Shown piece after piece: positions 1-64,000 of a stretch of DNA of 64,000 nucleotides (within the stretch, counting starts at the first letter, position 1; every line of letters begins with the position of its first letter). The notes under the pieces were generated by a model, which saw only the letters and a program-made list of their open reading frames with translations, searched no databases and had not been told where the DNA came from. Source of the stretch: Mycolicibacterium doricum (GTDB lineage: Bacteria > Actinomycetota > Actinomycetes > Mycobacteriales > Mycobacteriaceae); contig NZ_AP022605.1 in assembly GCF_010728155.1 (NCBI RefSeq), positions 2,542,001-2,606,000 of the forward strand. The letters are read 5' to 3'. The position numbers and the translations under genes are program-made.

Positions 1-368
1 TCGTGTCCGGACTGGGCTGGTACATCACCAAGCACTCGTTGGGTCTGTGGTCGGCGACCCCACCGCCGACCGGATGGCAGACTCCGGACATGGCCGAAGC
101 GCAATCTGCGATCGACGGCACCTCCCTCACGGTCGCTTCGCCCGCCGACGCATCCGGTCAGGCGACCATAGACGGCTACACCGTCGTGCACGACCGCGAC
201 CAAGGCCCCTCCTGGGTGCCCATTTTCGCGCGCTTGACCGACGGCCGCCGTGTCGCGGCGCGCAGCGACGATGCCGAGGTGGCGGTGGCAATGTCACAAG
301 AGATGTGCGTCGGACACCAAGTCGCCGTGCGGCAGGCGGACGGACACGTCGAATTCGAACTGTCGTGA
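1..368 (+). CDS. Thiolase-like (acetyl-CoA acetyltransferase family) protein, C-terminal part
   Basis: Only the 3' end of this gene is in the window; the reading frame is open from the first base, so the real start lies upstream. The visible ~121 residues begin with SGLGWYITKHSLGLWSATPP, a segment I associate with actinobacterial thiolase-like proteins that carry an extra C-terminal OB-fold-like domain. The following residues (GYTVVHDRDQGP, then a beta-rich stretch) fit such an add-on domain. The thiolase core and its catalytic cysteines are outside the window, so activity cannot be judged. The stop codon overlaps the GTG start of the next gene by 4 bases (GTGA), so the two are translationally coupled. 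It could also be a lipid-transfer or acyltransferase relative; the family call is moderate. Confidence 0.5.
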   Translation, partial: VSGLGWYITKHSLGLWSATPPPTGWQTPDMAEAQSAIDGTSLTVASPADASGQATIDGYTVVHDRDQGPSWVPIFARLTDGRRVAARSDDAEVAVAMSQEMCVGHQVAVRQADGHVEFELS

Positions 369-1462
369 ACGCCGACGCGCTCGTGCTGACCAAGCCGCGC
401 ACCCTTGAACGGCGACATCTTCCGGTGCCGCGCGTCGACGACGAGTCCGGTCTTCTGCGGATCGAGGCGTGCGGGCTCTGCGGAACCGACCACGAGCAGT
501 TCAGCGGACACCTGCCGGCGGGATTCGCCTTCATCCCCGGACACGAGATCATCGGCGTCATCGAGGAAATCGGTGACGCCGCGCGCGAGCGTTGGGGCGT
601 GTCGGTGGGTCAGCGAGTCGCCGTCGAGGTGTTCCGATCGTGTCGGGAGTGCCAGTTGTGCCGCCGCGGCGAATATCGCAGGTGCTCGAGCAACGGCCTC
701 GCCACCATGTTCGGCTTCGTCGATGTGAACATCCCGCCCGGCCTGTGGGGTGGCTACGCAACCCACCTGCATCTCCCGTTCGATTCCATGTTGTTGCCGG
801 TCCCGGACGGACTCGACCCGATTGTGGCGACGTTGTTCAATCCGCTTGGCGCAGGGATCAAATGGGCTGCCATGTTGCCCGAGACCATTCCCGGCGACGT
901 CGTCGCGGTCCTCGGACCAGGGATCCGCGGTGTTTGTGCTGCCGTAGCCGCCAAGGAGGCCGGAGCGGCATTCGTCGCGATGACCGGAGTCGGCCCTCGC
1001 GACCGAACTCGGCTAGCCGCAGCGCACCAGTTCGGCGTGGACCTGACCATCGACGTCACCGAAGACGACCCGGCACAGGCCCTGCACAAGGCGACCGGCC
1101 GGCTCGCAGACGTCGTCGTCGACGTCACCGCGAAGGCGCCAGCCGCGTTCGCGGACGCCATCGCACTCGCGCAGCCCGGCGGACGCGTGGTGGTCGCCGG
1201 CACACGCGGCGGCGGCGGAGCGCCCGGCTTCGAGCCAGACCTGCTCGTATTCAAAGAACTACGCATCCTCGGTTCGTTGGGGGTCGACTACCCCGCCTAC
1301 CAGAGCGCCATCGAGCTGTTGGTCTCGGGGCGTTGGCCTTTCGATGATTTGCACCGCGACATCACCGGTTTCGCGGGCCTGCCCGGGCTGCTCGACCTTT
1401 TGGCCGGCAACGAGCCGGACCGGGTTCCCGCTCTGCACAATGTCTTTGTGCCGATCGCCTGA
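365..1462 (+). CDS. Zinc-dependent alcohol dehydrogenase (MDR superfamily)
   Basis: A 365-residue medium-chain dehydrogenase/reductase. The catalytic zinc ligands are visible near residue 37 (GLCGTDH) and about 60 (GHE). The structural zinc lobe has the four-cysteine pattern CRECQLCRRGEYRRC near residue 95-109. A Rossmann nucleotide-binding segment follows (VVAVLGPGIRGV, around residue 180), with a later GGRVVVAGTRGG turn. The likely reaction is NAD(P)-dependent oxidation of an alcohol or reduction of an aldehyde in the cytoplasm; the substrate cannot be read from sequence. I chose the GTG at 365 because it overlaps the upstream stop by 4 bases; longer in-frame extensions run through the upstream gene and look non-coding. 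Coupling to a thiolase-like protein and an AhpD-like protein suggests a small catabolic operon. Confidence 0.85.
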   Translation: MNADALVLTKPRTLERRHLPVPRVDDESGLLRIEACGLCGTDHEQFSGHLPAGFAFIPGHEIIGVIEEIGDAARERWGVSVGQRVAVEVFRSCRECQLCRRGEYRRCSSNGLATMFGFVDVNIPPGLWGGYATHLHLPFDSMLLPVPDGLDPIVATLFNPLGAGIKWAAMLPETIPGDVVAVLGPGIRGVCAAVAAKEAGAAFVAMTGVGPRDRTRLAAAHQFGVDLTIDVTEDDPAQALHKATGRLADVVVDVTAKAPAAFADAIALAQPGGRVVVAGTRGGGGAPGFEPDLLVFKELRILGSLGVDYPAYQSAIELLVSGRWPFDDLHRDITGFAGLPGLLDLLAGNEPDRVPALHNVFVPIA

Positions 1463-1497
1463 CAGCGCCAACTAGCGCCCAACCGGAAGGATCCACC

Positions 1498-2073
1498 GTG
1501 AGCAGCCGAAGCCGGGTTGACATGCTTGCCCTGACAGATGCCCGCGAGCGCGCCGCTCAATGCGGGATTCCCGACGCCATGGCTGAACTGTCGGTTTTCC
1601 GGATCGCCCTTCATCAGCCCCCTGTGGCCGTCGCATTGCACGGAATGCTGGAGGCATTGCTGTGGAAAGGCGCGCTGGACGCGCGTCTACGGGAGCTGAT
1701 CATCATGCGAATCGGCTGGGTCACAGATTCGGTCTATGAATGGACACAACACTGGCGCGTTGCCCGCCTGCTCGATGTGCCCGAACACGACCTGCTCGCG
1801 GTGCGCGACTGGCAGAACGCCAGCCACTTCGGCGAAGCCGAGCGGGCGGTACTGGCGGCGACAGACGAGACGTTGAATGACGGCACCATCTCGGACGAAA
1901 CCTGGGCTCAGTGTCAGCGGGCATTGCACGGGGACCCGGCCGTCCTCGTCGAACTCGTCGCCGCGATCGGGAACTGGAGGTTGTTCTCTGCGCTGCTGCG
2001 GTCCTTGCACGTGCCGCTAGAAGATGGCCTCGAAGCATGGCCCCCTGACGGAATACGACCTTCCGTGGGCTAA
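1498..2073 (+). CDS. Carboxymuconolactone decarboxylase/AhpD-like protein
   Basis: A 191-residue all-helical protein. The central region (ALDARLRELIIMRIGWVTDSVYEW, residues ~58-82) matches the carboxymuconolactone decarboxylase/AhpD fold, in which a helix carries E...CxxC..H redox residues. Here that segment reads YEWTQHWRVARLL: the Glu and His remain but the CxxC pair is missing. It is therefore unlikely to act as a thiol peroxidase partner and may be a decarboxylase-like or purely structural homologue. It lies 35 bases after the alcohol dehydrogenase on the same strand, with a GGAAGGATC ribosome-binding region just upstream, so it is probably the last gene of that operon. The exact substrate is unknown. 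Confidence 0.7.
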   Translation: MSSRSRVDMLALTDARERAAQCGIPDAMAELSVFRIALHQPPVAVALHGMLEALLWKGALDARLRELIIMRIGWVTDSVYEWTQHWRVARLLDVPEHDLLAVRDWQNASHFGEAERAVLAATDETLNDGTISDETWAQCQRALHGDPAVLVELVAAIGNWRLFSALLRSLHVPLEDGLEAWPPDGIRPSVG

Positions 2074-2085
2074 ACCGGGCTCACC

Positions 2086-2150
2086 GTCTTACCAAGTCCC
2101 GTCTTACCAAGTCTTTCGGCCACTGTCGCGGTCTTTCGGCCACTGTCGCG
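2086..2150. repeat. Two adjacent short tandem duplications (15 bp x2, 20 bp x2)
   Basis: A 15-bp unit starting GTCTTACCAAGTC occurs at 2086-2100 and 2101-2115 with two terminal mismatches. It is followed by a perfect 20-bp unit (GTCTTTCGGCCACTGTCGCG) at 2111-2130 and 2131-2150. They sit in the 400-base gap 2074-2473 between convergent genes. That gap otherwise holds only the repeats at 2201 and 2402 and the hairpin at 2345. No plausible gene is seen there. Confidence 0.85.
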
Positions 2151-2200
2151 CTGCGACAAGAAGGCGAGCGGACGGGGCGGTCGCCCTCACAATTACTTCC

Positions 2201-2238
2201 AAATGCGACAACTACAAATAAATGCGACAACTACAAAT
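2201..2238. repeat. Perfect 19-bp tandem duplication
   Basis: The unit AAATGCGACAACTACAAAT occurs at 2201-2219 and again at 2220-2238 without mismatch. It is AT-rich compared with the surrounding DNA. It is probably a replication-slippage product; no function is evident. Confidence 0.85.
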
Positions 2239-2344
2239 GCGAAAACCCTGGCGGCCCCCGATGCACCGCCCACGCCCCGCCCGCGATCAAGCCCCCGGCC
2301 GCTTCAACGCCGGCCACCCACAGGGGCCGACCTGGACGCAGCGG

Positions 2345-2392
2345 TACCCAAAGACCCGGTGAGGCGTCGTTTCGACACCGGGTCTTTGGGTA
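2345..2392. terminator. Strong perfect hairpin between convergent genes
   Basis: The arms 2345-2361 (TACCCAAAGACCCGGTG) and 2376-2392 are perfect 17-bp inverted repeats around a 14-base loop. It lies between the plus-strand AhpD-like gene (ends 2073) and the minus-strand hydrolase gene (ends 2474). No U-tract follows, but mycobacterial terminators often lack one. A bidirectional terminator is the simplest reading; a protein-binding site or mobile-element scar is possible. Confidence 0.6.
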
Positions 2393-2401
2393 TGGTCACC
2401 G

Positions 2402-2452
2402 CTTGATCCGGCCTAGCACTTGATCCGGCCTAGCACTTGATCCAGCCTAGAA
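2402..2452. repeat. 17-bp unit repeated three times
   Basis: The unit CTTGATCCGGCCTAGCA occurs at 2402-2418 and 2419-2435, with a third copy at 2436-2452 carrying two substitutions. The array ends 21 bases before the stop codon of the minus-strand gene at 2474. It is non-coding. Confidence 0.85.
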
Positions 2453-2473
2453 CGCAACAGGCGCGTGGCCGAT

Positions 2474-3343
2474 CTAGACGTTACTTTCCACTCGTTGGGC
2501 GCCGTCGGCGTCGAAGAGTTCCTTGGTCCAACGGTCGAGGATTTCCGCGCTATCCCAGTCGTCGGGATGGAATCCGGGACGGGTGTAGGAACGGAAGCGC
2601 TGAATTGCTGCCGGGCTGAACAGCGGGTTATGCCGGAAGGCTCGAAGGCTTCGCACCAACCGCACCGGGTTATACGCGGCACGGTCGCCTGCCATAGAGC
2701 GGGTGGTCTGGAGGACCAACTCCAAGAACAAGAGGACTGTGGCGAATCGCATTCCCCTCACTCTGGTGCGTTCGCTTCCACCGATCGCCTGGAATACATC
2801 GAAAGCGACGGCCTTGTGCTCGGATTCTTCCACTGCGTGCCAGAGCAGAATCGGCCGCACCTCGGTGTCGCCGATCAGTGCCTGAGCTTCTTCGCTGGTG
2901 AGAATGATCTCGGCGAACGTCGCCGTGTAGTGCTCAAGGGCGGCCGTCACAGCAAGGTTCATCTCTGGAGAGAATCGAGGCTCAAGTCGGTTGAGCAACT
3001 TCGCGATGTGCCGATCGATCCCCTCGGTCGGATAGCCCATCTCCTGGAGCCGCTGGTTGAGCAGGCTATGCTGATGCCGGTGGGTGGCCTCCTGCGCAAT
3101 GAATCCCTTGACCGCCGCCTTCAGGTCAGGGTCGCTGATCTGGTCCCGGAAGTGGCGGACCGACCGGATGAAGAAATCCTCGCCTTCGGGGAACGTGGCC
3201 GACAAGGTGGAGACAAAGTGGCTCATCACCAAGTCGCCGTCGACGAAGTGCTGTCGTTTGGTCCCAGTAGGCATCTCGAAGCGGACACGTCGAGGCTTCG
3301 GCACGACTCGCGTGGTAGGTCGTGCGGGCAACTCACTGCTCAC
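2474..3343 (-). CDS. Ferritin-like 'metal-dependent hydrolase' family protein (PF10118 type)
   Basis: A 289-residue protein of the family annotated as predicted metal-dependent hydrolase, common in mycobacteria. Visible metal-ligand motifs are FIAQEATHRHQH (around residue 84) and HAVEESEHK (around residue 168), the E..H pattern of di-iron helical-bundle proteins. A hydrophobic segment near residue 205 may touch the membrane. The biochemical reaction is not established for the family. The start is a GTG at 3343. The gene is divergent from the TetR regulator at 3447, with a palindrome between them, so it is the probable target of that regulator. Confidence 0.75.
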   Translation of the reverse strand: MSSELPARPTTRVVPKPRRVRFEMPTGTKRQHFVDGDLVMSHFVSTLSATFPEGEDFFIRSVRHFRDQISDPDLKAAVKGFIAQEATHRHQHSLLNQRLQEMGYPTEGIDRHIAKLLNRLEPRFSPEMNLAVTAALEHYTATFAEIILTSEEAQALIGDTEVRPILLWHAVEESEHKAVAFDVFQAIGGSERTRVRGMRFATVLLFLELVLQTTRSMAGDRAAYNPVRLVRSLRAFRHNPLFSPAAIQRFRSYTRPGFHPDDWDSAEILDRWTKELFDADGAQRVESNV

Positions 3344-3388
3344 TTGTTACTCCCGTCGTCGTGGGTAAGTTGATGATCTGACTCTACC

Positions 3389-3412
3389 GCTTGTCAAAAT
3401 TAAATGGCAAGC
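3389..3412. promoter_or_regulatory. Imperfect palindrome, candidate TetR operator
   Basis: The 24-bp element begins GCTTGTCA and ends TGGCAAGC, matching at 7 of the 8 outer positions of each arm. It lies in the 103-base divergent spacer between the hydrolase gene and the TetR gene. A TTGACA hexamer for the minus strand (plus coordinates 3392-3397) falls inside the left arm, so bound repressor would cover that promoter. Confidence 0.5.
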
Positions 3413-3446
3413 TTGGGTTGTGCGATCGGCGCGGGTGTACAGCGGG

Positions 3447-4067
3447 ATGTCCGCCGAGGCGCGTCACCAGCACCGGCGCAGCCGTCTCATCGATGCCGCT
3501 GTCGAGTTGATCGGCACCCGTGGCGTGTCCGCCGCCACTGTGACAGCCGTTTGCGCCGAGTCGGGTGTCACCTCCCGCTACTTCTATCAGCACTTCTCCG
3601 ATCGCGATGCGCTCCTACGGGCGGTCTACCGGCAGCTCTACGCGGCCTTCCAGGACGTGATAGTGCGAGCTATCCCCGATGCCGGTGCCCCACCCGCGGT
3701 GCTGGCGTACGCGCCGATCCGCGCGTTGGTCAGTATGATCGACAACGACGCTCGGTTGGCTCGGATCTTGTTCGTAGAATCTGCAACCGAGCCGCTGCTC
3801 CGGGAGCTACGCAGTGAACTGATGGCCGGTTTCACCGACCTCGTGTTGCGTGAGGCCAGACTTCATCTCGCCATTGCCGACTCTGCAGTGAGCGTCGCCC
3901 ATCTGGCCTCCACCTTGGGTGTGGGAGGGTTGTTCGAAGTATTTCGCCGCTGGCTCGACGGAGAACTGGAGTTCACAACCGATGAACTCGTTCAGCATTG
4001 CGCAGGCTTCCTCGGCAGCCTCGCCAGCTACGTGCTGCTACAGAACTCAGGCGACGCGGGGCTCTGA
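3447..4067 (+). CDS. TetR family transcriptional regulator
   Basis: A 206-residue regulator with an N-terminal helix-turn-helix: residues ~9-55 contain RLIDAAVELIGTRG, then VTAVCAESGVTSRYFYQHF, the standard TetR DNA-binding pattern. The C-terminal ~145 residues form the variable ligand-binding domain, so the inducer cannot be predicted. The ATG at 3447 is preferred. An in-frame GTG at 3420 would add nine residues but sits almost on the palindrome at 3389-3412. The gene is divergent from the PF10118-type gene and probably controls it and itself. It converges on a second TetR gene ending at 4099. Confidence 0.85.
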   Translation: MSAEARHQHRRSRLIDAAVELIGTRGVSAATVTAVCAESGVTSRYFYQHFSDRDALLRAVYRQLYAAFQDVIVRAIPDAGAPPAVLAYAPIRALVSMIDNDARLARILFVESATEPLLRELRSELMAGFTDLVLREARLHLAIADSAVSVAHLASTLGVGGLFEVFRRWLDGELEFTTDELVQHCAGFLGSLASYVLLQNSGDAGL

Positions 4068-4098
4068 GCCCGGAGCAGCACGGTAATGCTCCGGTCCA

Positions 4099-4743
4099 TC
4101 ATCGAAGGCCGGCGTCGTCCACCAGGTAGCGTTCGGCCAGGGTTTCGGCAAGCCGACTGGCGTGTTCGACGATTTCCTCTTGGATGACGTCGAGGAAACC
4201 TGCATGCCAGGCGGTGATCAACTCGACGAAGCCACCGACCGCAACCAAGGTGTCCATCCGAAGGGCCGCTTCATCGACATCCGGTCTGAGCTGTGGCTTA
4301 CCGGCCGCGACCACAAGGTTGGTGGCCTCCTGCAGTGCGACAGCGCGCCGATGCTGAAGCGGGGAACTGCCCACATGTTGGGCCAGCAAGATCTTCGCCC
4401 TGCCCGGATCTTCTGCGATTCGGTGGACCACCGATGCGATGGTCACGCGAATGGTCTCCATCGGCGGCTGGTCGATGCGTTCTGCGAGGGTCGCGGAAAC
4501 CTCACCGAGCATCTCGTTGCGCACCCCGTCCCATGCGGCAACCAGTAACTCGTCGCGGGTCTCGAAGTCTGCATAGAAGTAACGGTCGTTCAGGCCGGTT
4601 TTGGCGCACACTCCTCTCATCGTCACTGCCGCCCACCCGCTTTCGCTCCAGATTTCGGTCGCGGCATCGATCAACCGCTGGCGGCGCTCCGCCCGGCGTT
4701 CGGCACCGGTACGCCCTCCCCATCTCTTAGCCCTCGCCCGCAC
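4099..4743 (-). CDS. TetR family transcriptional regulator upstream of MmpL gene
   Basis: A 214-residue TetR protein. The helix-turn-helix lies at about residues 20-65 (RLIDAATEIWSESG, then GVCAKTGLNDRYFYADF). The rest is the effector-binding domain. The start is taken as the GTG at 4743 (VRARAKRW). A longer frame to 4821 would translate the 24-bp tandem duplication at 4747-4794 as a duplicated octapeptide, which looks like promoter DNA. It is divergent from the small ORF and MmpL gene on the plus strand. TetR-MmpL pairs are common in mycobacteria, with the regulator repressing the transporter, so that role is inferred here. Confidence 0.82.
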   Translation of the reverse strand: MRARAKRWGGRTGAERRAERRQRLIDAATEIWSESGWAAVTMRGVCAKTGLNDRYFYADFETRDELLVAAWDGVRNEMLGEVSATLAERIDQPPMETIRVTIASVVHRIAEDPGRAKILLAQHVGSSPLQHRRAVALQEATNLVVAAGKPQLRPDVDEAALRMDTLVAVGGFVELITAWHAGFLDVIQEEIVEHASRLAETLAERYLVDDAGLR

Positions 4744-4746
4744 CTG

Positions 4747-4794
4747 TCCATCTTGACAAACCGCGGTAGGTCCATCTTGACAAACCGCGGTAGG
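4747..4794. repeat. 24-bp perfect tandem duplication carrying TTGACA
   Basis: A 24-bp unit is present twice back to back (4747-4770, 4771-4794). Each copy contains TTGACA on the plus strand (4753-4758 and 4777-4782) followed by the palindrome CCGCGG. The second TTGACA is followed 15 bases later by TATCAA (4798-4803), a weak sigma-A-like pairing for the plus strand. The duplication therefore doubles a -35 element, and possibly a regulator site, between the TetR and MmpL genes. Confidence 0.8.
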
Positions 4795-4823
4795 CCGTAT
4801 CAATCTGACGGCATGCGCCAAAA

Positions 4824-4841
4824 TGGTGGCTTATGCCACCA
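4824..4841. promoter_or_regulatory. Short inverted repeat between TetR and MmpL genes
   Basis: TGGTGGC (4824-4830) and GCCACCA (4835-4841) form a perfect 7-bp inverted repeat around TTAT. It overlaps the ATG of the small ORF at 4833. It could be a regulator half-site pair or a small mRNA hairpin. No closer assignment is possible. Confidence 0.35.
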
Positions 4842-5066
4842 ATTGATTTCGGCGATGATGATCGACCAACAGAACGCTCGGATTTCGGGCCTCCGATGAG
4901 GCTCTTGCTGTTGCACACCCTCAACATTCGGCTGAGCCGCGAGCAACTCGGCTACATCGCCAACCATGCCCATGACGAGGCGGTAGACAACGTGTCGATC
5001 GCCCGCTGCATATGTGCGGCGGGCCGACTCCAGGCCGTCACCAATGCACTACGCCCGGTAGCGTAG
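4833..5066 (+). CDS. Hypothetical small ORF (77 aa) ahead of MmpL
   Basis: An open frame of 77 residues on the plus strand, ending 43 bases before the MmpL start. I recognise no domain. The middle (LSREQLGYIANHAHDEAVDNVSIARC) looks like a plausible helical protein segment with two Cys near the C-terminus (CICAAG). There is no convincing ribosome-binding site before the ATG, and its ends overlap two inverted repeats (4824-4841 and 5063-5087). It may instead be a transcribed leader. Treat as uncertain. Confidence 0.35.
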   Translation: MPPIDFGDDDRPTERSDFGPPMRLLLLHTLNIRLSREQLGYIANHAHDEAVDNVSIARCICAAGRLQAVTNALRPVA

Positions 5067-5087
5067 CGATACCGACAGTATCGCTAC
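5063..5087. promoter_or_regulatory. Perfect 10-bp inverted repeat before MmpL, candidate operator
   Basis: GTAGCGATAC (5063-5072) and GTATCGCTAC (5078-5087) are perfect inverted repeats separated by CGACA. The element ends 22 bases before the GTG start of the transporter gene. Its size and symmetry suit a TetR-family dimer; the regulator at 4099-4743 is the obvious candidate. The stop codon of the small ORF lies inside the left arm. Confidence 0.6.
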
Positions 5088-5109
5088 CATCGCCACCAGT
5101 GGAGGTTCG

Positions 5110-8100
5110 GTGACAGACGGCACTGCAGATTCCCCAAGCCATGCCACGGGCCCAGACACGCGCGCCAACAGATCGCCCCACCCGGCGGACACTCGTGAGT
5201 ACAGCGCGCGGCTGGCAGCGCTCGGCAGGTTCACCCTCCGACACAAAGCGCTGGTCATCGGGGTATGGCTAGGCGCGGCGGTGGTCCTCGCGCTGCTGTT
5301 TCCGCAGTTGGAAACCGTGGTGCGACAACAGTCGGTGGAGCTCGTTCCCCGAGATGTGCCGTCATTGCAGACGGTAGACCGCATGAGCGTCGCTTTCGAC
5401 GAAGAAGGCTCGAAAACCCTGCTGTTCGTCGCCATGGAAGATCCGCATGGTCTGACTCCGACTGCGCGGCAGCACTACGGCGAACTCGTGAGCCGGTTGC
5501 AGGCCGAGGGCGACCACGTGCTGCTGGTGCAGGATCTACTGGCCGATCCGGTTACTGAAGCTCAGGCCGTCAGCGCCGACCGCAAAGCCTGGTATCTGCC
5601 CGTCGGTGTCGCCGGCACCCTGGGGGACCCCACAGCCGCCGAATCCGTGAAGACGGTGCGCGATATCGCCGCGGAGGTGTTCGCCGGCTCCACCACGACT
5701 GTGCAAGTGACGGGGCCGCCGGCGACGTTCAGCGACATGATCGCCTCCGCCGAACACGACTTACTGCTGATCTCGATCGCTACCGCGGGCGTGATCGCTC
5801 TGATCCTGCTGATCGTGTACCGGTCGGTGTTCACCGCGCTGTTGCCGCTGCTGGTGATCGGGCTCAGCCTAGCGGTCGGGCGCGGCGTCCTCTCGGCACT
5901 CGGTGAGATGGGCATGCCGGTGTCGCAGTTCACCGTCGCATTCATGACCGCGATCCTGCTCGGCGCCGGAACCGACTACACAGTGTTTCTGATCAGCCGG
6001 TACCACGAACAGCGCCGCGCTCAAGTACCTGCCGATCTGGCCGTTGTCCACGCCACCGCCAGCATCGGGCGGGTCATTCTCGCCTCCGCCGCCACCGTCG
6101 CGCTCGCGTTCATGGCCATGGTATTCGCGCGGCTCAGCGTATTCGGCGCCCTGGGCCCCGCGTGTGCCGTCGCCGTTCTCTTCGGATTTCTCGCCACCGT
6201 CACCCTGCTGCCACCTGTACTGTCGGTAGCCGCCAAACGCGGTATCGGTGAACCGAAACCAGATCGCACCCGCCGCTATTGGAACAGCGTCGCGGTTGCG
6301 GTGGTCCGCCGCCCCGTGCCATTGCTGATCGTCAGCCTGGTCATCCTGCTCGCCCTGTCGGCAGCCGCCGCAACGATCAAAATCAGTTACGACGACCGCA
6401 AGGGGCAACCGGCCACCACCGCGAGCAACCAGGGCTACCAACTGCTGGACCGGCACTTCCGCAAAGACGTCGTCATCACCGAATTCCTCGTGGTCGAAAA
6501 TCCCACCGACATGCGAACCGGAAAGGGACTAGCCGATCTTGACGAGTTGGCTTCCCGCGTGTCCCAGATCCCGGGCGTCACCAAAGTTTCCGGAGTCACC
6601 CGCCCCGCCGGGGAACGCCTCGACCAAGCAGAACTGGCCTGGCAGAACGGCCAGATCGGCGACAAAATGGCCGGCGCGGTCGCCGAGGGCAACTCCCGCA
6701 AGGACGACATCGCCAAACTCACCAACGGCGCCGATCAGCTCGCCGACGGCCTCGCCCAGCTCCACAGCACCGTGCGCACCGCCCTCACGCCACTGGCCGG
6801 AATCCTCACGGAAGCCCAATCCGCGGGGAGTCAGGTGAACCAGTTTCGACCGCTGCTGCAACAGCTGTCCGCCACTGCCCCCGCCGTCGACCAGGCCATC
6901 CAATCAGGCCCAGGATTACGGCCGCTGGCCAACCAAGCCCAAAACGCGATCACCCAGCTGGACCCGCTCGTCGGTGCCCTCAACGCCGCACCATGGTGTG
7001 CCACCATCCCGCAATGCGCTCAAATCCGCGACCAGGTACGGGTCTTGGTCACCCTGCGCGACAGCGGATTCTTCAATCAGATCGCCGACCTCGGGGACCG
7101 CTACGATCCCGCCACCAACTCCACCGTCGCGGGCACCCTCGCCGACGTCCAAAACGCGGTCGCCTCTCTGGACAAGGCTTTCGGAGCCCTCGGGAACCCC
7201 GCCGACATGGAAGCCAATCTCCGCCGGCTGCAGGACGGGATCGGCCAGCTTGCCTCCGGCGCTCAAGCACTCGCCACCGGCGTCCGCACCCTTGCCGACA
7301 GCAACATTGACATGCTGTCCGGCATGAGCCAGATCGCCACCCAACTACAAAACTCCTCACGCGCAGCGGCGGACTCCGACTCCTCGAGCGGTTTCTATCT
7401 GCCCGCAAACACATTCGAGAACCGACAATTCACCGACGTCGCCAAACAGTTTCTCTCACCGGACGGCAAGACAGCACGGTTCATGATCGAAAGCAGCCAC
7501 GACCCTTACAGCGTTGAAGCCATGAACCTGGCCGGCCGCATCACCGACACCGCCAACTCAGCACGACCAAACACTTCACTAGCCGACGCCACCATGTCCG
7601 TCGCCGGCTTCCCCGCCGTGAACGCCGATATCCAACGACTTCTGTGGGCCGACTTCGCACAATTGGCCATCGCCACCATAATGATCGTCGGCATCATCCT
7701 CGTCCTACTGCTGCGCGCGCTGCTGGCACCGCTCTACCTATTGGGCACTGTCGTGCTCAACTACCTCGCCTCACTGGGCATCGGCGTTGTGGTCTTCCAG
7801 TGGGGACTGGGCCAAGAAATCGCCTGGCCGGTACCCCTGCTGGCGTTCATCATTCTCGTCGCCGTCGGCGCCGACTACAACATGCTGCTCGTCTCACGGC
7901 TCCGCGAAGAATCCGGGGCCAACATTCGCGTCGGTGTCCTACGTACCGTCGCAAGCACCGGCGCCGTCATCACCTCAGCGGGTCTGATCTTCGCCGCGAG
8001 CATGTTCGGCCTCATGGTCGGTTCAGTCGCCATCATGATCCAAGCCGGCCTCATCATCGGGTTCGGACTACTGCTCGACACCTTCCTCGTGCGTACCCTC

Positions 8101-8277
8101 ACCGTGCCCGCCATCGCCACACTCCTCCGCGAAGCCAGCTGGTGGCCCACCAAAACAACACGGGCACCGCACACTGACACCGCACAGAAGCATGGGCGAC
8201 GCGCCCCACGCACAGACCCGGGATCGGTGGGAAGCGAACAGTCGCACCGCCTGGCGCTACAGGCCGACCAACGCTGA
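5110..8277 (+). CDS. MmpL family RND transporter
   Basis: A 1055-residue MmpL/RND inner-membrane transporter, slightly longer than the usual ~950-1000. The first membrane helix is at about residues 48-66. A first cluster of membrane helices follows residues 210-380, with LGAGTDYTVFLISRYHEQRR carrying the conserved Asp-Tyr proton-relay pair. The second cluster (residues ~850-1010) repeats it as VGADYNMLLVSRLREE. The large second periplasmic domain has a helical, Gln/Ala-rich part and two cysteines (PWCATIPQC, about residue 625). MmpL proteins export lipids or siderophores; the cargo cannot be told here, and no mmpS partner or lipid-synthesis genes are adjacent. The GTG start has a good ribosome-binding site (GGAGGT at 5101). 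The C-terminal tail overlaps a rhodanese remnant on the other strand. Confidence 0.9.
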   Translation: MTDGTADSPSHATGPDTRANRSPHPADTREYSARLAALGRFTLRHKALVIGVWLGAAVVLALLFPQLETVVRQQSVELVPRDVPSLQTVDRMSVAFDEEGSKTLLFVAMEDPHGLTPTARQHYGELVSRLQAEGDHVLLVQDLLADPVTEAQAVSADRKAWYLPVGVAGTLGDPTAAESVKTVRDIAAEVFAGSTTTVQVTGPPATFSDMIASAEHDLLLISIATAGVIALILLIVYRSVFTALLPLLVIGLSLAVGRGVLSALGEMGMPVSQFTVAFMTAILLGAGTDYTVFLISRYHEQRRAQVPADLAVVHATASIGRVILASAATVALAFMAMVFARLSVFGALGPACAVAVLFGFLATVTLLPPVLSVAAKRGIGEPKPDRTRRYWNSVAVAVVRRPVPLLIVSLVILLALSAAAATIKISYDDRKGQPATTASNQGYQLLDRHFRKDVVITEFLVVENPTDMRTGKGLADLDELASRVSQIPGVTKVSGVTRPAGERLDQAELAWQNGQIGDKMAGAVAEGNSRKDDIAKLTNGADQLADGLAQLHSTVRTALTPLAGILTEAQSAGSQVNQFRPLLQQLSATAPAVDQAIQSGPGLRPLANQAQNAITQLDPLVGALNAAPWCATIPQCAQIRDQVRVLVTLRDSGFFNQIADLGDRYDPATNSTVAGTLADVQNAVASLDKAFGALGNPADMEANLRRLQDGIGQLASGAQALATGVRTLADSNIDMLSGMSQIATQLQNSSRAAADSDSSSGFYLPANTFENRQFTDVAKQFLSPDGKTARFMIESSHDPYSVEAMNLAGRITDTANSARPNTSLADATMSVAGFPAVNADIQRLLWADFAQLAIATIMIVGIILVLLLRALLAPLYLLGTVVLNYLASLGIGVVVFQWGLGQEIAWPVPLLAFIILVAVGADYNMLLVSRLREESGANIRVGVLRTVASTGAVITSAGLIFAASMFGLMVGSVAIMIQAGLIIGFGLLLDTFLVRTLTVPAIATLLREASWWPTKTTRAPHTDTAQKHGRRAPRTDPGSVGSEQSHRLALQADQR

Positions 8278-8432
8278 ACCGTTGAGTCGGATGGCGGCGC
8301 GGCGGCCGCGGTCGGCGACTAGCCGCACCGCGTCGTAGGCGACGGGCAGTATTCGCCGCGGCAGTGAACGACGATCTCGACGTCGGCGGGCAGCTCGCTG
8401 ATCCGTTCGGCGAGTTCGTCGACGGGAACCAT
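8257..8432 (-). pseudogene. Rhodanese-domain remnant (frameshifted)
   Basis: Translated on the minus strand from 8432, the sequence gives MVPVDELAERISELPADVE then IVVHCRGEYCP, a rhodanese active-site loop with its catalytic Cys. One base is missing there, and the +1 frame continues as VAYDAVRLVADRGRRAA, the helix that normally follows. This is the C-terminal half of a rhodanese domain of the CRGPYC...AYDAV type, often fused to ArsR regulators. The N-terminal part is absent. The fragment begins 7 bases after the 3' end of the tRNA at 8439-8512 and its last bases overlap the MmpL gene. It looks like debris left at the edge of an inserted or rearranged segment. Confidence 0.7.
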
Positions 8433-8438
8433 CTGAAG

Positions 8439-8512
8439 TGGGGCGGGCGGGGCTCGAACCCGCGACCAATGGATTATGAGTCCACGGCTCTAACCGACTG
8501 AGCTACCGCCCC
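8439..8512 (-). tRNA. tRNA with CAU anticodon (Met or lysidine-modified Ile)
   Basis: A 74-nt cloverleaf without encoded CCA. The acceptor stem GGGGCGG pairs with CCGCCCC, discriminator A. The D arm reads GCTCAGTCGGTTAGAGC, the anticodon loop is CTCATAA in a TGGA/TCCA stem, and the T arm is GCGGG-TTCGAGC-CCCGC. CAU can be elongator Met or Ile2 after TilS modification; primary sequence alone does not decide. There is no initiator-type pattern (the three G-C pairs of the anticodon stem are missing). The 5' ten bases overlap the end of the next gene on the same strand. Confidence 0.88.
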
Positions 8513-9240
8513 CGGCGCGACCAACGCGGCACCATCGTCGCATGCGGCCGGCCGCCCCTCGACCCCACCCACGGCAACGTCATCAGCACCCACACCGCGA
8601 CGATCAGCGCTGTCGCCGACAGGATGTACACCGGCCACGGCCCCAGCACATCCAAAAGGCTGGCCGTCACCGGTTTGCCGTTGAGGAACCCGTAATTGGT
8701 GCCGGCGATCCGGTTGAACACGAACGTGACCGCCGCCCACACCGCGGTCACGATCACCACCAGGCGCAGGCTGCGCCACTCCGGCCGCACTCCCCTGCCC
8801 CACGTCAGATAGATCGCCGCCCAGACGACCGCCAGGTGGATCGCCCAGAACGCCAGAAAGGTGTAATGCGGGAAGTCGGGTCCGACCAGCACCGGCGAGA
8901 TCAGCGCCTGCGCGCTGAGCACCAGACCCCAGTAGTAGGTCAGCGCGAACGCCCAGTGCCGCCCGCTCCACAGCGCACACGCCGCGGCCACCGTCGCCAG
9001 GTCGGTCAATCGCAGGGGCACCGACCGCTCGATCGTCGGCGGGAACATCGAGTAGACCAGCACGGCCGCGTAGATCACTGCCGTCAGCGCCCCGACGATC
9101 CGCCCGAACCGCCGCGACTGCTCTTCGGTCTGCGTGCGCCCAAGCCACACCAGGACCACCGCACCCACCACGAATACGACGATCGCACCCCAGTAGGAGG
9201 CGCCGTACGCCTCGAACTGCCGTGCTGCGGCGACCGTCAC
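8503..9240 (-). CDS. YwaF-type integral membrane protein (TIGR02206 family)
   Basis: A 245-residue protein with about six or seven predicted membrane helices, starting near residue 17 (WGAIVVFVVGAVVLVWLG). Conserved features of the YwaF/TIGR02206 family are visible: RLTDLATVAAACALW, FALTYYWGLVLSAQALISP and the C-terminal NYGFLNGKP loop. The function of the family is unknown. The stop codon (8503-8505) lies inside the tRNA on the same strand, so the last ten coding bases are also tRNA acceptor-stem and position 8-9 sequence. The protein tail SRRGR is therefore partly dictated by the tRNA. The neighbour upstream is the TldE/TldD pair, 42 bases away. Confidence 0.8.
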   Translation of the reverse strand: MTVAAARQFEAYGASYWGAIVVFVVGAVVLVWLGRTQTEEQSRRFGRIVGALTAVIYAAVLVYSMFPPTIERSVPLRLTDLATVAAACALWSGRHWAFALTYYWGLVLSAQALISPVLVGPDFPHYTFLAFWAIHLAVVWAAIYLTWGRGVRPEWRSLRLVVIVTAVWAAVTFVFNRIAGTNYGFLNGKPVTASLLDVLGPWPVYILSATALIVAVWVLMTLPWVGSRGGRPHATMVPRWSRRGR

Positions 9241-9282
9241 GGCGCCCCGGCGAACACCGTCATGTCTGTGGCCACCTGGGAA

Positions 9283-10653
9283 TTATTGCGCCTGGCTGAC
9301 CGACGACATGTGGAAGTCGGGAATCCGCAACGTCGGCATCGCCGCACGGGTGGCCCAGTCACCCCACTCTCGCGGCAGCGTCACCTCGCTCACCCCGGCT
9401 TCGGTGGCGCGCCGCAGCAGGTCGAGCGGGCTCTCGTTGAACCGGAAGTTGTTGACCGCCGCCGACACCTCGCCGTCCTCGATGAGATAGACGCCGTCGC
9501 GGGTCAGCCCGGTCAGCAGCAGCACCGTCGGATCGACCTCACGGATGTACCACAGCGTCGTGAGCAGCAGTCCGTGTTCGGTAGTGGCGACCATGTCGGC
9601 CAACTCCGCAGTACCGCCGGTCATCAGCAGGTTTTCGGCCGGCACCGCGACCGGTGCCTGGAACTCCGCGGCCGCCGCCCGAGGGTAGGCCAGGGCGTTC
9701 ACCGCGCCGTCGCGCAGCCAGTCCACCCGTTCGATGTCCATCCCGTTGTCGAACACCGATATCCGCTCCGAGGACGTGGCCGCCGCGACGAAAGGACGGC
9801 ATGCCAACCCCGGCGCGGCCGGATCCGAGTACAGCGTCAGCGGCAGGTCGGTCAACTGCTCCCCCACCCGCGTCCCACCCGGCGCGGACAGCGCGGTGCG
9901 GCCCTCCTGCGCCCCGCGGCCGTCCATAGTCCAGGTCAGATAGATCATCATGTCGGCCACGGTCGACGGCGGCATGATGGTCTCGTAGCGTCCCGCGGGC
10001 AGCTCGACCGTGCGCTCGGCCCAGCCCAACCGCATCGCCAGGTCTTCAAGCATCGAATCCATTGGCACGTTCACGAAGTCCGGTGTGCTGATCCCGGCCC
10101 AGGCGCTTGCGCCGCCGCGCTTGGCGTTGATCTCCACCGATCCCGTGGGCTGCGTGTACCGCCGGCGCAGACCGGTCGACGTCGCGACGAACGTCGTCTC
10201 CAGCACATGGCGGGCGAATCCGTACAGGTGGTCCTCGCCGCGGAACCCCAGCGCCAGCGTTCCCGCCACCCCGGCGAACACGTCCGCGCCCGTCGTCGGC
10301 ACCGGCAACTCCCAGTCGCCCGGTGTATCGGTCGGCGGCAGCGGCAGCGCACTGTCGCGGGCCTCGGGTGCGGCGGTGGCAGCGTCCTGTGACGCCGCGA
10401 CCAGTGCGCCGATCGCGGCCGGTTCCACCTCACTGGAGCGCACCGATCCGACGTGCGCGCTGTTGCCCCGCCGAACAATGGAGATCACCGTGGTGCTGCG
10501 GCTGACGGACTCTCCGTTCGTGGTCATCGAGTTTCCCGCCCATCGCAACGACGCATCCGTACGGTCGGTGACCAGCACGATCGTCTCGTCAGCCCGGCCG
10601 CGGTGGGCGGCTTCGGCCAGCACGGCGTCGACGACTTGCTGAGGGCCGATCAC
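9283..10653 (-). CDS. tldE: TldE/PmbA-type metallopeptidase subunit
   Basis: A 456-residue member of the TldD/PmbA family. It lacks the HExxxH zinc motif that the neighbour TldD has, as expected for the TldE (PmbA) partner. In E. coli, TldD and TldE form a heterodimeric protease that trims unfolded peptides and microcin precursors; that is established knowledge. Family signatures here include RVDWLRDGAVNALAYPRAAA and a C-terminal GLTRDGVYLIEDGE segment. The start is taken as GTG at 10653 (VIGPQQVVDAVL), 31 bases after the tldD stop. A longer frame reaches 10728 inside tldD but has low-quality coding. It corresponds to M. tuberculosis Rv2314c by position and order. Confidence 0.85.
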   Translation of the reverse strand: MIGPQQVVDAVLAEAAHRGRADETIVLVTDRTDASLRWAGNSMTTNGESVSRSTTVISIVRRGNSAHVGSVRSSEVEPAAIGALVAASQDAATAAPEARDSALPLPPTDTPGDWELPVPTTGADVFAGVAGTLALGFRGEDHLYGFARHVLETTFVATSTGLRRRYTQPTGSVEINAKRGGASAWAGISTPDFVNVPMDSMLEDLAMRLGWAERTVELPAGRYETIMPPSTVADMMIYLTWTMDGRGAQEGRTALSAPGGTRVGEQLTDLPLTLYSDPAAPGLACRPFVAAATSSERISVFDNGMDIERVDWLRDGAVNALAYPRAAAAEFQAPVAVPAENLLMTGGTAELADMVATTEHGLLLTTLWYIREVDPTVLLLTGLTRDGVYLIEDGEVSAAVNNFRFNESPLDLLRRATEAGVSEVTLPREWGDWATRAAMPTLRIPDFHMSSVSQAQ

Positions 10654-10684
10654 CTGCGCACGCCAATCGGCCTCTTCGCTGCGC

Positions 10685-12223
10685 TCATCGGCCAGCCTCC
10701 GCGCGTGTGTTGAGCACGTTGATCCCACGGAACAGCGCCGACGGGCTGCCGTGACTCACCGCCGCGACCTGCCCGGGCTGTGCCTTACCGCAGTTGAACG
10801 CCCCGCCGAGCCGCCATGTCGACGGTCCACCGACCGCCTCGAGGGCACCCCAGAACGCCGTCGTCGTCGCCTGATACGCCACGTCACGCACCTGGCCGGT
10901 GAGCCGGCCGTCGACGATCCGGAAGAACCGCTGGCCGGTGAACTGGAAGTTGTAGCGCTGCATGTCGATCGACCAGCTCTTGTCGCCGACGATGTAGAGC
11001 CCGTCGTCGACACGGGCGATCAGGTCGTCGGTGCCGACATCCTCGAGAGCCGGCTGCAGCGACACGTTGGCCATTCGCTGGATCGGGACATGGTGCGGCG
11101 AGTCGGCGTAGGAGCACCCGTTGGACCGCGCCACTCCCAGCCGCGCCGCGAATACCCGGTCGAGCTGGTACCCGACGAACACACCGTCACGTACCAGGTC
11201 CCAGCTCTGCGCGCGAACGCCTTCGTCGTCGAAACCGACCGATGCCAAACCGTGTTCGACGGTGCGGTCGGCGGTCACGTTCATCACCGGTGAGCCGTAT
11301 CGCATGGTCCCGAGTTTGTCGGGGGTCGCGAACGACGTGCCGGCGTAGGCGGCCTCGTAGCCAATCGCCCGGTCGTATTCGGTGGCATGGCCGACGGACT
11401 CGTGAATGGTCAGCCACAGGTTGGATGGGTCGATCACCAGGTCGGTCGGACCGGCGACCACGCTGGGTGCCTTAGTCTTCTCCGCCAGCAGCGCGGGCAG
11501 CTGAGCCAGTTCGTCGGTCCAGTTCCACACGTCGTCACCGGCGACGACCTCCCAACCGCGCGCGGCCGGCGGGGCGAGGGTGCGCATGGTCTCGAAGGTG
11601 CCTGCGGAGGTGTCGACGGCGACTGCCTCCAACGTCGGCAGCACCCGGACCCGCTGCTGGGTGATCGACGTTCCGAACGTGTCGGCGTAAAAGGTCTGCT
11701 CCTTGGCGGTGTGCAGACCGGCCGACACGTGGTCGACCTCCACCCCGCAGTCCCGGCCGGCGAGCAGCCTGCCGGAGTAATCACCCAGCACGGCGATCTT
11801 CTCCGCGGCGGGCACGGTGAACGGATCCACGCGGTAGTCCGACACCCAGGTGACGTCGCTGTAGACCGGTTCTGGTGCCAGTTCGATGCGTTCGGCGTTG
11901 AGCCCGGCCAGCGCGGCCGCGACCTGCACCGCGCGGCGCGCGGTATCTGCGGCGACGACCGGGTCGAGTTCGGCGTGTGAAGCGAAACCCCATGTGCCGT
12001 CGACGATCACCCGCACCGCCAGCCCGATCTCGCGGTCGATGACGGCGGTCTCGAACTCACCGTCACGCAACTGCACCAGCTCGCTGGTGATCGCCTGGAT
12101 CCTCAGGTCGGCGTAGGTGGCCCCGGCCGCCAGCGCAGCCGACAACGCCGCGTCGGCCAGATGTTGTCGTGGCAGGGCGAGGAAGTCGGCGTCGACACGT
12201 CGGGGCGCTGTCACGCGCTCCAC
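10685..12223 (-). CDS. tldD: TldD-type zinc metallopeptidase subunit
   Basis: A 512-residue TldD protein. The zinc motif HESVGH is at residues 274-279, and a downstream conserved Cys lies in GGAFNCGKAQPG near residue 480, both hallmarks of the catalytic subunit. The central TEYDRAIGYEAAYAG and C-terminal FQFTGQRFFRIVDGRL segments match the family. It probably forms a cytoplasmic heterodimer with the TldE encoded next. By position it matches M. tuberculosis Rv2315c. The start ATG at 12223 is the first in frame. The natural substrate in mycobacteria is unknown, and no RiPP precursor gene is recognisable nearby. Confidence 0.9.
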   Translation of the reverse strand: MERVTAPRRVDADFLALPRQHLADAALSAALAAGATYADLRIQAITSELVQLRDGEFETAVIDREIGLAVRVIVDGTWGFASHAELDPVVAADTARRAVQVAAALAGLNAERIELAPEPVYSDVTWVSDYRVDPFTVPAAEKIAVLGDYSGRLLAGRDCGVEVDHVSAGLHTAKEQTFYADTFGTSITQQRVRVLPTLEAVAVDTSAGTFETMRTLAPPAARGWEVVAGDDVWNWTDELAQLPALLAEKTKAPSVVAGPTDLVIDPSNLWLTIHESVGHATEYDRAIGYEAAYAGTSFATPDKLGTMRYGSPVMNVTADRTVEHGLASVGFDDEGVRAQSWDLVRDGVFVGYQLDRVFAARLGVARSNGCSYADSPHHVPIQRMANVSLQPALEDVGTDDLIARVDDGLYIVGDKSWSIDMQRYNFQFTGQRFFRIVDGRLTGQVRDVAYQATTTAFWGALEAVGGPSTWRLGGAFNCGKAQPGQVAAVSHGSPSALFRGINVLNTRAEAGR

Positions 12224-12251
12224 CGTAGCGGCGGTGCGCCGGTGGCACCGA

Positions 12252-13094
12252 TCAGGTGGGCGCCGAACTCGTCGGCAGCACGGTCAATTCCACCGCGAGC
12301 GCGGCACCGCACACGACGACGATGATCGCCAGGGTGATCCAGTCGCGCGCCTTGGGTCCCGACGGCGCGGCCGAGATCTGGCCGGTGCCGCCGCGCGCGG
12401 TGATCGAGTCGCCCATCTCGTCGGCACGGCGCAGCGCGGCCGTCACCGCCGCCGCGAGCAGGTCGACGATCTCGATCAGCCACCGCTTGCGCCGAACCTT
12501 GCGGCTCGACAGGTGCTGTTTGGGCCGCAGCCGCCGCGCGGCGTACAGCGTCGCGAACTCGTCGATGAGCATCGGGAACGCCCGCAGCGCCAACGCGATC
12601 GCCACCGCCCAGTCGTCGATCGGAATCCGGACCCGCCGCAGCGGGCGGCCGAGTTTCGCGACGGCCGGCGCGATCTCGGCGACGTTGGTGGTCCACGAGA
12701 CCATCGCGCCAAGGCCCAGAAGCACGATCGACAGCGCCGTTATGCGTAGGAAGTTGAACAGCCCGCCGAGCCCCACCTCGACCGACCCCAGCGCCACGAC
12801 GGGATCCCCGCCGCCGAACGTCGCCGTCAGGCCGCCGAGGAACAACAGACCCCACAGCCAGACCGGGATCGACGGCAGCGTCCCGCGCGGAATGTGTGCC
12901 ACCCGCCCCGCGACCAGCACCAGCACGGCGACCGCGGCGATCGGCACCCAGCCCGGGTAGAAGGTGAGCAGCACCCCGATCGCGGCGACCGCGATGAGCT
13001 TGGTGCCCGCCCACAGGTCGTGGATGACCGAGCGGCCCGGAACCGGACGCAGCAGCACCACCGGCCTACGCGGTTTGCGGGCGGGAGCGGTCAC
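12252..13094 (-). CDS. ECF transporter transmembrane (T) component, CbiQ family
   Basis: A 280-residue membrane protein with about five helices (residues ~38-120 and the C-terminal [14 protein letters not shown]). It carries the cytoplasmic coupling motifs typical of energy-coupling factor T components: [19 protein letters not shown], and [17 protein letters not shown], which contains the Ala-Arg-Gly signature that docks onto the ATPases. The start is the GTG at 13094, overlapping the upstream stop by 4 bases (GTGA), so it is translated together with the fused ATPase. It corresponds to Rv2325c. The vitamin or metal carried is unknown. Confidence 0.85.
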
Positions 13095-15139
13095 GACAGG
13101 CCTCCCGCGGTCGCCGAAGCGGGCGCGAGCAGACCGTCGCGCAGATGCAGTGTGCGCGGGCACAGCTCCTCCAACCCGGAGAAGTCGTGGGAGATGACGA
13201 CCACGGTGAGACCCGCGTTGCGTCGAAGGTCGGTGACCAGACGCAGAAATCCACGCTGGCTGGCGGCGTCGAGCCCGGCCAGGGGCTCGTCGAGGATCAG
13301 CGCGCGCGGTTTGCGGGCCAGCAGGCCGGCCAGCACGACGCGGCGCATCTGGCCGCCGCTGAGCTGGTCGATTCGCCGGGACGCCATCGTCGGGTCCAGA
13401 CCGACCGTCGCGAGGGCCCGCCCGACGCGGTCGTGGTCGTGGTGCGAGAACCCCGCGGCCGAGGCGATCTCGCGGTCGACATGGCTGCGCATCAACTGCA
13501 ACCGCGCCGCCTGGAACGAGATCGCGACGGCTCCGACCTGGTCGGAGACGGGTGCGCCGTCGAGCAGGCAGGTGCCGGTGGTCGGCACGGTGAGGCCCGC
13601 CATGATCCAGGCCAGTGTCGACTTCCCCGAGCCGTTGAGGCCGTGGATCAGCAAGCCGTCACCTTCGGGGACCGCGAAGTCGATGTCGCACAGCGCTGTC
13701 TTGGCCCATGGCGTTCCAGTGGCGTATTCGTGTCCGACGCCGACCAGCTCCAGTACGGGTGCGGCGCCGGTGTCGGCCACAGGTGTGGTGCCGGTGGGGG
13801 CGTCGGCGGTCTCCACCATCTCGGCGTTGTCGGATGCGCCGCCGTTCCCGGTGAGGTTGATGGTGCGGTCGGCGACGCCGGCCTCGTCGTTGTAGTGGGT
13901 GATGTGCACCAGCGACATGTCGTGGTGTTGCGTCAGCCCGGACAGCACCTGGATGACGCCCTCGCGGCCCTGCTGGTCGACCATGCTGGTGACCTCGTCG
14001 GCGATCAGCAGCGCCGGTTCGCGGGCCAGCGCGGCGGCCACGGCGAGCCGCTGTAATTCGCCACCGGAGAGCCCACCGGTGTCGCGCTCCTCCATACCGT
14101 CGAGGCCCACCTCGGACAGCAACCTGGACACGTCGGTCTTCGTGCCGGGCGGCAGCCCCCAGACGACGTCGTCGGCCACACGGGTGCCAAGTACCTGGCT
14201 CTCCGGGTGCTGCATGACGACAGCGGTGCCCCCGAGGCGCCCCAGCCCGACCGCACCAGGGCGTGTCACGGTGCCGGCGGTCGGTTCGCGCCCGGCCAGC
14301 ACAAGCATGAGCGTCGTCTTGCCCGATCCGTTGGCGCCGGTGACGGCGACATGTTCGCCGGGGCCGACGGTCAGCGACACCGGACCGAGCGCGTCCTGCC
14401 CGGTGTTGGGATAGCGGAACCGTACGTCGCGCAGTTCGGTGGGGACCGGCGCGACGGGCCCGCTCTCGGCCGGGGCCTCGAGTTTGTGCACGTCCGGAAT
14501 GTCGACTAGACGACCGAGGACCCGCGACAGCGCCCACCATCCGATGAGCGTCACCATGGTGATGCTGAGGACACCGGAGCCGGCGATGACGAGCGGCCAG
14601 TAGTCCAGCGCCGTCGCGAAGTCGCGTTTGAGCCGTTCCGCCGAGTCCTCCAGGTTCGGGATTTGGGACAACACCGCGGCGATGCCGTTGATGTTGGCGG
14701 TCAGCGAATCGAAGATCAGGTTGCGCAGGCGGGACAGGACGGCCAGGGCCGCCACCGCCGCCACACCGAATGCGGTGCCGGCGATCAGGGCCGCGACGAA
14801 CACCGTGGGCGTGCCGCGGCCGCGCCGTTTGACCATGCCGGTCAGCCCGCCGATGTAGGCGCAGTCGATCACCGACATCATCCCGCCCATGCCGGCGATC
14901 AGGAATGCGATGGTCGCACCCGCCACCGTCGCCGCGATCAGGACGCGGAGCCGGTACCGGTAGGCGAGCAGTCCCATCGGGACGGTGCCGAGCAGGGACA
15001 ACGCAGCTGCGAACGGCACCACCACGGCGATGATCGCGGTGGCGGCGCACAGGGCCGCCATCACCGAGGCCTGGGCCAGTTCACCGGGCTGCAACGATCC
15101 GGCGCGGCGAGGCTGGCTCGGCGTCGGGGTTGCGGTCAT
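13091..15139 (-). CDS. ECF transporter: membrane S-like domain fused to two ABC ATPases
   Basis: A 682-residue fusion. Residues ~20-200 hold about six membrane helices resembling an ECF substrate-binding (S) component. ATPase 1 follows at ~230-420, with Walker [10 protein letters not shown], signature LSGGELQ, and Walker B LLIADE. ATPase 2 is at ~455-670, with Walker [10 protein letters not shown], signature LSGGQMR, and Walker B ALILDEP. With the T component encoded next, one operon of two genes supplies a whole ECF importer, which normally needs four proteins. It corresponds to Rv2326c. The substrate is not readable; there is no riboswitch or biosynthetic neighbour to indicate one. Confidence 0.85.
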
Positions 15140-15231
15140 CCCCCGATTCTGCCAGTCGGCCCCATGGGGCCCGCGTGCCCGGGCCGCGACGGCCGCTGGA
15201 CTGTATAGCCTTCCTATGTATCATGGCACCC

Positions 15232-15690
15232 ATGACCACACCTGCCACCGAGGAGTCCCCCCTGGCTGGCGGCGAACATCTCGGCGGCGATCTGCTGGCC
15301 GTCGTCGCCCGGCTCAACCGGTTGGCCACCCAGCGCACGCGGCTCCCGCTGCCCTGGGCGCAGGTTCGGCTGCTGTCGACGATCGAGGACCAGGGCGAGG
15401 CCCGGATCTCCGACCTCGCCACCCTGGACCACTGTTCGCAGCCCACCATGACCACGCAGGTGCGTCGGCTGGAAGATGCCGGACTGGTCTCGCGGTCCAC
15501 CGACCCGCTGGACGGGCGGGCGGTGCTGATCCGCATCACCGACAGGGGCAGGGAGGTGCTGGCCCGGGCCCGCATCCACCGCGCCGCGGCCATCAACCCG
15601 CGGTTGGCACAGCTCTCGCCGGAAGACCGCCAGACGCTCGCCGCTGCCGTCGACGTCATCGAGCGGTTGCTCGCCCCCACCTACAGCTGA
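15232..15690 (+). CDS. MarR family transcriptional regulator
   Basis: A 152-residue MarR protein. The winged helix-turn-helix is visible at residues ~40-100 (WAQVRLLSTIEDQGEARISD, then TMTTQVRRLEDAGLVSR, then the wing DPLDGRAVLIRITDRG). It is 20 bases upstream of an MFS transporter on the same strand, so it most likely represses its own operon in response to a drug or metabolite. Two ATGs (15223 and 15232) are possible. No clear ribosome-binding site precedes either, so a leaderless transcript is plausible. A TATAG...CTATG palindrome at about 15203-15216 may be its operator. It corresponds by order to Rv2327. Confidence 0.85.
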   Translation: MTTPATEESPLAGGEHLGGDLLAVVARLNRLATQRTRLPLPWAQVRLLSTIEDQGEARISDLATLDHCSQPTMTTQVRRLEDAGLVSRSTDPLDGRAVLIRITDRGREVLARARIHRAAAINPRLAQLSPEDRQTLAAAVDVIERLLAPTYS

Positions 15691-15710
15691 CAGACAGGAG
15701 TCTCCCACTG

Positions 15711-16922
15711 ATGTTGCGCCAACCCAAAGCCGTCTGGGCCGTTGCGTTCGCCTCCGTGGTGGCGTTCATGGGCATCGGCCTCGTCGATCCCATCCTCAAA
15801 CCGATCGCCGACAACCTGCACGCCTCCCCGTCCCAGGTGTCGCTGCTGTTCACCAGCTACATGGCCGTGATGGGCGTGGCGATGCTGATCACCGGTGTGG
15901 TCTCCAGCCGGATCGGCCCCAAGCGCACACTGCTGCTCGGCCTGGTGGTGATCATCGTCGGCGCCGGCCTGGCGGGGATGAGCGGCACGGTCACGGAGAT
16001 CATCGGGTGGCGGGCGCTGTGGGGGCTGGGCAACGCCCTGTTCATAGCGACGGCGCTGGCGACGATCGTCGCTTCCGCGCGCGGTTCGGTGGCGCAGGCG
16101 ATCATCCTCTACGAGGCGGCGCTCGGGCTCGGCATCGCCGTCGGCCCGCTCGTCGGCGGTGTGCTCGGTGAGATCTCCTGGCGTGGGCCATTTTTCGGTG
16201 TGTCAGCGTTGATGGTCGTCGCGGTGGTGGTCACCGCCATCCTGCTGCCCACGACGCCGCGACCCGAGCGGGCCACCACACTGGTCGACCCGTTCCGCGC
16301 GTTACGGCACCGCGGGCTGCTCGGCACGTCGATCACCGCACTGCTCTACAACTTCGGCTTCTTCACCCTGCTGGCGTTCACCCCGTTCCCGCTGGACATG
16401 AGCGCACAGCAGATCGGGTTCATCTTCTTCGGCTGGGGCGTGGCGCTGGCCTTCACCTCCGTCGTCGCCGCCCCCCGGCTGCAGCGTCGGTTCGGGACGG
16501 TGCCCACCTTGATCGTGAACCTGCTCGCAATGACGGCGACGTTGGTGGTGATGGCGATCGGCACCGACAGCAAGGCCGTTCTCGCTACCTGCGTGGTGGT
16601 GGCCGGGCTGTTCATCGGCGTCAACAACACACTGATCACCGAGACGGTCATGAAGGCCGCGCCGGTCGACCGCGCGGTCGCATCGGCCGCCTACAGCTTC
16701 CTGCGGTTCGGCGGCGCGGCCGTCGCGCCGTGGCTGGCCGGCGTGCTCGGCGAGCAGGTCAACGTCCATCTCCCCTACTGGGTGGGTGCCGCCGCGGTGC
16801 TGGCGGCCGCCGGCGTGCTGACCGCCAGCCGCAGATACCTGCGCGGTATCGACGCCCCCGAAGACGAACTGTCCGAACTCACCGACGAGGCGCGTGCATT
16901 GACGGTCGGCAACGAAACATAG
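15711..16922 (+). CDS. MFS transporter (drug/metabolite efflux type)
   Basis: A 403-residue major facilitator protein with about 12 predicted helices. Motif A-like RIGPKRTLLLG lies between helices 2 and 3, and the helix 4-5 region GLGIAVGPLVGG resembles the drug/H+ antiporter motif C. ATG at 15711 has an AGGAG site 11 bases upstream. Regulation by the preceding MarR protein is likely from the operon arrangement. It could export a xenobiotic or an endogenous product; the sequence does not say which. Its stop abuts the stop of the convergent VIT gene with no spacer. Confidence 0.87.
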   Translation: MLRQPKAVWAVAFASVVAFMGIGLVDPILKPIADNLHASPSQVSLLFTSYMAVMGVAMLITGVVSSRIGPKRTLLLGLVVIIVGAGLAGMSGTVTEIIGWRALWGLGNALFIATALATIVASARGSVAQAIILYEAALGLGIAVGPLVGGVLGEISWRGPFFGVSALMVVAVVVTAILLPTTPRPERATTLVDPFRALRHRGLLGTSITALLYNFGFFTLLAFTPFPLDMSAQQIGFIFFGWGVALAFTSVVAAPRLQRRFGTVPTLIVNLLAMTATLVVMAIGTDSKAVLATCVVVAGLFIGVNNTLITETVMKAAPVDRAVASAAYSFLRFGGAAVAPWLAGVLGEQVNVHLPYWVGAAAVLAAAGVLTASRRYLRGIDAPEDELSELTDEARALTVGNET

Positions 16923-17660
16923 TCAGGTGACGGTCGTCCCGATCAGCAGCCCGACGGCATAGGTCGCGGCGATCGCGATCGCCCCGAGACCCAGCTGTCG
17001 GATTCCGGCGAAGGCGATCGGCTTGCGGGTGAACCGGGCGGCGGCGGCGCCGGCGATGAGCAAGCCGAGGCCGCCGCACAGCAGCCCCGCCCATAGCGAC
17101 TCGTAACCGAGGAGATACGGGACGAGCGGGATGACGGCGCCGACTGCGAACATGACGAACGACGAACCGGCCGCCACCCACGGCGACGGCTTCTCCTCCG
17201 GGTGTACGCCGAGTTCCTGAACGAGGTGGAAGTTCAGCGCCCGGCCCTCATCGCGGTGGATCTCGGAGGAGGCTTTGCGCGCGGTATCTTCGCTCAGGCC
17301 CATCTCCACCAGCATGTCGACGAGTTCGTCCTGCTCGGCCTGGGGCTGCTTGCGGAACGACCGCCGCTCCAGACCGACTTCGGAGTCGATCTGTTCGTTG
17401 GCCGTCTGTACCGACGTGTACTCTCCCAGCGCCATCGAGAACGCTCCGGCCAGCAGGCCCGCCACACCGCTGAGCACCACCGTTTGCGCGCTCGCGCTCG
17501 CGGCCACACCGGCGATCAGCGCGGTATTGCTGACGAGACCGTCCATCGCCCCGAAGGTGGCCGCCCGCAGCCATCCACCGGTGACGTCGGCGTGCTGGTG
17601 GTCGACCGTGTGCGGCATGCCTGTCGGCGATACCGGATCGGGCCGCTCGGAGTTGGTCAT
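16923..17660 (-). CDS. VIT1/CCC1 family iron/manganese transporter
   Basis: A 245-residue membrane protein of the VIT1/CCC1 family, which moves Fe2+ or Mn2+ across membranes. Family marks are the first helix DGLVSNTALIAGVAAS, the GAFSMALGEYTSVQTANEQ segment, a Glu-rich cytoplasmic metal-binding region (EQDELVDMLVEMGLSEDTA) and three C-terminal helices. The N-terminal HTVDHQHAD patch may also bind metal. It is divergent from the acyl-CoA dehydrogenase gene. An imperfect inverted repeat at 17693-17711, about 33 bases upstream, could be an iron-regulator site. Confidence 0.85.
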   Translation of the reverse strand: MTNSERPDPVSPTGMPHTVDHQHADVTGGWLRAATFGAMDGLVSNTALIAGVAASASAQTVVLSGVAGLLAGAFSMALGEYTSVQTANEQIDSEVGLERRSFRKQPQAEQDELVDMLVEMGLSEDTARKASSEIHRDEGRALNFHLVQELGVHPEEKPSPWVAAGSSFVMFAVGAVIPLVPYLLGYESLWAGLLCGGLGLLIAGAAAARFTRKPIAFAGIRQLGLGAIAIAATYAVGLLIGTTVT

Positions 17661-17692
17661 GACGACATTGAACTCCTGACGCCCAATGACAT

Positions 17693-17711
17693 CTTGCTGA
17701 GGCCAACCTCG
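17693..17711. promoter_or_regulatory. Imperfect inverted repeat upstream of VIT transporter (IdeR-like, tentative)
   Basis: CTGAGG and CCTCGG flank CCAA (5 of 6 positions paired). Aligned to the mycobacterial IdeR consensus (19-bp TTAGGTTAGGCTAACCTAA), about 12 positions agree, mostly on one side. The location fits control of an iron transporter, but the match is weak. Confidence 0.3.
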
Positions 17712-17761
17712 GTGCGCCGTATCACAGTTTCGGGGAATGGACAGCGAGGTTACCGTGAGGT

Positions 17762-19699
17762 GTGACCACCACTGCGGAGCATCTGCGAAACGCCCTCGAC
17801 GGCCGCTGGCGTGACGTGAAGAACGACATGCGGGACAAACTCTCCCACGAGGTCTTCACACCGCATTACACCCCGAACACGGTCATCGCCCGAACCAAGG
17901 TGGACGAACAATTGCGGATCATGGCCGCCGAGGGCGCCGCCCAGGACGGCTTCGCAAAGGAGCACGGCGGCAACGGCAATGTGGGTGCGGCCACCACCCA
18001 GATCGAGATGCTCGCGATGAGCGACCTCTCGCTGATGGTCAAGGCCGGAGTGCAGTGGGGCCTGTTCGGTGGCGCCGTGGAGAACCTCGGCACCGAACGC
18101 CACCACGAGCGGTACGTCAAGCGCGTCATCGACTGCGACCTGCTCGGCTGTTTCGCGATGACCGAGACCGGACACGGCAGCGATGTGCAGTCCCTCGAGA
18201 CGACGGCCACCTACGACTCGGAGACCCAGGAGTTCGTCGTGAACTCCCCCACCCCGACCTCCCGTAAGGACTACATCGGTGGCGCCGCCCAAACAGCCCG
18301 GATGGCAGCGGTTTTCGCGCAGCTGATCACCCACGAGGGCGGCGAGCCGGTCCACCACGGCGTGCACTGCGTGCTGGTGCCGATCCGCGACGAGGACGGC
18401 AACGACATGCCCGGGGTCACCACGTCGGACTGCGACTACAAGGGCGGCCTACCGGGTGTCGACAACGGCCGCATCGTCTTCGACAACGTGCGGGTGCCGC
18501 GGGAGAACCTGCTGAACCGCTACGGCGACGTGGCCGAGGACGGCACCTACACCTCGCCCATCGAGAACCCGAACCGCCGCTTCTTCACGATGCTGGGCAC
18601 ATTGATCCGTGGCCGCGTCACTGTCGGGGGCAGCGGCGCCGCCGCCGCGCGGGTCGCCCTCGACATCGCGACCCGGTATGCGTTGCAGCGCAGGCAGTTT
18701 TCGGGGCCCGACGGCGGCGAGGTCGTCATCATGGAATACCTGGTGCACCAGCGCAGGCTGCTGCCGTTGGTGGCCCGCTCGTATGCACTGCAGTTCGCGC
18801 AGAACGAGCTGGTCGCCAAGTGTCACGAACTGCAGAGCACGGAGCACCCCGACGCCGAGGAGCAACGGGAACTTGAGGCCCGCGCGGCCGGCCTCAAGGC
18901 GGCCAACACCTGGCATGCCAGCCGGGCGATCCAGGAGGCCCGCGAGGCGTGCGGCGGCGCCGGCTACCTCGCCGAGAACCGGCTCATCGGGCTACGCGGG
19001 GACATCGACGTTTTCACCACCTTCGAGGGTGACAACCACGTGCTGACCCAGCTCGTCGCGAAGGAATTGCTGACCGCCTATGCTGACGACGTCAAGGGTA
19101 TGAGCCCGGTGGACTGGGTGCGCTTCGCGGCCAACACCGTCGGCACGCGGGTGATCAAAAGGACTGCGGCCGAGACGATCATGCAGACCATCCTCGACAC
19201 CCGGCAGGACAACGAGGAAGAGGGCAGCCTGTTCAACCGGGGCACCCAGGTGCAGATGTTCGAGGATCGCGAGGAGTACCTGCTGTCCTCGGTGGCCCGG
19301 CGGCTGCAGGCCAAGTCGAAGGAGATGTCGGCGTTCGACGCGTTCAACGCCGTGCAGGACCACGTCCTGCACACCGCGCAGGCCCATATCGACCGGATCG
19401 TGCTCGAGGCGTTCGTCGCGGGCATCGACACGTGTGCGGACGAGGAGGCCAAAAACATCCTCGGCATGGTCTGCGATCTGTACGCGCTGTCGGTGGTCGA
19501 AGACGACAAAGCCTGGTTCATCGAGCACCGGTTCCTTTCGACCGAGCGCGCGAAGGCGGTCACCCGTGGCATCAACGAGCGGTGCCGCTCGCTGCGGCCA
19601 CACGCGGAGCTCCTGGTCGACGGCTTCGGTATTCCCGAGCAGCTGCGCTACGCCGCGATGATGGACCCCGACGAACTGACGACGGCGGGACCGGCTTAG
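17762..19699 (+). CDS. Acyl-CoA dehydrogenase (long form)
   Basis: A 645-residue flavin-dependent acyl-CoA dehydrogenase, longer than the ~390-residue classic enzymes and closer to the acyl-CoA oxidase-like subgroup. The FAD-binding stretch GCFAMTETGHGSDVQS (residues ~134-149) and RRQFSGPDGG (~310) are clear. The catalytic base is probably the Glu in FTTFEGDNHVLTQ (~420). The C-terminal extension includes an Arg/Glu-rich helical domain (DNEEEGSLFNRG). It would introduce the alpha,beta double bond in beta-oxidation of a fatty acyl-CoA. The start is GTG at 17762, 5-6 bases after GTGAGGT. The substrate chain length is not predictable. Confidence 0.88.
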   Translation: MTTTAEHLRNALDGRWRDVKNDMRDKLSHEVFTPHYTPNTVIARTKVDEQLRIMAAEGAAQDGFAKEHGGNGNVGAATTQIEMLAMSDLSLMVKAGVQWGLFGGAVENLGTERHHERYVKRVIDCDLLGCFAMTETGHGSDVQSLETTATYDSETQEFVVNSPTPTSRKDYIGGAAQTARMAAVFAQLITHEGGEPVHHGVHCVLVPIRDEDGNDMPGVTTSDCDYKGGLPGVDNGRIVFDNVRVPRENLLNRYGDVAEDGTYTSPIENPNRRFFTMLGTLIRGRVTVGGSGAAAARVALDIATRYALQRRQFSGPDGGEVVIMEYLVHQRRLLPLVARSYALQFAQNELVAKCHELQSTEHPDAEEQRELEARAAGLKAANTWHASRAIQEAREACGGAGYLAENRLIGLRGDIDVFTTFEGDNHVLTQLVAKELLTAYADDVKGMSPVDWVRFAANTVGTRVIKRTAAETIMQTILDTRQDNEEEGSLFNRGTQVQMFEDREEYLLSSVARRLQAKSKEMSAFDAFNAVQDHVLHTAQAHIDRIVLEAFVAGIDTCADEEAKNILGMVCDLYALSVVEDDKAWFIEHRFLSTERAKAVTRGINERCRSLRPHAELLVDGFGIPEQLRYAAMMDPDELTTAGPA

Positions 19700-19721
19700 C
19701 CGTTGGGCGGTGTCGAGAAGC

Positions 19722-20051
19722 TCATCCCTCGCCGCCGAGTTCGGTCTGGTCCCGCTCGTTCTCGGCGGTGTCTTGAGCGATCGCCGATAAGTGGAGCCAC
19801 TTCTGGACATCGCCGCCGAGGCGGTCCGCCGACAGCTCGGCGAAGTCGAGGGCCTGGACGGCCATCGCCGCCAAGATCTTCATGGCTCGTCCGCTGTGGT
19901 GGATTTCGGTCATCAGCGTACCGAGCGCCTCGTAGTCTTCCGCGCACAACGCCGAGAGGTAGCGGCGGGCCTCGGCGAACTCACGATCGACGTGGGCCAG
20001 CTTGCGCCGGAAATCCTCGGGCGAGGGCAGGTCGTCGGGCATATCGGTCAT
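19722..20051 (-). CDS. Hypothetical protein (109 aa, helical)
   Basis: A short acidic, probably all-helical protein: MTDMPDDLPSPEDFRRKLAH, then EARRYLSALCAEDYEALGTL. I recognise no family. The ATG at 20051 follows a GGAAGGGGAC ribosome-binding stretch; a longer frame toward 20171 enters the tRNA-Asn flank and is unlikely. It is convergent with the acyl-CoA dehydrogenase (22-base gap) and lies downstream of tRNA-Asn on the same strand. No signal peptide or membrane helix is visible, and the single Cys is unremarkable. Confidence 0.65.
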   Translation of the reverse strand: MTDMPDDLPSPEDFRRKLAHVDREFAEARRYLSALCAEDYEALGTLMTEIHHSGRAMKILAAMAVQALDFAELSADRLGGDVQKWLHLSAIAQDTAENERDQTELGGEG

Positions 20052-20144
20052 GGGTCCCCTTCCGGTACCAGACGAAGCCATTCTCGGGGCAGACCTGTGC
20101 AGGTGGTGTCGTTCTGGCGGATCACCCACCTGACGAAACGAAAG

Positions 20145-20217
<73 letters not shown>

Positions 20218-20366
20218 CGGCAATGTCGGCGTGCGCTTTCCGCGCGGACCGAGGGATGACTCTAGCGTATGCACCGGTGCCCTCGCCAACGCGCTCCCTG
20301 GCACGGCGCGAACCGCCAGTCATGAGGCAGGATGGAGACCACGCACCGTCGAGTGGAAGGGCCTTC

Positions 20367-20612
20367 GTGATCGGGTACGTCGCTGTGATGGCCGTCGGCT
20401 ATGTCATGGGCACCAAGGCAGGCCGGCGCCGCTACGAGCAGATCGCGGGCACCTACCGCGCGGTGACAAGCAGTCCTGCCGCCAGGGCTGTCATCGAGAC
20501 GTCACGGCGCAAGATCGCCGAACGGGTTTCTCCCGACCCGCAGCTGGTGAATCTGACGCCGATCGACGAACAGACCGCGGTGTTGCGCCCGGAGGCACCC
20601 ACCGAGAAGTGA
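20367..20612 (+). CDS. Small membrane-anchored protein (Rv2342-like)
   Basis: An 81-residue protein. The N-terminus VIGYVAVMAVGYVMGTKAG is a single membrane helix with the GTKAGRRRYEQI motif that follows in many small actinobacterial membrane proteins. The rest is charged and cytoplasmic. The GTG at 20367 has GGAAGG seven bases upstream; an in-frame ATG at 20322 would put 15 polar residues before the helix. It matches Rv2342 in size and position. The function is unknown. Confidence 0.7.
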   Translation: MIGYVAVMAVGYVMGTKAGRRRYEQIAGTYRAVTSSPAARAVIETSRRKIAERVSPDPQLVNLTPIDEQTAVLRPEAPTEK

Positions 20613-20627
20613 GGCGTGAGGCGCCGC

Positions 20628-20912
20628 TTAGTTGCCGATGGCCGTGTCGATGGTGGTGCCGGGCAACAGCGGGCCCGTGCTGATCCCGATACCGTCTGCA
20701 CCGAACGCGACCCCTGGGGTGCCCACCGTGGCCCCAGTTCCGTTGGAGTAGGCCAGGCACTTGCCGTCGGCCTTGTTGCCGAACCATGCCAGGCACGCCG
20801 GACCGGCCTGCGTGGCTTGATCGGCGGTGGTGGTCAGCGCGACAGCAAACGGAGCAGCCACCGCCACCGCAGCGAACGCGCCGATCGCGACCGAGCGCCG
20901 GACCCGAATCAT
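20628..20912 (-). CDS. Small secreted mycobacterial protein (94 aa)
   Basis: A 94-residue protein with a typical signal peptide: MIRVRRSVAIGAFAAVAVAA then PFAVALTTTADQ, with cleavage probably near residue 28-30. The mature part is about 65 residues, Gly/Thr-rich, with two cysteines (PACLAWFGNKADGKCLAYSN) that could form one disulfide. I associate this pattern with a family of small exported mycobacterial proteins of unknown function. The start could also be a GTG two codons upstream. It is convergent with the Rv2342-like gene and lies downstream of dnaG on the same strand. Confidence 0.7.
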   Translation of the reverse strand: MIRVRRSVAIGAFAAVAVAAPFAVALTTTADQATQAGPACLAWFGNKADGKCLAYSNGTGATVGTPGVAFGADGIGISTGPLLPGTTIDTAIGN

Positions 20913-20991
20913 GGTTGCCACAGGTGCTGCCTTCCTGCTCGCCGTCCCCCAACGGGTATATAGCGCGCCCACCATATCGCGTTACGCGCAC

Positions 20992-22914
20992 TCACGCAGT
21001 CAAGTCATCGCCGCTGGCCTGTTCGAGCAGGCTGCGGCGGTAGGCCTCCATCGCCACCAGGTCACCGAACAGTGCGTGGTACTCGTCGCCCTGCTCCACC
21101 GGCGACATGCGCTGAAGTTTCGATTTCACCTCGGCAATCTGACGGCCCACCCAGACCTCCTGGAGCCGGGCCAGGACACCGGCGATGTAGCGGGGCAGCT
21201 TGTCGTCGTCCTCGACCCGGATGGCCTCGACACTCAACTCGTTGACCAGGTTGGCCGCCTGCGGGCTGGCGGTCTGCTCGCGCACCACCTCGATCCACTG
21301 CGCACCCGACAGCCCGGCGGCCGCGCCACCGGCTGCCTCGACAGCGGTGCGCACGGCCCGGTAGCCGGGATGGGTGAAGCTGTCGACGGTCAGCACGTCG
21401 AAGACCGGACCGGCCAGCGCCGGGTACTGCAGCGCCGATTTCAGCGCCTCCCGCTGAGGCCAGAGCGTCGGGTCCGCCGGATCGGGCCGCGCGGCGACAT
21501 CCGGGGCGCGCCGCGGCGCGGTGGCCGCCGGGTCCGCGCCGTTGCGCCGGCGACCGCGGTCGGGCATCCCGCGTTTGGCCGCCTCTTCGCGCACCCGGTT
21601 GAGCACCTGGGCCTCGTCGGCCCATCCCGTCCAGCCCGCCAGCCGGCGCGCGTACTCGTCGCGCAGTGCATAGTCGCGGATCCGGGACACCAGCGGCACG
21701 CAGCGGCGCAGCGCCTCCACCTGCGCGGCCGGGTCGTTGTCGAGGACGTCGCCGGCGGGGATCAGGCTCCGGATGGCGAATTCGAACATCGGGATCCGCC
21801 GCGCCACCAGGTCGCGCAGCGCGTTGTCCCCCGACTTGAGCCGCAGATCGCATGGGTCCATCCCATCGGCGGCGACCGCGACGAACGACTTGCCGGCCAC
21901 CTGCTGATCACCGTCGAACGCCTTGCGGGCGGCCGCCTGCCCGGCGGCGTCGCCGTCGAACACGAAGATCAGCTCACCGCGGTACCAGTTGTCGTCCATC
22001 ATCAACCGGCGCAGCAGCGCGAGGTGGCCTTCGCCGAACGCCGTACCGCAGGACGCGACGGCGGTCGTCTCGTTGGCCAGGTGCATCGCCATCACGTCGG
22101 TGTAGCCCTCGACGACGACGGCCCGGTGCGACTTGGCAATATCGCGCTTGGCCAGGTCGAGGCCGAAGAGCACCGCCGACTTCTTGTACAGCACCGTCTC
22201 GGGGGTGTTGACGTACTTTGCGTCCATCGGGTCGTCGTCGAAGATGCGCCGCGCACCGAACCCGATCACCTCGCCTCCGGCCGCCCGGATAGGCCAGAGC
22301 AGCCGGCGGTGGAAACGGTCCATCGGCCCGCGCTTGCCCTCCCGGGACAGCCCGGCCGCCTCGAGCTCCCTGAACTCGAATCCCTTGCGCAGCAGGTGCT
22401 TGGTGAGCTTGTCCCAGCCCGACGGGGCGAAGCCGCAGCCGAAGCGGGCGGCCGCCTGGGCGTCGAAGTTGCGCTCGATGAGGTATTGCCGCGCCGGGGC
22501 GGCCTCCTCGGATGTCAACGCCTCGGCGTAGAACTCACTCGCGGCGGCGTTGGCAGCCAGCAGCCGGCTGCGGCTGCCCCGGTCGCGTTGCACGTTGCTA
22601 GTCGAGCCGCCGGTGTAGGTGACGGTGTAGCCGATGCGGTCGGCGAGCAGTTCCACCGATTCCACGAAGCTGACGTGCTCGATCTTCTGCACGAACGCAT
22701 ACACGTCACCGCCTTCCCCGCAGCCGAAGCAGTGGAAGTGCCCGTGGTTGGGACGCACGTGGAACGACGGCGATTTCTCGTCGTGGAACGGGCACAGACC
22801 CTTGAGCGAATCGGCGCCGGCCCGGCGCAGTTGCACGTAGTCGCCGACGACGTCCTCGATGCGCACACGTTCACGGATGGCCGCGATGTCGCGATCTGGA
22901 ATCCGCCCGGCCAC
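20992..22914 (-). CDS. dnaG: DNA primase
   Basis: A 640-residue bacterial primase that makes RNA primers at the replication fork. The N-terminal CHC2 zinc finger has CPFHDEKSPSF and HFHCFGCGEGGD (residues ~41-66). The TOPRIM core at ~265-350 carries VVVEGYTDVMAMH and FVFDGDAAG, the metal-binding acidic motifs. The C-terminal ~150 residues would bind DnaB helicase. The start is GTG at 22914, four bases after the dgt stop at 22919, so the two form an operon. It corresponds to Rv2343c. Confidence 0.97.
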   Translation of the reverse strand: MAGRIPDRDIAAIRERVRIEDVVGDYVQLRRAGADSLKGLCPFHDEKSPSFHVRPNHGHFHCFGCGEGGDVYAFVQKIEHVSFVESVELLADRIGYTVTYTGGSTSNVQRDRGSRSRLLAANAAASEFYAEALTSEEAAPARQYLIERNFDAQAAARFGCGFAPSGWDKLTKHLLRKGFEFRELEAAGLSREGKRGPMDRFHRRLLWPIRAAGGEVIGFGARRIFDDDPMDAKYVNTPETVLYKKSAVLFGLDLAKRDIAKSHRAVVVEGYTDVMAMHLANETTAVASCGTAFGEGHLALLRRLMMDDNWYRGELIFVFDGDAAGQAAARKAFDGDQQVAGKSFVAVAADGMDPCDLRLKSGDNALRDLVARRIPMFEFAIRSLIPAGDVLDNDPAAQVEALRRCVPLVSRIRDYALRDEYARRLAGWTGWADEAQVLNRVREEAAKRGMPDRGRRRNGADPAATAPRRAPDVAARPDPADPTLWPQREALKSALQYPALAGPVFDVLTVDSFTHPGYRAVRTAVEAAGGAAAGLSGAQWIEVVREQTASPQAANLVNELSVEAIRVEDDDKLPRYIAGVLARLQEVWVGRQIAEVKSKLQRMSPVEQGDEYHALFGDLVAMEAYRRSLLEQASGDDLTA

Positions 22915-22918
22915 CAGC

Positions 22919-24190
22919 TCAGTCTAGAGGTCTGGGCGAGCGCGCCTCGTGCACTCGTTCGAGCCGTCCCTCGGTGTAGGACGCAATCTGATCGATCACC
23001 ACGCGCAGCCGCGCGCCGTCGTCGGGGGCGGCGACGAACTCCGGTGCGAAGAGCGGATCGAGGCTGCTCGGCGCCTGCGCCCACAGGATCAGGGCCACCT
23101 GGTGGATGCGGGTGCGCTGGTCGGCCTGGACCCCCAGGTGCCCGTGGTCGCTCATGATGAATTGCAGTGCCAGCATCTTGAGCACCGCCACCTCGGCGCG
23201 CACCAGCGTCGGCACCGCCAGTTCGGTGTCGAAGCGCCGCAGCAGCCCCTCGCCGGCGACCGACCTGGTCTCGGTGATCGCCGCGTTGGCGAAGCGGCCG
23301 ACCAGTTCGCTGGTCATCCGTTTGAGCGCGACCGAGGCGGCCAGGGTGCCGTCGTACTTGCCGACCTGCGACACCACCGGCAGTTGCGAGAGGCGCTCGG
23401 CGGCGCCCAGCAGATCGTCGAGCGCCAAGGTCGGGAAGGCCTCGGCGCCCAGGCGCGCCAGCGAAGCGGCCGCGTCGTCGTCGGCCAGCACCCGCAGATC
23501 GATGCGGCCGGAGACGACGCCGTCCTCGACGTCGTGCACCGAGTAGGCCACGTCGTCGGCCCAGTCCATCACCTGGGCCTCCAGGCACGGCCGCTCGGCG
23601 GGGGCGCCCTTACGCACCCAGGCGGCCGCGGGGGCGTCGTCGTCGTAGAAGCCGAACTTCGTGCGGTCACCGCGCTGCCACGGGTACTTCGTCACCGCGT
23701 CCAGCGCCGCCCGGGTCAGGTTCAGCCCGGCACTGCTACCGTCGAGGTCAACGACTTTGGGCTCCAGCCGGGTGAGGATGCGGAAGTTCTGCGCATTTCC
23801 CTCGAAACCCCCGAACGCCTTGGCGATCTCATTGAGCGCGCGTTCACCGTTGTGCCCATACGGCGGATGACCGATGTCGTGGGCAAGGCCGGCGAGGTCG
23901 ACCAGGTCGGGGTCACAGCCCAGGCCCACGGCCATCCCCCGACCGATCTGGGCGACCTCGAGCGAATGCGTCAGCCGGGTGCGGGGCGTGTCCCCCTCCC
24001 GCGGGCCAACCACCTGGGTCTTGTCCGCGAGCCGGCGCAGCGCAGCGCAGTGCAGTACCCGGGCGCGGTCGCGCGCGAAGTCGGTGCGGTGCTCGATGCC
24101 GGCGCCCGGCAGGACAGCGCTCTTCGCCGGTTCGGCCACCCGACGTTGGCGATCGAACTGGTCGTAGCTGTCCTGCAGTCGTGGGTTCAC
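22919..24190 (-). CDS. dgt: Deoxyguanosinetriphosphate triphosphohydrolase-like protein
   Basis: A 423-residue HD-domain dNTPase that would hydrolyse dNTPs to the nucleoside and triphosphate. The HD metal ligands appear as [14 protein letters not shown] (residue ~72), [14 protein letters not shown] (~105) and [14 protein letters not shown] (~200). The GTG at 24190 ([13 protein letters not shown]) is chosen because the similarity I recall for mycobacterial Dgt starts at about that point; a frame to 24211 is open. It is divergent from the TPM-domain gene and co-directional with dnaG. It corresponds to Rv2344c. Confidence 0.93.
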
Positions 24191-24262
24191 CGAGGAACAG
24201 TCTGCCAGCACGGTCCGTCGGTCTCCTCAAGGTCGGGTGCGCGCGGCACTACATTGACGACC

Positions 24263-26254
24263 ATGCGCATCACGCGACTGCTCGCACTGCTCGCCACCTT
24301 CCTGACGGCGGGTGTCCTCCTTGCGCCGGTCACTGCCGCCGAACCGCCGTTCCGACTGCCGGGTTACGTCACCGACCAGGCCGGCGCCCTGTCCGCCACG
24401 CAGCGCGGCCAGGTCCAGGAGGCCGTCGATCGCCTCTACACCGACCGCCAGATCCGGCTGTGGGTGGTGTTCGTCGACGACTTCTCCGGCCAGGGTGCGG
24501 TCAGCTGGGCGCGCAGCACCATGCAGATCAGCGATCTGGGGAGCTTCGACGCGCTGCTGGCGGTGGCGACCGTCGACCGCGCTTACGCACTGCAGGTGCC
24601 GTCGTCGGTGCCGGACCTCACCGCCGCGGAAGTCGACGAGGTGCGGCGCGACCAGGTCGAACCCGCGCTACGCGGCGGCGACTGGGCGGCAGCTGCGATA
24701 GCCGCTGCCGACGGTCTGAACAACGCCGCCGCACCGGCCCAAATCGCCTGGGGTGGCCTGCTGTTCGCCTTGGGTGTCATCGCACTCGCCGTCGTGGTCC
24801 TGTGGGTGTGGGCCCAGCGGCGTCGCCGCAAGCGCCGCGCCGCCGAGATCGAGCGAGCCCGCCGCCTCGACCCGAGCGATCCGAACGCGCTGGCGTCGGT
24901 GCCCATCGACGCCCTCGACGAACTGTCGAAATCGATGGTGGTCGAAGTGGACAACGCCGTACGCACCAGCAGCAATGAACTGGCGCTGGCGGTCGAGGAA
25001 TTCGGTGAAGAACGCACCGAGCCGTTCACCCGCGCGGTCGAGGCCGCCAAACAGACATTGGCACAGGCGTTCACCGTGCGCCAGCAACTCGACGACGCGA
25101 TCCCCGAGACCCCCGCGCAACGTCGGGACCTGTTGACCCGGGTGATCGTCGCCGCCGCGAAGGCCGACGGTGAACTCGACGCTCAGACCGAGAACTTCGA
25201 GCGGTTGCGTGAACTCGTCATCAACGCGCCGTCGCGGCTGGACCGTCTGACCCAGCGCGTCGTCGACGTCACCGCCCGCATCGAACCGTCCCGCCGGAAG
25301 CTGGCCGCCCTGCACACCGAATTCGACGCCGCCGCGCTGGCGTCGGTCGCGGGCAACGTCGATGCCGCGACAGAACTGATGACGTTCGCCGACCAGAACA
25401 TCACCCGCGGCCGGGAGCTGGCAGCCCGGCCGGTGGCCGGTCAGCAGAGCGAACTCGTCGATGCGGTGCGCGCCGCGGAATCCGCGTTGAGCCAGGCCAG
25501 TTCGCTGCTCGACGCGGTGGACAGCGCCGCCAGCGACATCCGGCGGGCGGCGACGCGGCTGCCCGCGGTGATCGAGGACATCCAGTCCGGGATCCGTCAG
25601 GCCGGTGAGCTCCTGTCCGCCGGTGACGTGCCGCAGCGCGCCGAGCTGGCGACCGCACGTGATGCCGCCTCAGCGGCCGTCGCGACCGCACAGCAGTCGG
25701 GTTCGACCGATCCGCTGGGCGCCTTCACCCAGCTGACGAAGGCCGATGCCGATCTCGACCGTCTGCTGGCCACCGTCGAAAAGGAACGCGAGGCCGCCGA
25801 ACGGCTGAACCGGGCGCTGGAGGAGGCACTGTTCGTGGCCCGGTCTCGGGTGCGGTCGGTGTCGGACTTCATCGACACCCGGCGCGGCAGCATCGGCCCG
25901 GAAGCCAGAACCCGGCTGGCCGAGGCGGTGCGTCAGATCGGCGCCGCGGACGGCAAACGCGCCACCAACCCGTCTGAGGCGATCGCCCACGCGAACGGCG
26001 CGGCCATGCTCGCCGCGCAGGCGCAGCAACTCGCCAACGCCGACGTGCAGCACGCGCAGCAGGCCTACCGGGGCCGCTACGGCGGGGGCGGTGGCGGCGG
26101 CAACATGGGCGCGATGATCGGCGGGATCCTGATCGGCAACATCCTCAGCGGCGGTATGCGCGGCGGCTTCGGCGGTGGCGGCTTCGGCCCGGGATCCTTC
26201 GGCGGCTCCGGCGGTGGCGGCGGCGGGATGTTCGGCGGCGGTGGCCGCTTCTAA
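24263..26254 (+). CDS. Secreted/membrane TPM-domain protein (Rv2345-like)
   Basis: A 663-residue protein. A signal peptide is at residues 1-26 ([20 protein letters not shown]). A TPM (YgcG) domain spans ~30-150 ([41 protein letters not shown]). A membrane helix is at about 170-190 ([19 protein letters not shown]), followed by a long Ala/Arg/Glu-rich coiled-coil segment (~210-600). The C-terminal ~60 residues are almost pure Gly with Met/Phe ([13 protein letters not shown], then [13 protein letters not shown]). TPM domains are linked to membrane-protein quality control; the role here is not known. It converges on glyS, with stop codons overlapping by 4 bases. Confidence 0.82.
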
Positions 26255-27648
26255 CATCCCATGAGCCGCACCGCGAGATAGTCGCTGACTGCCCCGAGGC
26301 CGATGCGGTCCTGGGTCATCGTGTCCCGCTCGCGGATCGTCACGGCATGGTCCTCGAGCGAGTCGAAGTCGACGGTGATGCAGTACGGGGTGCCGATCTC
26401 GTCCTGGCGGCGGTAGCGACGGCCGATCGCACCGGCGTCGTCGAACTCGACGTTCCAGTTCTTGCGCAACTCGGCGGCGAGGTCACGTGCCTTGGGTGAC
26501 AGGTCGGCGTGGCGTGACAGTGGCAGCACCGCGGCCTTGACCGGGGCCAGCCGCGGGTCGAGTCTCAGCACCGTGCGCTTGTCGACACCGCCCTTCGCGT
26601 TGGGGGCGTCGTCCTCGGTGTAGGCGTCGACCAGGAAGGCCATCAGCGACCGGGTCAGCCCTGCCGCCGGTTCGATCACGTACGGCGTGTAGCGGAGATC
26701 GCTCGCTTGGTCGTAGAACGACAGGTCGGTACCGGAGTGCTTCGAATGGGTGGACAGGTCGAAATCGGTGCGGTTGGCCACACCTTCGAGCTCCCCCCAC
26801 GGGTTGCCGGCGAAGCCGAACTTGTACTCGATGTCGACCGTGCGGTCCGAATAGTGCGACAGCTTGTCCTTCGGATGCTCGTAGAGCCGGAGGTTGTCAC
26901 GGTCGATGCCGAGGTCGACGTACCACTGCAGGCGGGTGTCGATCCAGTACTGGTGCCACTCCTCGGCCGTCGACGGTGCGACGAAGAACTCCATCTCCAT
27001 CTGCTCGAACTCGCGGGTGCGGAAGATGAAGTTGCCCGGGGTGATCTCGTTGCGGAAGCTCTTGCCGATCTGGCCGATGCCGAAGGGCGGCTTCTTGCGT
27101 GCCGTGGTCACCACGTTGGCGAAGTTCACGAAGATGCCTTGGGCGGTCTCCGGCCGCAGGTAGTGCAGCCCCTCCTCGCTCTCGATCGGGCCGAGGTAGG
27201 TCTTGAGCATCATGTTGAAGTCGCGCGGTTCGGTCCACTGACCCTTGGTGCCGCAGTCCGGGCAGGTGATCTCGGTCATCGGCACCGAGTCCGGATCGAC
27301 GGCGGTCTCGCCCTTGCCCTTCTTCGCGGCGTACGCCTCCTGCATGTGGTCCTGCCGGTGGCGCTTGTGGCAGTTCAGACATTCGACCAGCGGATCGTTG
27401 AACACCTCGACGTGACCGGAGGCCACCCACACCTCGCGCGGAAGGATGATGGCGGAGTCCAAGCCCACGACATCGTCCCGAGCCGTCACGACGGCTTTCC
27501 ACCACTGCCGCTTGATGTTCTCCTTGAGCTCCACCCCGAGCGGCCCGTAGTCCCACGCCGATTTCGTGCCGCCGTAGATCTCGCCGGATTGGTAGACCAA
27601 TCCACGGCGTTTCGCCAGGTTCGCAACGGTGTCGATGATGGATGCCAC
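26251..27648 (-). CDS. glyS: Glycyl-tRNA synthetase (alpha2 type)
   Basis: A 465-residue class II aminoacyl-tRNA synthetase of the dimeric bacterial/eukaryotic type. It has the N-terminal [15 protein letters not shown], motif 2 ([12 protein letters not shown]), motif 3 ([10 protein letters not shown]), and an anticodon-binding C-terminus. An insertion has zinc-type cysteines (CLNCHKRH and CPDCGTKG). It charges tRNA-Gly in the cytoplasm. The GTG at 27648 ([16 protein letters not shown]) is the natural start. It is divergent from smtB. It corresponds to Rv2357c. Confidence 0.96.
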
Positions 27649-27703
27649 GGTGCACCAGCGTAGTGGGCGCTCGCGACCCCTCCCGCCACCGCGTCGGCAG
27701 CCG

Positions 27704-27731
27704 TTGACATGCGGATCGATGCATGTATCGT
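27704..27731 (+). promoter_or_regulatory. smtB-zur promoter with embedded palindromic operator
   Basis: TTGACA (27704-27709) and TATCGT (27726-27731, preceded by TG) are spaced by 16 bases. Between and overlapping them, ACATGC (27707-27712) and GCATGT (27721-27726) form a perfect 6-bp inverted repeat around GGATCGAT. Repressor bound there would block RNA polymerase. SmtB autoregulation with release by zinc is known for the M. tuberculosis operon. Confidence 0.7.
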
Positions 27732-27740
27732 GGCGGCCAA

Positions 27741-28097
27741 ATGAAAATCGTTTCCAGCACTGCGGGGTCAGACGCCGCTCCCGAACACGGGGTGTCGTCG
27801 CCGCTGCCGTCGCGTGAGGTGCTCGACACCGCCGGTGAGCTGCTGCGTGCACTGGCCGCGCCGGTGCGGATCGCAATCGTGCTGCATCTCCGGCATTCGG
27901 CGCGCTGCGTCCACGAACTCGTCGACGCGCTGGGCGTTCCCCAGCCCCTGGTCAGCCAGCACCTGCGCATCCTCAAACAGGCGGGGGTGGTGGCCAGCGA
28001 GCGGTCCGGCCGCGAGGTGCTCTACCGGCTCGTCGACGCACACCTGGTGCACATCGTCGCCGACGCCGTCGCGCACGCCGGGGAGGACGTTCAGTGA
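27741..28097 (+). CDS. smtB: ArsR/SmtB family zinc-responsive repressor
   Basis: A 118-residue winged-helix repressor. The recognition helix region is [16 protein letters not shown] (~residues 70-85). The C-terminal helix carries [17 protein letters not shown], which fits the alpha-5 metal site pattern (DxH...HxxE) for zinc. In M. tuberculosis SmtB (Rv2358) represses this operon and is released by Zn2+, giving co-expression of Zur. The ATG at 27741 is preferred over one at 27723 that lies inside the promoter. The stop overlaps the zur start by 4 bases (GTGA). Confidence 0.93.
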
Positions 28098-28489
28098 GCC
28101 CGGCTCCGGTCCGCGCCACCCGGCAGCGGGCGGCGATCGCCGACCTGCTCGACGGACTCGACGAATTTCGCTCGGCCCAGGAACTGCACGATGCTCTCAA
28201 GCGCCGCGGCGAGGGCATCGGGTTGACGACGGTGTACCGCACCCTGCAGTCGATGGCCGAATCCGGCCTGGTCGACGTCCTGCGCACCGACACCGGTGAA
28301 TCGGTCTACCGCCGCTGCTCGGCGGGTCACCACCATCACCTGGTGTGCCGAGCCTGCGGCGCCGCCGTCGAGATCCAGGGTCGCCAGGTCGAGACGTGGG
28401 CCGCCGACATCGCCCGCGAACACGGCTTCTCCGACGTCAGCCACACCATCGAGATCTTCGGGCTGTGCGGGGACTGCTCAGCCCGTTAG
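28094..28489 (+). CDS. zur: Zinc uptake regulator Zur (FurB)
   Basis: A 131-residue Fur-family repressor. The DNA-binding winged helix is at residues ~5-80 (RQRAAIADLLDG, GLTTVYRTLQSMAESGLVD). The regulatory metal site includes the HHHHLVCRACG stretch, and the structural zinc site CRAC...CGDC is complete. With zinc bound, Zur shuts off uptake genes and zinc-free ribosomal protein paralogues. It is translationally coupled to smtB. The 3' end overlaps the convergent gene (stop at 28478) by 12 bases. It corresponds to Rv2359. Confidence 0.95.
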   Translation: MSPAPVRATRQRAAIADLLDGLDEFRSAQELHDALKRRGEGIGLTTVYRTLQSMAESGLVDVLRTDTGESVYRRCSAGHHHHLVCRACGAAVEIQGRQVETWAADIAREHGFSDVSHTIEIFGLCGDCSAR

Positions 28490-28906
28490 CGCCCGGCGGA
28501 TGTCCGCCCCGGCGCTGAGCACTAGCAGAATCAGGGTGCGCAACGCCTCGTCGGCGAGACCGGCGGCCGGAAAGTTATAGCGCAGCAACACATCAGCGGC
28601 CTTCTTCGAGTTGCGCTTGGCGCCCGCCGCGATCTCCTTCGGACTGCTCTTGGCCGCCAGCGACACCGTCCCCAGCAGCGTGCCGTGCGCATGCTCGGCG
28701 ACCGCGGTGCGCAGTTTGGCGTCCAGCGGCAGATCCCAGGCGAGGATCTGGGTGAGCGAGACCAGTTCGAGGCCTTCGGCGATGGTGACCACCCGCAGCG
28801 AGGCGATCGTCCCGTCGTGGCGCACCGTGAGCGCGCCGTCGGGTTCGGGGGTCATTGCGTCGACGAACCCGTCGAGCACGGCGGCCAGCCGGGGCTGCAG
28901 ATCCAT
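28478..28906 (-). CDS. Conserved hypothetical protein (Rv2360c-like)
   Basis: A 142-residue protein, the same length as I recall for Rv2360c. It looks soluble: an N-terminal helical part, a central beta region (DGALTVRHDGTIASLRVVTI) and a C-terminal helical part with Lys-rich SSPKEIAAGAKRNSKKAADV. I recognise no functional domain. Its ATG overlaps the uppS stop by one base (TGATG), so it is translated with uppS and recO and may have a role tied to polyprenyl phosphate synthesis; that is only context. Confidence 0.75.
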   Translation of the reverse strand: MDLQPRLAAVLDGFVDAMTPEPDGALTVRHDGTIASLRVVTIAEGLELVSLTQILAWDLPLDAKLRTAVAEHAHGTLLGTVSLAAKSSPKEIAAGAKRNSKKAADVLLRYNFPAAGLADEALRTLILLVLSAGADIRRALTG

Positions 28907-29802
28907 CAGGCGCGCCCGAACCTTCGGTTGCGGCTGACGTACTCCTCGCACGCCGCCCACAGGTCGCGGCGGTCGTAATCCGGCCATAGCTTGTCCTGGA
29001 ACACGTACTCGGCGTACGCGGACTGCCACAGCAGGAAGTTGCTGGCCCGCTGCTCCCCCGACGTACGGATGAACAAGTCGACATCGGGGATGTCGGGCCG
29101 GTGCAGGTGTCTGGCGAACGCGGCCTCGGTGATCCGGGTCGGGTTCACCTTGCCGTCGACGGCCTCCTGCGCCAGCTGGCGCGCCGCCTCGACGATCTCG
29201 GTGCGCCCGCCGTAGTTCACGCAGTAGTTGATGGTGATGACATCGTTGTCGACCGTCATCTCCTCGGCGATGTCGAATTCCTTGCTCACGCTGCGCCACA
29301 TCCGCGGCCGCGATCCGACCCAGCGCATCCGCACGCCCATGTCGTTGAGGTTCTCCCGCCGGCGGCGGACCACTTCGCGGTTGAACCCCATCAGAAAGCG
29401 CACCTCTTCGGTGCTGCGCTTCCAATTCTCGGTCGAGAACGCGTAGACGGTCAGATGCTTGATACCGATTTCGATGGCCCCGCAGGTGACGTCGATGAGC
29501 ACCGCCTCACCCATCTTGTGGCCTTCGGTGCGGTGCAGTCCGCGCTGGGTGGCCCACCGGCCATTGCCGTCCATCACCACCGCGACGTGCTGGGGCACCT
29601 GGTCGGCGGGAATCTTGGGCGCGGCGGCCTTGCTGGTGTGCTGAGGTGGGCGAGCGAATCTGCCGTTGGTGTTACGCGGCAGCTCGGGGAACAGTACCGG
29701 CCACGTCGACTTGTCGGGGAAGGTCGGATAGTCGTCAGCAGGTGGGTCGAGCTGGGGGAATTGCGACTTCTTGCGCTCAGCTCCCCGCCGCGAGCTGGTC
29801 AC
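28906..29802 (-). CDS. uppS: Decaprenyl diphosphate synthase (cis-prenyltransferase)
   Basis: A 298-residue UppS-family enzyme. It shows the catalytic Asp motif [14 protein letters not shown] (~residue 75), then [19 protein letters not shown], and the C-terminal [13 protein letters not shown] and [17 protein letters not shown]. In M. tuberculosis Rv2361c makes decaprenyl diphosphate, the lipid carrier for peptidoglycan, arabinogalactan and LAM. The GTG at 29802 ([12 protein letters not shown]) overlaps the recO end by 26 bases. The ~70-residue N-terminal extension before the core is usual for mycobacteria. Confidence 0.95.
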
Positions 29803-30607
29803 CCGGTTCGTCACCACGGTGCACATCCTGCCGCAACAGCGAAATCCGGTGATCAGCGACCGCATGATCGACCCGGTAGACCCGCTCCACCAGCGGCAAT
29901 GTGCGTAGCTGCCGCTCCAGGTGCCACTGCAGATGGGCGGCCACGAGCCCACTGGCCTGGTTGCGGTGCGACGCGGTCGACGCCTCGGCGGCCGGCCAGT
30001 CGCCGTCGTGCAGCGCGGCCATCAAGGCCAGTACGGCCTGCGGCGGGGTCACCGACCCCGACGGCCGGCAGTGCACGCACACGCTGCCGCCCGCCGCGAC
30101 GTGGAACGCCCGGTGCGGGCCGGGGGTCGCGCAGCGGGCGCATTCGACCAGCGCCGGCGCCCAACCGGCGATTCCCATGGCGCGCAACAGGTATGCGTCC
30201 AGCACCAGTTCGCGGGGGCGGCTGCCGTCGGCGACCGCGCGCAACGCGCCGACGGTCAGCCGGTGCAGCGCGGGCATCGGGGCGCGCTCCTCACCGGCGA
30301 GGCGCTCGGCCGTCTCGAGCACCGCGCACGCCGACGTGTAGCGCCCGTAGTCGCTGACGATGTCGGAGGCGAACGCGTCGATCGCCTGCACCTGCGTAAC
30401 GATGTCGAGGTTGCGGCCGGGGTGCAGTTGGACGTCGATGTGGGCGAACGGTTCCAGCCGCGCGCCGAACTTGCTGCGGGTACGCCGCACCCCCTTGGCG
30501 ACCGCGCGGACCAGCCCGTGGTCGCGGGTCAGCAAGGTGACGATCCGGTCGGCTTCACCCAGCTTGTGTTGGCGCAGCACGACGGCGCGGTCCCGATACA
30601 GCCGCAT
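29777..30607 (-). CDS. recO: DNA repair protein RecO
   Basis: A 276-residue RecO. The N-terminal OB fold starts [20 protein letters not shown], followed by [21 protein letters not shown] zinc-finger-like segment has [14 protein letters not shown] and GGSVCVHC. RecO loads RecA onto SSB-covered DNA with RecR. It is divergent from the amidase gene (spacer of 62 bases) and heads the recO-uppS-Rv2360c operon by overlap. It corresponds to Rv2362c. Confidence 0.94.
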
Positions 30608-30669
30608 CCGACCAGTGTCCCACCACGGTCGGACAATGCTGGGTTGGCAGCGCCGATATGGTTGAGCCG

Positions 30670-32184
30670 ATGGTTGCTTCGTCTGCTCCCCGCTCCGCTC
30701 GAACCGCCTTCCCGACCCTGACCGACCAGCTGTATCAGCTCGCCAGTGGCGCGGTGACGGCGGAAAACCTGGTGCGCCGATCCCTTCACGCCATCTCCGC
30801 CAGCCAGCCGACGCTCAACGCGTTCCGGGTGGTGCTGGCCGAACAGGCCCTCGACGACGCCGCCGAGGCCGACCGCCGACGCGCCGCCGGCGATCAGCGC
30901 CCGCTGCTCGGCATCCCGATCGCCGTGAAGGACGACGTGGACATCGCCGGCGTGCCGACGCGTTTCGGCGTCACCGGCACGGTACGGCCGGCCACCGCCG
31001 ACGCCGAGGTGATCCGCCGGCTGCGCGCCGCCGGTGCGGTGATCGTCGGCAAGACCAACACCTGCGAGCTCGGCCAGTGGCCGTTCACCAGCGGACCGGC
31101 GTTCGGCCACACCCGCAACCCGTGGTCGCGCGAGCACACTCCCGGTGGGTCGTCGGGAGGTAGCGCCGCGGCGGTCGCGGCCGGGCTGGTCACCGCGGCG
31201 ATCGGCTCCGACGGCGCGGGCAGTGTGCGCATCCCGGCGGCCTGGTGCCATCTCGTCGGGATCAAACCGCAGCGGGGCCGCATCTCGACCTGGCCGATGG
31301 CCGAGGCGTTCAACGGCATCACCGTCAACGGGGTGCTGGCGCGCACTGTCGCCGACGCGGCGCTGGTGCTCGATGCGGCGTCGGGCAACACGGCCGGCGA
31401 CCTGCACCGTCCGGCGCCGGTCCGGATGTCGCAGTCCGTCGCCCAGGCGCCGGGTCCGTTGCGGATCGGGTTGTCGACGAAGTTCCCGTTCACCGGCTTC
31501 CACGCGACCCTGCATCCCGACATCCGGGCGGCGTTGCAGACCGTCGCAGGCCACCTGGAGGAACTCGGCCACAGCGTGCGGCCAGCGGACCCCGACTACA
31601 CCGTCGGCATGTCGTGGAACTTTCTGTCCCGCTCGACATCTGGGCTGCTGGACTGGACCGAGCGGCTCGGGTACGGGGTGGATTTCGACAGGCGCACGAA
31701 GGCGAACCTGCGGATCGGGCGGCTGCTCTCCGAACACGTCCTGCGCAAGGCGAGGGCCAAGGAGGCCGCCGCCCAACGGCGGATCGGCTGGGTGTTCAAC
31801 CTCTGTGACGTGGTGCTGGCGCCCACCACCGCGCAGCCGCCGCCACGCGTCCACGATTTCGACGAGCTCGGCGGACTGGCCACCGATCGCACCATGATCA
31901 AGGCGTGTCCGGTCACCTGGCCGTGGAACCTGCTCGGCTGGCCGTCGATCAACGTGCCGGCCGGGTTCACTGCCGACGGACTCCCCATCGGGGTGCAGCT
32001 GATGGGCCCCGCCGAGAGTGAGCCGCTGCTGATCTCCCTGGCCGCCGAGCTGGAGGCGGTCGGCGGGTGGGCCGCCCGTCAGCCCGAGGCGTGGTGGGAG
32101 ACGCCGCAGGTGCGGCCGGCCGGGACGCCCGCGGCCGACGACGCGCCGACCGGTGACGACCCGGACCTGCGCGAGACGGCTTAG
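30670..32184 (+). CDS. amiA2: Amidase (amidase signature family)
   Basis: A 504-residue amidase signature enzyme. The Ser-cisSer-Lys triad is visible: Lys in GIPIAVKDDVDIAG (~residue 85), and the two serines in TPGGSSGGSAAAVAAG (~160) and GSDGAGSVRIPA (~183). It hydrolyses a carboxylic acid amide; the substrate is unknown. The ATG at 30670 (MVASSAPRS) matches what I recall for the Rv2363 N-terminus better than the ATG at 30658. The 3' end overlaps the convergent era gene by 4 bases. Confidence 0.88.
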   Translation: MVASSAPRSARTAFPTLTDQLYQLASGAVTAENLVRRSLHAISASQPTLNAFRVVLAEQALDDAAEADRRRAAGDQRPLLGIPIAVKDDVDIAGVPTRFGVTGTVRPATADAEVIRRLRAAGAVIVGKTNTCELGQWPFTSGPAFGHTRNPWSREHTPGGSSGGSAAAVAAGLVTAAIGSDGAGSVRIPAAWCHLVGIKPQRGRISTWPMAEAFNGITVNGVLARTVADAALVLDAASGNTAGDLHRPAPVRMSQSVAQAPGPLRIGLSTKFPFTGFHATLHPDIRAALQTVAGHLEELGHSVRPADPDYTVGMSWNFLSRSTSGLLDWTERLGYGVDFDRRTKANLRIGRLLSEHVLRKARAKEAAAQRRIGWVFNLCDVVLAPTTAQPPPRVHDFDELGGLATDRTMIKACPVTWPWNLLGWPSINVPAGFTADGLPIGVQLMGPAESEPLLISLAAELEAVGGWAARQPEAWWETPQVRPAGTPAADDAPTGDDPDLRETA

Positions 32185-33092
32185 AAGCCGAGTCGGCCAA
32201 GCTGTTTGGGATCGCGTTGCCAGTTCTTGGCGATCTTGACGCGCAGCTCGAGGTAGACCTTCGTGCCGAGTAACTTCTCGATCTGCGTGCGTGCGGCCGT
32301 GCCGACCTCGCGCAGGCGCGCGCCACCCTTACCGATCACGATGCCCTTCTGGCTGTCGCGTTCGACGAAGAGGATCGCGTGCACATCGACGAGGTCACCC
32401 TGTTCGGGTGAGCGTCCCTCGCGCGGGCTCACCTCGTCGATGACCACCGCCAGGGAATGCGGCAGTTCGTCGCGCACGCCTTCCAGGGCAGCCTCGCGGA
32501 TGAGTTCGGCCATCAGGGTTTCCTCGGGCTCGTCGGTCAACTCACCGTCGGGGTAGAACGCCGGGCCGGGCGGGAGCTTGCCGGCCAGCACGTCGGTCAG
32601 TACGTCGAGTTGTTCACCGGTGGTCGCCGCGACGGGCACGATCTCCGCGTCGGGCCCGACCAGTTCGCTGACCGCGACCAATTGGGCGGCGACCCGGTCG
32701 CGAGGCACCTTGTCGATCTTGGTGACGATGGCGACCAGGGTGGTCCTCGGCGCGACGGCGCGGATCTGCTCGTGAATCCACCGGTCCCCCGGCCCGATCG
32801 CCTCGTCGGCGGGGATGCACAGTCCGATCACGTCCACCTCGGAGTAGGTGGCCTTGACCAGGTCGTTGAGCCGCTGTCCCAGCAGCGTGCGCGGACGGTG
32901 CAGACCGGGCGTGTCGACGAGGATGATCTGGAAATCGTCGCGATGCACGATGCCGCGGATCGTGTGCCGGGTGGTCTGTGGCCGCTTCGAAGTGATCGCC
33001 ACCTTTGCACCGACCAGCGCGTTCGTCAGCGTCGACTTACCGGTGTTCGGCCTGCCGACCAAACACACGAAGCCCGAACGGAATTCGCTCAC
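32181..33092 (-). CDS. era: GTPase Era
   Basis: A 303-residue Era GTPase for 30S ribosome maturation. It has G1 GRPNTGKST, G3 DTPGLHRPR, G4 TKID, and a C-terminal KH RNA-binding domain with GIVIGKGGARLREVG. The GTG at 33092 overlaps the upstream stop by 4 bases and gives [15 protein letters not shown], matching the usual Era N-terminus; an ATG at 33104 is less likely. It is the last gene of the phoH-ybeY-CorC-deaminase-era operon, all overlapping or nearly so. It corresponds to Rv2364c. Confidence 0.95.
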   Translation of the reverse strand: MSEFRSGFVCLVGRPNTGKSTLTNALVGAKVAITSKRPQTTRHTIRGIVHRDDFQIILVDTPGLHRPRTLLGQRLNDLVKATYSEVDVIGLCIPADEAIGPGDRWIHEQIRAVAPRTTLVAIVTKIDKVPRDRVAAQLVAVSELVGPDAEIVPVAATTGEQLDVLTDVLAGKLPPGPAFYPDGELTDEPEETLMAELIREAALEGVRDELPHSLAVVIDEVSPREGRSPEQGDLVDVHAILFVERDSQKGIVIGKGGARLREVGTAARTQIEKLLGTKVYLELRVKIAKNWQRDPKQLGRLGF

Positions 33093-33421
33093 GCCCGGCT
33101 CCATCTAAGCGGCTTCCCGGTCCGGTCGGTGACGAGCACCGCGGCGCCGGCGGAAAGCTCCCGCACCGCGGCCACCCCCGCGTCGTCGGCCGAGCCGCCG
33201 ACCAGCACCGCCACCTCGAACCCGGCGGCGCCGCTCGACACCGCCGCGGCCACCGCCGCCTGCAGGGCGGTCAGCGGCAGCGCATCCAGTGCGACGGGGG
33301 CGCCGGCGTAGGTGCGGCCGTCGAGGTCGCGCACGGCGGCGCCACTGGCGGCCTCCGCGCGCACCATCGCGCCGCGGGCCAGTACGACCAGTTTGCCGTC
33401 CTCGGGGTCGAGTTCAGTCAC
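33089..33421 (-). CDS. Cytidine deaminase-like fold protein (Rv2365c-like)
   Basis: A 110-residue protein with the alternating beta/alpha pattern of small cytidine deaminase-like proteins: [20 protein letters not shown], then [17 protein letters not shown]. The catalytic zinc motifs of real cytidine deaminases (HAE and PCxxC) are absent, so enzymatic activity is doubtful. It starts at GTG 33421, overlapping the CorC-like gene by 8 bases, and ends inside the era start. It corresponds by position and size to Rv2365c. Confidence 0.72.
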
Positions 33422-34724
33422 CGCGCTCCTCGGGTTCGGTCTCGTCGTCGTGCTCGGGTTCGGCGGGACTGACCAGGACGGTGCCGATGCGCACCCGGCC
33501 GCGGTGGTCCGGGCCGCCTTCGGCCTTGAGCCGCAGGCCATCCCAGGTGACCTCGGCACCGGGCAGCGGCACCCGCCCCAGCTCGAAGGCGACCAGACCG
33601 CCGACGGTGTCGACGTCGAGATCCTCGCCGAACTCGGTGTCGTAGAGCTCGCCGAGGTCCTCGATGGGCAGCCGTGCGGACACCCGGTACTCCCGGTTGC
33701 CGAGCTCTTCGACCGGCGCCACCTCGTCGGTGTCGTATTCGTCGGCGATCTCGCCGACGATCTCCTCGAGCACGTCTTCGATGGTGACCAGCCCGGCGAT
33801 GGCGCCGTACTCGTCGACCAGCAGTGCCATGTGGTAGCGGTCGCGCTGCATCTCTCGTAGCAGTTCGTCGAGCGGTTTGGAGTCCGGTACGAACACCGGG
33901 TCGCGCATCACCTGGTCGACGGTGGTGTCGCGGCCGCCGTTCATCGAGTAGTACGTCTGCTGGACGAGGTCTTTCAGATAGACCACGCCGACGACGTCGT
34001 CGACGTTCTCCCCGATCACGGGTATGCGGGAGTGTCCGCTGCGCACCGCCAGCGAGGTGGCCTGCCCGGCTGTCTTGCCGCTCTCGATCCACACCATCTC
34101 GGTGCGCGGCACCATCACCTCACGGGCGGCGGTGTCGCCGAGCTCGAACACCGACTGGATCATCCGGCGCTCGTCGTCGGCCACCACCCCGCGCTTCTGC
34201 GCCAGGTCGACGACCTCCCGCAGCTCGATCTCCGAGGCGAACGGTCCGTTGCGGAAGCCGCGGCCGGGGGTGAGAGCGTTGCCGATCAACACCAGCAGAC
34301 GGCTGATCGGCGTGAGCAGAACCGAAATCGCCTGCAGCGGAAGCGCCGTGTACAGCGCGATGGGATAGGCATTCTGGCGCCCGACGGTGCGCGGCCCGAC
34401 GCCGACGGCGACGAAGTTGGCGACCACCATGATTCCTGCGGCCGCGGTCAGCCCCCAGCTGACGCCGAGGTGGCCCTCCAGGTAGGCGGCGAGCAGCACG
34501 GTGGCGCTCACCTCGCAGGCGATGCGCAGCAGCACGATGAGGTTGATGTAGCGGGGCCGTTCGTGCATCACCCGCTGCAACCGCACCGCACCCGGCCGCT
34601 CCTCGCGCACCAGTTCCTCGACACGGGCCATCGACACCGTGCTCAGCGCGGCGTCGATCGCCGCGAACACCGCACCGAACCCGACGAGCGCGATCACTCC
34701 GACGAGTTGAGGAAGTCCGCTCAT
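33414..34724 (-). CDS. CNNM/CorC family membrane protein with CBS domains
   Basis: A 436-residue protein. A DUF21 membrane domain with about four helices spans residues ~5-150 ([20 protein letters not shown]). Paired CBS domains follow at ~200-325 ([49 protein letters not shown]). A CorC/HlyC transporter-associated domain is at the C-terminus, ending in an acidic tail (HDDETEPEE). Such proteins are linked to Mg2+/Co2+ efflux. ATG overlaps the ybeY stop by 4 bases. It corresponds to Rv2366c. A decayed relative lies at 45146. Confidence 0.88.
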
Positions 34725-35254
34725 TCGTCGAAGTACCGGGACTTGTCGAGCAATCGCCGGTCCCGCTCCGTCTGGCGGTCGAGGTGGTATGCCTCGACCT
34801 GGTCGGCCACCCACTCTTCGAGGAGTTCACGTTGCAACGCGAACATCTCTTTCTCTTCGTCTGGTTCGGCGTGGTCGTAGCCCAGTAGGTGCAGGACGCC
34901 GTGCACCGTCAGCAGTGCCAGCTCGTGCCCCAACGAGTGGCCGGCCGTCACGGCTTGTTTGGCGGCAAACTCCGGGCAGAGCACGATGTCGCCGAGCATG
35001 GCGGGACCCGGTTCCGGCGCGTCGGGGCGGCCGCCGGACTGGAGCTCGTCCATCGGGAAGCTCATCACGTCAGTCGGGCCCGGCAGATCCATCCAGCGCA
35101 TGTGCAGGTCGGCCATCGAAGACAAGTCGAGCAGGACCATCGACAGTTCGGCGGCCGGGTTGACGTTCATCTTCTCGATGACGAACCGGGCGACGCTGAT
35201 CAACTCCCCCTCGGAGACGTCCATGCCGGATTCGTTGGACACCTCGATGCTCAT
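34721..35254 (-). CDS. ybeY: Endoribonuclease YbeY
   Basis: A 177-residue metal-dependent RNase for 16S rRNA maturation and ribosome quality control. The three-His zinc motif [11 protein letters not shown] (~residues 128-138) is complete. The N-terminal [17 protein letters not shown] and the central [11 protein letters not shown] are also family signatures. It starts four bases after the phoH stop. It corresponds to Rv2367c. Confidence 0.95.
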
Positions 35255-35258
35255 CGCG

Positions 35259-36338
35259 CTACCGCCGTGGCCGGCCGATGGACGCCCGCCGCTGAGCCCG
35301 GTTCAGCTGTGCGGGCTCCTCGAATCTGGCGTATGCGTCGACGATTTCACCGACCAACCGGTGGCGGACCACGTCAGCGCTGGTGAGTTCGGCGAAGTGG
35401 ATGTCGTCGATGTTGTCCAAGATGCGCATCGCCGCGCGCAGCCCCGACTCGGCACCGCCGGGCAGGTCCATCTGGGTGATGTCGCCGGTGACGACGATCT
35501 TGGAGTTGAAGCCGAGGCGGGTGAGGAACATCTTCATCTGCTCGGCGGTGGTGTTCTGGGCCTCGTCGAGAATAATGAACGCGTCCGAGATCGTCCGACC
35601 CCGCATGTACGCGAGCGGCGCCACCTCGATGACCCCCGCGCTCATCAGCTTCGGGATCAGTTCGGGATCCATCATGTCATGCAACGCGTCGTACAGCGGC
35701 CGCAGGTACGGGTCGATCTTCTCGCTCAGCGTGCCGGGCAGGAAGCCGAGGCGTTCACCGGCTTCGACCGCGGGACGGGTCAGGATGATGCGGCTGACCT
35801 GCTTGGTCTGCAATGCGCTGACCGCCTTGGCCATCGCCAGGTAGGTCTTGCCGGTGCCGGCCGGCCCGATGCCGAACACGATGGTGTGCTTGTCGATCGC
35901 GTCGACGTAGTGCTTCTGGTTCAGCGTCTTCGGCCGGATGGTCTTACCGCGGCGCGAGAGGATGTCCAGCGTCAGCACCTCGGCGGGCGACGCGTCTCCG
36001 GCGCCGGTGAGCATCGCGACGCTGCGCCGAACCGCGTCCGGCGTCAACTGCTGGCCACTCGAGACGATGGCGACCAGTTCGGAGACCACCCGCTCGGCGA
36101 GCGCGACGTCGGCTGGTTCACCGATGAGGGTGACCGCGTTGCCGCGCACGTGGAGATCTGCTGCCAGCAACCCTTCGAGCGCGCGCAAATTCTCGTCGGC
36201 AGAGCCGAGCAGGCCCATGACAGAAGCGGGCGGCACGTCGATTCTGCTGCTGCGTACCGGGGCGCCAGTGGTTGATGAGCCCGTCATGGGGGCCGAAGAA
36301 GACCCGGACGAGTCAGCGTTCGTTTCACGGGGCGTCAC
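35259..36338 (-). CDS. phoH: PhoH-like ATPase
   Basis: A 359-residue PhoH-family P-loop ATPase. Walker A is [18 protein letters not shown] (~residue 160), Walker B is [12 protein letters not shown] (~260). An N-terminal KH-like region precedes it ([20 protein letters not shown]). It is often paired with YbeY and likely acts in RNA metabolism. The GTG at 36338 gives a Ser/Thr-rich, low-complexity first 30 residues; the later ATG at residue 18 is an alternative. It corresponds to Rv2368c. Confidence 0.92.
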
Positions 36339-36450
36339 GTGCTGCTTTCTGCCTGCTTTCTGTCTTGTCCGGGCGGGCCGGCCGTATCGTCGCTGGTCCC
36401 ACTCTACCGCCGGGTGCGAGACCACCCCAATGGTTAACCTGGGAACGCCG

Positions 36451-37047
36451 ATGACCCCTCGACCCCGCGCCGCCGCAAGCTCCTGGATTCTCGGTGCTGC
36501 GGCGTATCTGGCCGCCGAGGCGGCCAGCGCCTCGGCGTACCGGCCGTCCTACAGCTACGCCCACGATTTCATCAGCGACCTCGGCGTGCCCGGTCAGCCT
36601 CTCGCCGCGCTGATGAACAGCGCGTTCGCCGTGCAGGGCGTCCTCTTTCTGCTGGGTGCGGTGCTGGCGAGCGGCTGCCGTCATCGGACATTGACGGCGC
36701 TCGCGGCGGCCAACGCGATCGGCAACATCCTGGTCGGGACTGTGCACGCGGGCGACGGCGCGTTCCATCTGGTCGGCGCGGCGCTCGCGATCGTCGGCGG
36801 CAACGCCGCGGCCATCGCCGGCGCGGCACTGCTGCCCGGTTTCCGGTTCCGGCTGACGTCCCGGTTGCTCGGCGCAATCGGATTGCTCAGCCTCACCGTG
36901 CTGGGAGGGCAGGCGTGGTCCGGTGTCGAGGTACTGCCCGCGCCGGTGTGGGAACGTGCGAGCGTCTACCCGATCCTGATGTGGCAGGTGTTCGCGGCCG
37001 TCGCGATGCTGGTGGCGCTACTGCCAGCGCGGCGTCAACACCCCTAG
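36451..37047 (+). CDS. DUF998-type integral membrane protein
   Basis: A 198-residue protein with six predicted helices. The segment [15 protein letters not shown] (residues ~38-52) is the DUF998 signature. The function is unknown. The ATG at 36451 is preferred; a TTAACCT -10-like element lies at about 36434-36440, which makes the earlier ATG at 36430 unlikely. The 3' end overlaps the convergent rsmE gene by 30 bases. Confidence 0.78.
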
Positions 37048-37761
37048 GGCACCCAACCCGACGGCCGCCGCGGTCGAGGTACGCAACACCGTCGGGCCGA
37101 GCCGGACCGCCACCGCCCCCGCCGCCGTGAGGGCCTCGAGCTCCTCGTCGCCGATACCGCCCTCCGGCCCGACGACCAGGGTCAGCGCCGGGGCCTGAGT
37201 CAGGTCCACCCCGCTGAGCGGGCCCGTGGCGGATTCGTGCAGGACCAGCACCGTCGCGCCGTCGGCAACCTCGGCGCTCACTCGGTGCACCAACTCGGCC
37301 GTTGACACCACACCGTCGACCGGCGCGATGTGGGCCCGGCGGGATTGCCGCGACGCGGCGCGGGCCACCGCACGCCAGCGGCGCAACCCCTTGTCGACCT
37401 TCCCCTCCTCCCAGCGGGCCACGCACCGGGCAGCCTGCCACGGGACCACCGCGTCGGCGCCGGCCTCGGTGGCCAACTCCACCGCCAACTCGGCGCGGTC
37501 CGATTTGGGGATCGCCTGCACGACGGTCACCGCGGGAGTGGGCCGAGCGACCACCCGGCGTTCGAGCACGCGGGCGGTGAACCTGCCCTTGCCGACGTCC
37601 TCGACCACACAGTGCGCCACGGTGCCTGCGCCGTCGCCCAGGTCGAGATGCTCACCGATGCGGGTGCGCCGCACATTGGTGGCGTGGAATCCGGCGTCGC
37701 CGTACACCACGGCCAGGTCACCGGCGTCGGGCAGCGCATCGACGTAGAAGAGGTCGCGCAC
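37018..37761 (-). CDS. rsmE: 16S rRNA (uracil1498-N3)-methyltransferase
   Basis: A 247-residue SPOUT-fold methyltransferase. The knot region shows [17 protein letters not shown] and [18 protein letters not shown], the SAM-binding loops of RsmE. An N-terminal PUA-like RNA-binding part precedes them. It methylates U1498 in the decoding centre of 16S rRNA. It lies 12 bases after dnaJ on the same strand. It corresponds to Rv2372c. Confidence 0.92.
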
Positions 37762-37773
37762 GCGACGAGCCCC

Positions 37774-38925
37774 CTAGCGGCCGGTGAACGTCTCGCGCAG
37801 CCGGCTGAACAGACCGCCGGAGTTCGACGCGGCCGGTGAGCTGCTGGTGCGGACCTCGGCGACGTCGCCGCTACGGTGCTCCTTGAGCTGACGCAGCAGT
37901 TCGATGTCGGTGTGATCCAGCTTGGCCGGCACCACCACGTCGATGTGTGCGTGCAGGTCACCGCGGACACCGGACCGCAGGTGCGGCATGCCGTGACCAC
38001 GCAGCGTCGTCACCGCACCCGGCTGGGTACCGGCGGCGACGGTCAGTTCGAGCGGCCCGCCGAGGATGTCGTCGAAGCTGACGGTGGCGCCAAGCGCGGC
38101 GTCGACCATCGGCACCGACACCGTGCAGTGCAGATCGTCACCGTCGCGGACGAAGACGTCGTGCGGCTTCTCGTGCACCTCCACGTACAGATCCCCCGCC
38201 GGGCCACCGCCGGGCCCCACCTCACCTTGCGCGGCCAGACGCACCCGCATCCCGTCGCCGACCCCCGGCGGGATCTTGACGCTGATCTCGCGACGGGCGC
38301 GGACGCGGCCGTCGCCGCCGCAGCGGTGGCACGGGTCCGGGATCACTTCCCCGACCCCTCCGCACACCGGGCACGCCCGCGTCGTCATGACCTGGCCCAG
38401 CAGCGAGCGCTGCACGGTCTGGATCTCGCCGCGGCCACCGCAGGTGTCACATGTCGCGGGCGTGGAGTTGCCATGAGTGCCCTTGCCGTGGCACAGGTCG
38501 CACAGCACGGCGGTGTCGACGGTGACCTGTTTCGTCACGCCGGTCGCGCATTCAGCCAGGTCCAGGCGCATCCGCAGCAGGGAGTCCGAGCCGGGCCGGA
38601 CACGCCCGATCGGTCCGCGTGAGCCGCCGCCACCGCCGAAGAATGCCTCGAACACATCACCGAGACCGCCGAACCCACCGCCGAACCCGTTCGCCGATGC
38701 GCCCGCACCCTCGAGCGGGTCACCGCCGAGGTCGACGATGCGTCGCTTCTCCGGATCGGACAGCACCTCGTAGGCGGCGCTGATCTCCTTGAACCGGGCC
38801 TGCGCCTCCTCGTCGGGGTTGACGTCGGGATGCAACTCGCGGGCAAGCTTGCGATAGGCGCGTTTGATCTCCTGATCGCTGGCGCCCTTGCTCACTCCGA
38901 GCAGGCCGTAATAATCGCGTGCCAC
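37774..38925 (-). CDS. dnaJ: Chaperone DnaJ (DnaJ2)
   Basis: A 383-residue type I DnaJ. The J domain has the HPD triad ([11 protein letters not shown], residue ~33). A Gly/Phe-rich linker contains [19 protein letters not shown]. Four CxxCxGxG zinc repeats follow ([32 protein letters not shown]), then the substrate-binding C-terminal domains. It stimulates DnaK ATPase. It sits directly downstream of hrcA, its expected repressor. It corresponds to Rv2373c. Confidence 0.96.
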
Positions 38926-38979
38926 GCTTGACCTTTCAGTGCCGGTGTAGCGGCTGTTGAGATGTCCTCTTCGACGCGC

Positions 38980-40023
38980 TCATCGCGTACCCAGAACCTC
39001 ACCGATGTACAAAGCAACCGCAGCGACATTAGCGATGGTTCCCGGATAGTCCATCCGAGTGGGACCCACCACACCCATGCCGCCGTAGACCTTGCCCGAA
39101 CTGCCGTAGGCCGTGGTCACCACCGACGTGCCCGCCATCTGTTCGGCCTCGGTCTCGTGCCCGATCCGGACGGTGACCTTGCCCGCCTCCTGCTGCGCGG
39201 CGAGCAAGCGCAGCACCACCACCTGCTCCTCGAGGGCTTCGAGGACCGACCGCAACGAACCGCCGAAATCGGCGGTGTTGCGGGTGAGGTTCGCCGTGCC
39301 GCCTAGCAGCAGCCGCTCCTCGGTGTGCTCGACCAGCGTCTCGACCAGCACGGTGGCCGAGCGGCCGACCGCGTCGGCCAGTCGATGCGACAACCCCGGG
39401 CTGCCGTTCAAGTGTGAAGCGAGGTCCGAGACGGCCACCGACGCGGCCGAGAGCCGCTTACCCTCCAGCGCCTGACCCAGCAGATCGCGCAGGGTCGCGA
39501 GTTCGTGTTCGTCGATCGCGTCGCCGAGTTCGACGATTCGCTGGTCGACGCGGCCGGTGTCGGTGATGACGACCAGCAACAGGCGTGCCGACGTGAGCGC
39601 CACGACCTCCAGGTGGCGGACCATGGAGGTGGACAGCGTCGGATACTGCACGATGGCGACCTGACGGGTCAGCTGCGCCAGCAGACGCACCGCCCGGCGC
39701 AGCACGTCGTCGAGGTCGACGCCGCTCTCGAGGAACTTGAGGATCGCCCGCCGTTCCGCCGACGACAACGGTTTGACGTCGTCGAGGCGGTCGACGAATT
39801 CGCGGTAGCCCTTCTCGGTGGGCACTCGTCCCGAGCTGGTGTGCGGCTGGGCGATGTACCCCTCGGCCTCCAGGACGGCCATGTCGTTGCGGACCGTCGC
39901 GCTGGACACTCCGAGGTTGTGTCGGTCCACCAGGGTCTTGGAGCCGATCGGCTCCTTGGTGGCGACGAAGTCGGCGACGATGGCGCGCAGCACCTCGAAG
40001 CGACGGTCGTCGGCACTACCCAT
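38980..40023 (-). CDS. hrcA: Heat-inducible transcription repressor HrcA
   Basis: A 347-residue HrcA. The winged-helix DNA-binding region is at residues ~5-75 ([40 protein letters not shown]). The rest is the GAF-like dimerisation/inducer domain. HrcA represses chaperone genes through CIRCE elements; I do not see a CIRCE copy in the 40024-40177 spacer. The ATG at 40023 is used. It corresponds to Rv2374c. Confidence 0.94.
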
Positions 40024-40177
40024 TCTGTTCACCCACCTCTCGTTCCTTGGCACCGTCCGTGTCCAGTTTACGGTGTACAAACGCCGTGTTACGCACCGCG
40101 CGGTCCACCTGAATACCCAGCGGCCGAGGTCGGCTAACCTTCGTCGTCAAAGGGGCCGAGCAACCGAAGGCGCGCTG

Positions 40178-40492
40178 ATGATCTTCAAGGGTGTCCGCGA
40201 CGGGAAGCCCTACCCCGAACACGGCCTCAGCTATCGCGAGTGGTCCCGTATCCCGCCCCGGCAGATCCGGCTCGACGAGATCGTCACGACCACGACCGTG
40301 CTGGCGCTGGACCGGCTGCTGTCCGAGGATTCGACCTTCTACGGCGACCTGTTCCCGCACGCGGTCCGCTGGCAGGGCGTGATCTATCTCGAGGACGGCC
40401 TGCACCGCGCCGTGCGCTCGGCGCTGCGTAACCGCACGGTGCTGCATGCCCGGCTGTACGACATGGATCTGCCGTACTCCCAGCAGATTTAA
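40178..40492 (+). CDS. Conserved hypothetical protein (Rv2375-like)
   Basis: A 104-residue protein, MIFKGVRDGKPYPEHGLSYR, then WSRIPPRQIRLDEIVTTTTV. It is conserved in actinobacteria next to hrcA, but I know no function. It is soluble, without signal peptide or metal motif. A TAACCT -10-like element at 40135-40140 could drive it. It converges on hemW with a 4-base stop-stop overlap. In M. tuberculosis the mycobactin (mbt) genes lie between the equivalents of these two genes; here nothing does. Confidence 0.75.
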   Translation: MIFKGVRDGKPYPEHGLSYREWSRIPPRQIRLDEIVTTTTVLALDRLLSEDSTFYGDLFPHAVRWQGVIYLEDGLHRAVRSALRNRTVLHARLYDMDLPYSQQI

Positions 40493-41667
40493 TCGGCGAG
40501 CAACGTGCGCACCACCCCGTCGGCCAGCAGGCGGCCGCGGTCGGTGAGGATCAGTCGGGTGCCGTCGAGGACCCCGAGACCGTCGGCAACGACGGCGCCG
40601 ACGCGGTCCCGCTCGCCGGCGGTGAGCATGTCCAGCGGCAGCCCGCTGCGCAACCGCACGCGCAGCATCACGTCCTCGGTGTGCCGTGCCGCCGGGTCGA
40701 GCACCTCGAAATCCGCGACGGGAAGGCCGCCTTCGCCGAGCACCGCGGCGTACGCGTTGGGATGTTTGACGTTCCACCACCGCGTCTGGCCCAGGAAGCC
40801 GTGCGCACCCGGCCCGACACCCCACCATTCCCCGCCGACCCAGTAGCCGAGGTTGTGGCGGCACTCCCCGCCGGGCCTTGCCCAGTTCGACACCTCGTAC
40901 CAACCGAGCCCGGCCGCACCCAACCGCGCGTCGAGCAGTTCGTACCTGGTCGCCAGCACGTCGTCGTCGGGTGCGGCCACCTCGCCGCGCCGCACCCGCC
41001 GGGCCAGCGCCGTCCCGTCCTCGACCACCAGCGCGTAGGCCGACACGTGGTCGACACCGGCCGAGACCGCGGCGTCGGCGGATCGGCGCAGATCGTCGTC
41101 CGTCTCCCCCGGCGTGCCGTAGATCAGGTCCAGGCTGACGTGACCGAATCCGGCGGCGCGAGCCTCCCCGGCGGCGGCCACCGCACGACCCGGCGAATGC
41201 GGCCGGTCGAGCACCTTCAACACGTGGCGGGCCGTCGACTGCATACCGAGCGACACCCGGGTGTAGCCGGCGGCCAGCAGCGCATCGAACAGTTCGGGTC
41301 CGGACGACTCCGGGTTGGCCTCGGTGGTGACCTCGGCGCCGGGCGCCAGGTCGAAATGCTCCCGCACGGCGGCCAGCACCGCGCCGAGGCCGGCGCCGCC
41401 CAGCACCGATGGTGTGCCCCCGCCGACGAACACCGTCTGCACCGGCGGCGGCGTTCCCAGCGTGCGGGCCGCGAGCGCGAGCTCCTGGCGCATCGCGGCC
41501 AGCCAGCCGTCGGGGTTGGCGCCGCCCGCCTCGGCCGGGGTGTAGGTGTTGAAGTCGCAGTAGCCGCAGCGGGTCGCGCAGAATGGCACGTGGATGTAGA
41601 GGCCGAACGGGCGTCCGGTTGTCGCGGCCAGGTCGGGCGCGCGCTGCGGGGCGGTTCGGAGACTCAC
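40489..41667 (-). CDS. hemW: Radical SAM protein HemW (HemN-like)
   Basis: A 392-residue radical SAM enzyme. The cluster motif is HVPFCATRCGYCDFNTY (CxxxCxxC, residues ~29-36), followed by the GGGTPS SAM-binding motif and SLGMQS. It resembles HemW, a heme chaperone, more than the oxygen-independent coproporphyrinogen oxidase HemN; the residues that separate the two were not examined in detail. The start is GTG at 41667. It corresponds to Rv2388c. It is divergent from the sirA leader. Confidence 0.88.
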   Translation of the reverse strand: MSLRTAPQRAPDLAATTGRPFGLYIHVPFCATRCGYCDFNTYTPAEAGGANPDGWLAAMRQELALAARTLGTPPPVQTVFVGGGTPSVLGGAGLGAVLAAVREHFDLAPGAEVTTEANPESSGPELFDALLAAGYTRVSLGMQSTARHVLKVLDRPHSPGRAVAAAGEARAAGFGHVSLDLIYGTPGETDDDLRRSADAAVSAGVDHVSAYALVVEDGTALARRVRRGEVAAPDDDVLATRYELLDARLGAAGLGWYEVSNWARPGGECRHNLGYWVGGEWWGVGPGAHGFLGQTRWWNVKHPNAYAAVLGEGGLPVADFEVLDPAARHTEDVMLRVRLRSGLPLDMLTAGERDRVGAVVADGLGVLDGTRLILTDRGRLLADGVVRTLLAD

Positions 41668-41763
41668 CCCTCCATCGTCCCAGCGGGACGCCAGCTGGCG
41701 TAATCCCGCGGTTGGCGCCGGCTTGGTTGGGGCAGGTGCGGCAGTTCGTGGCACAATGGCCGG

Positions 41764-41859
41764 GTGACTGCCGCCCCGGCCCTCAACACCCGCATCTCGC
41801 TGGTGGTTCGGCGGCACGTGGACTTCAAGCGCGTCTGCACTTGTTGTTGTCTGCCTTGA
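41764..41859 (+). CDS. Leader ORF with cysteine codons (31 aa), attenuator peptide
   Basis: GTG at 41764 opens a 31-codon frame ending CTCCCLP, with four Cys codons (TGC, then three consecutive TGT) just before the stop at 41857. A -10-like CACAAT (41752-41757) sits six bases before the GTG, so the message is probably leaderless and begins with this ORF. Polycysteine leader ORFs ahead of sulfite/nitrite reductase operons in M. smegmatis are described as cysteine-responsive attenuators. Scarce charged tRNA-Cys would stall the ribosome near the end of the ORF and change RNA folding before sirA. The peptide itself (MTAAPALNTRISLVVRRHVD, then FKRV, then the Cys run) need not be functional. Confidence 0.85.
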   Translation: MTAAPALNTRISLVVRRHVDFKRVCTCCCLP

Positions 41860-41959
41860 CGCGCCTGATCTAGGACCCCAGCCCACCCCGCACGTACAGC
41901 TGGCCGCCGGATCTGCGCCGCCGGACAGCCCACCGGTGATTCAGCGCGGTCCCAACGCC

Positions 41960-41976
41960 GGCTCCCAGAAGGAGCC
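41960..41976 (+). promoter_or_regulatory. Hairpin masking the sirA ribosome-binding site
   Basis: GGCTCC (41960-41965) and GGAGCC (41971-41976) are perfectly complementary around the loop CAGAA. The right arm contains the GGAG of the sirA Shine-Dalgarno sequence, which ends seven bases before the ATG at 41984. Closed, the hairpin should lower sirA translation. It is the likely output switch of the cysteine leader ORF 100 bases upstream. Confidence 0.65.
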
Positions 41977-41983
41977 AGACCCC

Positions 41984-43678
41984 ATGACCCAGACTTCAGC
42001 GCAGGCCAAGCCTCGTCCCGCCAAGCCCGCCAAGCGCCCTCGCGGCGAAGGACAATGGGCGCTCGGCTACCGCGAGCCGCTCAACGCCAACGAGCAGTCC
42101 AAGAAGGATGACAACCCGCTCAATGTGCGGGCGCGCATCGAGAACATCTACGCCCCCGGCGGCTTCGACACCATCGACAAGGGCGACCTGCGCGGCCGCT
42201 TCCGCTGGTGGGGCCTCTACACGCAGCGCAAGCCCGGCTTCGACGGCACGTGGACCGGTGACGAGAACACCGACATGCTCGAAGACGAGTTCTTCATGCT
42301 GCGGGTCCGCAGCGACGGTGGCGCGCTGACGGCGCGGGCGCTGCGCACATTAGGGACGATTTCGACCGAATTCGCCAGGGACACCGCCGACATCTCCGAC
42401 CGGCAGAACGTCCAGTATCACTGGATCGACGTCAAGAACATGCCGGAGATCTGGCGGCGGCTCGACGAGGTCGGGCTGCAGACGACCGAGGCGTGCGGCG
42501 ACTGCCCGCGCGTCGTGCTGGGTTCGCCGCTGGCCGGTGAGTCCCTCGACGAGGTGATCGACGGCACGCCGGCGGTCGAGGAGATCGTCAGGCGCTACAT
42601 CGGCAAGCCGGAATACTCCAACCTGCCGCGCAAGTTCAAGACCGCGATTTCCGGTCTGCAGGACGTCGTGCACGAAGTCAACGACGTCGCGTTCATCGGT
42701 GTCGAACACCCCGAGCACGGCCCCGGCTTCGACCTGTGGGTCGGCGGCGGACTGTCCACCAACCCGATGCTGGGCCAGCGTGTCGGGGCCTGGGTCCCGC
42801 TCGACGAGGTGCCCGACGTCTGGGAGGGCGTCGTGAGCGTGTTCCGCGACTACGGCTATCGGCGGTTGCGGTCGAAGGCGCGGCTCAAGTTCCTCATCAA
42901 GGACTGGGGTGTCGAGAAATTCAGGGGAGTTCTCGAACAGGAATACCTGCACCGTCCCTTACTAGACGGTCCTGCCCCCGACCCGGTCACCCGCCCGATC
43001 GACCACGTGGGTGTGCAGAAGCTCAAGAACGGCCTCAACGCCGTCGGCGTCGCACCGATCGCCGGCCGCGTCTCGGGCACCATCCTGCAGAAGGTGGCCG
43101 ACCTCGCCGAGGCCGTCGGTTCCGACCGGATCCGGTTCACCCCGTACCAGAAGCTGATCGTGCTCGACGTGCCCGACGAAGAGGTGGCCAAGCTCACGGC
43201 CGGGCTGGACGCACTGGGCCTACCCTCGACACCGTCGCACTGGCGGCGCAACCTGATGGCCTGCACCGGGATCGAGTTCTGCAAGCTGAGCTTCGCCGAG
43301 ACCCGGAGCCGTTCGCAGGTGCTGGTACCCGAACTCGAAAAGCGGCTCGAGGACATCAACGCCCAACTCGACGTCCCGGTCACGATCAACATCAACGGCT
43401 GCCCGAACTCGTGCGCCCGGATCCAGGTCGCCGACATCGGGTTCAAGGGCCAGATGGTCGACGACGGCAACGGTCCGGAGGAGGGTTTCCAGGTCCATCT
43501 GGGCGGCAGCCTGGGTCTGGACAGCGGTTTCGGGCGCAAGCTGCGCCAGCACAAGGTGCTCGCCACCGAACTCGGCGACTACATCGAGCGGGTAGTTCGC
43601 AACTTCGTGAAACAACGCGAGCACGGTGAGCGTTTCGCAACGTGGGCCCTGCGTGCCGACGAAGCGGACTTGAGGTGA
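41984..43678 (+). CDS. sirA: Ferredoxin-dependent sulfite (nitrite) reductase
   Basis: A 564-residue siroheme/[4Fe-4S] reductase that converts sulfite to sulfide for cysteine synthesis. Two ferrite-like half domains are present. The cluster/siroheme ligands are CTGIEFCKLSFAETR (~residue 427) and GCPNSCARIQVADIG (~472), giving all four cysteines. The N-terminal RFRWWGLYTQRKPG is the usual substrate-side motif. It matches Rv2391 (SirA/NirA) in length. Expression is probably tied to cysteine supply by the upstream leader. cysH follows seven bases later. Confidence 0.94.
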   Translation: MTQTSAQAKPRPAKPAKRPRGEGQWALGYREPLNANEQSKKDDNPLNVRARIENIYAPGGFDTIDKGDLRGRFRWWGLYTQRKPGFDGTWTGDENTDMLEDEFFMLRVRSDGGALTARALRTLGTISTEFARDTADISDRQNVQYHWIDVKNMPEIWRRLDEVGLQTTEACGDCPRVVLGSPLAGESLDEVIDGTPAVEEIVRRYIGKPEYSNLPRKFKTAISGLQDVVHEVNDVAFIGVEHPEHGPGFDLWVGGGLSTNPMLGQRVGAWVPLDEVPDVWEGVVSVFRDYGYRRLRSKARLKFLIKDWGVEKFRGVLEQEYLHRPLLDGPAPDPVTRPIDHVGVQKLKNGLNAVGVAPIAGRVSGTILQKVADLAEAVGSDRIRFTPYQKLIVLDVPDEEVAKLTAGLDALGLPSTPSHWRRNLMACTGIEFCKLSFAETRSRSQVLVPELEKRLEDINAQLDVPVTININGCPNSCARIQVADIGFKGQMVDDGNGPEEGFQVHLGGSLGLDSGFGRKLRQHKVLATELGDYIERVVRNFVKQREHGERFATWALRADEADLR

Positions 43679-43685
43679 CTACACG

Positions 43686-44327
43686 ATGACCGACCTGCTT
43701 TCCGACATCGACCTGCAGCGGCTGGCCGAACGCGGAGTTGCCGAGCTCGGCCCCGACGCGAGCGCGTGGGATCTGCTGCGCTGGACCGACGAGAACTTCG
43801 CCGGGAACTACGTGGTGGCGTCCAACATGCAGGACGCGGTACTGGTCGACATGGCGGCGAAGATCCGACCGGGCGTCGACATCCTTTTCCTCGACACCGG
43901 ATACCACTTCGCCGAGACCATCGGCACCCGCGACGCCGTGGAGTCGGTCTACGACGTCAACGTCGTCAACGTCGCGCCGGAGCGGACCGTCGCCGAACAG
44001 GACGCGCTGCTCGGTGCGAACCTGTTCGCCCGCGAACCGAACGAGTGCTGCCGGCTGCGCAAGGTCGAGCCGCTGACCAAGGCACTCGCCGGGTACCGGG
44101 CATTCGCTCAAGGCCCGGTGAAGATCAACCCGATCGCGGCGTGGTCGGACGACGACATGCAGGCCTACATCGACGCCAACGGCGTGCTGGTCAATCCGCT
44201 CGTCGACGAAGGCTACCCGTCGATCGGCTGCGCCCCCTGCACGGCCAAGCCGATCGCGGGCGCCGATCCGCGCAGTGGACGCTGGGCGGGCACCGGCAAG
44301 ATCGAATGCGGACTCCACCAGTCTTGA
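43686..44327 (+). CDS. cysH: APS/PAPS reductase CysH lacking the GxRR segment
   Basis: A 213-residue CysH. Present: the core P-loop-like fold (FLDTGYHFAETIGTRDAVES), the iron-sulfur cysteines of APS reductases (ECCRLRK at 120-126, GCAPC at 181-185), and the C-terminal catalytic ECGLH with Cys208. Missing: the conserved W-x-(S/T)-G-x-R-R-x-x-S/A-x-x-R stretch that normally lies between the CC motif and VNPIAAW and that binds the sulfonucleotide. The sequence jumps from LAGYRA directly to FAQGPVKINPIAAW, a net in-frame loss of roughly 22-24 residues. The junction (nt 44095-44119) is a perfect 7-bp inverted repeat. The N-terminus is also shorter than the 254-residue M. tuberculosis enzyme as I recall it. 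The reading frame is intact, but function is doubtful. Confidence 0.9.
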   Translation: MTDLLSDIDLQRLAERGVAELGPDASAWDLLRWTDENFAGNYVVASNMQDAVLVDMAAKIRPGVDILFLDTGYHFAETIGTRDAVESVYDVNVVNVAPERTVAEQDALLGANLFAREPNECCRLRKVEPLTKALAGYRAFAQGPVKINPIAAWSDDDMQAYIDANGVLVNPLVDEGYPSIGCAPCTAKPIAGADPRSGRWAGTGKIECGLHQS

Positions 44328-45031
44328 GCAGCACTCTCGTCCTGACGGCGCACGGCAGCGTCGATCCTCGGTCGGCAGCGGTCACCCACGCGGTGGCCGG
44401 CCGGATCCGGCGGCTGCGCCCCTGGCTCGACGTCCGCGCGGCGTTCCTGGAAAAGTGCGCCCCGAGCCTGCACGACGTGCTCACGGAGACGGGCAACGCC
44501 ACCGTCGTACCGTTCCTGCTCGCCGACGCCTACCACGCCCGGGTCGACATCCCGGCCGTGATTGACGCGGTGGGCGCATCGGTGCGGACCGCCCCGGTGC
44601 TCGGTGAGGACCCCGCGCTGCTGTCGGTGGCGCACCTTCGCCTGACCGAGGCGGGAGTCTCCCCCTACGACGACGACCTCGGCGTGATCGTGGTGGCCGT
44701 CGGATCCTCGAACGCGACGGCCAACGCCAGGACGTCGACCGTCGGGCCCGCGCTGGCGGACGGCACCCGATGGGCGGGCAACAAGGTCGCCTTCGCCACC
44801 GGCCCGCACGCCGACCTGGCCGGCACCGCCGCCGCGCTACGGGCGTCGGGCGCCCGTCGGCTGGTGATCGTGCCGTGGTTCCTCGCGCACGGCCGTATCA
44901 CCGATCGTGTCGCTGATTTCGCTGCGCGACAAGACATCCCGATGGCCGAGCCGCTGGGTTCGCACAACCTGGTGGCGGCCACGGTGCTCGACCGCTTCGA
45001 CGACGTGGCCGCGACCCGCGCAGCGGCCTGA
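44306..45031 (+). CDS. Sirohydrochlorin chelatase-like protein
   Basis: A 241-residue CbiX/SirB-type chelatase that would insert iron into sirohydrochlorin to make siroheme for SirA. Motifs are LVLTAHGSVDPRS near the N-terminus (catalytic His), VVPFLLADAYHARVDIP, and in the second half VIVVAVGSSNATAN and VIVPWFLAHGRITDR. Two half-domains are fused, as in Rv2393. The start is either ATG 44306 (22-base overlap with cysH) or TTG 44324 (4-base TTGA overlap); I list the ATG. It completes a sirA-cysH-chelatase operon. Confidence 0.85.
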   Translation: MRTPPVLSSTLVLTAHGSVDPRSAAVTHAVAGRIRRLRPWLDVRAAFLEKCAPSLHDVLTETGNATVVPFLLADAYHARVDIPAVIDAVGASVRTAPVLGEDPALLSVAHLRLTEAGVSPYDDDLGVIVVAVGSSNATANARTSTVGPALADGTRWAGNKVAFATGPHADLAGTAAALRASGARRLVIVPWFLAHGRITDRVADFAARQDIPMAEPLGSHNLVAATVLDRFDDVAATRAAA

Positions 45032-45145
45032 GCACTCGACGCCCCGATGGCACTGCGATGGCATCGGTACGCTGGACGTCGACGTAAGCGCCACCCCTTC
45101 ACCGAGCAAGGACTCGATGCCACCCCATAGACCCATGGCGGTCAC

Positions 45146-45860
45146 ATGTTGACCGCCATGATCGGAATTGTCGTTGGTTTTCTCGTCGTTCTGGCGATCA
45201 CCGCGCTGACCGGATACTTCGTCGCATAGGAATTCGCCTACATGGCCGTGGACCGGTCGCGACTCAAAGCGCGCGCCGAAGCCGGTGACACCGCGGCGTC
45301 GCGGGCGCTCGGCGTCACCCGCCGCACGTCGTTCATGCTGTCGGGCGCCCAACTTGGCATCACCGTCACCGGCCTGCTGGTCGGTTACGTCGCCGAACCC
45401 CTGATCGGGCGCGGCCTGGAGACGCTGCTCGGCGGTGCCTGGATCCCCACGGCGGTGGCCGTCGGAATCGGGGGCCATCGCTCATCTGGCTGTTCGACCA
45501 GTCGTCGAACCTGCTGCTGCGGGTGCTGCGGATCGAGCCCGTGCACGACGTCGAACACTCGGCGACGCCGCGGGACCTCCAACACATCGTCGCCGCGTCA
45601 CGGGAGGCGGGGGAGATCACGCGGGAGCTCTCCGCGCTGCTCGACCGCATCATGGACTTCCCCACGAGCAGTGCCGAGCATGCGATGATCCCGCGCTCAC
45701 GCGTCGACGTCGTCTCCGACAGCGACACGGTGTCCGAGGTCCTCGCGCGAATGGCCGGTGGCCACGCCCGCTACCCGGTGACCAGCTCCGACCACGACGA
45801 GATCGTCGGCGTCATCCATCTGCACGACCTGCTCGCGTCGGTGTCCGGCGTCGGCACCGC
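45146..45860 (+). pseudogene. CNNM/hemolysin-like gene, decayed (nonsense, internal deletion, frameshift)
   Basis: The frame opens at ATG 45146 (MLTAMIGIVVGFLVVLAITA), hits TAG at 45227 where VA-stop-EFAYMAVDRSR shows a Gln codon has mutated, and continues to VAVGIG near 45470. The homology then jumps, in another frame, to WLFDQSSNLLLRVLRIEPVH and DVEHSATPRDLQHIVAASRE, i.e. past several membrane helices. CBS-domain homology (EHAMIPRSRVDVVSDSDTVS, ARYPVTSSDHDEIVGVIHLH) follows until about 45850 and then degrades. It resembles Rv1842c-type DUF21/CBS proteins. A full paralogue of the superfamily is intact at 33414-34724. Confidence 0.85.
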
Positions 45861-45970
45861 GACGGCACACTGCCGGCCGGCGCCTGGGGTATCCGTCGAC
45901 GCCTGTGGTGAGGGCCGCCGGGATCTCCGGCACCCAGGTGCCCCGTACGTTAGACCGTCTCGTCTCGCCC

Positions 45971-46095
45971 TCACGCGGCCGACCGTTTCGGCGTCAACGC
46001 GGCTGAACAGCGCGTGGGCCACGGCGTGGTGAGCGCCAGCCGTACCTCGAAACCCAGCACTGCGACGCGGTCGATGACGGCCTTGTGCATCCCGG
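45971..46095 (-). pseudogene. Remnant of cysA (sulfate ABC ATPase) C-terminal TOBE domain
   Basis: On the minus strand the sequence reads GMHKAVIDRVAVLGFEVRLA then LTT. This aligns closely with the C-terminal TOBE segment of mycobacterial CysA as I remember it (AVVDRVVVLGFEVRVELTS). After that the frame is lost, and a neighbouring frame gives FSRVDAETVG, like the next TRGDAEAL stretch. No ATPase domain is present. It lies 60 bases downstream of subI, where the M. tuberculosis operon has cysT, cysW and cysA. The simplest reading is a deletion that removed cysT, cysW and most of cysA. Confidence 0.7.
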
Positions 46096-46155
46096 TCGCC
46101 CGCACGAACTGTCCAGCTGTCGACCCCCGGCGGAGTCGCCAGTTGACGGCAGTGA

Positions 46156-47187
46156 TCATCCAGTCGCCTGCGTGTACATCTTGGTGATCGAGCCGGTGTC
46201 CTTGTCGAACAGCTCGCTGTCCACCTGCTGCCAGCCGCCCAGATCGTCGATGGTCCACAGCTTCTGCGGCGCCGGGTACTCGTCGGCGAACTCCTCGGCC
46301 ACCGCGGGGTCGACCGGACGGAATCCGGCTTCGGCCCAGAGCTTCTGCGCCTCAGGGGTGTATTGGAAGTTCACGAACGCCGTCGCCTGCTCGAGGTGCC
46401 GACTGGAGGTGACGACCGCGACCGGGTTCTCGATCTTGAAGGTCTGCCTGGGGTTGAAGTAGTCGAACTCGTGACCCAGGCGGCGGGAGTTGATCGCCTC
46501 GTTCTCGTAGGCCAGCAGCACGTCGCCGCTGCCCTGCAGGAAGACGTCGGTGGCTTCGCGGCCGGAGCCGGGGCGAAGCTTGATGTGCTCGCTGACCAGC
46601 TGGTTGACGTAGTCGAGGCCGGCCTGCGGGTTCTTACCCCCGTCACTGTTCACCGCGTACGGGGCGAGCAGGTTCCACTTCGCCGAACCCGAACTCAGCG
46701 GGCTGGGGGTGACGACCTCGACGCCGGGCTTCAGTAGATCGTCCCAGTCGAGGATGTTCTTAGGGTTGCCCTCGCGGACCATGAAGGTCACCACCGACCC
46801 GAAGGGGACCCCCTGGGTGGCGTTGCTCTCCCAGTCCTCGCTGACTTTCCCCGACGTCACCAGACGGGTGATGTCGGGCTCGACCGAGAAGTTCACCACG
46901 TCCGCCGGCTTGCCCGAGTCGACGCCGCGGGACTGCTCGCCGGAGGCGCCGTAGGAAACGGTCACGCCCACGCCCTTACCCTCCTCGGTGGCCGCGAACG
47001 CCGGGATCACCTTCGCCCAGCCGGGCTCCGGCACGGCGTAGGCGATCAGCGTCAGTGTCGTCTCCGCCTTCGACCCACCGTGCTCACCCGCGACGTCGCT
47101 GGCGCCACAGGCGGCCAACAGTGACACCGAGATTGCTAGCACTGCGGCGGCCCGCCAGCATTCGAGGGACCTGGCTGACCTGAGCAT
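46156..47187 (-). CDS. subI: Sulfate-binding lipoprotein of the CysTWA transporter
   Basis: A 343-residue periplasmic sulfate-binding protein. A lipoprotein signal is at residues 1-26 (AVLAISVSLLAACGAS, lipobox LAAC). The mature part has family motifs: TLTLIAYAVPEPGWAKVIPA, VTVSYGASGEQSRGVDSGK, and GSGDVLLAYENEAI. It would deliver sulfate or thiosulfate to CysT/CysW/CysA. The ATG at 47187 follows GAAAGG. The cognate permease and ATPase genes are missing here (see the cysA remnant), so this is an orphan unless copies exist elsewhere. It corresponds to Rv2400c. Confidence 0.9.
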   Translation of the reverse strand: MLRSARSLECWRAAAVLAISVSLLAACGASDVAGEHGGSKAETTLTLIAYAVPEPGWAKVIPAFAATEEGKGVGVTVSYGASGEQSRGVDSGKPADVVNFSVEPDITRLVTSGKVSEDWESNATQGVPFGSVVTFMVREGNPKNILDWDDLLKPGVEVVTPSPLSSGSAKWNLLAPYAVNSDGGKNPQAGLDYVNQLVSEHIKLRPGSGREATDVFLQGSGDVLLAYENEAINSRRLGHEFDYFNPRQTFKIENPVAVVTSSRHLEQATAFVNFQYTPEAQKLWAEAGFRPVDPAVAEEFADEYPAPQKLWTIDDLGGWQQVDSELFDKDTGSITKMYTQATG

Positions 47188-47426
47188 CGACGGCCTTTCG
47201 GTGCGTTTTGCGTGGATCACAGGACGGACTCCGTCACAGCGGAGACGGATAGCGACGAACAGCCAGCACGAAGACGCCGTCGCCGACCCAACCGCGGACA
47301 GGGTCTCAGCAACAACAGTGAACGTCAGCAACCGCGCCCGACCCCACGGCAATGAGCGCCACGATGTGGCACTCGCTATTGCCGGACGCCGGATGCATGG
47401 TGTGAAGATAACAGAGCTCCGGCGAT

Positions 47427-47526
47427 ATCAGCACCGAGCGGTCAGCGAGTCATCAGCACCGAGCGGTCAGCGAGTCATCAGCACCGAGCGGTCAGCGAGT
47501 CATCAGCACCGAGCGGTCAGCGAGTC
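47427..47526. repeat. Four perfect copies of a 25-bp tandem repeat
   Basis: A 25-bp unit beginning ATCAGCACCGAGCGGTCAGC is repeated at 47427-47451, 47452-47476, 47477-47501 and 47502-47526 without a mismatch. The last ten bases of the array are the 3' end of the small membrane gene at 47517, including its stop codon. The rest of the gap to subI (47188-47426) is non-coding and shows only the presumed subI promoter region; I see no riboswitch in it. The array has the look of a VNTR locus. Confidence 0.92.
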
Positions 47527-47603
47527 ATGAGCCACGCGACGATGACGAGCAGGATGAGGACGACCAGCACCAGGGTCACCCGCGAGCGGGGCATCCCGGT
47601 CAT
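47517..47603 (-). CDS. Tiny single-helix membrane protein (28 aa)
   Basis: A 28-codon ORF: MTGMPRSRVTLVLVVLILLV then IVAWLMTR. It is one hydrophobic helix flanked by Arg. The ATG overlaps the stop of the upstream 63-residue membrane gene (ATGA), a strong sign it is translated. The stop codon falls in the first copy (minus-strand sense) of the 25-bp repeat array. It could be a membrane micro-protein or toxin-like peptide; no family is recognised. Confidence 0.5.
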   Translation of the reverse strand: MTGMPRSRVTLVLVVLILLVIVAWLMTR

Positions 47604-47791
47604 GACGGTCCCCCGTCGTGGCGTGCGCGCCGCAGTACCCGGACGCCCGCTGCCAGTGCACCGTCGAGGATCACCGCCAGCCCGTAGGCCAGCAGCAACG
47701 CCACCGGCAGCACGACCGCCGTCTGCGCGACGAATCCCAGACCGGTCAGCCATAGCTCGACGCCGTCCCACCAACTGAGGAATCCGTCCAT
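47600..47791 (-). CDS. Small membrane protein (63 aa, Rv2401A-like position)
   Basis: A 63-residue protein: MDGFLSWWDGVELWLTGLGF, one long hydrophobic stretch (QTAVVLPVALLLAYGLAVIL), then a basic tail. By position it matches the small membrane protein Rv2401A. It is coupled to the 28-residue ORF by a 4-base overlap and divergent from the trehalase gene, with a 112-base spacer. The function is unknown. Confidence 0.65.
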   Translation of the reverse strand: MDGFLSWWDGVELWLTGLGFVAQTAVVLPVALLLAYGLAVILDGALAAGVRVLRRARHDGGPS

Positions 47792-47903
47792 CGGGCCAGA
47801 CTATGCGATGCCCGGGTCGCGAAGGCCGGGGCCGTGGGCTCGCTCACCGGTCAGCAACCGCGCGACATGGGTGTTTGAGTAGACGCCAGCACGTCGGCAG
47901 TCG

Positions 47904-49937
47904 ATGATGGCGGGCATGGTTCTGGAACACACCGAGCCCACCGACGATCCCGCGGCGATCGGGCTGCCGGCCATGCTGCCGGACACCCCGTTGACGGTGA
48001 CGGCGCCGGTGCCCTACGCACCGACCGGCAGTCTGCGCAACCCATTCCCGCCCATCGCCGACTACGGATTCCTGTCGGACTGCGAGAACACGTGCCTGGT
48101 TTCTTCGGCGGGTTCGGTCGAGTGGCTGTGCGTCCCGCGCCCGGACTCGCCGAGCGTGTTCGGAGCGATCCTCGACCGCGGTGCTGGACACTTCCGGCTG
48201 GGCCCGTACGGGGTGACGGTGCCCGCGGCGCGGCGCTATCTGCCGGGCAGCCTGATTCTGGAGACCACTTGGCAGACGCACACCGGCTGGCTGATCGTGC
48301 GTGACGCGTTGGTGATGGGTCCCTGGCACGACCTCGAGGCGCGGTCGCGCACCCACCGCCGCACGCCGATGGACTGGGATGCCGAGCACATCCTGCTGCG
48401 CACGGTGCGGTGTGTCAGCGGCACGGTGGAGCTGGTGATGAACTGCGAGCCCTCCTTCGACTACCACCGGGTGAGCGTCGACTGGGAGTACTCCGGTCCG
48501 GCCTACGGTGAGGCGATCGCGCGGGCCAACCGCAACGCCGATTCTCATCCGACGCTGCGGCTCACCACCAACCTGCGCATCGGACTCGAGGGCCGAGAGG
48601 CCAGGGCGCGCACGCGGCTCAAGGAAGGCGACAACGTCTTCGTCGCGCTGTCGTGGTCGAAGCATCCGGCGCCGCAGAACTATGAAGGGGCTACCGACAA
48701 GATGTGGCAGACCAGCGAGGCGTGGCGGCAGTGGATCAACGTGGGGGATTTTCCCGACCACCCGTGGCGGGCGTACCTTCAGCGCAGTGCGCTCACCCTC
48801 AAGGGTCTGACGTACTCGCCGACCGGTGCGCTGCTCGCGGCCAGCACCACGTCGTTGCCGGAAGCGCCTCGGGGCGAACGCAATTGGGACTACCGGTACG
48901 CGTGGGTGCGGGATTCGACGTTCGCGCTGTGGGGTCTGTACACCCTGGGCCTGGACCGCGAGGCCGACGACTTCTTCGCGTTCATCGCCGACGTGTCCGG
49001 CGCGGATAACGGTGAGCGCCACCCCCTGCAGGTGATGTACGGCGTCGGCGGTGAGCGCAGCTTGGTCGAGGAGGAGCTGCACCACCTGTCGGGGTACGAC
49101 GGTGCCCGGCCGGTACGGATCGGCAACGGTGCCTTCGACCAGAGGCAGCACGACATCTGGGGCACCATGCTCGATTCGGTGTATCTGCACACCAAATCGC
49201 GCGAGCAGATTCCCGAGGCGCTGTGGCCGGTGCTCAAACTCCAGGTCGAAGAGGCGATCAAGCACTGGAAGGAACCCGACCGCGGCATCTGGGAGGTCCG
49301 CGGCGAACCGCAGCACTTCACCAGCTCGAAAGTGATGTGCTGGGTGGCCCTCGACCGCGGCGCGAAACTGGCCGAACTGGAGGGCGAAAAGAGCTATGCC
49401 CAGCAGTGGCGGGAGATCGCCGACGAGATCAAGGCCGACGTCGTGGCCAACGGCGTCGACTCGAGGGGGGTGTTCACCCAGCGCTACGGCGACGACGCAC
49501 TGGACGCCTCCCTGCTGCTGGTGCCGCTGGTCCGGTTTCTGCCGCCCGACGACCCCCGCGTGCGGGCGACCGTGCTGGCGATCGCCGACGAACTCACCGA
49601 GGAAGGGCTGGTGTTGCGCTACCGCGTCGAGGAGACCGACGACGGCTTGGCCGGCGAAGAGGGCACGTTCACGATCTGCTCGTTCTGGCTGGTCTCGGCG
49701 CTGGTGGAGATCGGCGAGGTGAGCCGCGCCAAGCACCTGTGCGAACGGTTGCTGTCGTTCGCCAGTTCGCTGCACCTCTACGCCGAGGAGATCGAGCCGG
49801 GTACGGGTCGCCACCTGGGCAACTTCCCGCAGGCGTTCACCCACCTGGCGTTGATCAACGCCGTCGTGCACGTGATCCGCGCGGAGGAAGAGGCCGACAG
49901 CTCCGGGGTGTTCGTCCCGGCCAACGCGCCGTCGTAG
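47904..49937 (+). CDS. Trehalase-type glycoside hydrolase family 15 protein
   Basis: A 677-residue GH15 (glucoamylase-like) enzyme; the mycobacterial homologue (Rv2402 and M. smegmatis) is a trehalase that splits trehalose into glucose. It has an N-terminal beta-sandwich with ADYGFLSDCENTCLVSSAGS and VEWLCVPRPDSPSVFGAILD. The (alpha/alpha)6 barrel follows, with RNWDYRYAWVRDSTFALWGL, WEVRGEPQHFTSSKVMCWVA (probable catalytic Glu) and AGEEGTFTICSFWLVSALVE (second Glu). Several nearby ATGs (47904, 47907, 47916) are possible. It is cytoplasmic, with no signal peptide. Confidence 0.92.
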   Translation: MMAGMVLEHTEPTDDPAAIGLPAMLPDTPLTVTAPVPYAPTGSLRNPFPPIADYGFLSDCENTCLVSSAGSVEWLCVPRPDSPSVFGAILDRGAGHFRLGPYGVTVPAARRYLPGSLILETTWQTHTGWLIVRDALVMGPWHDLEARSRTHRRTPMDWDAEHILLRTVRCVSGTVELVMNCEPSFDYHRVSVDWEYSGPAYGEAIARANRNADSHPTLRLTTNLRIGLEGREARARTRLKEGDNVFVALSWSKHPAPQNYEGATDKMWQTSEAWRQWINVGDFPDHPWRAYLQRSALTLKGLTYSPTGALLAASTTSLPEAPRGERNWDYRYAWVRDSTFALWGLYTLGLDREADDFFAFIADVSGADNGERHPLQVMYGVGGERSLVEEELHHLSGYDGARPVRIGNGAFDQRQHDIWGTMLDSVYLHTKSREQIPEALWPVLKLQVEEAIKHWKEPDRGIWEVRGEPQHFTSSKVMCWVALDRGAKLAELEGEKSYAQQWREIADEIKADVVANGVDSRGVFTQRYGDDALDASLLLVPLVRFLPPDDPRVRATVLAIADELTEEGLVLRYRVEETDDGLAGEEGTFTICSFWLVSALVEIGEVSRAKHLCERLLSFASSLHLYAEEIEPGTGRHLGNFPQAFTHLALINAVVHVIRAEEEADSSGVFVPANAPS

Positions 49938-49977
49938 CGGAACGTTCAACGCAAAGTCAGATTCACCGTGTATCCAT

Positions 49978-50011
49978 GTCTTGCCAGATGCAGCGTCTTG
50001 CCAGATGCAGC
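49978..50011. repeat. 17-bp perfect tandem duplication
   Basis: GTCTTGCCAGATGCAGC occurs at 49978-49994 and 49995-50011. It lies in the leader of the ANTAR gene, followed at 50019-50034 by a CAGCAC-GATG-GTGCTG hairpin and a GGGGGAAGC ribosome-binding site. The duplicated unit could form part of a structured leader RNA. Confidence 0.8.
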
Positions 50012-50050
50012 ACCGACTCAGCACGATGGTGCTGTCAGTAAGGGGGAAGC

Positions 50051-50311
50051 ATGGACAACCGGATCACGGACGTGACGTCGCGCCGGGTCATCGACATCGC
50101 AATCGGCATCCTGGTGGGCTTGCGCGGCTGCACCGAACGGCAGGCGTTCGATGAACTGGTGGCCGTGGTGAACGAAACCGGGCTCGGCATCGGCCGCGTC
50201 GCCGGAGGATTGGTGGCGCTCGCGGGTGGATCACCCACGGGTGAACACGCCGAGGCGGACGCCGCCTGGGGTGAGTTGGTCGGCGGCGCGCGTCGGGTGC
50301 CGACGGCCTAA
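50051..50311 (+). CDS. Stand-alone ANTAR-domain RNA-binding protein
   Basis: An 86-residue protein that is almost only an ANTAR domain: SRRVIDIAIGILVGLRGCTE, RQAFDELVAVVNETGLGIGR, VAGGLVALAGG. It shows the helical pattern and the Gly-Cys-x-x-x-x-Ala-Phe core. ANTAR proteins bind paired hexaloop RNA hairpins and prevent transcription termination, normally under control of a fused receiver, GAF or PAS domain; none is present here. The ATG at 50051 has a GGGGGAAGC site. The gene stands alone between trehalase and lppR. Partner and RNA targets are unknown. Confidence 0.8.
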   Translation: MDNRITDVTSRRVIDIAIGILVGLRGCTERQAFDELVAVVNETGLGIGRVAGGLVALAGGSPTGEHAEADAAWGELVGGARRVPTA

Positions 50312-50334
50312 GCGAACGACACCGCCCTCTGCTC

Positions 50335-50363
50335 AACCCGATGTCGGTTTCCCTCGTCGGGTT
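50335..50363. terminator. Weak hairpin between convergent ANTAR and lipoprotein genes
   Basis: AACCCGA (50335-50341) and TCGGGTT (50357-50363) pair perfectly around a 15-base loop, 24 bases after the ANTAR stop. No U-tract. It is a possible terminator only. Confidence 0.35.
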
Positions 50364-50408
50364 CGCGGGCCATCTGGTGGCGCACAACGGTCCCTCCGCT
50401 GTCTGCCA

Positions 50409-51140
50409 TCAGCCGGTCAGTTTGTCCAGCATGATCCGCGCGACGTCGACCGCACCGCCCGCTCCGCCGGATCGCGCACCGGCGAGGTCGGTGATCTCCA
50501 CGTCGACGATCGCGTCGCCCGCCACGCCCAGCGCACGCTGGATCGGTGTCCCGCTGCCGCCCGCCGCCTCGTGGACCACGACCGCCGAGACCACCCGGTC
50601 GGCGACCGTCACGTCGGTGATGCGGCTTCGCGCGCCGGCACCCGTGCCACCGCTCCGCAGCACGACCGTCTCGCCGTCGCACTGGGCCCAGTAGTCCGCC
50701 GCGGTGGCGAAGAAGTTCTCCGCCTCGTCGGCCTCGCCGAGTTGCACCACACCGAAGAACCCGCTCAGCGCCGGGCCGTCGACGCTGCCTGCGGCCCACG
50801 ATCTGCTGGCGACCGACCGCACCGAACTGGCGCCGTAGACGGCGTGCTGAAGCCGGTAGGTGGTGCTGACACATTCCACCGGTCTCGCCTGGGCCCGGTC
50901 GACGCCGCGCAGCAGGGTGTCGGCGCCCCCCTCGACGAGTTGGCCCATCAGCCCGGTCGGGGCGATGCCGAGGGCTTCGGAGAGTTCGGCGCCGGTGGGC
51001 AGCACGTCCTCCAGCTCCCGCACCGGCGGCGGGCCCACGGTCGGCGCTTGGTCGACGGCCACACCGTCGAGTGTGGTCGTGCACCCGGCGCAGAACACAC
51101 ACGCGCCGGCCAGGATCGAGGCCAGCCGTGAAGCGCGCAT
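50409..51140 (-). CDS. lppR: Lipoprotein with PknH-like sensor domain (LppR-like)
   Basis: A 243-residue exported lipoprotein. The signal peptide MRASRLASILAGACVFCAGC ends in a lipobox Cys at residue 20. The mature domain resembles the extracellular sensor domain of PknH and related mycobacterial lipoproteins. It contains PVECVSTTYRLQHAVYGASS and YWAQCDGETVVL, cysteines likely to form disulfides. It matches Rv2403c (lppR) in position. The ligand is unknown. The ATG at 51140 is the only start that gives a proper signal peptide. Confidence 0.82.
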   Translation of the reverse strand: MRASRLASILAGACVFCAGCTTTLDGVAVDQAPTVGPPPVRELEDVLPTGAELSEALGIAPTGLMGQLVEGGADTLLRGVDRAQARPVECVSTTYRLQHAVYGASSVRSVASRSWAAGSVDGPALSGFFGVVQLGEADEAENFFATAADYWAQCDGETVVLRSGGTGAGARSRITDVTVADRVVSAVVVHEAAGGSGTPIQRALGVAGDAIVDVEITDLAGARSGGAGGAVDVARIMLDKLTG

Positions 51141-51183
51141 GCCTTTCTCTAGCACGCGAAGGCGGCCGGTGCGACCGTTCGGC

Positions 51184-53037
<1,854 letters not shown>

Positions 53038-53074
53038 GGGATCTCCTGGTGAGGCGGGCGACGGGTATGACAAG

Positions 53075-53103
53075 CGTATAGAGGCGGCGTCCGGACCGCA
53101 CAA
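53075..53103 (-). promoter_or_regulatory. lepA promoter
   Basis: On the minus strand TTGTGC (53103-53098) and TATACG (53080-53075) are separated by 17 bases, a good vegetative sigma promoter. The expected transcription start is around 53068, giving a ~30-base 5' leader that ends in AGGAGATCCC directly before the ATC codon. Confidence 0.55.
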
Positions 53104-53167
53104 TCGCGCAGCGCGAACCCGGCTCGTGCAGCCGAACACCGACTCCGGAGCCACCACCCGGACCCCA

Positions 53168-54574
53168 CTATCCGGCCACCACCCTCCACACCAGTCCGGC
53201 ACCAACTCCCAGCGCGAGGCTCAGGACCGCGGCACCGACGGCCGTGGCAACGGACCAGGACGTGACCGGGAACGCGTCGTCGCGTCCGTCCACCCGCTGG
53301 TAACAGGGCGCAATCCAGCGCAAGTAGTAGAAGAGGCTGATAAGGGTGTTGACGAAGACGACGACCGCCAGCCACGCCGCACCGCCGTCCCAGGCGGCGC
53401 CTGCGGTGGTCAGCTTGCCGACGAACACGGCGGTCGGCGGGGTTCCCAGCAGTCCGAGCAGTGCCACGACCAATGCCCCTGCCAGCCACGGCCGTTCGTA
53501 GGCCAGCCCACGATAGGAGCCGAGGTCCCGAAGTCCGGGCAGCGCGGTGGAGACCGCGAACGCGGCGACGTTCGTGACGGTGTAGGCGATCAGGTAGAAC
53601 AGCAGCGCCGGGACGGCGAGGTCGCTGCGCCCGACGACGGCCACCGGCACCAACAGGTAACCGACCTGGCTGACCGTCGACCAGCCCAGCAGCCGCCGGG
53701 GGTCGCTCTGCCAGTAGGCGGCCAGATTGCCCAGGGTCATGCTCGCGACCGCCAGCAGCCCGATCAGCAGCGGCCAGGCGATGGTGTCGGGAAGCAGGTC
53801 GGCCAGTCGGTACAACGCGATCAACGCGCCGACCTTGGGCACGGTGGTCACGAACATCGCCACGGTGCCGGCAGCGCCCTGCGCCGCGTCGGGAATCCAG
53901 AAGTGCGCCGGCACGCCGCCGGCCTTGAACAACAGCCCCCCGAGGATTCCGATCAGACCGGCGGCGACGGCGCCGGACGGTGCGGTGCCGAGTTCGCCGG
54001 CCACCTGTGGGTACCAGGTGCCGCCCGTGACCCCGTAGAGGACGCTGACCCCCAGCAGCAGAAGGATCCCGAACAGCGCTCCGAGCAGGTAGGTCTTCAT
54101 CGCCGCCTCGGCCCCGGTGGCGGTGCGGGCTAGCCCGATGAGCGCATACAGCGGAATGCTGGCGAGCAGATATCCGGCGACGAGCACGATCAGGTCGGCC
54201 GTGCCGGCGAGGACGAGCACCCCGGTGGTGGCGAACAGCAACAGTGCGTAGATCTCGCTTTCCCGTGCGGAGCCCGCGATTTCGTCACCCGCCACGGCGA
54301 GCACCGCCAGCAGGCCGACGGCGGAGGCGATGCGCGCGACGCCCGTCGCGGTGTCCACCACGAAGGTGCCGTCGAACGCCACCCCATCGGATCCGGCGAG
54401 CTGGACCGCCGCGACGACACCGGCGCCGCAGAGCGCCGCGGCGGCCACCACGCGACCCCACCACTGGCGGCGCCGCGCCAGGAACGAGCCGCCGATCAGC
54501 ACCGACAGTCCCGCACCGAACACCAGCATCTCCGGCAGCATCAGCGTCAGGTGCATCCCGGTGTTGGGGTTCAC
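53168..54574 (-). CDS. nuoN: NuoN-like subunit of complex I-like membrane arm
   Basis: A 468-residue antiporter-like subunit with about 14 helices. The helix 7 Lys ([13 protein letters not shown]) and helix 8 Lys ([19 protein letters not shown]) of the proton path are kept. The helix 5 Glu is not: E. coli NuoN has GIELISLPL, here the segment reads GYLLASIPL, with Leu at the Glu position. The GTG start at 54574 lies three bases after the nuoM stop; an ATG six codons on is possible. It is the last gene of the eight-gene operon. It could have lost proton pumping or use a different path. Confidence 0.88.
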
Positions 54575-54577
54575 CGC

Positions 54578-56074
54578 CTACCTCCCGACAAGGCCGATCA
54601 GCACCGCGGCGGCCGGTTCGACGGTGTCGAGCAGCACCCGGGGAACGAGGCCGATCACCACGGAAAGCGCCAACAGCATGGCAGCCGACCACATCTCGGT
54701 TCCCCGAAGGTCGACGAAACCGATTGAGCGCAGCCGAGTTTCACCGGTGAAGATGTGCTGAAAGGCGCGCAGGAACAGCGCCGCGGTGATCACGATGCCC
54801 GGCAGCGCGACCGCGGTCACCGGGGCGGCGGCGATGCTGCCGGTGAAGATCTGGAACTCGGCGATGAAGCCGGAGAAGCCGGGCAGCCCGAGGGAGGCGA
54901 ACGCCCCGATCGCGAACAGGGCGGCGAGTTTCGGCGCGGGGCCGGCGAGTCCGCCGTACTCCTTGATGGCGTAGCTGCCGGTGCGCGCCTGGAACACACC
55001 CGCGAGGAGGAACAGCGCGCCGGTGATCAAGCCGTGGCTGACCATCTGAGTGACCGCGCCGCTGACGGCGACCTCGCGAGCTTGAGCGGTGTCGGCGGCG
55101 ACGAGGCCGGCGGCGCCGACCGCCAGCACGATGTAGCCCATGTGGTTGACCGACGTATAGGCGATCATCCGCTTGAGGTCGTCCTGGGCCAGCGCGACCA
55201 GGGCCCCGTAGAGCACCGACACCACGCCGACGGCGATGATGCCCCAGGCCCAGTCCCGCCACGCCTCGGGCAGCATCGGCATTGCGATCCGGAGGAACCC
55301 GTACGTGCCCATCTTCAGCAGCACGCCGGCGAGCACCGCCGACCCGATCGCCGGGGCGTCGGTATGCGCGGGCGGAAGCCAGGTGTGAAACGGGAAGGTC
55401 GGCGTCTTGACGGCCAACCCCACGACGATCGCCGCCAGTACCAGACCTCCGGCAAGCGGGCGGCCCGCCAGCGGAGCGGCGGCCGCCAGTTCCACCATGT
55501 CGAACGTGTGCGGCTCGGCGCCGATGTAGAGGCCGATGAAGCCCACCAGCAAAGCCAGTGACCCCAGGAACGTGTAGAGGAAGAACTTCAGCGCCGAGCG
55601 GCCCCGGTCACCGTGACCCCATCCGGCGATGACGAAATACATCGCCACGATCGACAGGTCGAAGAACAGGAAGAACAGGATCAGGTCGGCCGCCACGAAC
55701 AGGCCCAGGCTCACCGTCTGCAGGAACAGGAAAAGTGCGGCCTGGGTCCGCGGCCGATCAGTGTCGCGCAGGCTGTAGACGGCGCACGCCAGGAAAACCA
55801 CCGAGGTCATCGCGACAAGCGGCAGCGACAACCCGTCGACACCGACGTGATAGCTGCTGTTGACCCCGGGAATCCAGGGGACCTGCTCCTCGAAGGCCAA
55901 TGCGCCGGGCCCTGGTGCGGTGTACCGCCACCACAACACCCCGGCCAGAACCACCTCGACGGCCGTGACCGCCACCCACAGCCGACCGGCGAGCGCATCG
56001 GACACGGCAGGCACCGCCAGCAGCGTCACGGCGGCGGCCAATGGGAGAAACACGACGATGCTGAGCACGCTCAC
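54578..56074 (-). CDS. nuoM: NuoM-like subunit of complex I-like membrane arm
   Basis: A 498-residue antiporter-like subunit with about 14 helices. It has LFFDLSIVAMYFVIAGWGHG, where E. coli NuoM has Glu144 and this protein Asp. Lys residues in helix 7 (SALKFFLYTFLGS) and helix 8 (VKTPTFPFHTWLPPAHTDAP) are present, as are DDLKRMIAYTSVNHMGYIV and the broken helix 12 (HGLITGALFLLAG). The GTG start at 56074 overlaps the nuoL stop by 4 bases. Of the three antiporter-like subunits it is the most canonical. Confidence 0.88.
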   Translation of the reverse strand: MSVLSIVVFLPLAAAVTLLAVPAVSDALAGRLWVAVTAVEVVLAGVLWWRYTAPGPGALAFEEQVPWIPGVNSSYHVGVDGLSLPLVAMTSVVFLACAVYSLRDTDRPRTQAALFLFLQTVSLGLFVAADLILFFLFFDLSIVAMYFVIAGWGHGDRGRSALKFFLYTFLGSLALLVGFIGLYIGAEPHTFDMVELAAAAPLAGRPLAGGLVLAAIVVGLAVKTPTFPFHTWLPPAHTDAPAIGSAVLAGVLLKMGTYGFLRIAMPMLPEAWRDWAWGIIAVGVVSVLYGALVALAQDDLKRMIAYTSVNHMGYIVLAVGAAGLVAADTAQAREVAVSGAVTQMVSHGLITGALFLLAGVFQARTGSYAIKEYGGLAGPAPKLAALFAIGAFASLGLPGFSGFIAEFQIFTGSIAAAPVTAVALPGIVITAALFLRAFQHIFTGETRLRSIGFVDLRGTEMWSAAMLLALSVVIGLVPRVLLDTVEPAAAVLIGLVGR

Positions 56075-57999
56075 CTCACGGCAACAAGGAGTAGGACGGC
56101 GAGGACGACGGTGACCACGGCGCTCATGTAGTACTGGTGCAGCAGGCCGGTCTGCGGCTTTCGGGCCAGCTCCCCCAGCCGCCGCATCAGCGTGGCGGTT
56201 CGCTCCACCAGGCCGTCCACGTCGCGGCGATCCGCGCGCGCGGCCGCGGCAGCGGAGGCCATGGTGCCCGCGGCGGTCGCGTCCACGGCCCGATCGAGGA
56301 TGTTGTGGTCGAACCCGGCGAAGACGCGCGACAGGGAAAGGGTCCGCAGCGCGACGGCGGATATCGACCGGTCGAGGACCCGGTCGTCGAATTGGGCGAG
56401 GACGCCCGCGAGCAGCATGGTGGGTGCGACCACCGACGCGTGTGCGGCCCTCTCCAAGCCCAGCCACGACGCCAACCACCTCGGCTCGGGCGCACCCCAC
56501 CGCAGCACCGCGAGCACAACCACGACGGCGAGCACGGCCGAGATCATGAGCTCGAGCACCGTGGCATGTGCGGTGGGGCCGGGATCGAGGGCTTGGCCCA
56601 GCCGCGTACCTATCGGCGGCAGCGCGAGCACGCCGGTCACCGCCGCGCCCGCCGCCAGGATGGCCAGCGGTACCCGTTCAAAGAAGCTGGGCGACGATCG
56701 ACGTGGCTTGCCTGGCTGGCGTTGCGCGGGCCGGCCCCAGATGACCAGCAGGATCTTGCCCGCGTACGCGGCCGACAATGCGGCCGCCGTCAGGCCCGCC
56801 AGATACAGCCATATCGAGTGTTCGCGGGCAACCGCCAACACGGCGTCCTTGGTCGCCCACAGCGACAACGGTGCAACACCCGCCAGGGCCAGGGCCGAGA
56901 CGCCGGCCGTCACCCCGATCAACGGCCAGCGCCGCGCGATCCCGCGCAGCTCGGTGAGGCGCTTGCTCCCGACCAGCGACAGCCATGCACCGGCGGCCAG
57001 GAACAGGCCGGCCTTGGTGAAGGCGTGCGCGACCAACTGTGCGGCGCCGCCGCCGACCGCGGCCAGTCCGGCGGCCATCACGACGAAGCCCAGTTGCGCG
57101 GCGGTCGACGCCGCGAGCAGTTGTTTGAGGTCGCGCTGGGCGACTGCGACCGCCCCCAGCAGGACGGCGGTCGCGGCCCCCAGCCATGCGGCGGCCGTGG
57201 CTGCCCATCCGGACGCCGCGAGCAGCGGGCCCATGCGCAGCAGCAGGTAGGCGCCCATCGCGACCATCGCCGCGGAGTGCAGCAGCGCGCTCACCGGACT
57301 CGGCCCTTCCATCGCACGCGAGAGCCAGAACGAGAACGGCAGCTGCGCCGCCTTGCCCAGTGCGGCGACCAGGACGCCCGCGGCGATGGCGTGTCGCCAT
57401 CCGCTCGAGGCGTCCGCCATGTCGGCCAGCGCGAGTCCCGCACCGCCGGCCAGCGCGGCGCCGCCGGCGAGGTAGAGACCGAGGTCGGCCGCGCGGGTGG
57501 TGACAAAAGCGGTCAGACCGGCCGACACCCGGTACGTCTGCCGCCATCGCCAGCCGATCAGGGCGTAGGAGGCGGCCCCCATCACTTCCCACGCCAACAG
57601 CAGCGCAGGCAGGGTGGCCGCGGTGGCGGTCAGCATCACCGCTGCGGCGAACAGGAGCATCAGGCCGTGGAAGCGACCACCCCGCACCGCGCCGTCGCCG
57701 ACGGCGAAGACCAGCACCAGCAGCGTGATGACGGCGACGGCGGGCACCACGGTCGCCGACAACGCGTCGACGCTCAAGGCGAAGTCCGCACCGCCCATGA
57801 ACGGCACACTGACCGTGGGCCTGCTGACGGCGACCACCCCGGCCAGCACCACCCCGACCGTGGCCGCCCCCACCGAGGTGACCGAGGCCAGGCGGTCGGC
57901 CGCGGGGCGGCGAAGGTGGTTGACCAACAACACCACCCCGGCGGCGGCGGGCAGTGCGACCAGACCCCACAGCGACCACTGCGCCAACGACGCCGTCAT
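56071..57999 (-). CDS. nuoL: NuoL-like subunit of complex I-like membrane arm
   Basis: A 642-residue NuoL-like protein. The core has LLAWEVMGAASYALIGW with the helix 5 Glu, LPFSFWLSRAMEGPSPVSAL (Lys of canonical helix 8 region replaced by the SFWLSRAMEGP form), LKQLLAASTAAQLGFVVMAA and AHAFTKAGLFLAAGAW. The C-terminal ~150 residues contain a long amphipathic segment (AAARADRRDVDGLVERTATL) and a last helix, as in real NuoL with its lateral helix. ATG at 57999 is four bases after the nuoK stop. Confidence 0.88.
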   Translation of the reverse strand: MTASLAQWSLWGLVALPAAAGVVLLVNHLRRPAADRLASVTSVGAATVGVVLAGVVAVSRPTVSVPFMGGADFALSVDALSATVVPAVAVITLLVLVFAVGDGAVRGGRFHGLMLLFAAAVMLTATAATLPALLLAWEVMGAASYALIGWRWRQTYRVSAGLTAFVTTRAADLGLYLAGGAALAGGAGLALADMADASSGWRHAIAAGVLVAALGKAAQLPFSFWLSRAMEGPSPVSALLHSAAMVAMGAYLLLRMGPLLAASGWAATAAAWLGAATAVLLGAVAVAQRDLKQLLAASTAAQLGFVVMAAGLAAVGGGAAQLVAHAFTKAGLFLAAGAWLSLVGSKRLTELRGIARRWPLIGVTAGVSALALAGVAPLSLWATKDAVLAVAREHSIWLYLAGLTAAALSAAYAGKILLVIWGRPAQRQPGKPRRSSPSFFERVPLAILAAGAAVTGVLALPPIGTRLGQALDPGPTAHATVLELMISAVLAVVVVLAVLRWGAPEPRWLASWLGLERAAHASVVAPTMLLAGVLAQFDDRVLDRSISAVALRTLSLSRVFAGFDHNILDRAVDATAAGTMASAAAAARADRRDVDGLVERTATLMRRLGELARKPQTGLLHQYYMSAVVTVVLAVLLLVAVR

Positions 58000-58003
58000 C
58001 GCC

Positions 58004-58306
58004 TCACCCGGCCAGATCCGTGGCCATGTCGGTCATGTCGGCCTGCCGGTCGCGGTGCAGCAGCGTGGCCACCGCGAACCCCATCGCCATCTCCACGGTC
58101 ATCGCGGCGACGATTACCATCAGCAGCACCTGGCCCGTCGGGTGGGGCGCCAGAAACCACCAGAAGCCCGCGCCCGCGAGGATCACCGCGTTGATCATCA
58201 GCTCCAGACCCATCATCACCATGACCACGACCTGCTGGGACAGGGCACCGTACAGGCCGACGCTGAACACCGCGGCCGCCACCAGCAGCACCGTCTGCAG
58301 GGTCAT
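58004..58306 (-). CDS. nuoK: NuoK-like subunit of complex I-like membrane arm
   Basis: A 100-residue three-helix protein. Both conserved membrane glutamates of NuoK are present: GLELMINAV (helix 2) and MTVEMAMGFAV (helix 3). Methionine is again frequent (VVVMVMMGLELM, QADMTDMATD). ATG at 58306 overlaps the nuoJ stop by 4 bases (ATGA). Confidence 0.9.
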   Translation of the reverse strand: MTLQTVLLVAAAVFSVGLYGALSQQVVVMVMMGLELMINAVILAGAGFWWFLAPHPTGQVLLMVIVAAMTVEMAMGFAVATLLHRDRQADMTDMATDLAG

Positions 58307-58878
58307 CGGCCGACCCCTCCCGGTTGCGGGTCGCTGGCCGGTCGCCGTCGCAGGTCGTCGCCGAACCGGTCGTAGCGGGTGCGCCGCACGGCCAGCACCA
58401 CCCCGCCGACGATGGTCGCCACCATCACGGGGCTGATGACCACCATGGCGAGCATCTTCTGGCCCATCAGCGCGTCGCCGAGCGCGGCCGTGACGTCCGC
58501 CGGCGGCGATCCGCGCCGCGGCGGCCAATCCACCAGCAGGATGCCGGTGGCCAGGAGCAGGAACGTGCCGATCGAAATGGCCAGCGACATCCGTTTGCCG
58601 TGCACCATGCTCATCGGCATCAGCGCCGGATTCATCCCCATGAACATGACCATGTAGACCGCCATCACGGCCATCTCCATGACCATCATCAAGATGACGA
58701 CGACCCCGACGTAGTTCTGCTGGAGCAACAACACCGCCACCCCGACGGCGATGAAAGACGTCGCCAGGGCGTAGGTCGCCCTGGCCATCGAGTCGACGAC
58801 GAATACTGCCGCGCCGGCGAGCAAGGCGGTACCGCCGGCGGCCCAGAATACGGCCCCGAAGACAATGTCCGCGAGCAT
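58303..58878 (-). CDS. nuoJ: NuoJ-like subunit with methionine-rich membrane segment
   Basis: A 191-residue NuoJ-like protein with about five helices. The N-terminal part is usual for the family (ALATSFIAVGVAVLLLQQNY). Residues 64-97 are not: within these 34 residues there are 13 methionines (MMVMEMAVMAVYMVMFMGM, then LMPMSMVHGKRM) where other NuoJ proteins have mixed aliphatic residues around the coupling helix. The C-terminal tail is soluble and Arg-rich. ATG at 58878 follows the nuoH stop by five bases; no nuoI (ferredoxin subunit) lies between them, unlike in real nuo operons. The Met run suggests soft-metal contact (inference). Confidence 0.87.
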   Translation of the reverse strand: MLADIVFGAVFWAAGGTALLAGAAVFVVDSMARATYALATSFIAVGVAVLLLQQNYVGVVVILMMVMEMAVMAVYMVMFMGMNPALMPMSMVHGKRMSLAISIGTFLLLATGILLVDWPPRRGSPPADVTAALGDALMGQKMLAMVVISPVMVATIVGGVVLAVRRTRYDRFGDDLRRRPASDPQPGGVGR

Positions 58879-58883
58879 GGTCG

Positions 58884-59807
58884 CTACCTCCAGACGGCGA
58901 CGATCGCCACGATCAGGTCCTGGACCAGCACGGCAGGCAGCAGCACGAGCCAGCCGATCTCCATGAACTTGTCCGGCCGCAACAGTGGCAGTCGGCGCCG
59001 CAACCACACCAGTACCGTCAGCAGGGCAACCGTTTTCACGAGCGTCCACAACCAGTCCGGCAGCAGCGGGCCGGCGCCACCGCCGAGGAACAGAGGCACC
59101 GCGAAGGCCGACCCCGCCGCCAGTAGTGCGTACCGCCCGATCACCACCAGCAGGCGATCGGCACCGGACAACTCGGCGGCCACCCCGCCGGCGATGTCGG
59201 CTCCGAATGCCGCCGACATCGGCCCCCACACCGAAAATCCTGCCACCCCAAGGGAATAGACGGCGAACGCCACAGGCATCCACACCACGTACCACAGCCC
59301 GTGTTGCGCATCGGCCACCGTGCCGATGCGCAGACTCTCGGCGGCGATGGCGGGGGCGACCAACGCGAACATCAGCGGCAGTTCGTACCCGAGCCCCTGA
59401 GCCAGAAACCGGTACCCGCCGACGAGTGAGTGGGTCGAATTCGCGCCCCATCCCGCGAGCCACACCAGCGCCCACACGCAAACGTCCATCGCGTTGAACC
59501 ACACGACGCCCACGTCGAGGTCGAAGAGCGTCCATCGGCCCAGCGGCACCACCGTCACCATCAGCAGGGCGACCGCGATCAGTCCCCCACCGCCGATCCG
59601 CCACAACACCCTGTCCGCCGCGACGGTGACCCGCCGTCGCTGCCGAAACAGCCGGGCCGATTCCGACAACGGGGCGAGGGCACGCGCGGTGACACCGTCT
59701 TCCCAGGCGGTGAAGGCACCGTCGAGTGTTGCGGCGTAGTAAGCCAGGCCGATGAGCAAGGCGGCGGCGACAATTGCCCACATTCCGGACACCGTGGTGA
59801 TCGTCAT
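58884..59807 (-). CDS. nuoH: NuoH-like subunit of complex I-like membrane arm
   Basis: A 307-residue NuoH-like protein with about eight helices. The signature GWGANSTHSLVGGYRFLAQG then LGYELPL aligns with the NuoH motif GWaSNxxYsLLGxxRxxAQxxSYE. The quinone-channel loop is degraded: canonical FDLPEAEQELxxGYxxEYSG has become FGADIAGGVAAELSG, losing most of its acidic residues, and the later GEY is GRY. The ATG overlaps the fusion-gene stop by 4 bases. It is probably still the heel of the membrane arm but unlikely to guide quinone normally. Confidence 0.87.
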   Translation of the reverse strand: MTITTVSGMWAIVAAALLIGLAYYAATLDGAFTAWEDGVTARALAPLSESARLFRQRRRVTVAADRVLWRIGGGGLIAVALLMVTVVPLGRWTLFDLDVGVVWFNAMDVCVWALVWLAGWGANSTHSLVGGYRFLAQGLGYELPLMFALVAPAIAAESLRIGTVADAQHGLWYVVWMPVAFAVYSLGVAGFSVWGPMSAAFGADIAGGVAAELSGADRLLVVIGRYALLAAGSAFAVPLFLGGGAGPLLPDWLWTLVKTVALLTVLVWLRRRLPLLRPDKFMEIGWLVLLPAVLVQDLIVAIVAVWR

Positions 59808-61042
59808 GGTGCGCCGACCCCGGCGTGCAGCGACGTTTCGATACCCAAACCGGCGACGGTGAGGCGCGCCGTGGCAATGTCGAGCCCGCCGACCAGGTGT
59901 GGCAATGCCTCCGTGACGGTTCGGGTGTCGACGTGAAAGGGATTGACCATCAGCGGGTCCGACACCAGATCGCCCATGACGTCCGACCTTGTCAGCAGCC
60001 GGGTGTACGCATCGCCTTCCAGCGCGGCCGGCAGTCGTCGTCGGCCAAGCTCCTGGCGCGTCAGCAATCCGACGTCACGCAACGACCAGCGCAGCAGCAC
60101 CGATCGGCGCACGGCGCGCTGGAGCTTGCCCAGCAGCCGCACCGCGTTCTCGTTCTCGTCTGCCAGCAGCAGATCCCGGCAGCGCCGTGCGATCGCGGCG
60201 CCGCGGGGCCAGCCCACCAGGGCGAGCACGTCGTGGATGTGGTCGCATTCCCGCGCCGCCCCCAACGCACCGTCGAGCGGTGACGATTCTGACCGATCGC
60301 CGGCATGCCGCGCGGCGCCGACGATCCAGGCCCGCGCCTCGGTGATGACGTCTCCGTTGATGCTGCAGCGCAACACCAGTCCGGCCGGCCAGTACGGCAG
60401 CACGGGACCCAGCCGCAGATGCAGTGCGTCCATCTCCAGCCCGTCGCGGTCCTCGGTCCCCTGCGCCAGCGCGATACCTTCCGGCGCCATGTCCATGTCC
60501 ATATCGCCGTGATCCATGCCACCGTGATCCATGCCGCCGTGATCCATCTCGCCGTGTCCACCGTGATCCATGCCACCGTGATCCATGCCACCGTGATCCA
60601 TGCCACCGTGATCCATGTCACCGTGATCCATGTCACCGTGATCCATGTCGCCGTGATCCATGTCGCCGTGATCGCCGTCGGCGCTGATATGGGGCCGCTG
60701 CGGTCTGCTTCGCGCGTCGGCGCGCTGGCGGTCATCATGGAGCAGTTCGGCGGCGGCGCGGTCCAATTGGGCTTCGACGTGCGAAGGGCCGGGGACGTCG
60801 ATCCTGACTCTGGGCCCAGGCAGCTGATCCCAGATCCGATCGATGACAGCGGACAGTTCGGGCCCCGGCACGCCGCAGACCGCGAGAACGTCGGCGTCGG
60901 CGGCCGACAACGCATCCCGCCACCCTCGATCGAGGATGTGCCGTTGCAGGTGAGAACGCGTCACCCACTGTCCGGGCACCTCCACGGTGAGCACATGGAC
61001 GCCGCGAACGGCGAGCTCGGCCAACGTCTGCCTCACACCCAT
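59804..61042 (-). CDS. NuoB-like/NuoD-like fusion with MDHG metal-binding-type repeat
   Basis: A 412-residue protein that takes the place of nuoB, C and D. Residues ~1-105 resemble NuoB (ADADVLAVCGVPGPELSAVI, DRIWDQLPGPRVRI), but the cysteines that hold cluster N2 are absent; only Cys56 is left. Residues ~123-186 are a repeat with ten MDHG units, ending DMDMDM. Residues ~204-412 start LHLRLGPVLPYWPAGLVLRC, aligning with the NuoD N-terminus ([20 protein letters not shown]), then diverge and are much shorter than NuoD. MDHG-type repeats occur in copper-resistance proteins such as PcoA/CopA. ATG at 61042 overlaps nuoA by 10 bases; GTG at 61036 gives the commoner 4-base overlap. Partial nuo clusters with B/D relatives exist in Streptomyces as I recall; I know no description of this form. 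Confidence 0.72.
   Translation of the reverse strand: MGVRQTLAELAVRGVHVLTVEVPGQWVTRSHLQRHILDRGWRDALSAADADVLAVCGVPGPELSAVIDRIWDQLPGPRVRIDVPGPSHVEAQLDRAAAELLHDDRQRADARSRPQRPHISADGDHGDMDHGDMDHGDMDHGDMDHGGMDHGGMDHGGMDHGGHGEMDHGGMDHGGMDHGDMDMDMAPEGIALAQGTEDRDGLEMDALHLRLGPVLPYWPAGLVLRCSINGDVITEARAWIVGAARHAGDRSESSPLDGALGAARECDHIHDVLALVGWPRGAAIARRCRDLLLADENENAVRLLGKLQRAVRRSVLLRWSLRDVGLLTRQELGRRRLPAALEGDAYTRLLTRSDVMGDLVSDPLMVNPFHVDTRTVTEALPHLVGGLDIATARLTVAGLGIETSLHAGVGAP
60488..60676 (-). repeat. 15-bp coding repeat specifying MDHG(D/G) units
   Basis: The minus strand encodes DGDHG, four DMDHG, three GMDHG, GHGEMDHG, two GMDHG and DMDMDM. That is ten MDHG tetrapeptides in about 63 codons. At DNA level it is a 15-bp unit with few synonymous changes, so it has expanded recently or is being homogenised. 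Asp, His and Met dominate the tract, which is expected to be disordered until it binds metal. Confidence 0.95.
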
Positions 61043-61377
61043 CGCAGTGCGCCCTCCCGCCACGCCCACGCCACCGCGACGAACAGCGCCCCCAGGAACA
61101 GGAACATCTCGACGATAGCCTTGAGGCCCAGCTCCGCGACGACGATCGCCCACGGATACATGAACAGCATCTCGACGTCGAACGCCAGGAAAACCAGCGT
61201 CGCCGGATACCAGCGGACGTGATAGCGCGACAACGCGTGTTCCTCCGGCTGCCACCCGGATTGGTACGGCAGTGACGTTAGTGCGTTCGGGGCCACCGCG
61301 GTGAGCCGGTGCAACCCGTATACCGCCGCCGTGCCGACCACTGTCACCAACAGCATCGACGCCACGCCGGTGTACAT
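61033..61377 (-). CDS. nuoA: NuoA-like subunit, first gene of the complex I-like operon
   Basis: A 114-residue three-helix NuoA-like protein. The helix 2 region FLAFDVEMLFMYPWA keeps the conserved Asp and Glu. The loop that in NuoA/ND3 carries YECG (Cys near the quinone site) reads YQSGWQPEE here, so both the Glu and Cys are lost. ATG at 61377 has a strong GGAGGGAG site. The 260-base gap upstream (61378-61637) is the only non-overlapping start in the operon and must hold its promoter; I see no clear CsoR or RicR copper operator in it. Confidence 0.88.
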   Translation of the reverse strand: MYTGVASMLLVTVVGTAAVYGLHRLTAVAPNALTSLPYQSGWQPEEHALSRYHVRWYPATLVFLAFDVEMLFMYPWAIVVAELGLKAIVEMFLFLGALFVAVAWAWREGALRWV

Positions 61378-61637
61378 GGCCAGCTCCCTCCGGTATCGAG
61401 GCCGCCGCGGCCGACGGGAGGCCTGGGACAAGGTTCCCCGTCGAAACCCCGGTAAACACCGCACCCCGAGACCACGGGCGAGCGTCCTCCCGAGCGCCGC
61501 GGTTCGGCTCGCGTCAGACCCCCGACATCGGCTGTGCGCGGGCCCACCGACGGGGGTTGAACTCGAGTTGCCGGGCGGGGTTCACGGTGCCGCACACGGC
61601 AGGGGGTGCGCTTCTGGCCTCACCTATGCTCGAAGAC

Positions 61638-62252
61638 ATGGCGTCGCAGTGGAGGACGTTTCAGCGGTTGGCGGAGAAGCTGGTGTTCCAAGAGGCACCC
61701 AAGGTCATCCGCCAGCTCCAGCAGTCCGAGAACCGTCCGCGCACGGTGCAGCAGGGCATCAACCAGGGTCTCAAGATCGGATTGGGTGTGGGCCTGTCGG
61801 CACTCGCGGGCGCCTCCAGTGCGGCCTCGCCCGCTATCACCGCGGGCCGCCCGGTGACGCAGAACAGCGTTCCCACCGCGCAGCGCGCCCGCAAGATCGT
61901 CTACGCACCCAACCTCGACGGGCGGGCCGACCCCGGGGAGATCGTCTGGACCTGGGTGGTCTACGAGGACGACCCGAGTCGCGGTAAGGATCGTCCCGTT
62001 CTGGTCGTCGGCCGTGATCGGCGGACGTTGCTAGGCCTGATGCTGTCGAGTCAGGACCATCACGTCGACGACCCGGACTGGGTTGCCATCGGCGCCGGCA
62101 GCTGGGACTACGATGGCCGGACCAGCTGGGTACGGTTGGACCGGGTGCTCGACGTGCCAGAGGAAGGCATTCGCCGCGAGGGCGCTATTCTCGACCGCGA
62201 CCGTTTCGACGTGGTCGCCACACGACTGCGCACCGAGTACTTCTGGAGCTGA
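61638..62252 (+). CDS. MazF/PemK-like fold protein (Rv2405-like)
   Basis: A 204-residue protein. The N-terminal ~100 residues are helical and Ala/Gly-rich. The C-terminal ~100 residues have the PemK/MazF pattern DPGEIVWTWVVYEDDPSRGK then DRPVLVVGRDRRTLLGLMLS. No antitoxin gene is adjacent, and the position and conservation with Rv2405 suggest a stable chromosomal function rather than a toxin. A TATGCT -10-like element (61625-61630) lies seven bases before the ATG at 61638, so it may be leaderless; ATG 61626 is the alternative. The last codons lie in a 16-bp tandem repeat. Confidence 0.75.
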   Translation: MASQWRTFQRLAEKLVFQEAPKVIRQLQQSENRPRTVQQGINQGLKIGLGVGLSALAGASSAASPAITAGRPVTQNSVPTAQRARKIVYAPNLDGRADPGEIVWTWVVYEDDPSRGKDRPVLVVGRDRRTLLGLMLSSQDHHVDDPDWVAIGAGSWDYDGRTSWVRLDRVLDVPEEGIRREGAILDRDRFDVVATRLRTEYFWS

Positions 62253-62282
62253 GTACTTCTGGAGCTGAGTCCTTCTGGAGCT
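62235..62282. repeat. 16-bp unit repeated three times over a stop codon
   Basis: GAGTACTTCTGGAGCT is at 62235-62250 and 62251-62266, with a third copy at 62267-62282 that has one substitution. The first copy encodes the C-terminal EYFWS and the stop TGA straddles copies one and two, so the duplication extended the 3' non-coding side without altering the protein. Confidence 0.9.
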
Positions 62283-62284
62283 GA

Positions 62285-62330
62285 GGGGCGCGGCCCCCAC
62301 GATCACACATCGATCACCGCCGGGCGGTGA
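62285..62330. terminator. Two hairpins between convergent genes
   Basis: GGGGC (62285-62289)/GCCCC (62293-62297) with a 3-base loop, and TCACCGC (62314-62320)/GCGGTGA (62324-62330) with loop CGG. The second abuts the stop codon of the minus-strand CBS gene. Together they are a likely bidirectional terminator for the MazF-like and CBS genes. Confidence 0.6.
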
Positions 62331-62331
62331 C

Positions 62332-62760
62332 TCACCCTCCGCTGATGTAGGCGTGCAACCGTTCCTGTTCGGCCTGCAGCTGCTCCATCCGCGTCTTGAC
62401 CACGTCGCCGATGCTCACGATCCCGGCCAGCCCGCCGTTGTCGAGCACCGGGACGTGCCGGACACGGTTGTTGGTCATCAACGCCGACATATCGTCGACG
62501 AGATCGTCCGGCGTACACGTCACCACGACGTTCGTCATGATCTCCGAGACGGGCTGACGCAGCAGATCGGCACCCCGTTCGTGCAGTCGGCGCACCACAT
62601 CTCGCTCGGAGACCATCCCGACGATGCCGTCGGGCCCGACGACGACCATGGCGCCGATGTTGTGGGTGGCGAGTTCGGCCAGCAATCCGGTGACCGTGGT
62701 GGCCTCGGTGATGGTCGCCACCGCCGAGCCCTTGCTGCGCAGCACATCCGCTATTCGCAT
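62332..62760 (-). CDS. Two-CBS-domain protein (Rv2406c-like)
   Basis: A 142-residue protein made of a pair of CBS domains: VLRSKGSAVATITEATTVTG, then GIVGMVSERDVVRRLHERGA, then PDDLVDDMSALMTNNRVRHV and GIVSIGDVVKTRM. Such stand-alone pairs bind adenine nucleotides and regulate partners; none is evident. The gene probably has its own promoter: minus-strand CTAACCTAAT at about 62793-62802 is a -10-like element 33 bases upstream of the ATG. It corresponds to Rv2406c. Confidence 0.9.
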   Translation of the reverse strand: MRIADVLRSKGSAVATITEATTVTGLLAELATHNIGAMVVVGPDGIVGMVSERDVVRRLHERGADLLRQPVSEIMTNVVVTCTPDDLVDDMSALMTNNRVRHVPVLDNGGLAGIVSIGDVVKTRMEQLQAEQERLHAYISGG

Positions 62761-62911
62761 CGCCGCCTCCGCCTCGTGTGATACGGCTCACATTAGGTTA
62801 GGCCGGATTCGCCGCGATCGGAATAGCCAATCGCCTGACCCTCGGTTGTGCTGCCCGGTGACACCGTGCCGTGCGCGGCGCTCGATGCGCTTACGGCCGG
62901 CCCGGTGTACG

Positions 62912-63751
62912 TCAAGCCAGACGGGTGATCTCCACCACGACGTCGAGGTCGGTGGACCCCTCCCCCGAGTAGATGCCCTTGAGCGGTGACACGTCCGCGT
63001 AGTCGCGTCCGACGCCCACGCTGATGTACTGCTCGTTGATGTCGCTGTCGTTGGTGGGGTCGAAGTGCCACCAGCCCCCGGTCCAGGCCTGCACCCACGC
63101 GTGGCTCTGACCGTCGATGGTGTCGCCGATCGCCGCGTCCTTCTTCGGGTGCAGGTAGCCGGATACGTAACGGGCGGGAATTCCCATGCTCCGCAACAGG
63201 AGGAGCGACAGGTGCGCGAAGTCCTGACATACTCCCTTACCCTCGCGCAGCGCGTCAAGGCCCGATGAGTGCACGCCGGTGGTCCCCGGGACGTAGTCCA
63301 GTTCGGTGTGCACCCAGTTCGCGGCGGCGATGACCGCCTCGTACGGGTCGTGGTACTTCGCGATGCGCTGGCCGACCCGGGCGATGCGCCTGCTGTCCGG
63401 AGTGTAGTGCGATGCGGTGAGCACCTCGTCGAACCGGTCGATGACCGCCTCGGATCGCAGATCGTCCCACGTCACGGTTTCCGTGGGGCGGTCGCCGACG
63501 TCGGTCTCGACCACGGACGAGGACGTCACCTCGAGTTCGGTGTGCGGTGCGTGCAGGTCGAACGCGGTCACCGCGGTGCCCCAGTAGTCGACGTAGCGAT
63601 ACTGGCGGGTGGCCGGCGCCGTCTCGACCCGGTTGAGGATGACGTTCTGCCGGGTGTCCGAACGCGGCGTCAAACGGGCCTCATTGAACGACGCGGTGAC
63701 CGGCGACCTGTAGGCATAGCCCGTCGCGTGCACCACCCGCATCCGCCACAT
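62912..63751 (-). CDS. Transglutaminase-like cysteine protease family protein (Rv2409c-like)
   Basis: A 279-residue protein with the transglutaminase core. The triad is Cys in GKGVCQDFAHLSLLLLRSMG (~residue 172), His in GQSHAWVQAW (~217) and Asp in FDPTNDSDINEQY (~232). An N-terminal beta domain begins MWRMRVVHATGYAYRSPVTA. It is found next to alpha-E and circularly permuted ATP-grasp genes in many bacteria, a conserved cluster proposed to make or process a peptide; the substrate is unknown. The next gene upstream, cut by the window edge, is the alpha-E protein. Same length as Rv2409c. Confidence 0.92.
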   Translation of the reverse strand: MWRMRVVHATGYAYRSPVTASFNEARLTPRSDTRQNVILNRVETAPATRQYRYVDYWGTAVTAFDLHAPHTELEVTSSSVVETDVGDRPTETVTWDDLRSEAVIDRFDEVLTASHYTPDSRRIARVGQRIAKYHDPYEAVIAAANWVHTELDYVPGTTGVHSSGLDALREGKGVCQDFAHLSLLLLRSMGIPARYVSGYLHPKKDAAIGDTIDGQSHAWVQAWTGGWWHFDPTNDSDINEQYISVGVGRDYADVSPLKGIYSGEGSTDLDVVVEITRLA

Positions 63752-63818
63752 CAGTGTCTCCTCTTGCTGGTCTGCTCTTCGTCCGAGGGCTCGTCGCCGC
63801 GCTCGCCACTCATCGGCC

Positions 63819-64000
63819 CTAGACCTCACCCTCTTCGATGACCATCGCGTTGCGACCCGCATCGGTCCACGCCACCCACGGCGCGACGTGGAAGTACTGA
63901 ACCGCCAACGCTTCTCCCACGTCGCTGCACGTCTTCTGCAATCCGGCCAGCCGTTGCTCGAGCGATTCGAGCAGGACACCGGGATGCATGAACTCCAACT
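63819..64000 (-). CDS. Alpha-E domain protein, C-terminal part
   Basis: The window ends inside this gene; 60 codons are visible. The frame reads LEFMHPGVLLESLEQRLAGL, then CSDVGEALAVQYFHVAPWVA ending IEEGEV, the C-terminus of an alpha-E domain protein (DUF403) like Rv2410c. It is the usual partner of the transglutaminase encoded next and of a permuted ATP-grasp protein expected further upstream. Confidence 0.8.
   Translation of the reverse strand, partial: LEFMHPGVLLESLEQRLAGLQKTCSDVGEALAVQYFHVAPWVAWTDAGRNAMVIEEGEV

Follow-up and report, generated by a model that had tools for sequence, protein, structure and literature searches.

The eight-gene nuo-like operon on the minus strand of the Mycolicibacterium doricum window (the whole 64,000-nucleotide stretch of DNA analysed here) probably encodes a copper-linked, redox-free paralogue of respiratory complex I, a reading to which we assign a probability of about 0.8. 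The sequence comparisons show: a NuoB/NuoD-like fusion protein, BD, that has neither iron-sulphur ligands nor the quinone-site motif and carries a putative metal-binding insert instead; new conserved Met, Glu and His residues in NuoJ, NuoK and NuoA, at what corresponds to the E-channel coupling the quinone site to the pumps; and antiporter subunits in which most predicted proton-path residues are kept, some of them conservatively.

Direct reading of the window confirms all eight reading frames, running from 61377 to 53168 on the minus strand in the order nuoA, BD, nuoH, nuoJ, nuoK, nuoL, nuoM and nuoN. The nuoA-like gene (114 aa; 61033..61377; PF00507, 1.8e-25) is followed by BD (412 aa; 59804..61042), a nuoH-like gene (307 aa; 58884..59807; PF00146, 2.9e-43) and a strongly diverged, Met-rich nuoJ-like gene with a GTG start at 58887 (58303..58887; PF00499, 5.5e-10). 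Next come the nuoK-like gene (100 aa; 58004..58306; PF00420, 1.6e-10), the nuoL-like gene (642 aa; 56071..57999; PF00361, 1.1e-44) and two further genes with GTG starts, nuoM-like (54578..56074; TIGR01972, 1.2e-141; PF00361, 1.2e-63) and nuoN-like (53168..54574; TIGR01770, 3.3e-81; PF00361, 1.4e-47). The computed junctions, with overlaps of 4-10 bases and gaps of 3-4 bases, agree with the tight coupling described in the sequence-only reading that preceded this work: A/BD overlap by 10 bases; BD/H, J/K and L/M by 4 bases each; and K/L and M/N are separated by 4 and 3 bases. The H/J overlap is 4 bases if nuoJ starts at GTG 58887 and 7 if its start is taken at 58890, the base from which NuoJ residues are numbered here (numbering from the GTG is lower by 1). 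The absence of nuoC, nuoE, nuoF, nuoG and nuoI from the operon, asserted in the same reading, holds in the reading frames of the window and in a scan of related loci. All eight genes lie in the same order in 33 of 43 scanned loci, with some genes in pieces at three of these (L044, L051 and L053); of the other ten, eight are cut by contig ends, one (L041) has no detectable nuoL and one (L063) is unrelated. Because this order recurs in 33 of 43 loci, the eight-gene set is not a product of chance.

The BD protein comprises a NuoB-like domain without the N2 cysteines (about residues 1-115; 60698..61042), a Met/His/Asp-rich insert with MDHG repeats and an MDM motif at its end (about residues 121-186; 60485..60682), and a NuoD-like domain (residues 195-407; 59822..60460). 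It matches no Pfam family at 0.001 and shows a weak NCBIfam match to nuoB_fam (0.057). Its profile matches solved chains of NuoB (1.9e-5, covering residues 45-85) and of the 49-kDa NuoD (0.0035), and its structure model has a mean pLDDT of 81 and a pTM of 0.77. The earlier proposal of a NuoB/NuoD-like fusion is therefore supported by profile comparison and, for the NuoD-like part, also by the predicted fold, which bears mainly on residues 195-407. In hhalign, the actinobacterial BD profile yields nothing against the host's own single NuoD (probability 0.5) and a weak match to the host's own NuoB (probability 24); the assignment is settled by the longer relatives and the fold model.

The residues on which redox chemistry would depend are absent from the whole set of BD proteins. 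In an alignment with the host's own NuoB, all 240 BD proteins lack Cys at each of the four N2 positions; three of these columns consist almost wholly of gaps, so the stretches concerned are missing rather than substituted. The quinone-site motif GPxHPxxH occurs in none of 241 BD proteins. The corresponding loop, located in 234 of them, mostly reads GPLFPGLPG or GPVLPxWPA, and some loops of the latter form have one His at a different place. E. coli NuoD His224 and Tyr273 are placed at the quinone site in the available part of a published account (PMC8357420). When BD is aligned with NuoD of the host and of E. coli, ten long-type rows have Pro at the Tyr position, which falls in a missing region of the actinobacterial type. 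These counts uphold the earlier view that NADH-quinone chemistry is unlikely. Just before the DGL/NuoD-like strand, an MxM motif is present in 114 of 120 relatives for one BD subtype and in 110 of 120 for another. Direct reading finds no CxxC metal-ligand pairs in the window's BD, which distinguishes it from Group 4 [NiFe] hydrogenases and related complexes.

The most extensive changes in the membrane arm are in NuoJ. Its helix 3 and the following loop (58600..58689) contain M68, M69, E72, M73, M76, M80, M84, M86, M93, M95 and H97: nine Met, one Glu and one His that are invariant in 55 of 55 aligned rows. Together with M35 and M146, the Met and His sites among these make twelve positions at which the same letter is found in 55 of 56 family rows each, the remaining row at each site being a gap; 54 of the 56 rows, some of which are near-identical, have all twelve. 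E72 is found in 55 of 55 family rows. The family letter occurs in 0 or 1 row per site in a comparison set of 32 NuoJ sequences (E. coli, the host's canonical NuoJ counted as two rows, and 29 further Actinomycetota NuoJ that score highly and were treated as canonical). This canonical set is invariant at E. coli NuoJ Tyr59 and Ala62, which correspond to M69 and E72 in the copper-linked family. According to the accessible text of PMC13324432, NuoJ V58, Y59 and A62, NuoA D79 and NuoK E36 are E-channel residues and NuoJ helix 3 is the gate of complex I; the part of PMC8357420 available likewise describes helix 3 as a conformational gate. In the family, M69, M73, M76, M80 and M84 share one helix face; for all seven helix Met the one-sidedness is less clear, with 4% of random placements equalling it. 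In four relatives NuoJ additionally has a His-rich tail.

Gains also extend to the neighbouring subunits. NuoK has acquired M29, M69 and M73 (55 or 56 of 56 family rows). NuoA has acquired M70 and M73 (53 of 53) and H53 (48 of 53) near its D67/E69 pair, the canonical rows set against these two subunits numbering only 2 and 1. The NuoJ loop and NuoA H53 presumably face the cytoplasm. In the family alignment no Met gain is seen in NuoH, which helps form the quinone tunnel. Among invariant new charged, aromatic or Met residues in the 13-row sets, NuoL has none, NuoH has one Arg, NuoN has one Glu and NuoM has three.

The predicted proton path was compared across 13 family members, with the window's NuoM row not counted (E. 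coli numbers). NuoL keeps E144, D178, K229, H254, H338, K342 and K399; NuoM keeps K234, K265 and E407, with position 144 Asp in most rows and otherwise Glu; and NuoN keeps K247 and K395, as well as K217 except in M. avium, where it is Glu. NuoK E36 and E72 and the NuoA acid pair are likewise kept, in the window's copy as in the set. The changes are: NuoN E133 to Leu or Val; NuoN H305 to Gln; NuoH E241 to Arg; and loss of NuoH E157 in the proteobacterial and Rubrobacter rows.

Searched against 5.8 billion proteins, with 8000 candidates scored, BD has 1052 matches at E <= 0.001. Among the best 120 of these matches, the best named relatives are mostly Mycobacterium or Mycolicibacterium, followed by Kocuria and other Actinomycetota, and the relatives' BD proteins are mostly 50-65% identical to that of the window. 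In an 84-row tree of NuoM, the one subunit treed (L255, with no frame, was left out), the family (25 rows, one protein appearing twice) is monophyletic with support 100/99 and a stem of 0.59. This clade spans Actinomycetota and Proteobacteria and lies apart from the canonical NuoM of both, so that, for NuoM, the anticipated separation from ordinary Nuo is confirmed. As far as BD was read, the division of the clade into three branches is matched by three insert types in BD. A tblastn search of 72,556 plasmid records with two NuoJ queries matched 31, and all 28 plasmid records read hold the eight-gene operon, three M. avium records standing outside this count. NuoJ is matched at 1e-15 in 22 of 296 sampled Actinomycetota genomes, and BD matches in 23 of 119 genomes comprise 15 genuine cases (the host included) and 8 weak ones. 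Many carriers are marine; soil, clinical and sediment strains are also among them. The Sulfitobacter NuoJ found no match in phage sequences. Among the loci numbered L063 to L095, the membrane genes are also present (tblastn, 1e-10) only at L070, from Marinobacter; L063 proved to encode an unrelated His-rich protein, and the remaining 31 were excluded as matching through repeats only.

Copper genes recur around the operon. Copper or heavy-metal efflux genes are found in the stretch of 23 of the 28 plasmid records read, several of which are near relatives and one of which (L302) has a heavy-metal P-type ATPase only; the records from Rhodococcus, Gordonia, Pseudarthrobacter, Paracoccus sediminicola and Thioclava contain none. 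L122 was assessed by a gene-caller scan and L053 by tblastn. An automated copper-marker scan by tblastn was positive in 11 of 16 plasmid stretches. Among 15 whole genomes, 9 have markers in the operon flanks, 25 in all over 340 kb. In the controls, a marker is present at 2 of 20 cation-efflux regions (392 kb in total) and at 1 of 20 fixed positions, the latter taken from three genomes (400 kb). Fisher's test against both controls gives 1.2e-4, with the marker set drawn from operon-linked plasmids and with the Fisher and Poisson values taking no account of kinship among related loci. Pfam CsoR, which is independent of the marker set, identifies 7 genes within 10 kb of the operon in 6 of the 15 genomes, where 0.17 are expected. 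A copper marker is also found in 8 of 25 other contigs, where flanks are short; no copper gene is nearby in 6 of the 15 genomes and in the remaining 17 short-flanked contigs. G116, one of the 15 genomes, has a cation-efflux gene within 10 kb as well. Around the window's own operon the scan found no copper marker, over 13.6 kb on the upstream side and 5.1 kb on the downstream side.

At 7 of 59 loci the 300 bases preceding nuoA contain a TA-CCC-GGG-TA palindrome, where 0.16 are expected; L123, counted among the 59, has no upstream sequence. Six of the seven are exactly TACCCCN3GGGGTA, which we take to be a putative CsoR operator, the support for this here being its proximity to CsoR genes: at least 15 of its 57 occurrences in the 15 genomes lie within 500 bases of one, and the reversed pattern occurs twice. 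Two of the exact palindromes are about 290 bases from nuoA and could instead serve a divergently oriented csoR. The upstream scan of the loci detected no CueR box, and no palindrome within 2 mismatches exists anywhere in the 64-kb window. We infer the role of the window's copy from relatives with the same ladder of Met residues.

The host has its own respiratory operon. A check for a complete nuo operon elsewhere in the genome (4.03 Mb, a single contig) located a canonical one at 1.062-1.078 Mb of contig C1, its L/M/N and B subunits identified by Pfam, J and M by profile and the rest by eye from translations; NuoE, NuoF, NuoG and NuoI were seen, by eye, only there. A second, Mrp-like pair was identified by eye at 0.29 Mb. 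The genome contains 5 CsoR genes by Pfam and no PF07732 multicopper oxidase.

Compared with respiratory complex I (NDH-1, NuoA-N), the operon shares membrane subunits A, H, J, K, L, M and N in the same order, most of the proton-path residues and, in BD, relatives of NuoB and NuoD. It differs in having no NuoC, E, F, G or I, N2 cysteines or quinone-site motif, in the rebuilding of NuoJ, NuoK and NuoA with Met, and in the separate clade of its NuoM. Mrp cation/proton antiporters make redox-free use of NuoL/M/N-type subunits; to our knowledge Mrp has no NuoH, NuoA or NuoB/D-like cap, whereas this operon has NuoA and NuoH, and all eight of its genes are assigned, none to MrpE/F/G. CTR-type copper transporters offer Cu(I) a Met-lined passage, in a different fold for which no homology is claimed. 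A CO2-hydration system of the DabAB type was rejected, no DabA-like gene being among the eight.

Relatives of the operon have been described under other headings. As far as the available portions of these papers go, a seven-gene partial NDH-1 operon of Salinispora was read as a marine adaptation (Penn and Jensen 2012, PMC3314556), and the partial NDH-1 operon of Kocuria flava S43 (nuoA, H, J, K, L, M, N), reported in 2018, was interpreted likewise, its order being called consistent with that of S. arenicola (PMC6002675). The seven membrane-arm genes of these operons (for Salinispora, 'partial 2', by description) are common to the window operon, and BD relatives occur in K. flava (P0021, P0059); neither description, in the text accessible, mentions BD or copper for that operon. 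In Marinobacter atlanticus, a NuoADHJKL cassette lies inside a copper operon, is co-expressed with copper genes and was put into the copper gene set by the authors themselves (Eddie et al. 2021, PMC8233155, in the part available). The likeness is by description: the cassette is listed as A, D, H, J, K, L and one unnamed protein, without M and N, and the accessible text does not describe lost redox residues or a Met ladder. Another Marinobacter (L070) has the eight-gene family in a stretch without a copper marker. The statement in the sequence-only reading that no function had been described is thus nearly right, qualified by the marine-adaptation reports and the Marinobacter copper cassette. 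Within the accessible open-licence literature, nothing we found describes how BD is built, the ladder of Met residues or a link to copper across phyla; to prior work this analysis adds the fusion architecture of BD, the loss of redox residues, the Met ladder and the distribution across phyla.

The same reading had proposed a complex coupled to something other than NADH-quinone chemistry. A membrane arm joined to a degenerate NuoB/NuoD protein accords with this; copper, and not another electron donor, is indicated by the BD insert, by the Met enrichment of NuoJ, NuoK and NuoA and by the recurrence of copper genes nearby. If the substrate is Cu(I), its movement outward and the drive a proton gradient, the BD insert would catch cytosolic Cu(I) and deliver it to MxM at what was once the quinone pocket; the ion would then travel along the NuoJ helix 3 Met ladder to the outside, with proton return through L, M and N driving the movement. 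We consider it slightly more probable than an even bet that the operon is a redox-free complex I paralogue devoted to copper or similar soft metals with export of this kind, and copper translocation as such about an even chance. The most specific form, a new transporter class in which complex I became a proton-driven Cu(I) exporter, its quinone module a metal-capturing cap and its E-channel a transmembrane methionine ladder, is tentative and falls somewhat short of even. Against export, Met-rich helices can arise from other causes, NuoH shows no Met gain, NuoN E133 is lost, the window's copy has neither copper neighbours nor the palindrome, and some related loci likewise have no copper gene nearby.

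The same metal sites and contexts would also serve a copper-gated cation/proton antiporter or proton channel, in which metal at BD and NuoJ switches ion flow, copper itself is not transported, and pH or membrane potential is restored under copper stress. The role of NuoJ helix 3 as the conformational gate of complex I (PMC13324432, PMC8357420, as available) favours such a switch, yet nine Met along helix and loop, with more in K and A, appear to exceed what a switch needs, and we regard this explanation as unlikely. A copper-redox-driven ion pump, in which oxidation or reduction of copper at BD powers proton pumping by L/M/N, was suggested for Marinobacter by Eddie et al. (PMC8233155, in the part available) and fits the copper context, the co-expression, the putative BD metal sites and the kept pump residues. 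However, a quinone partner is unlikely given the absent GPxHPxxH motif (0 of 241) and the lost Tyr position (Pro in the long-type rows, missing in the actinobacterial type), and the operon encodes no other electron partner; this pump is rather unlikely. That the operon is a general sodium/proton or osmotic adaptation pump, in keeping with partial NDH-1 as a marine adaptation (PMC3314556, PMC6002675, as available) and with the many marine carriers, is improbable in view of the metal ligands, the copper-gene linkage, the CsoR-type palindrome and the soil, clinical and sediment strains among the carriers. A complex I variant fed by ferredoxin, F420 or another donor, or by subunits borrowed from the canonical operon, could account for the NuoB/NuoD-like character of BD; the counts of 0 of 240 for the N2 cysteines and 0 of 241 for the quinone motif bring it close to refutation by sequence, and it is very improbable.

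It has long been asked how the pumps of complex I receive redox energy. A relative that retains pumps and E-channel and has metal ligands in place of quinone chemistry would reveal which parts make up the coupling engine, and would be open to study with no electron transfer involved. If the proton-driven copper reading is true, copper biology would gain a proton-driven metal machine and the complex I family a new job, encoded by an operon that marine, soil and clinical bacteria carry on plasmids and that is today annotated as NADH dehydrogenase.

The genes directly upstream of nuoA in the window (61557-62760) are those named MazF-like and CBS in the sequence-only reading. In several Rhodobacterales plasmids, the operon is adjoined by a lone gene annotated as 'proton-conducting transporter membrane subunit' and a DUF6629 gene (loci L124 9064-9579, L304 7205-8428 and L305 1152-1955). 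The Halomonas KO116 plasmid carries egtB and egtD, genes of ergothioneine biosynthesis, immediately after nuoN (L133 20673-22945).

On the Pseudarthrobacter defluvii plasmid, an IS3 element splits the gene for the NuoB-like/NuoD-like fusion protein BD (L128 12453-14900), and no copper genes were found near the operon on this record. On the Ornithinimicrobium plasmid L053, the CopA-like ATPase gene and several operon genes are each in pieces, a fragmentation that suggests island decay or sequencing errors. At the Quadrisphaera locus, nuoL was not detectable in the nuoK-nuoM interval (L041 13284-15355).

In addition to NuoB, the single contig of the M. doricum genome (G000:C1) encodes two Oxidored_q6 (PF01058) proteins, at 972947-973396 and 1492207-1492563, which are possibly hydrogenase small subunits.

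Four NuoJ-like proteins bear a His-rich C-terminal tail (L123 2179-3075, L135 14741-15451, L133 14792-15418 and L120 15827-16441). This tail is a putative second metal-binding region, separate from BD.
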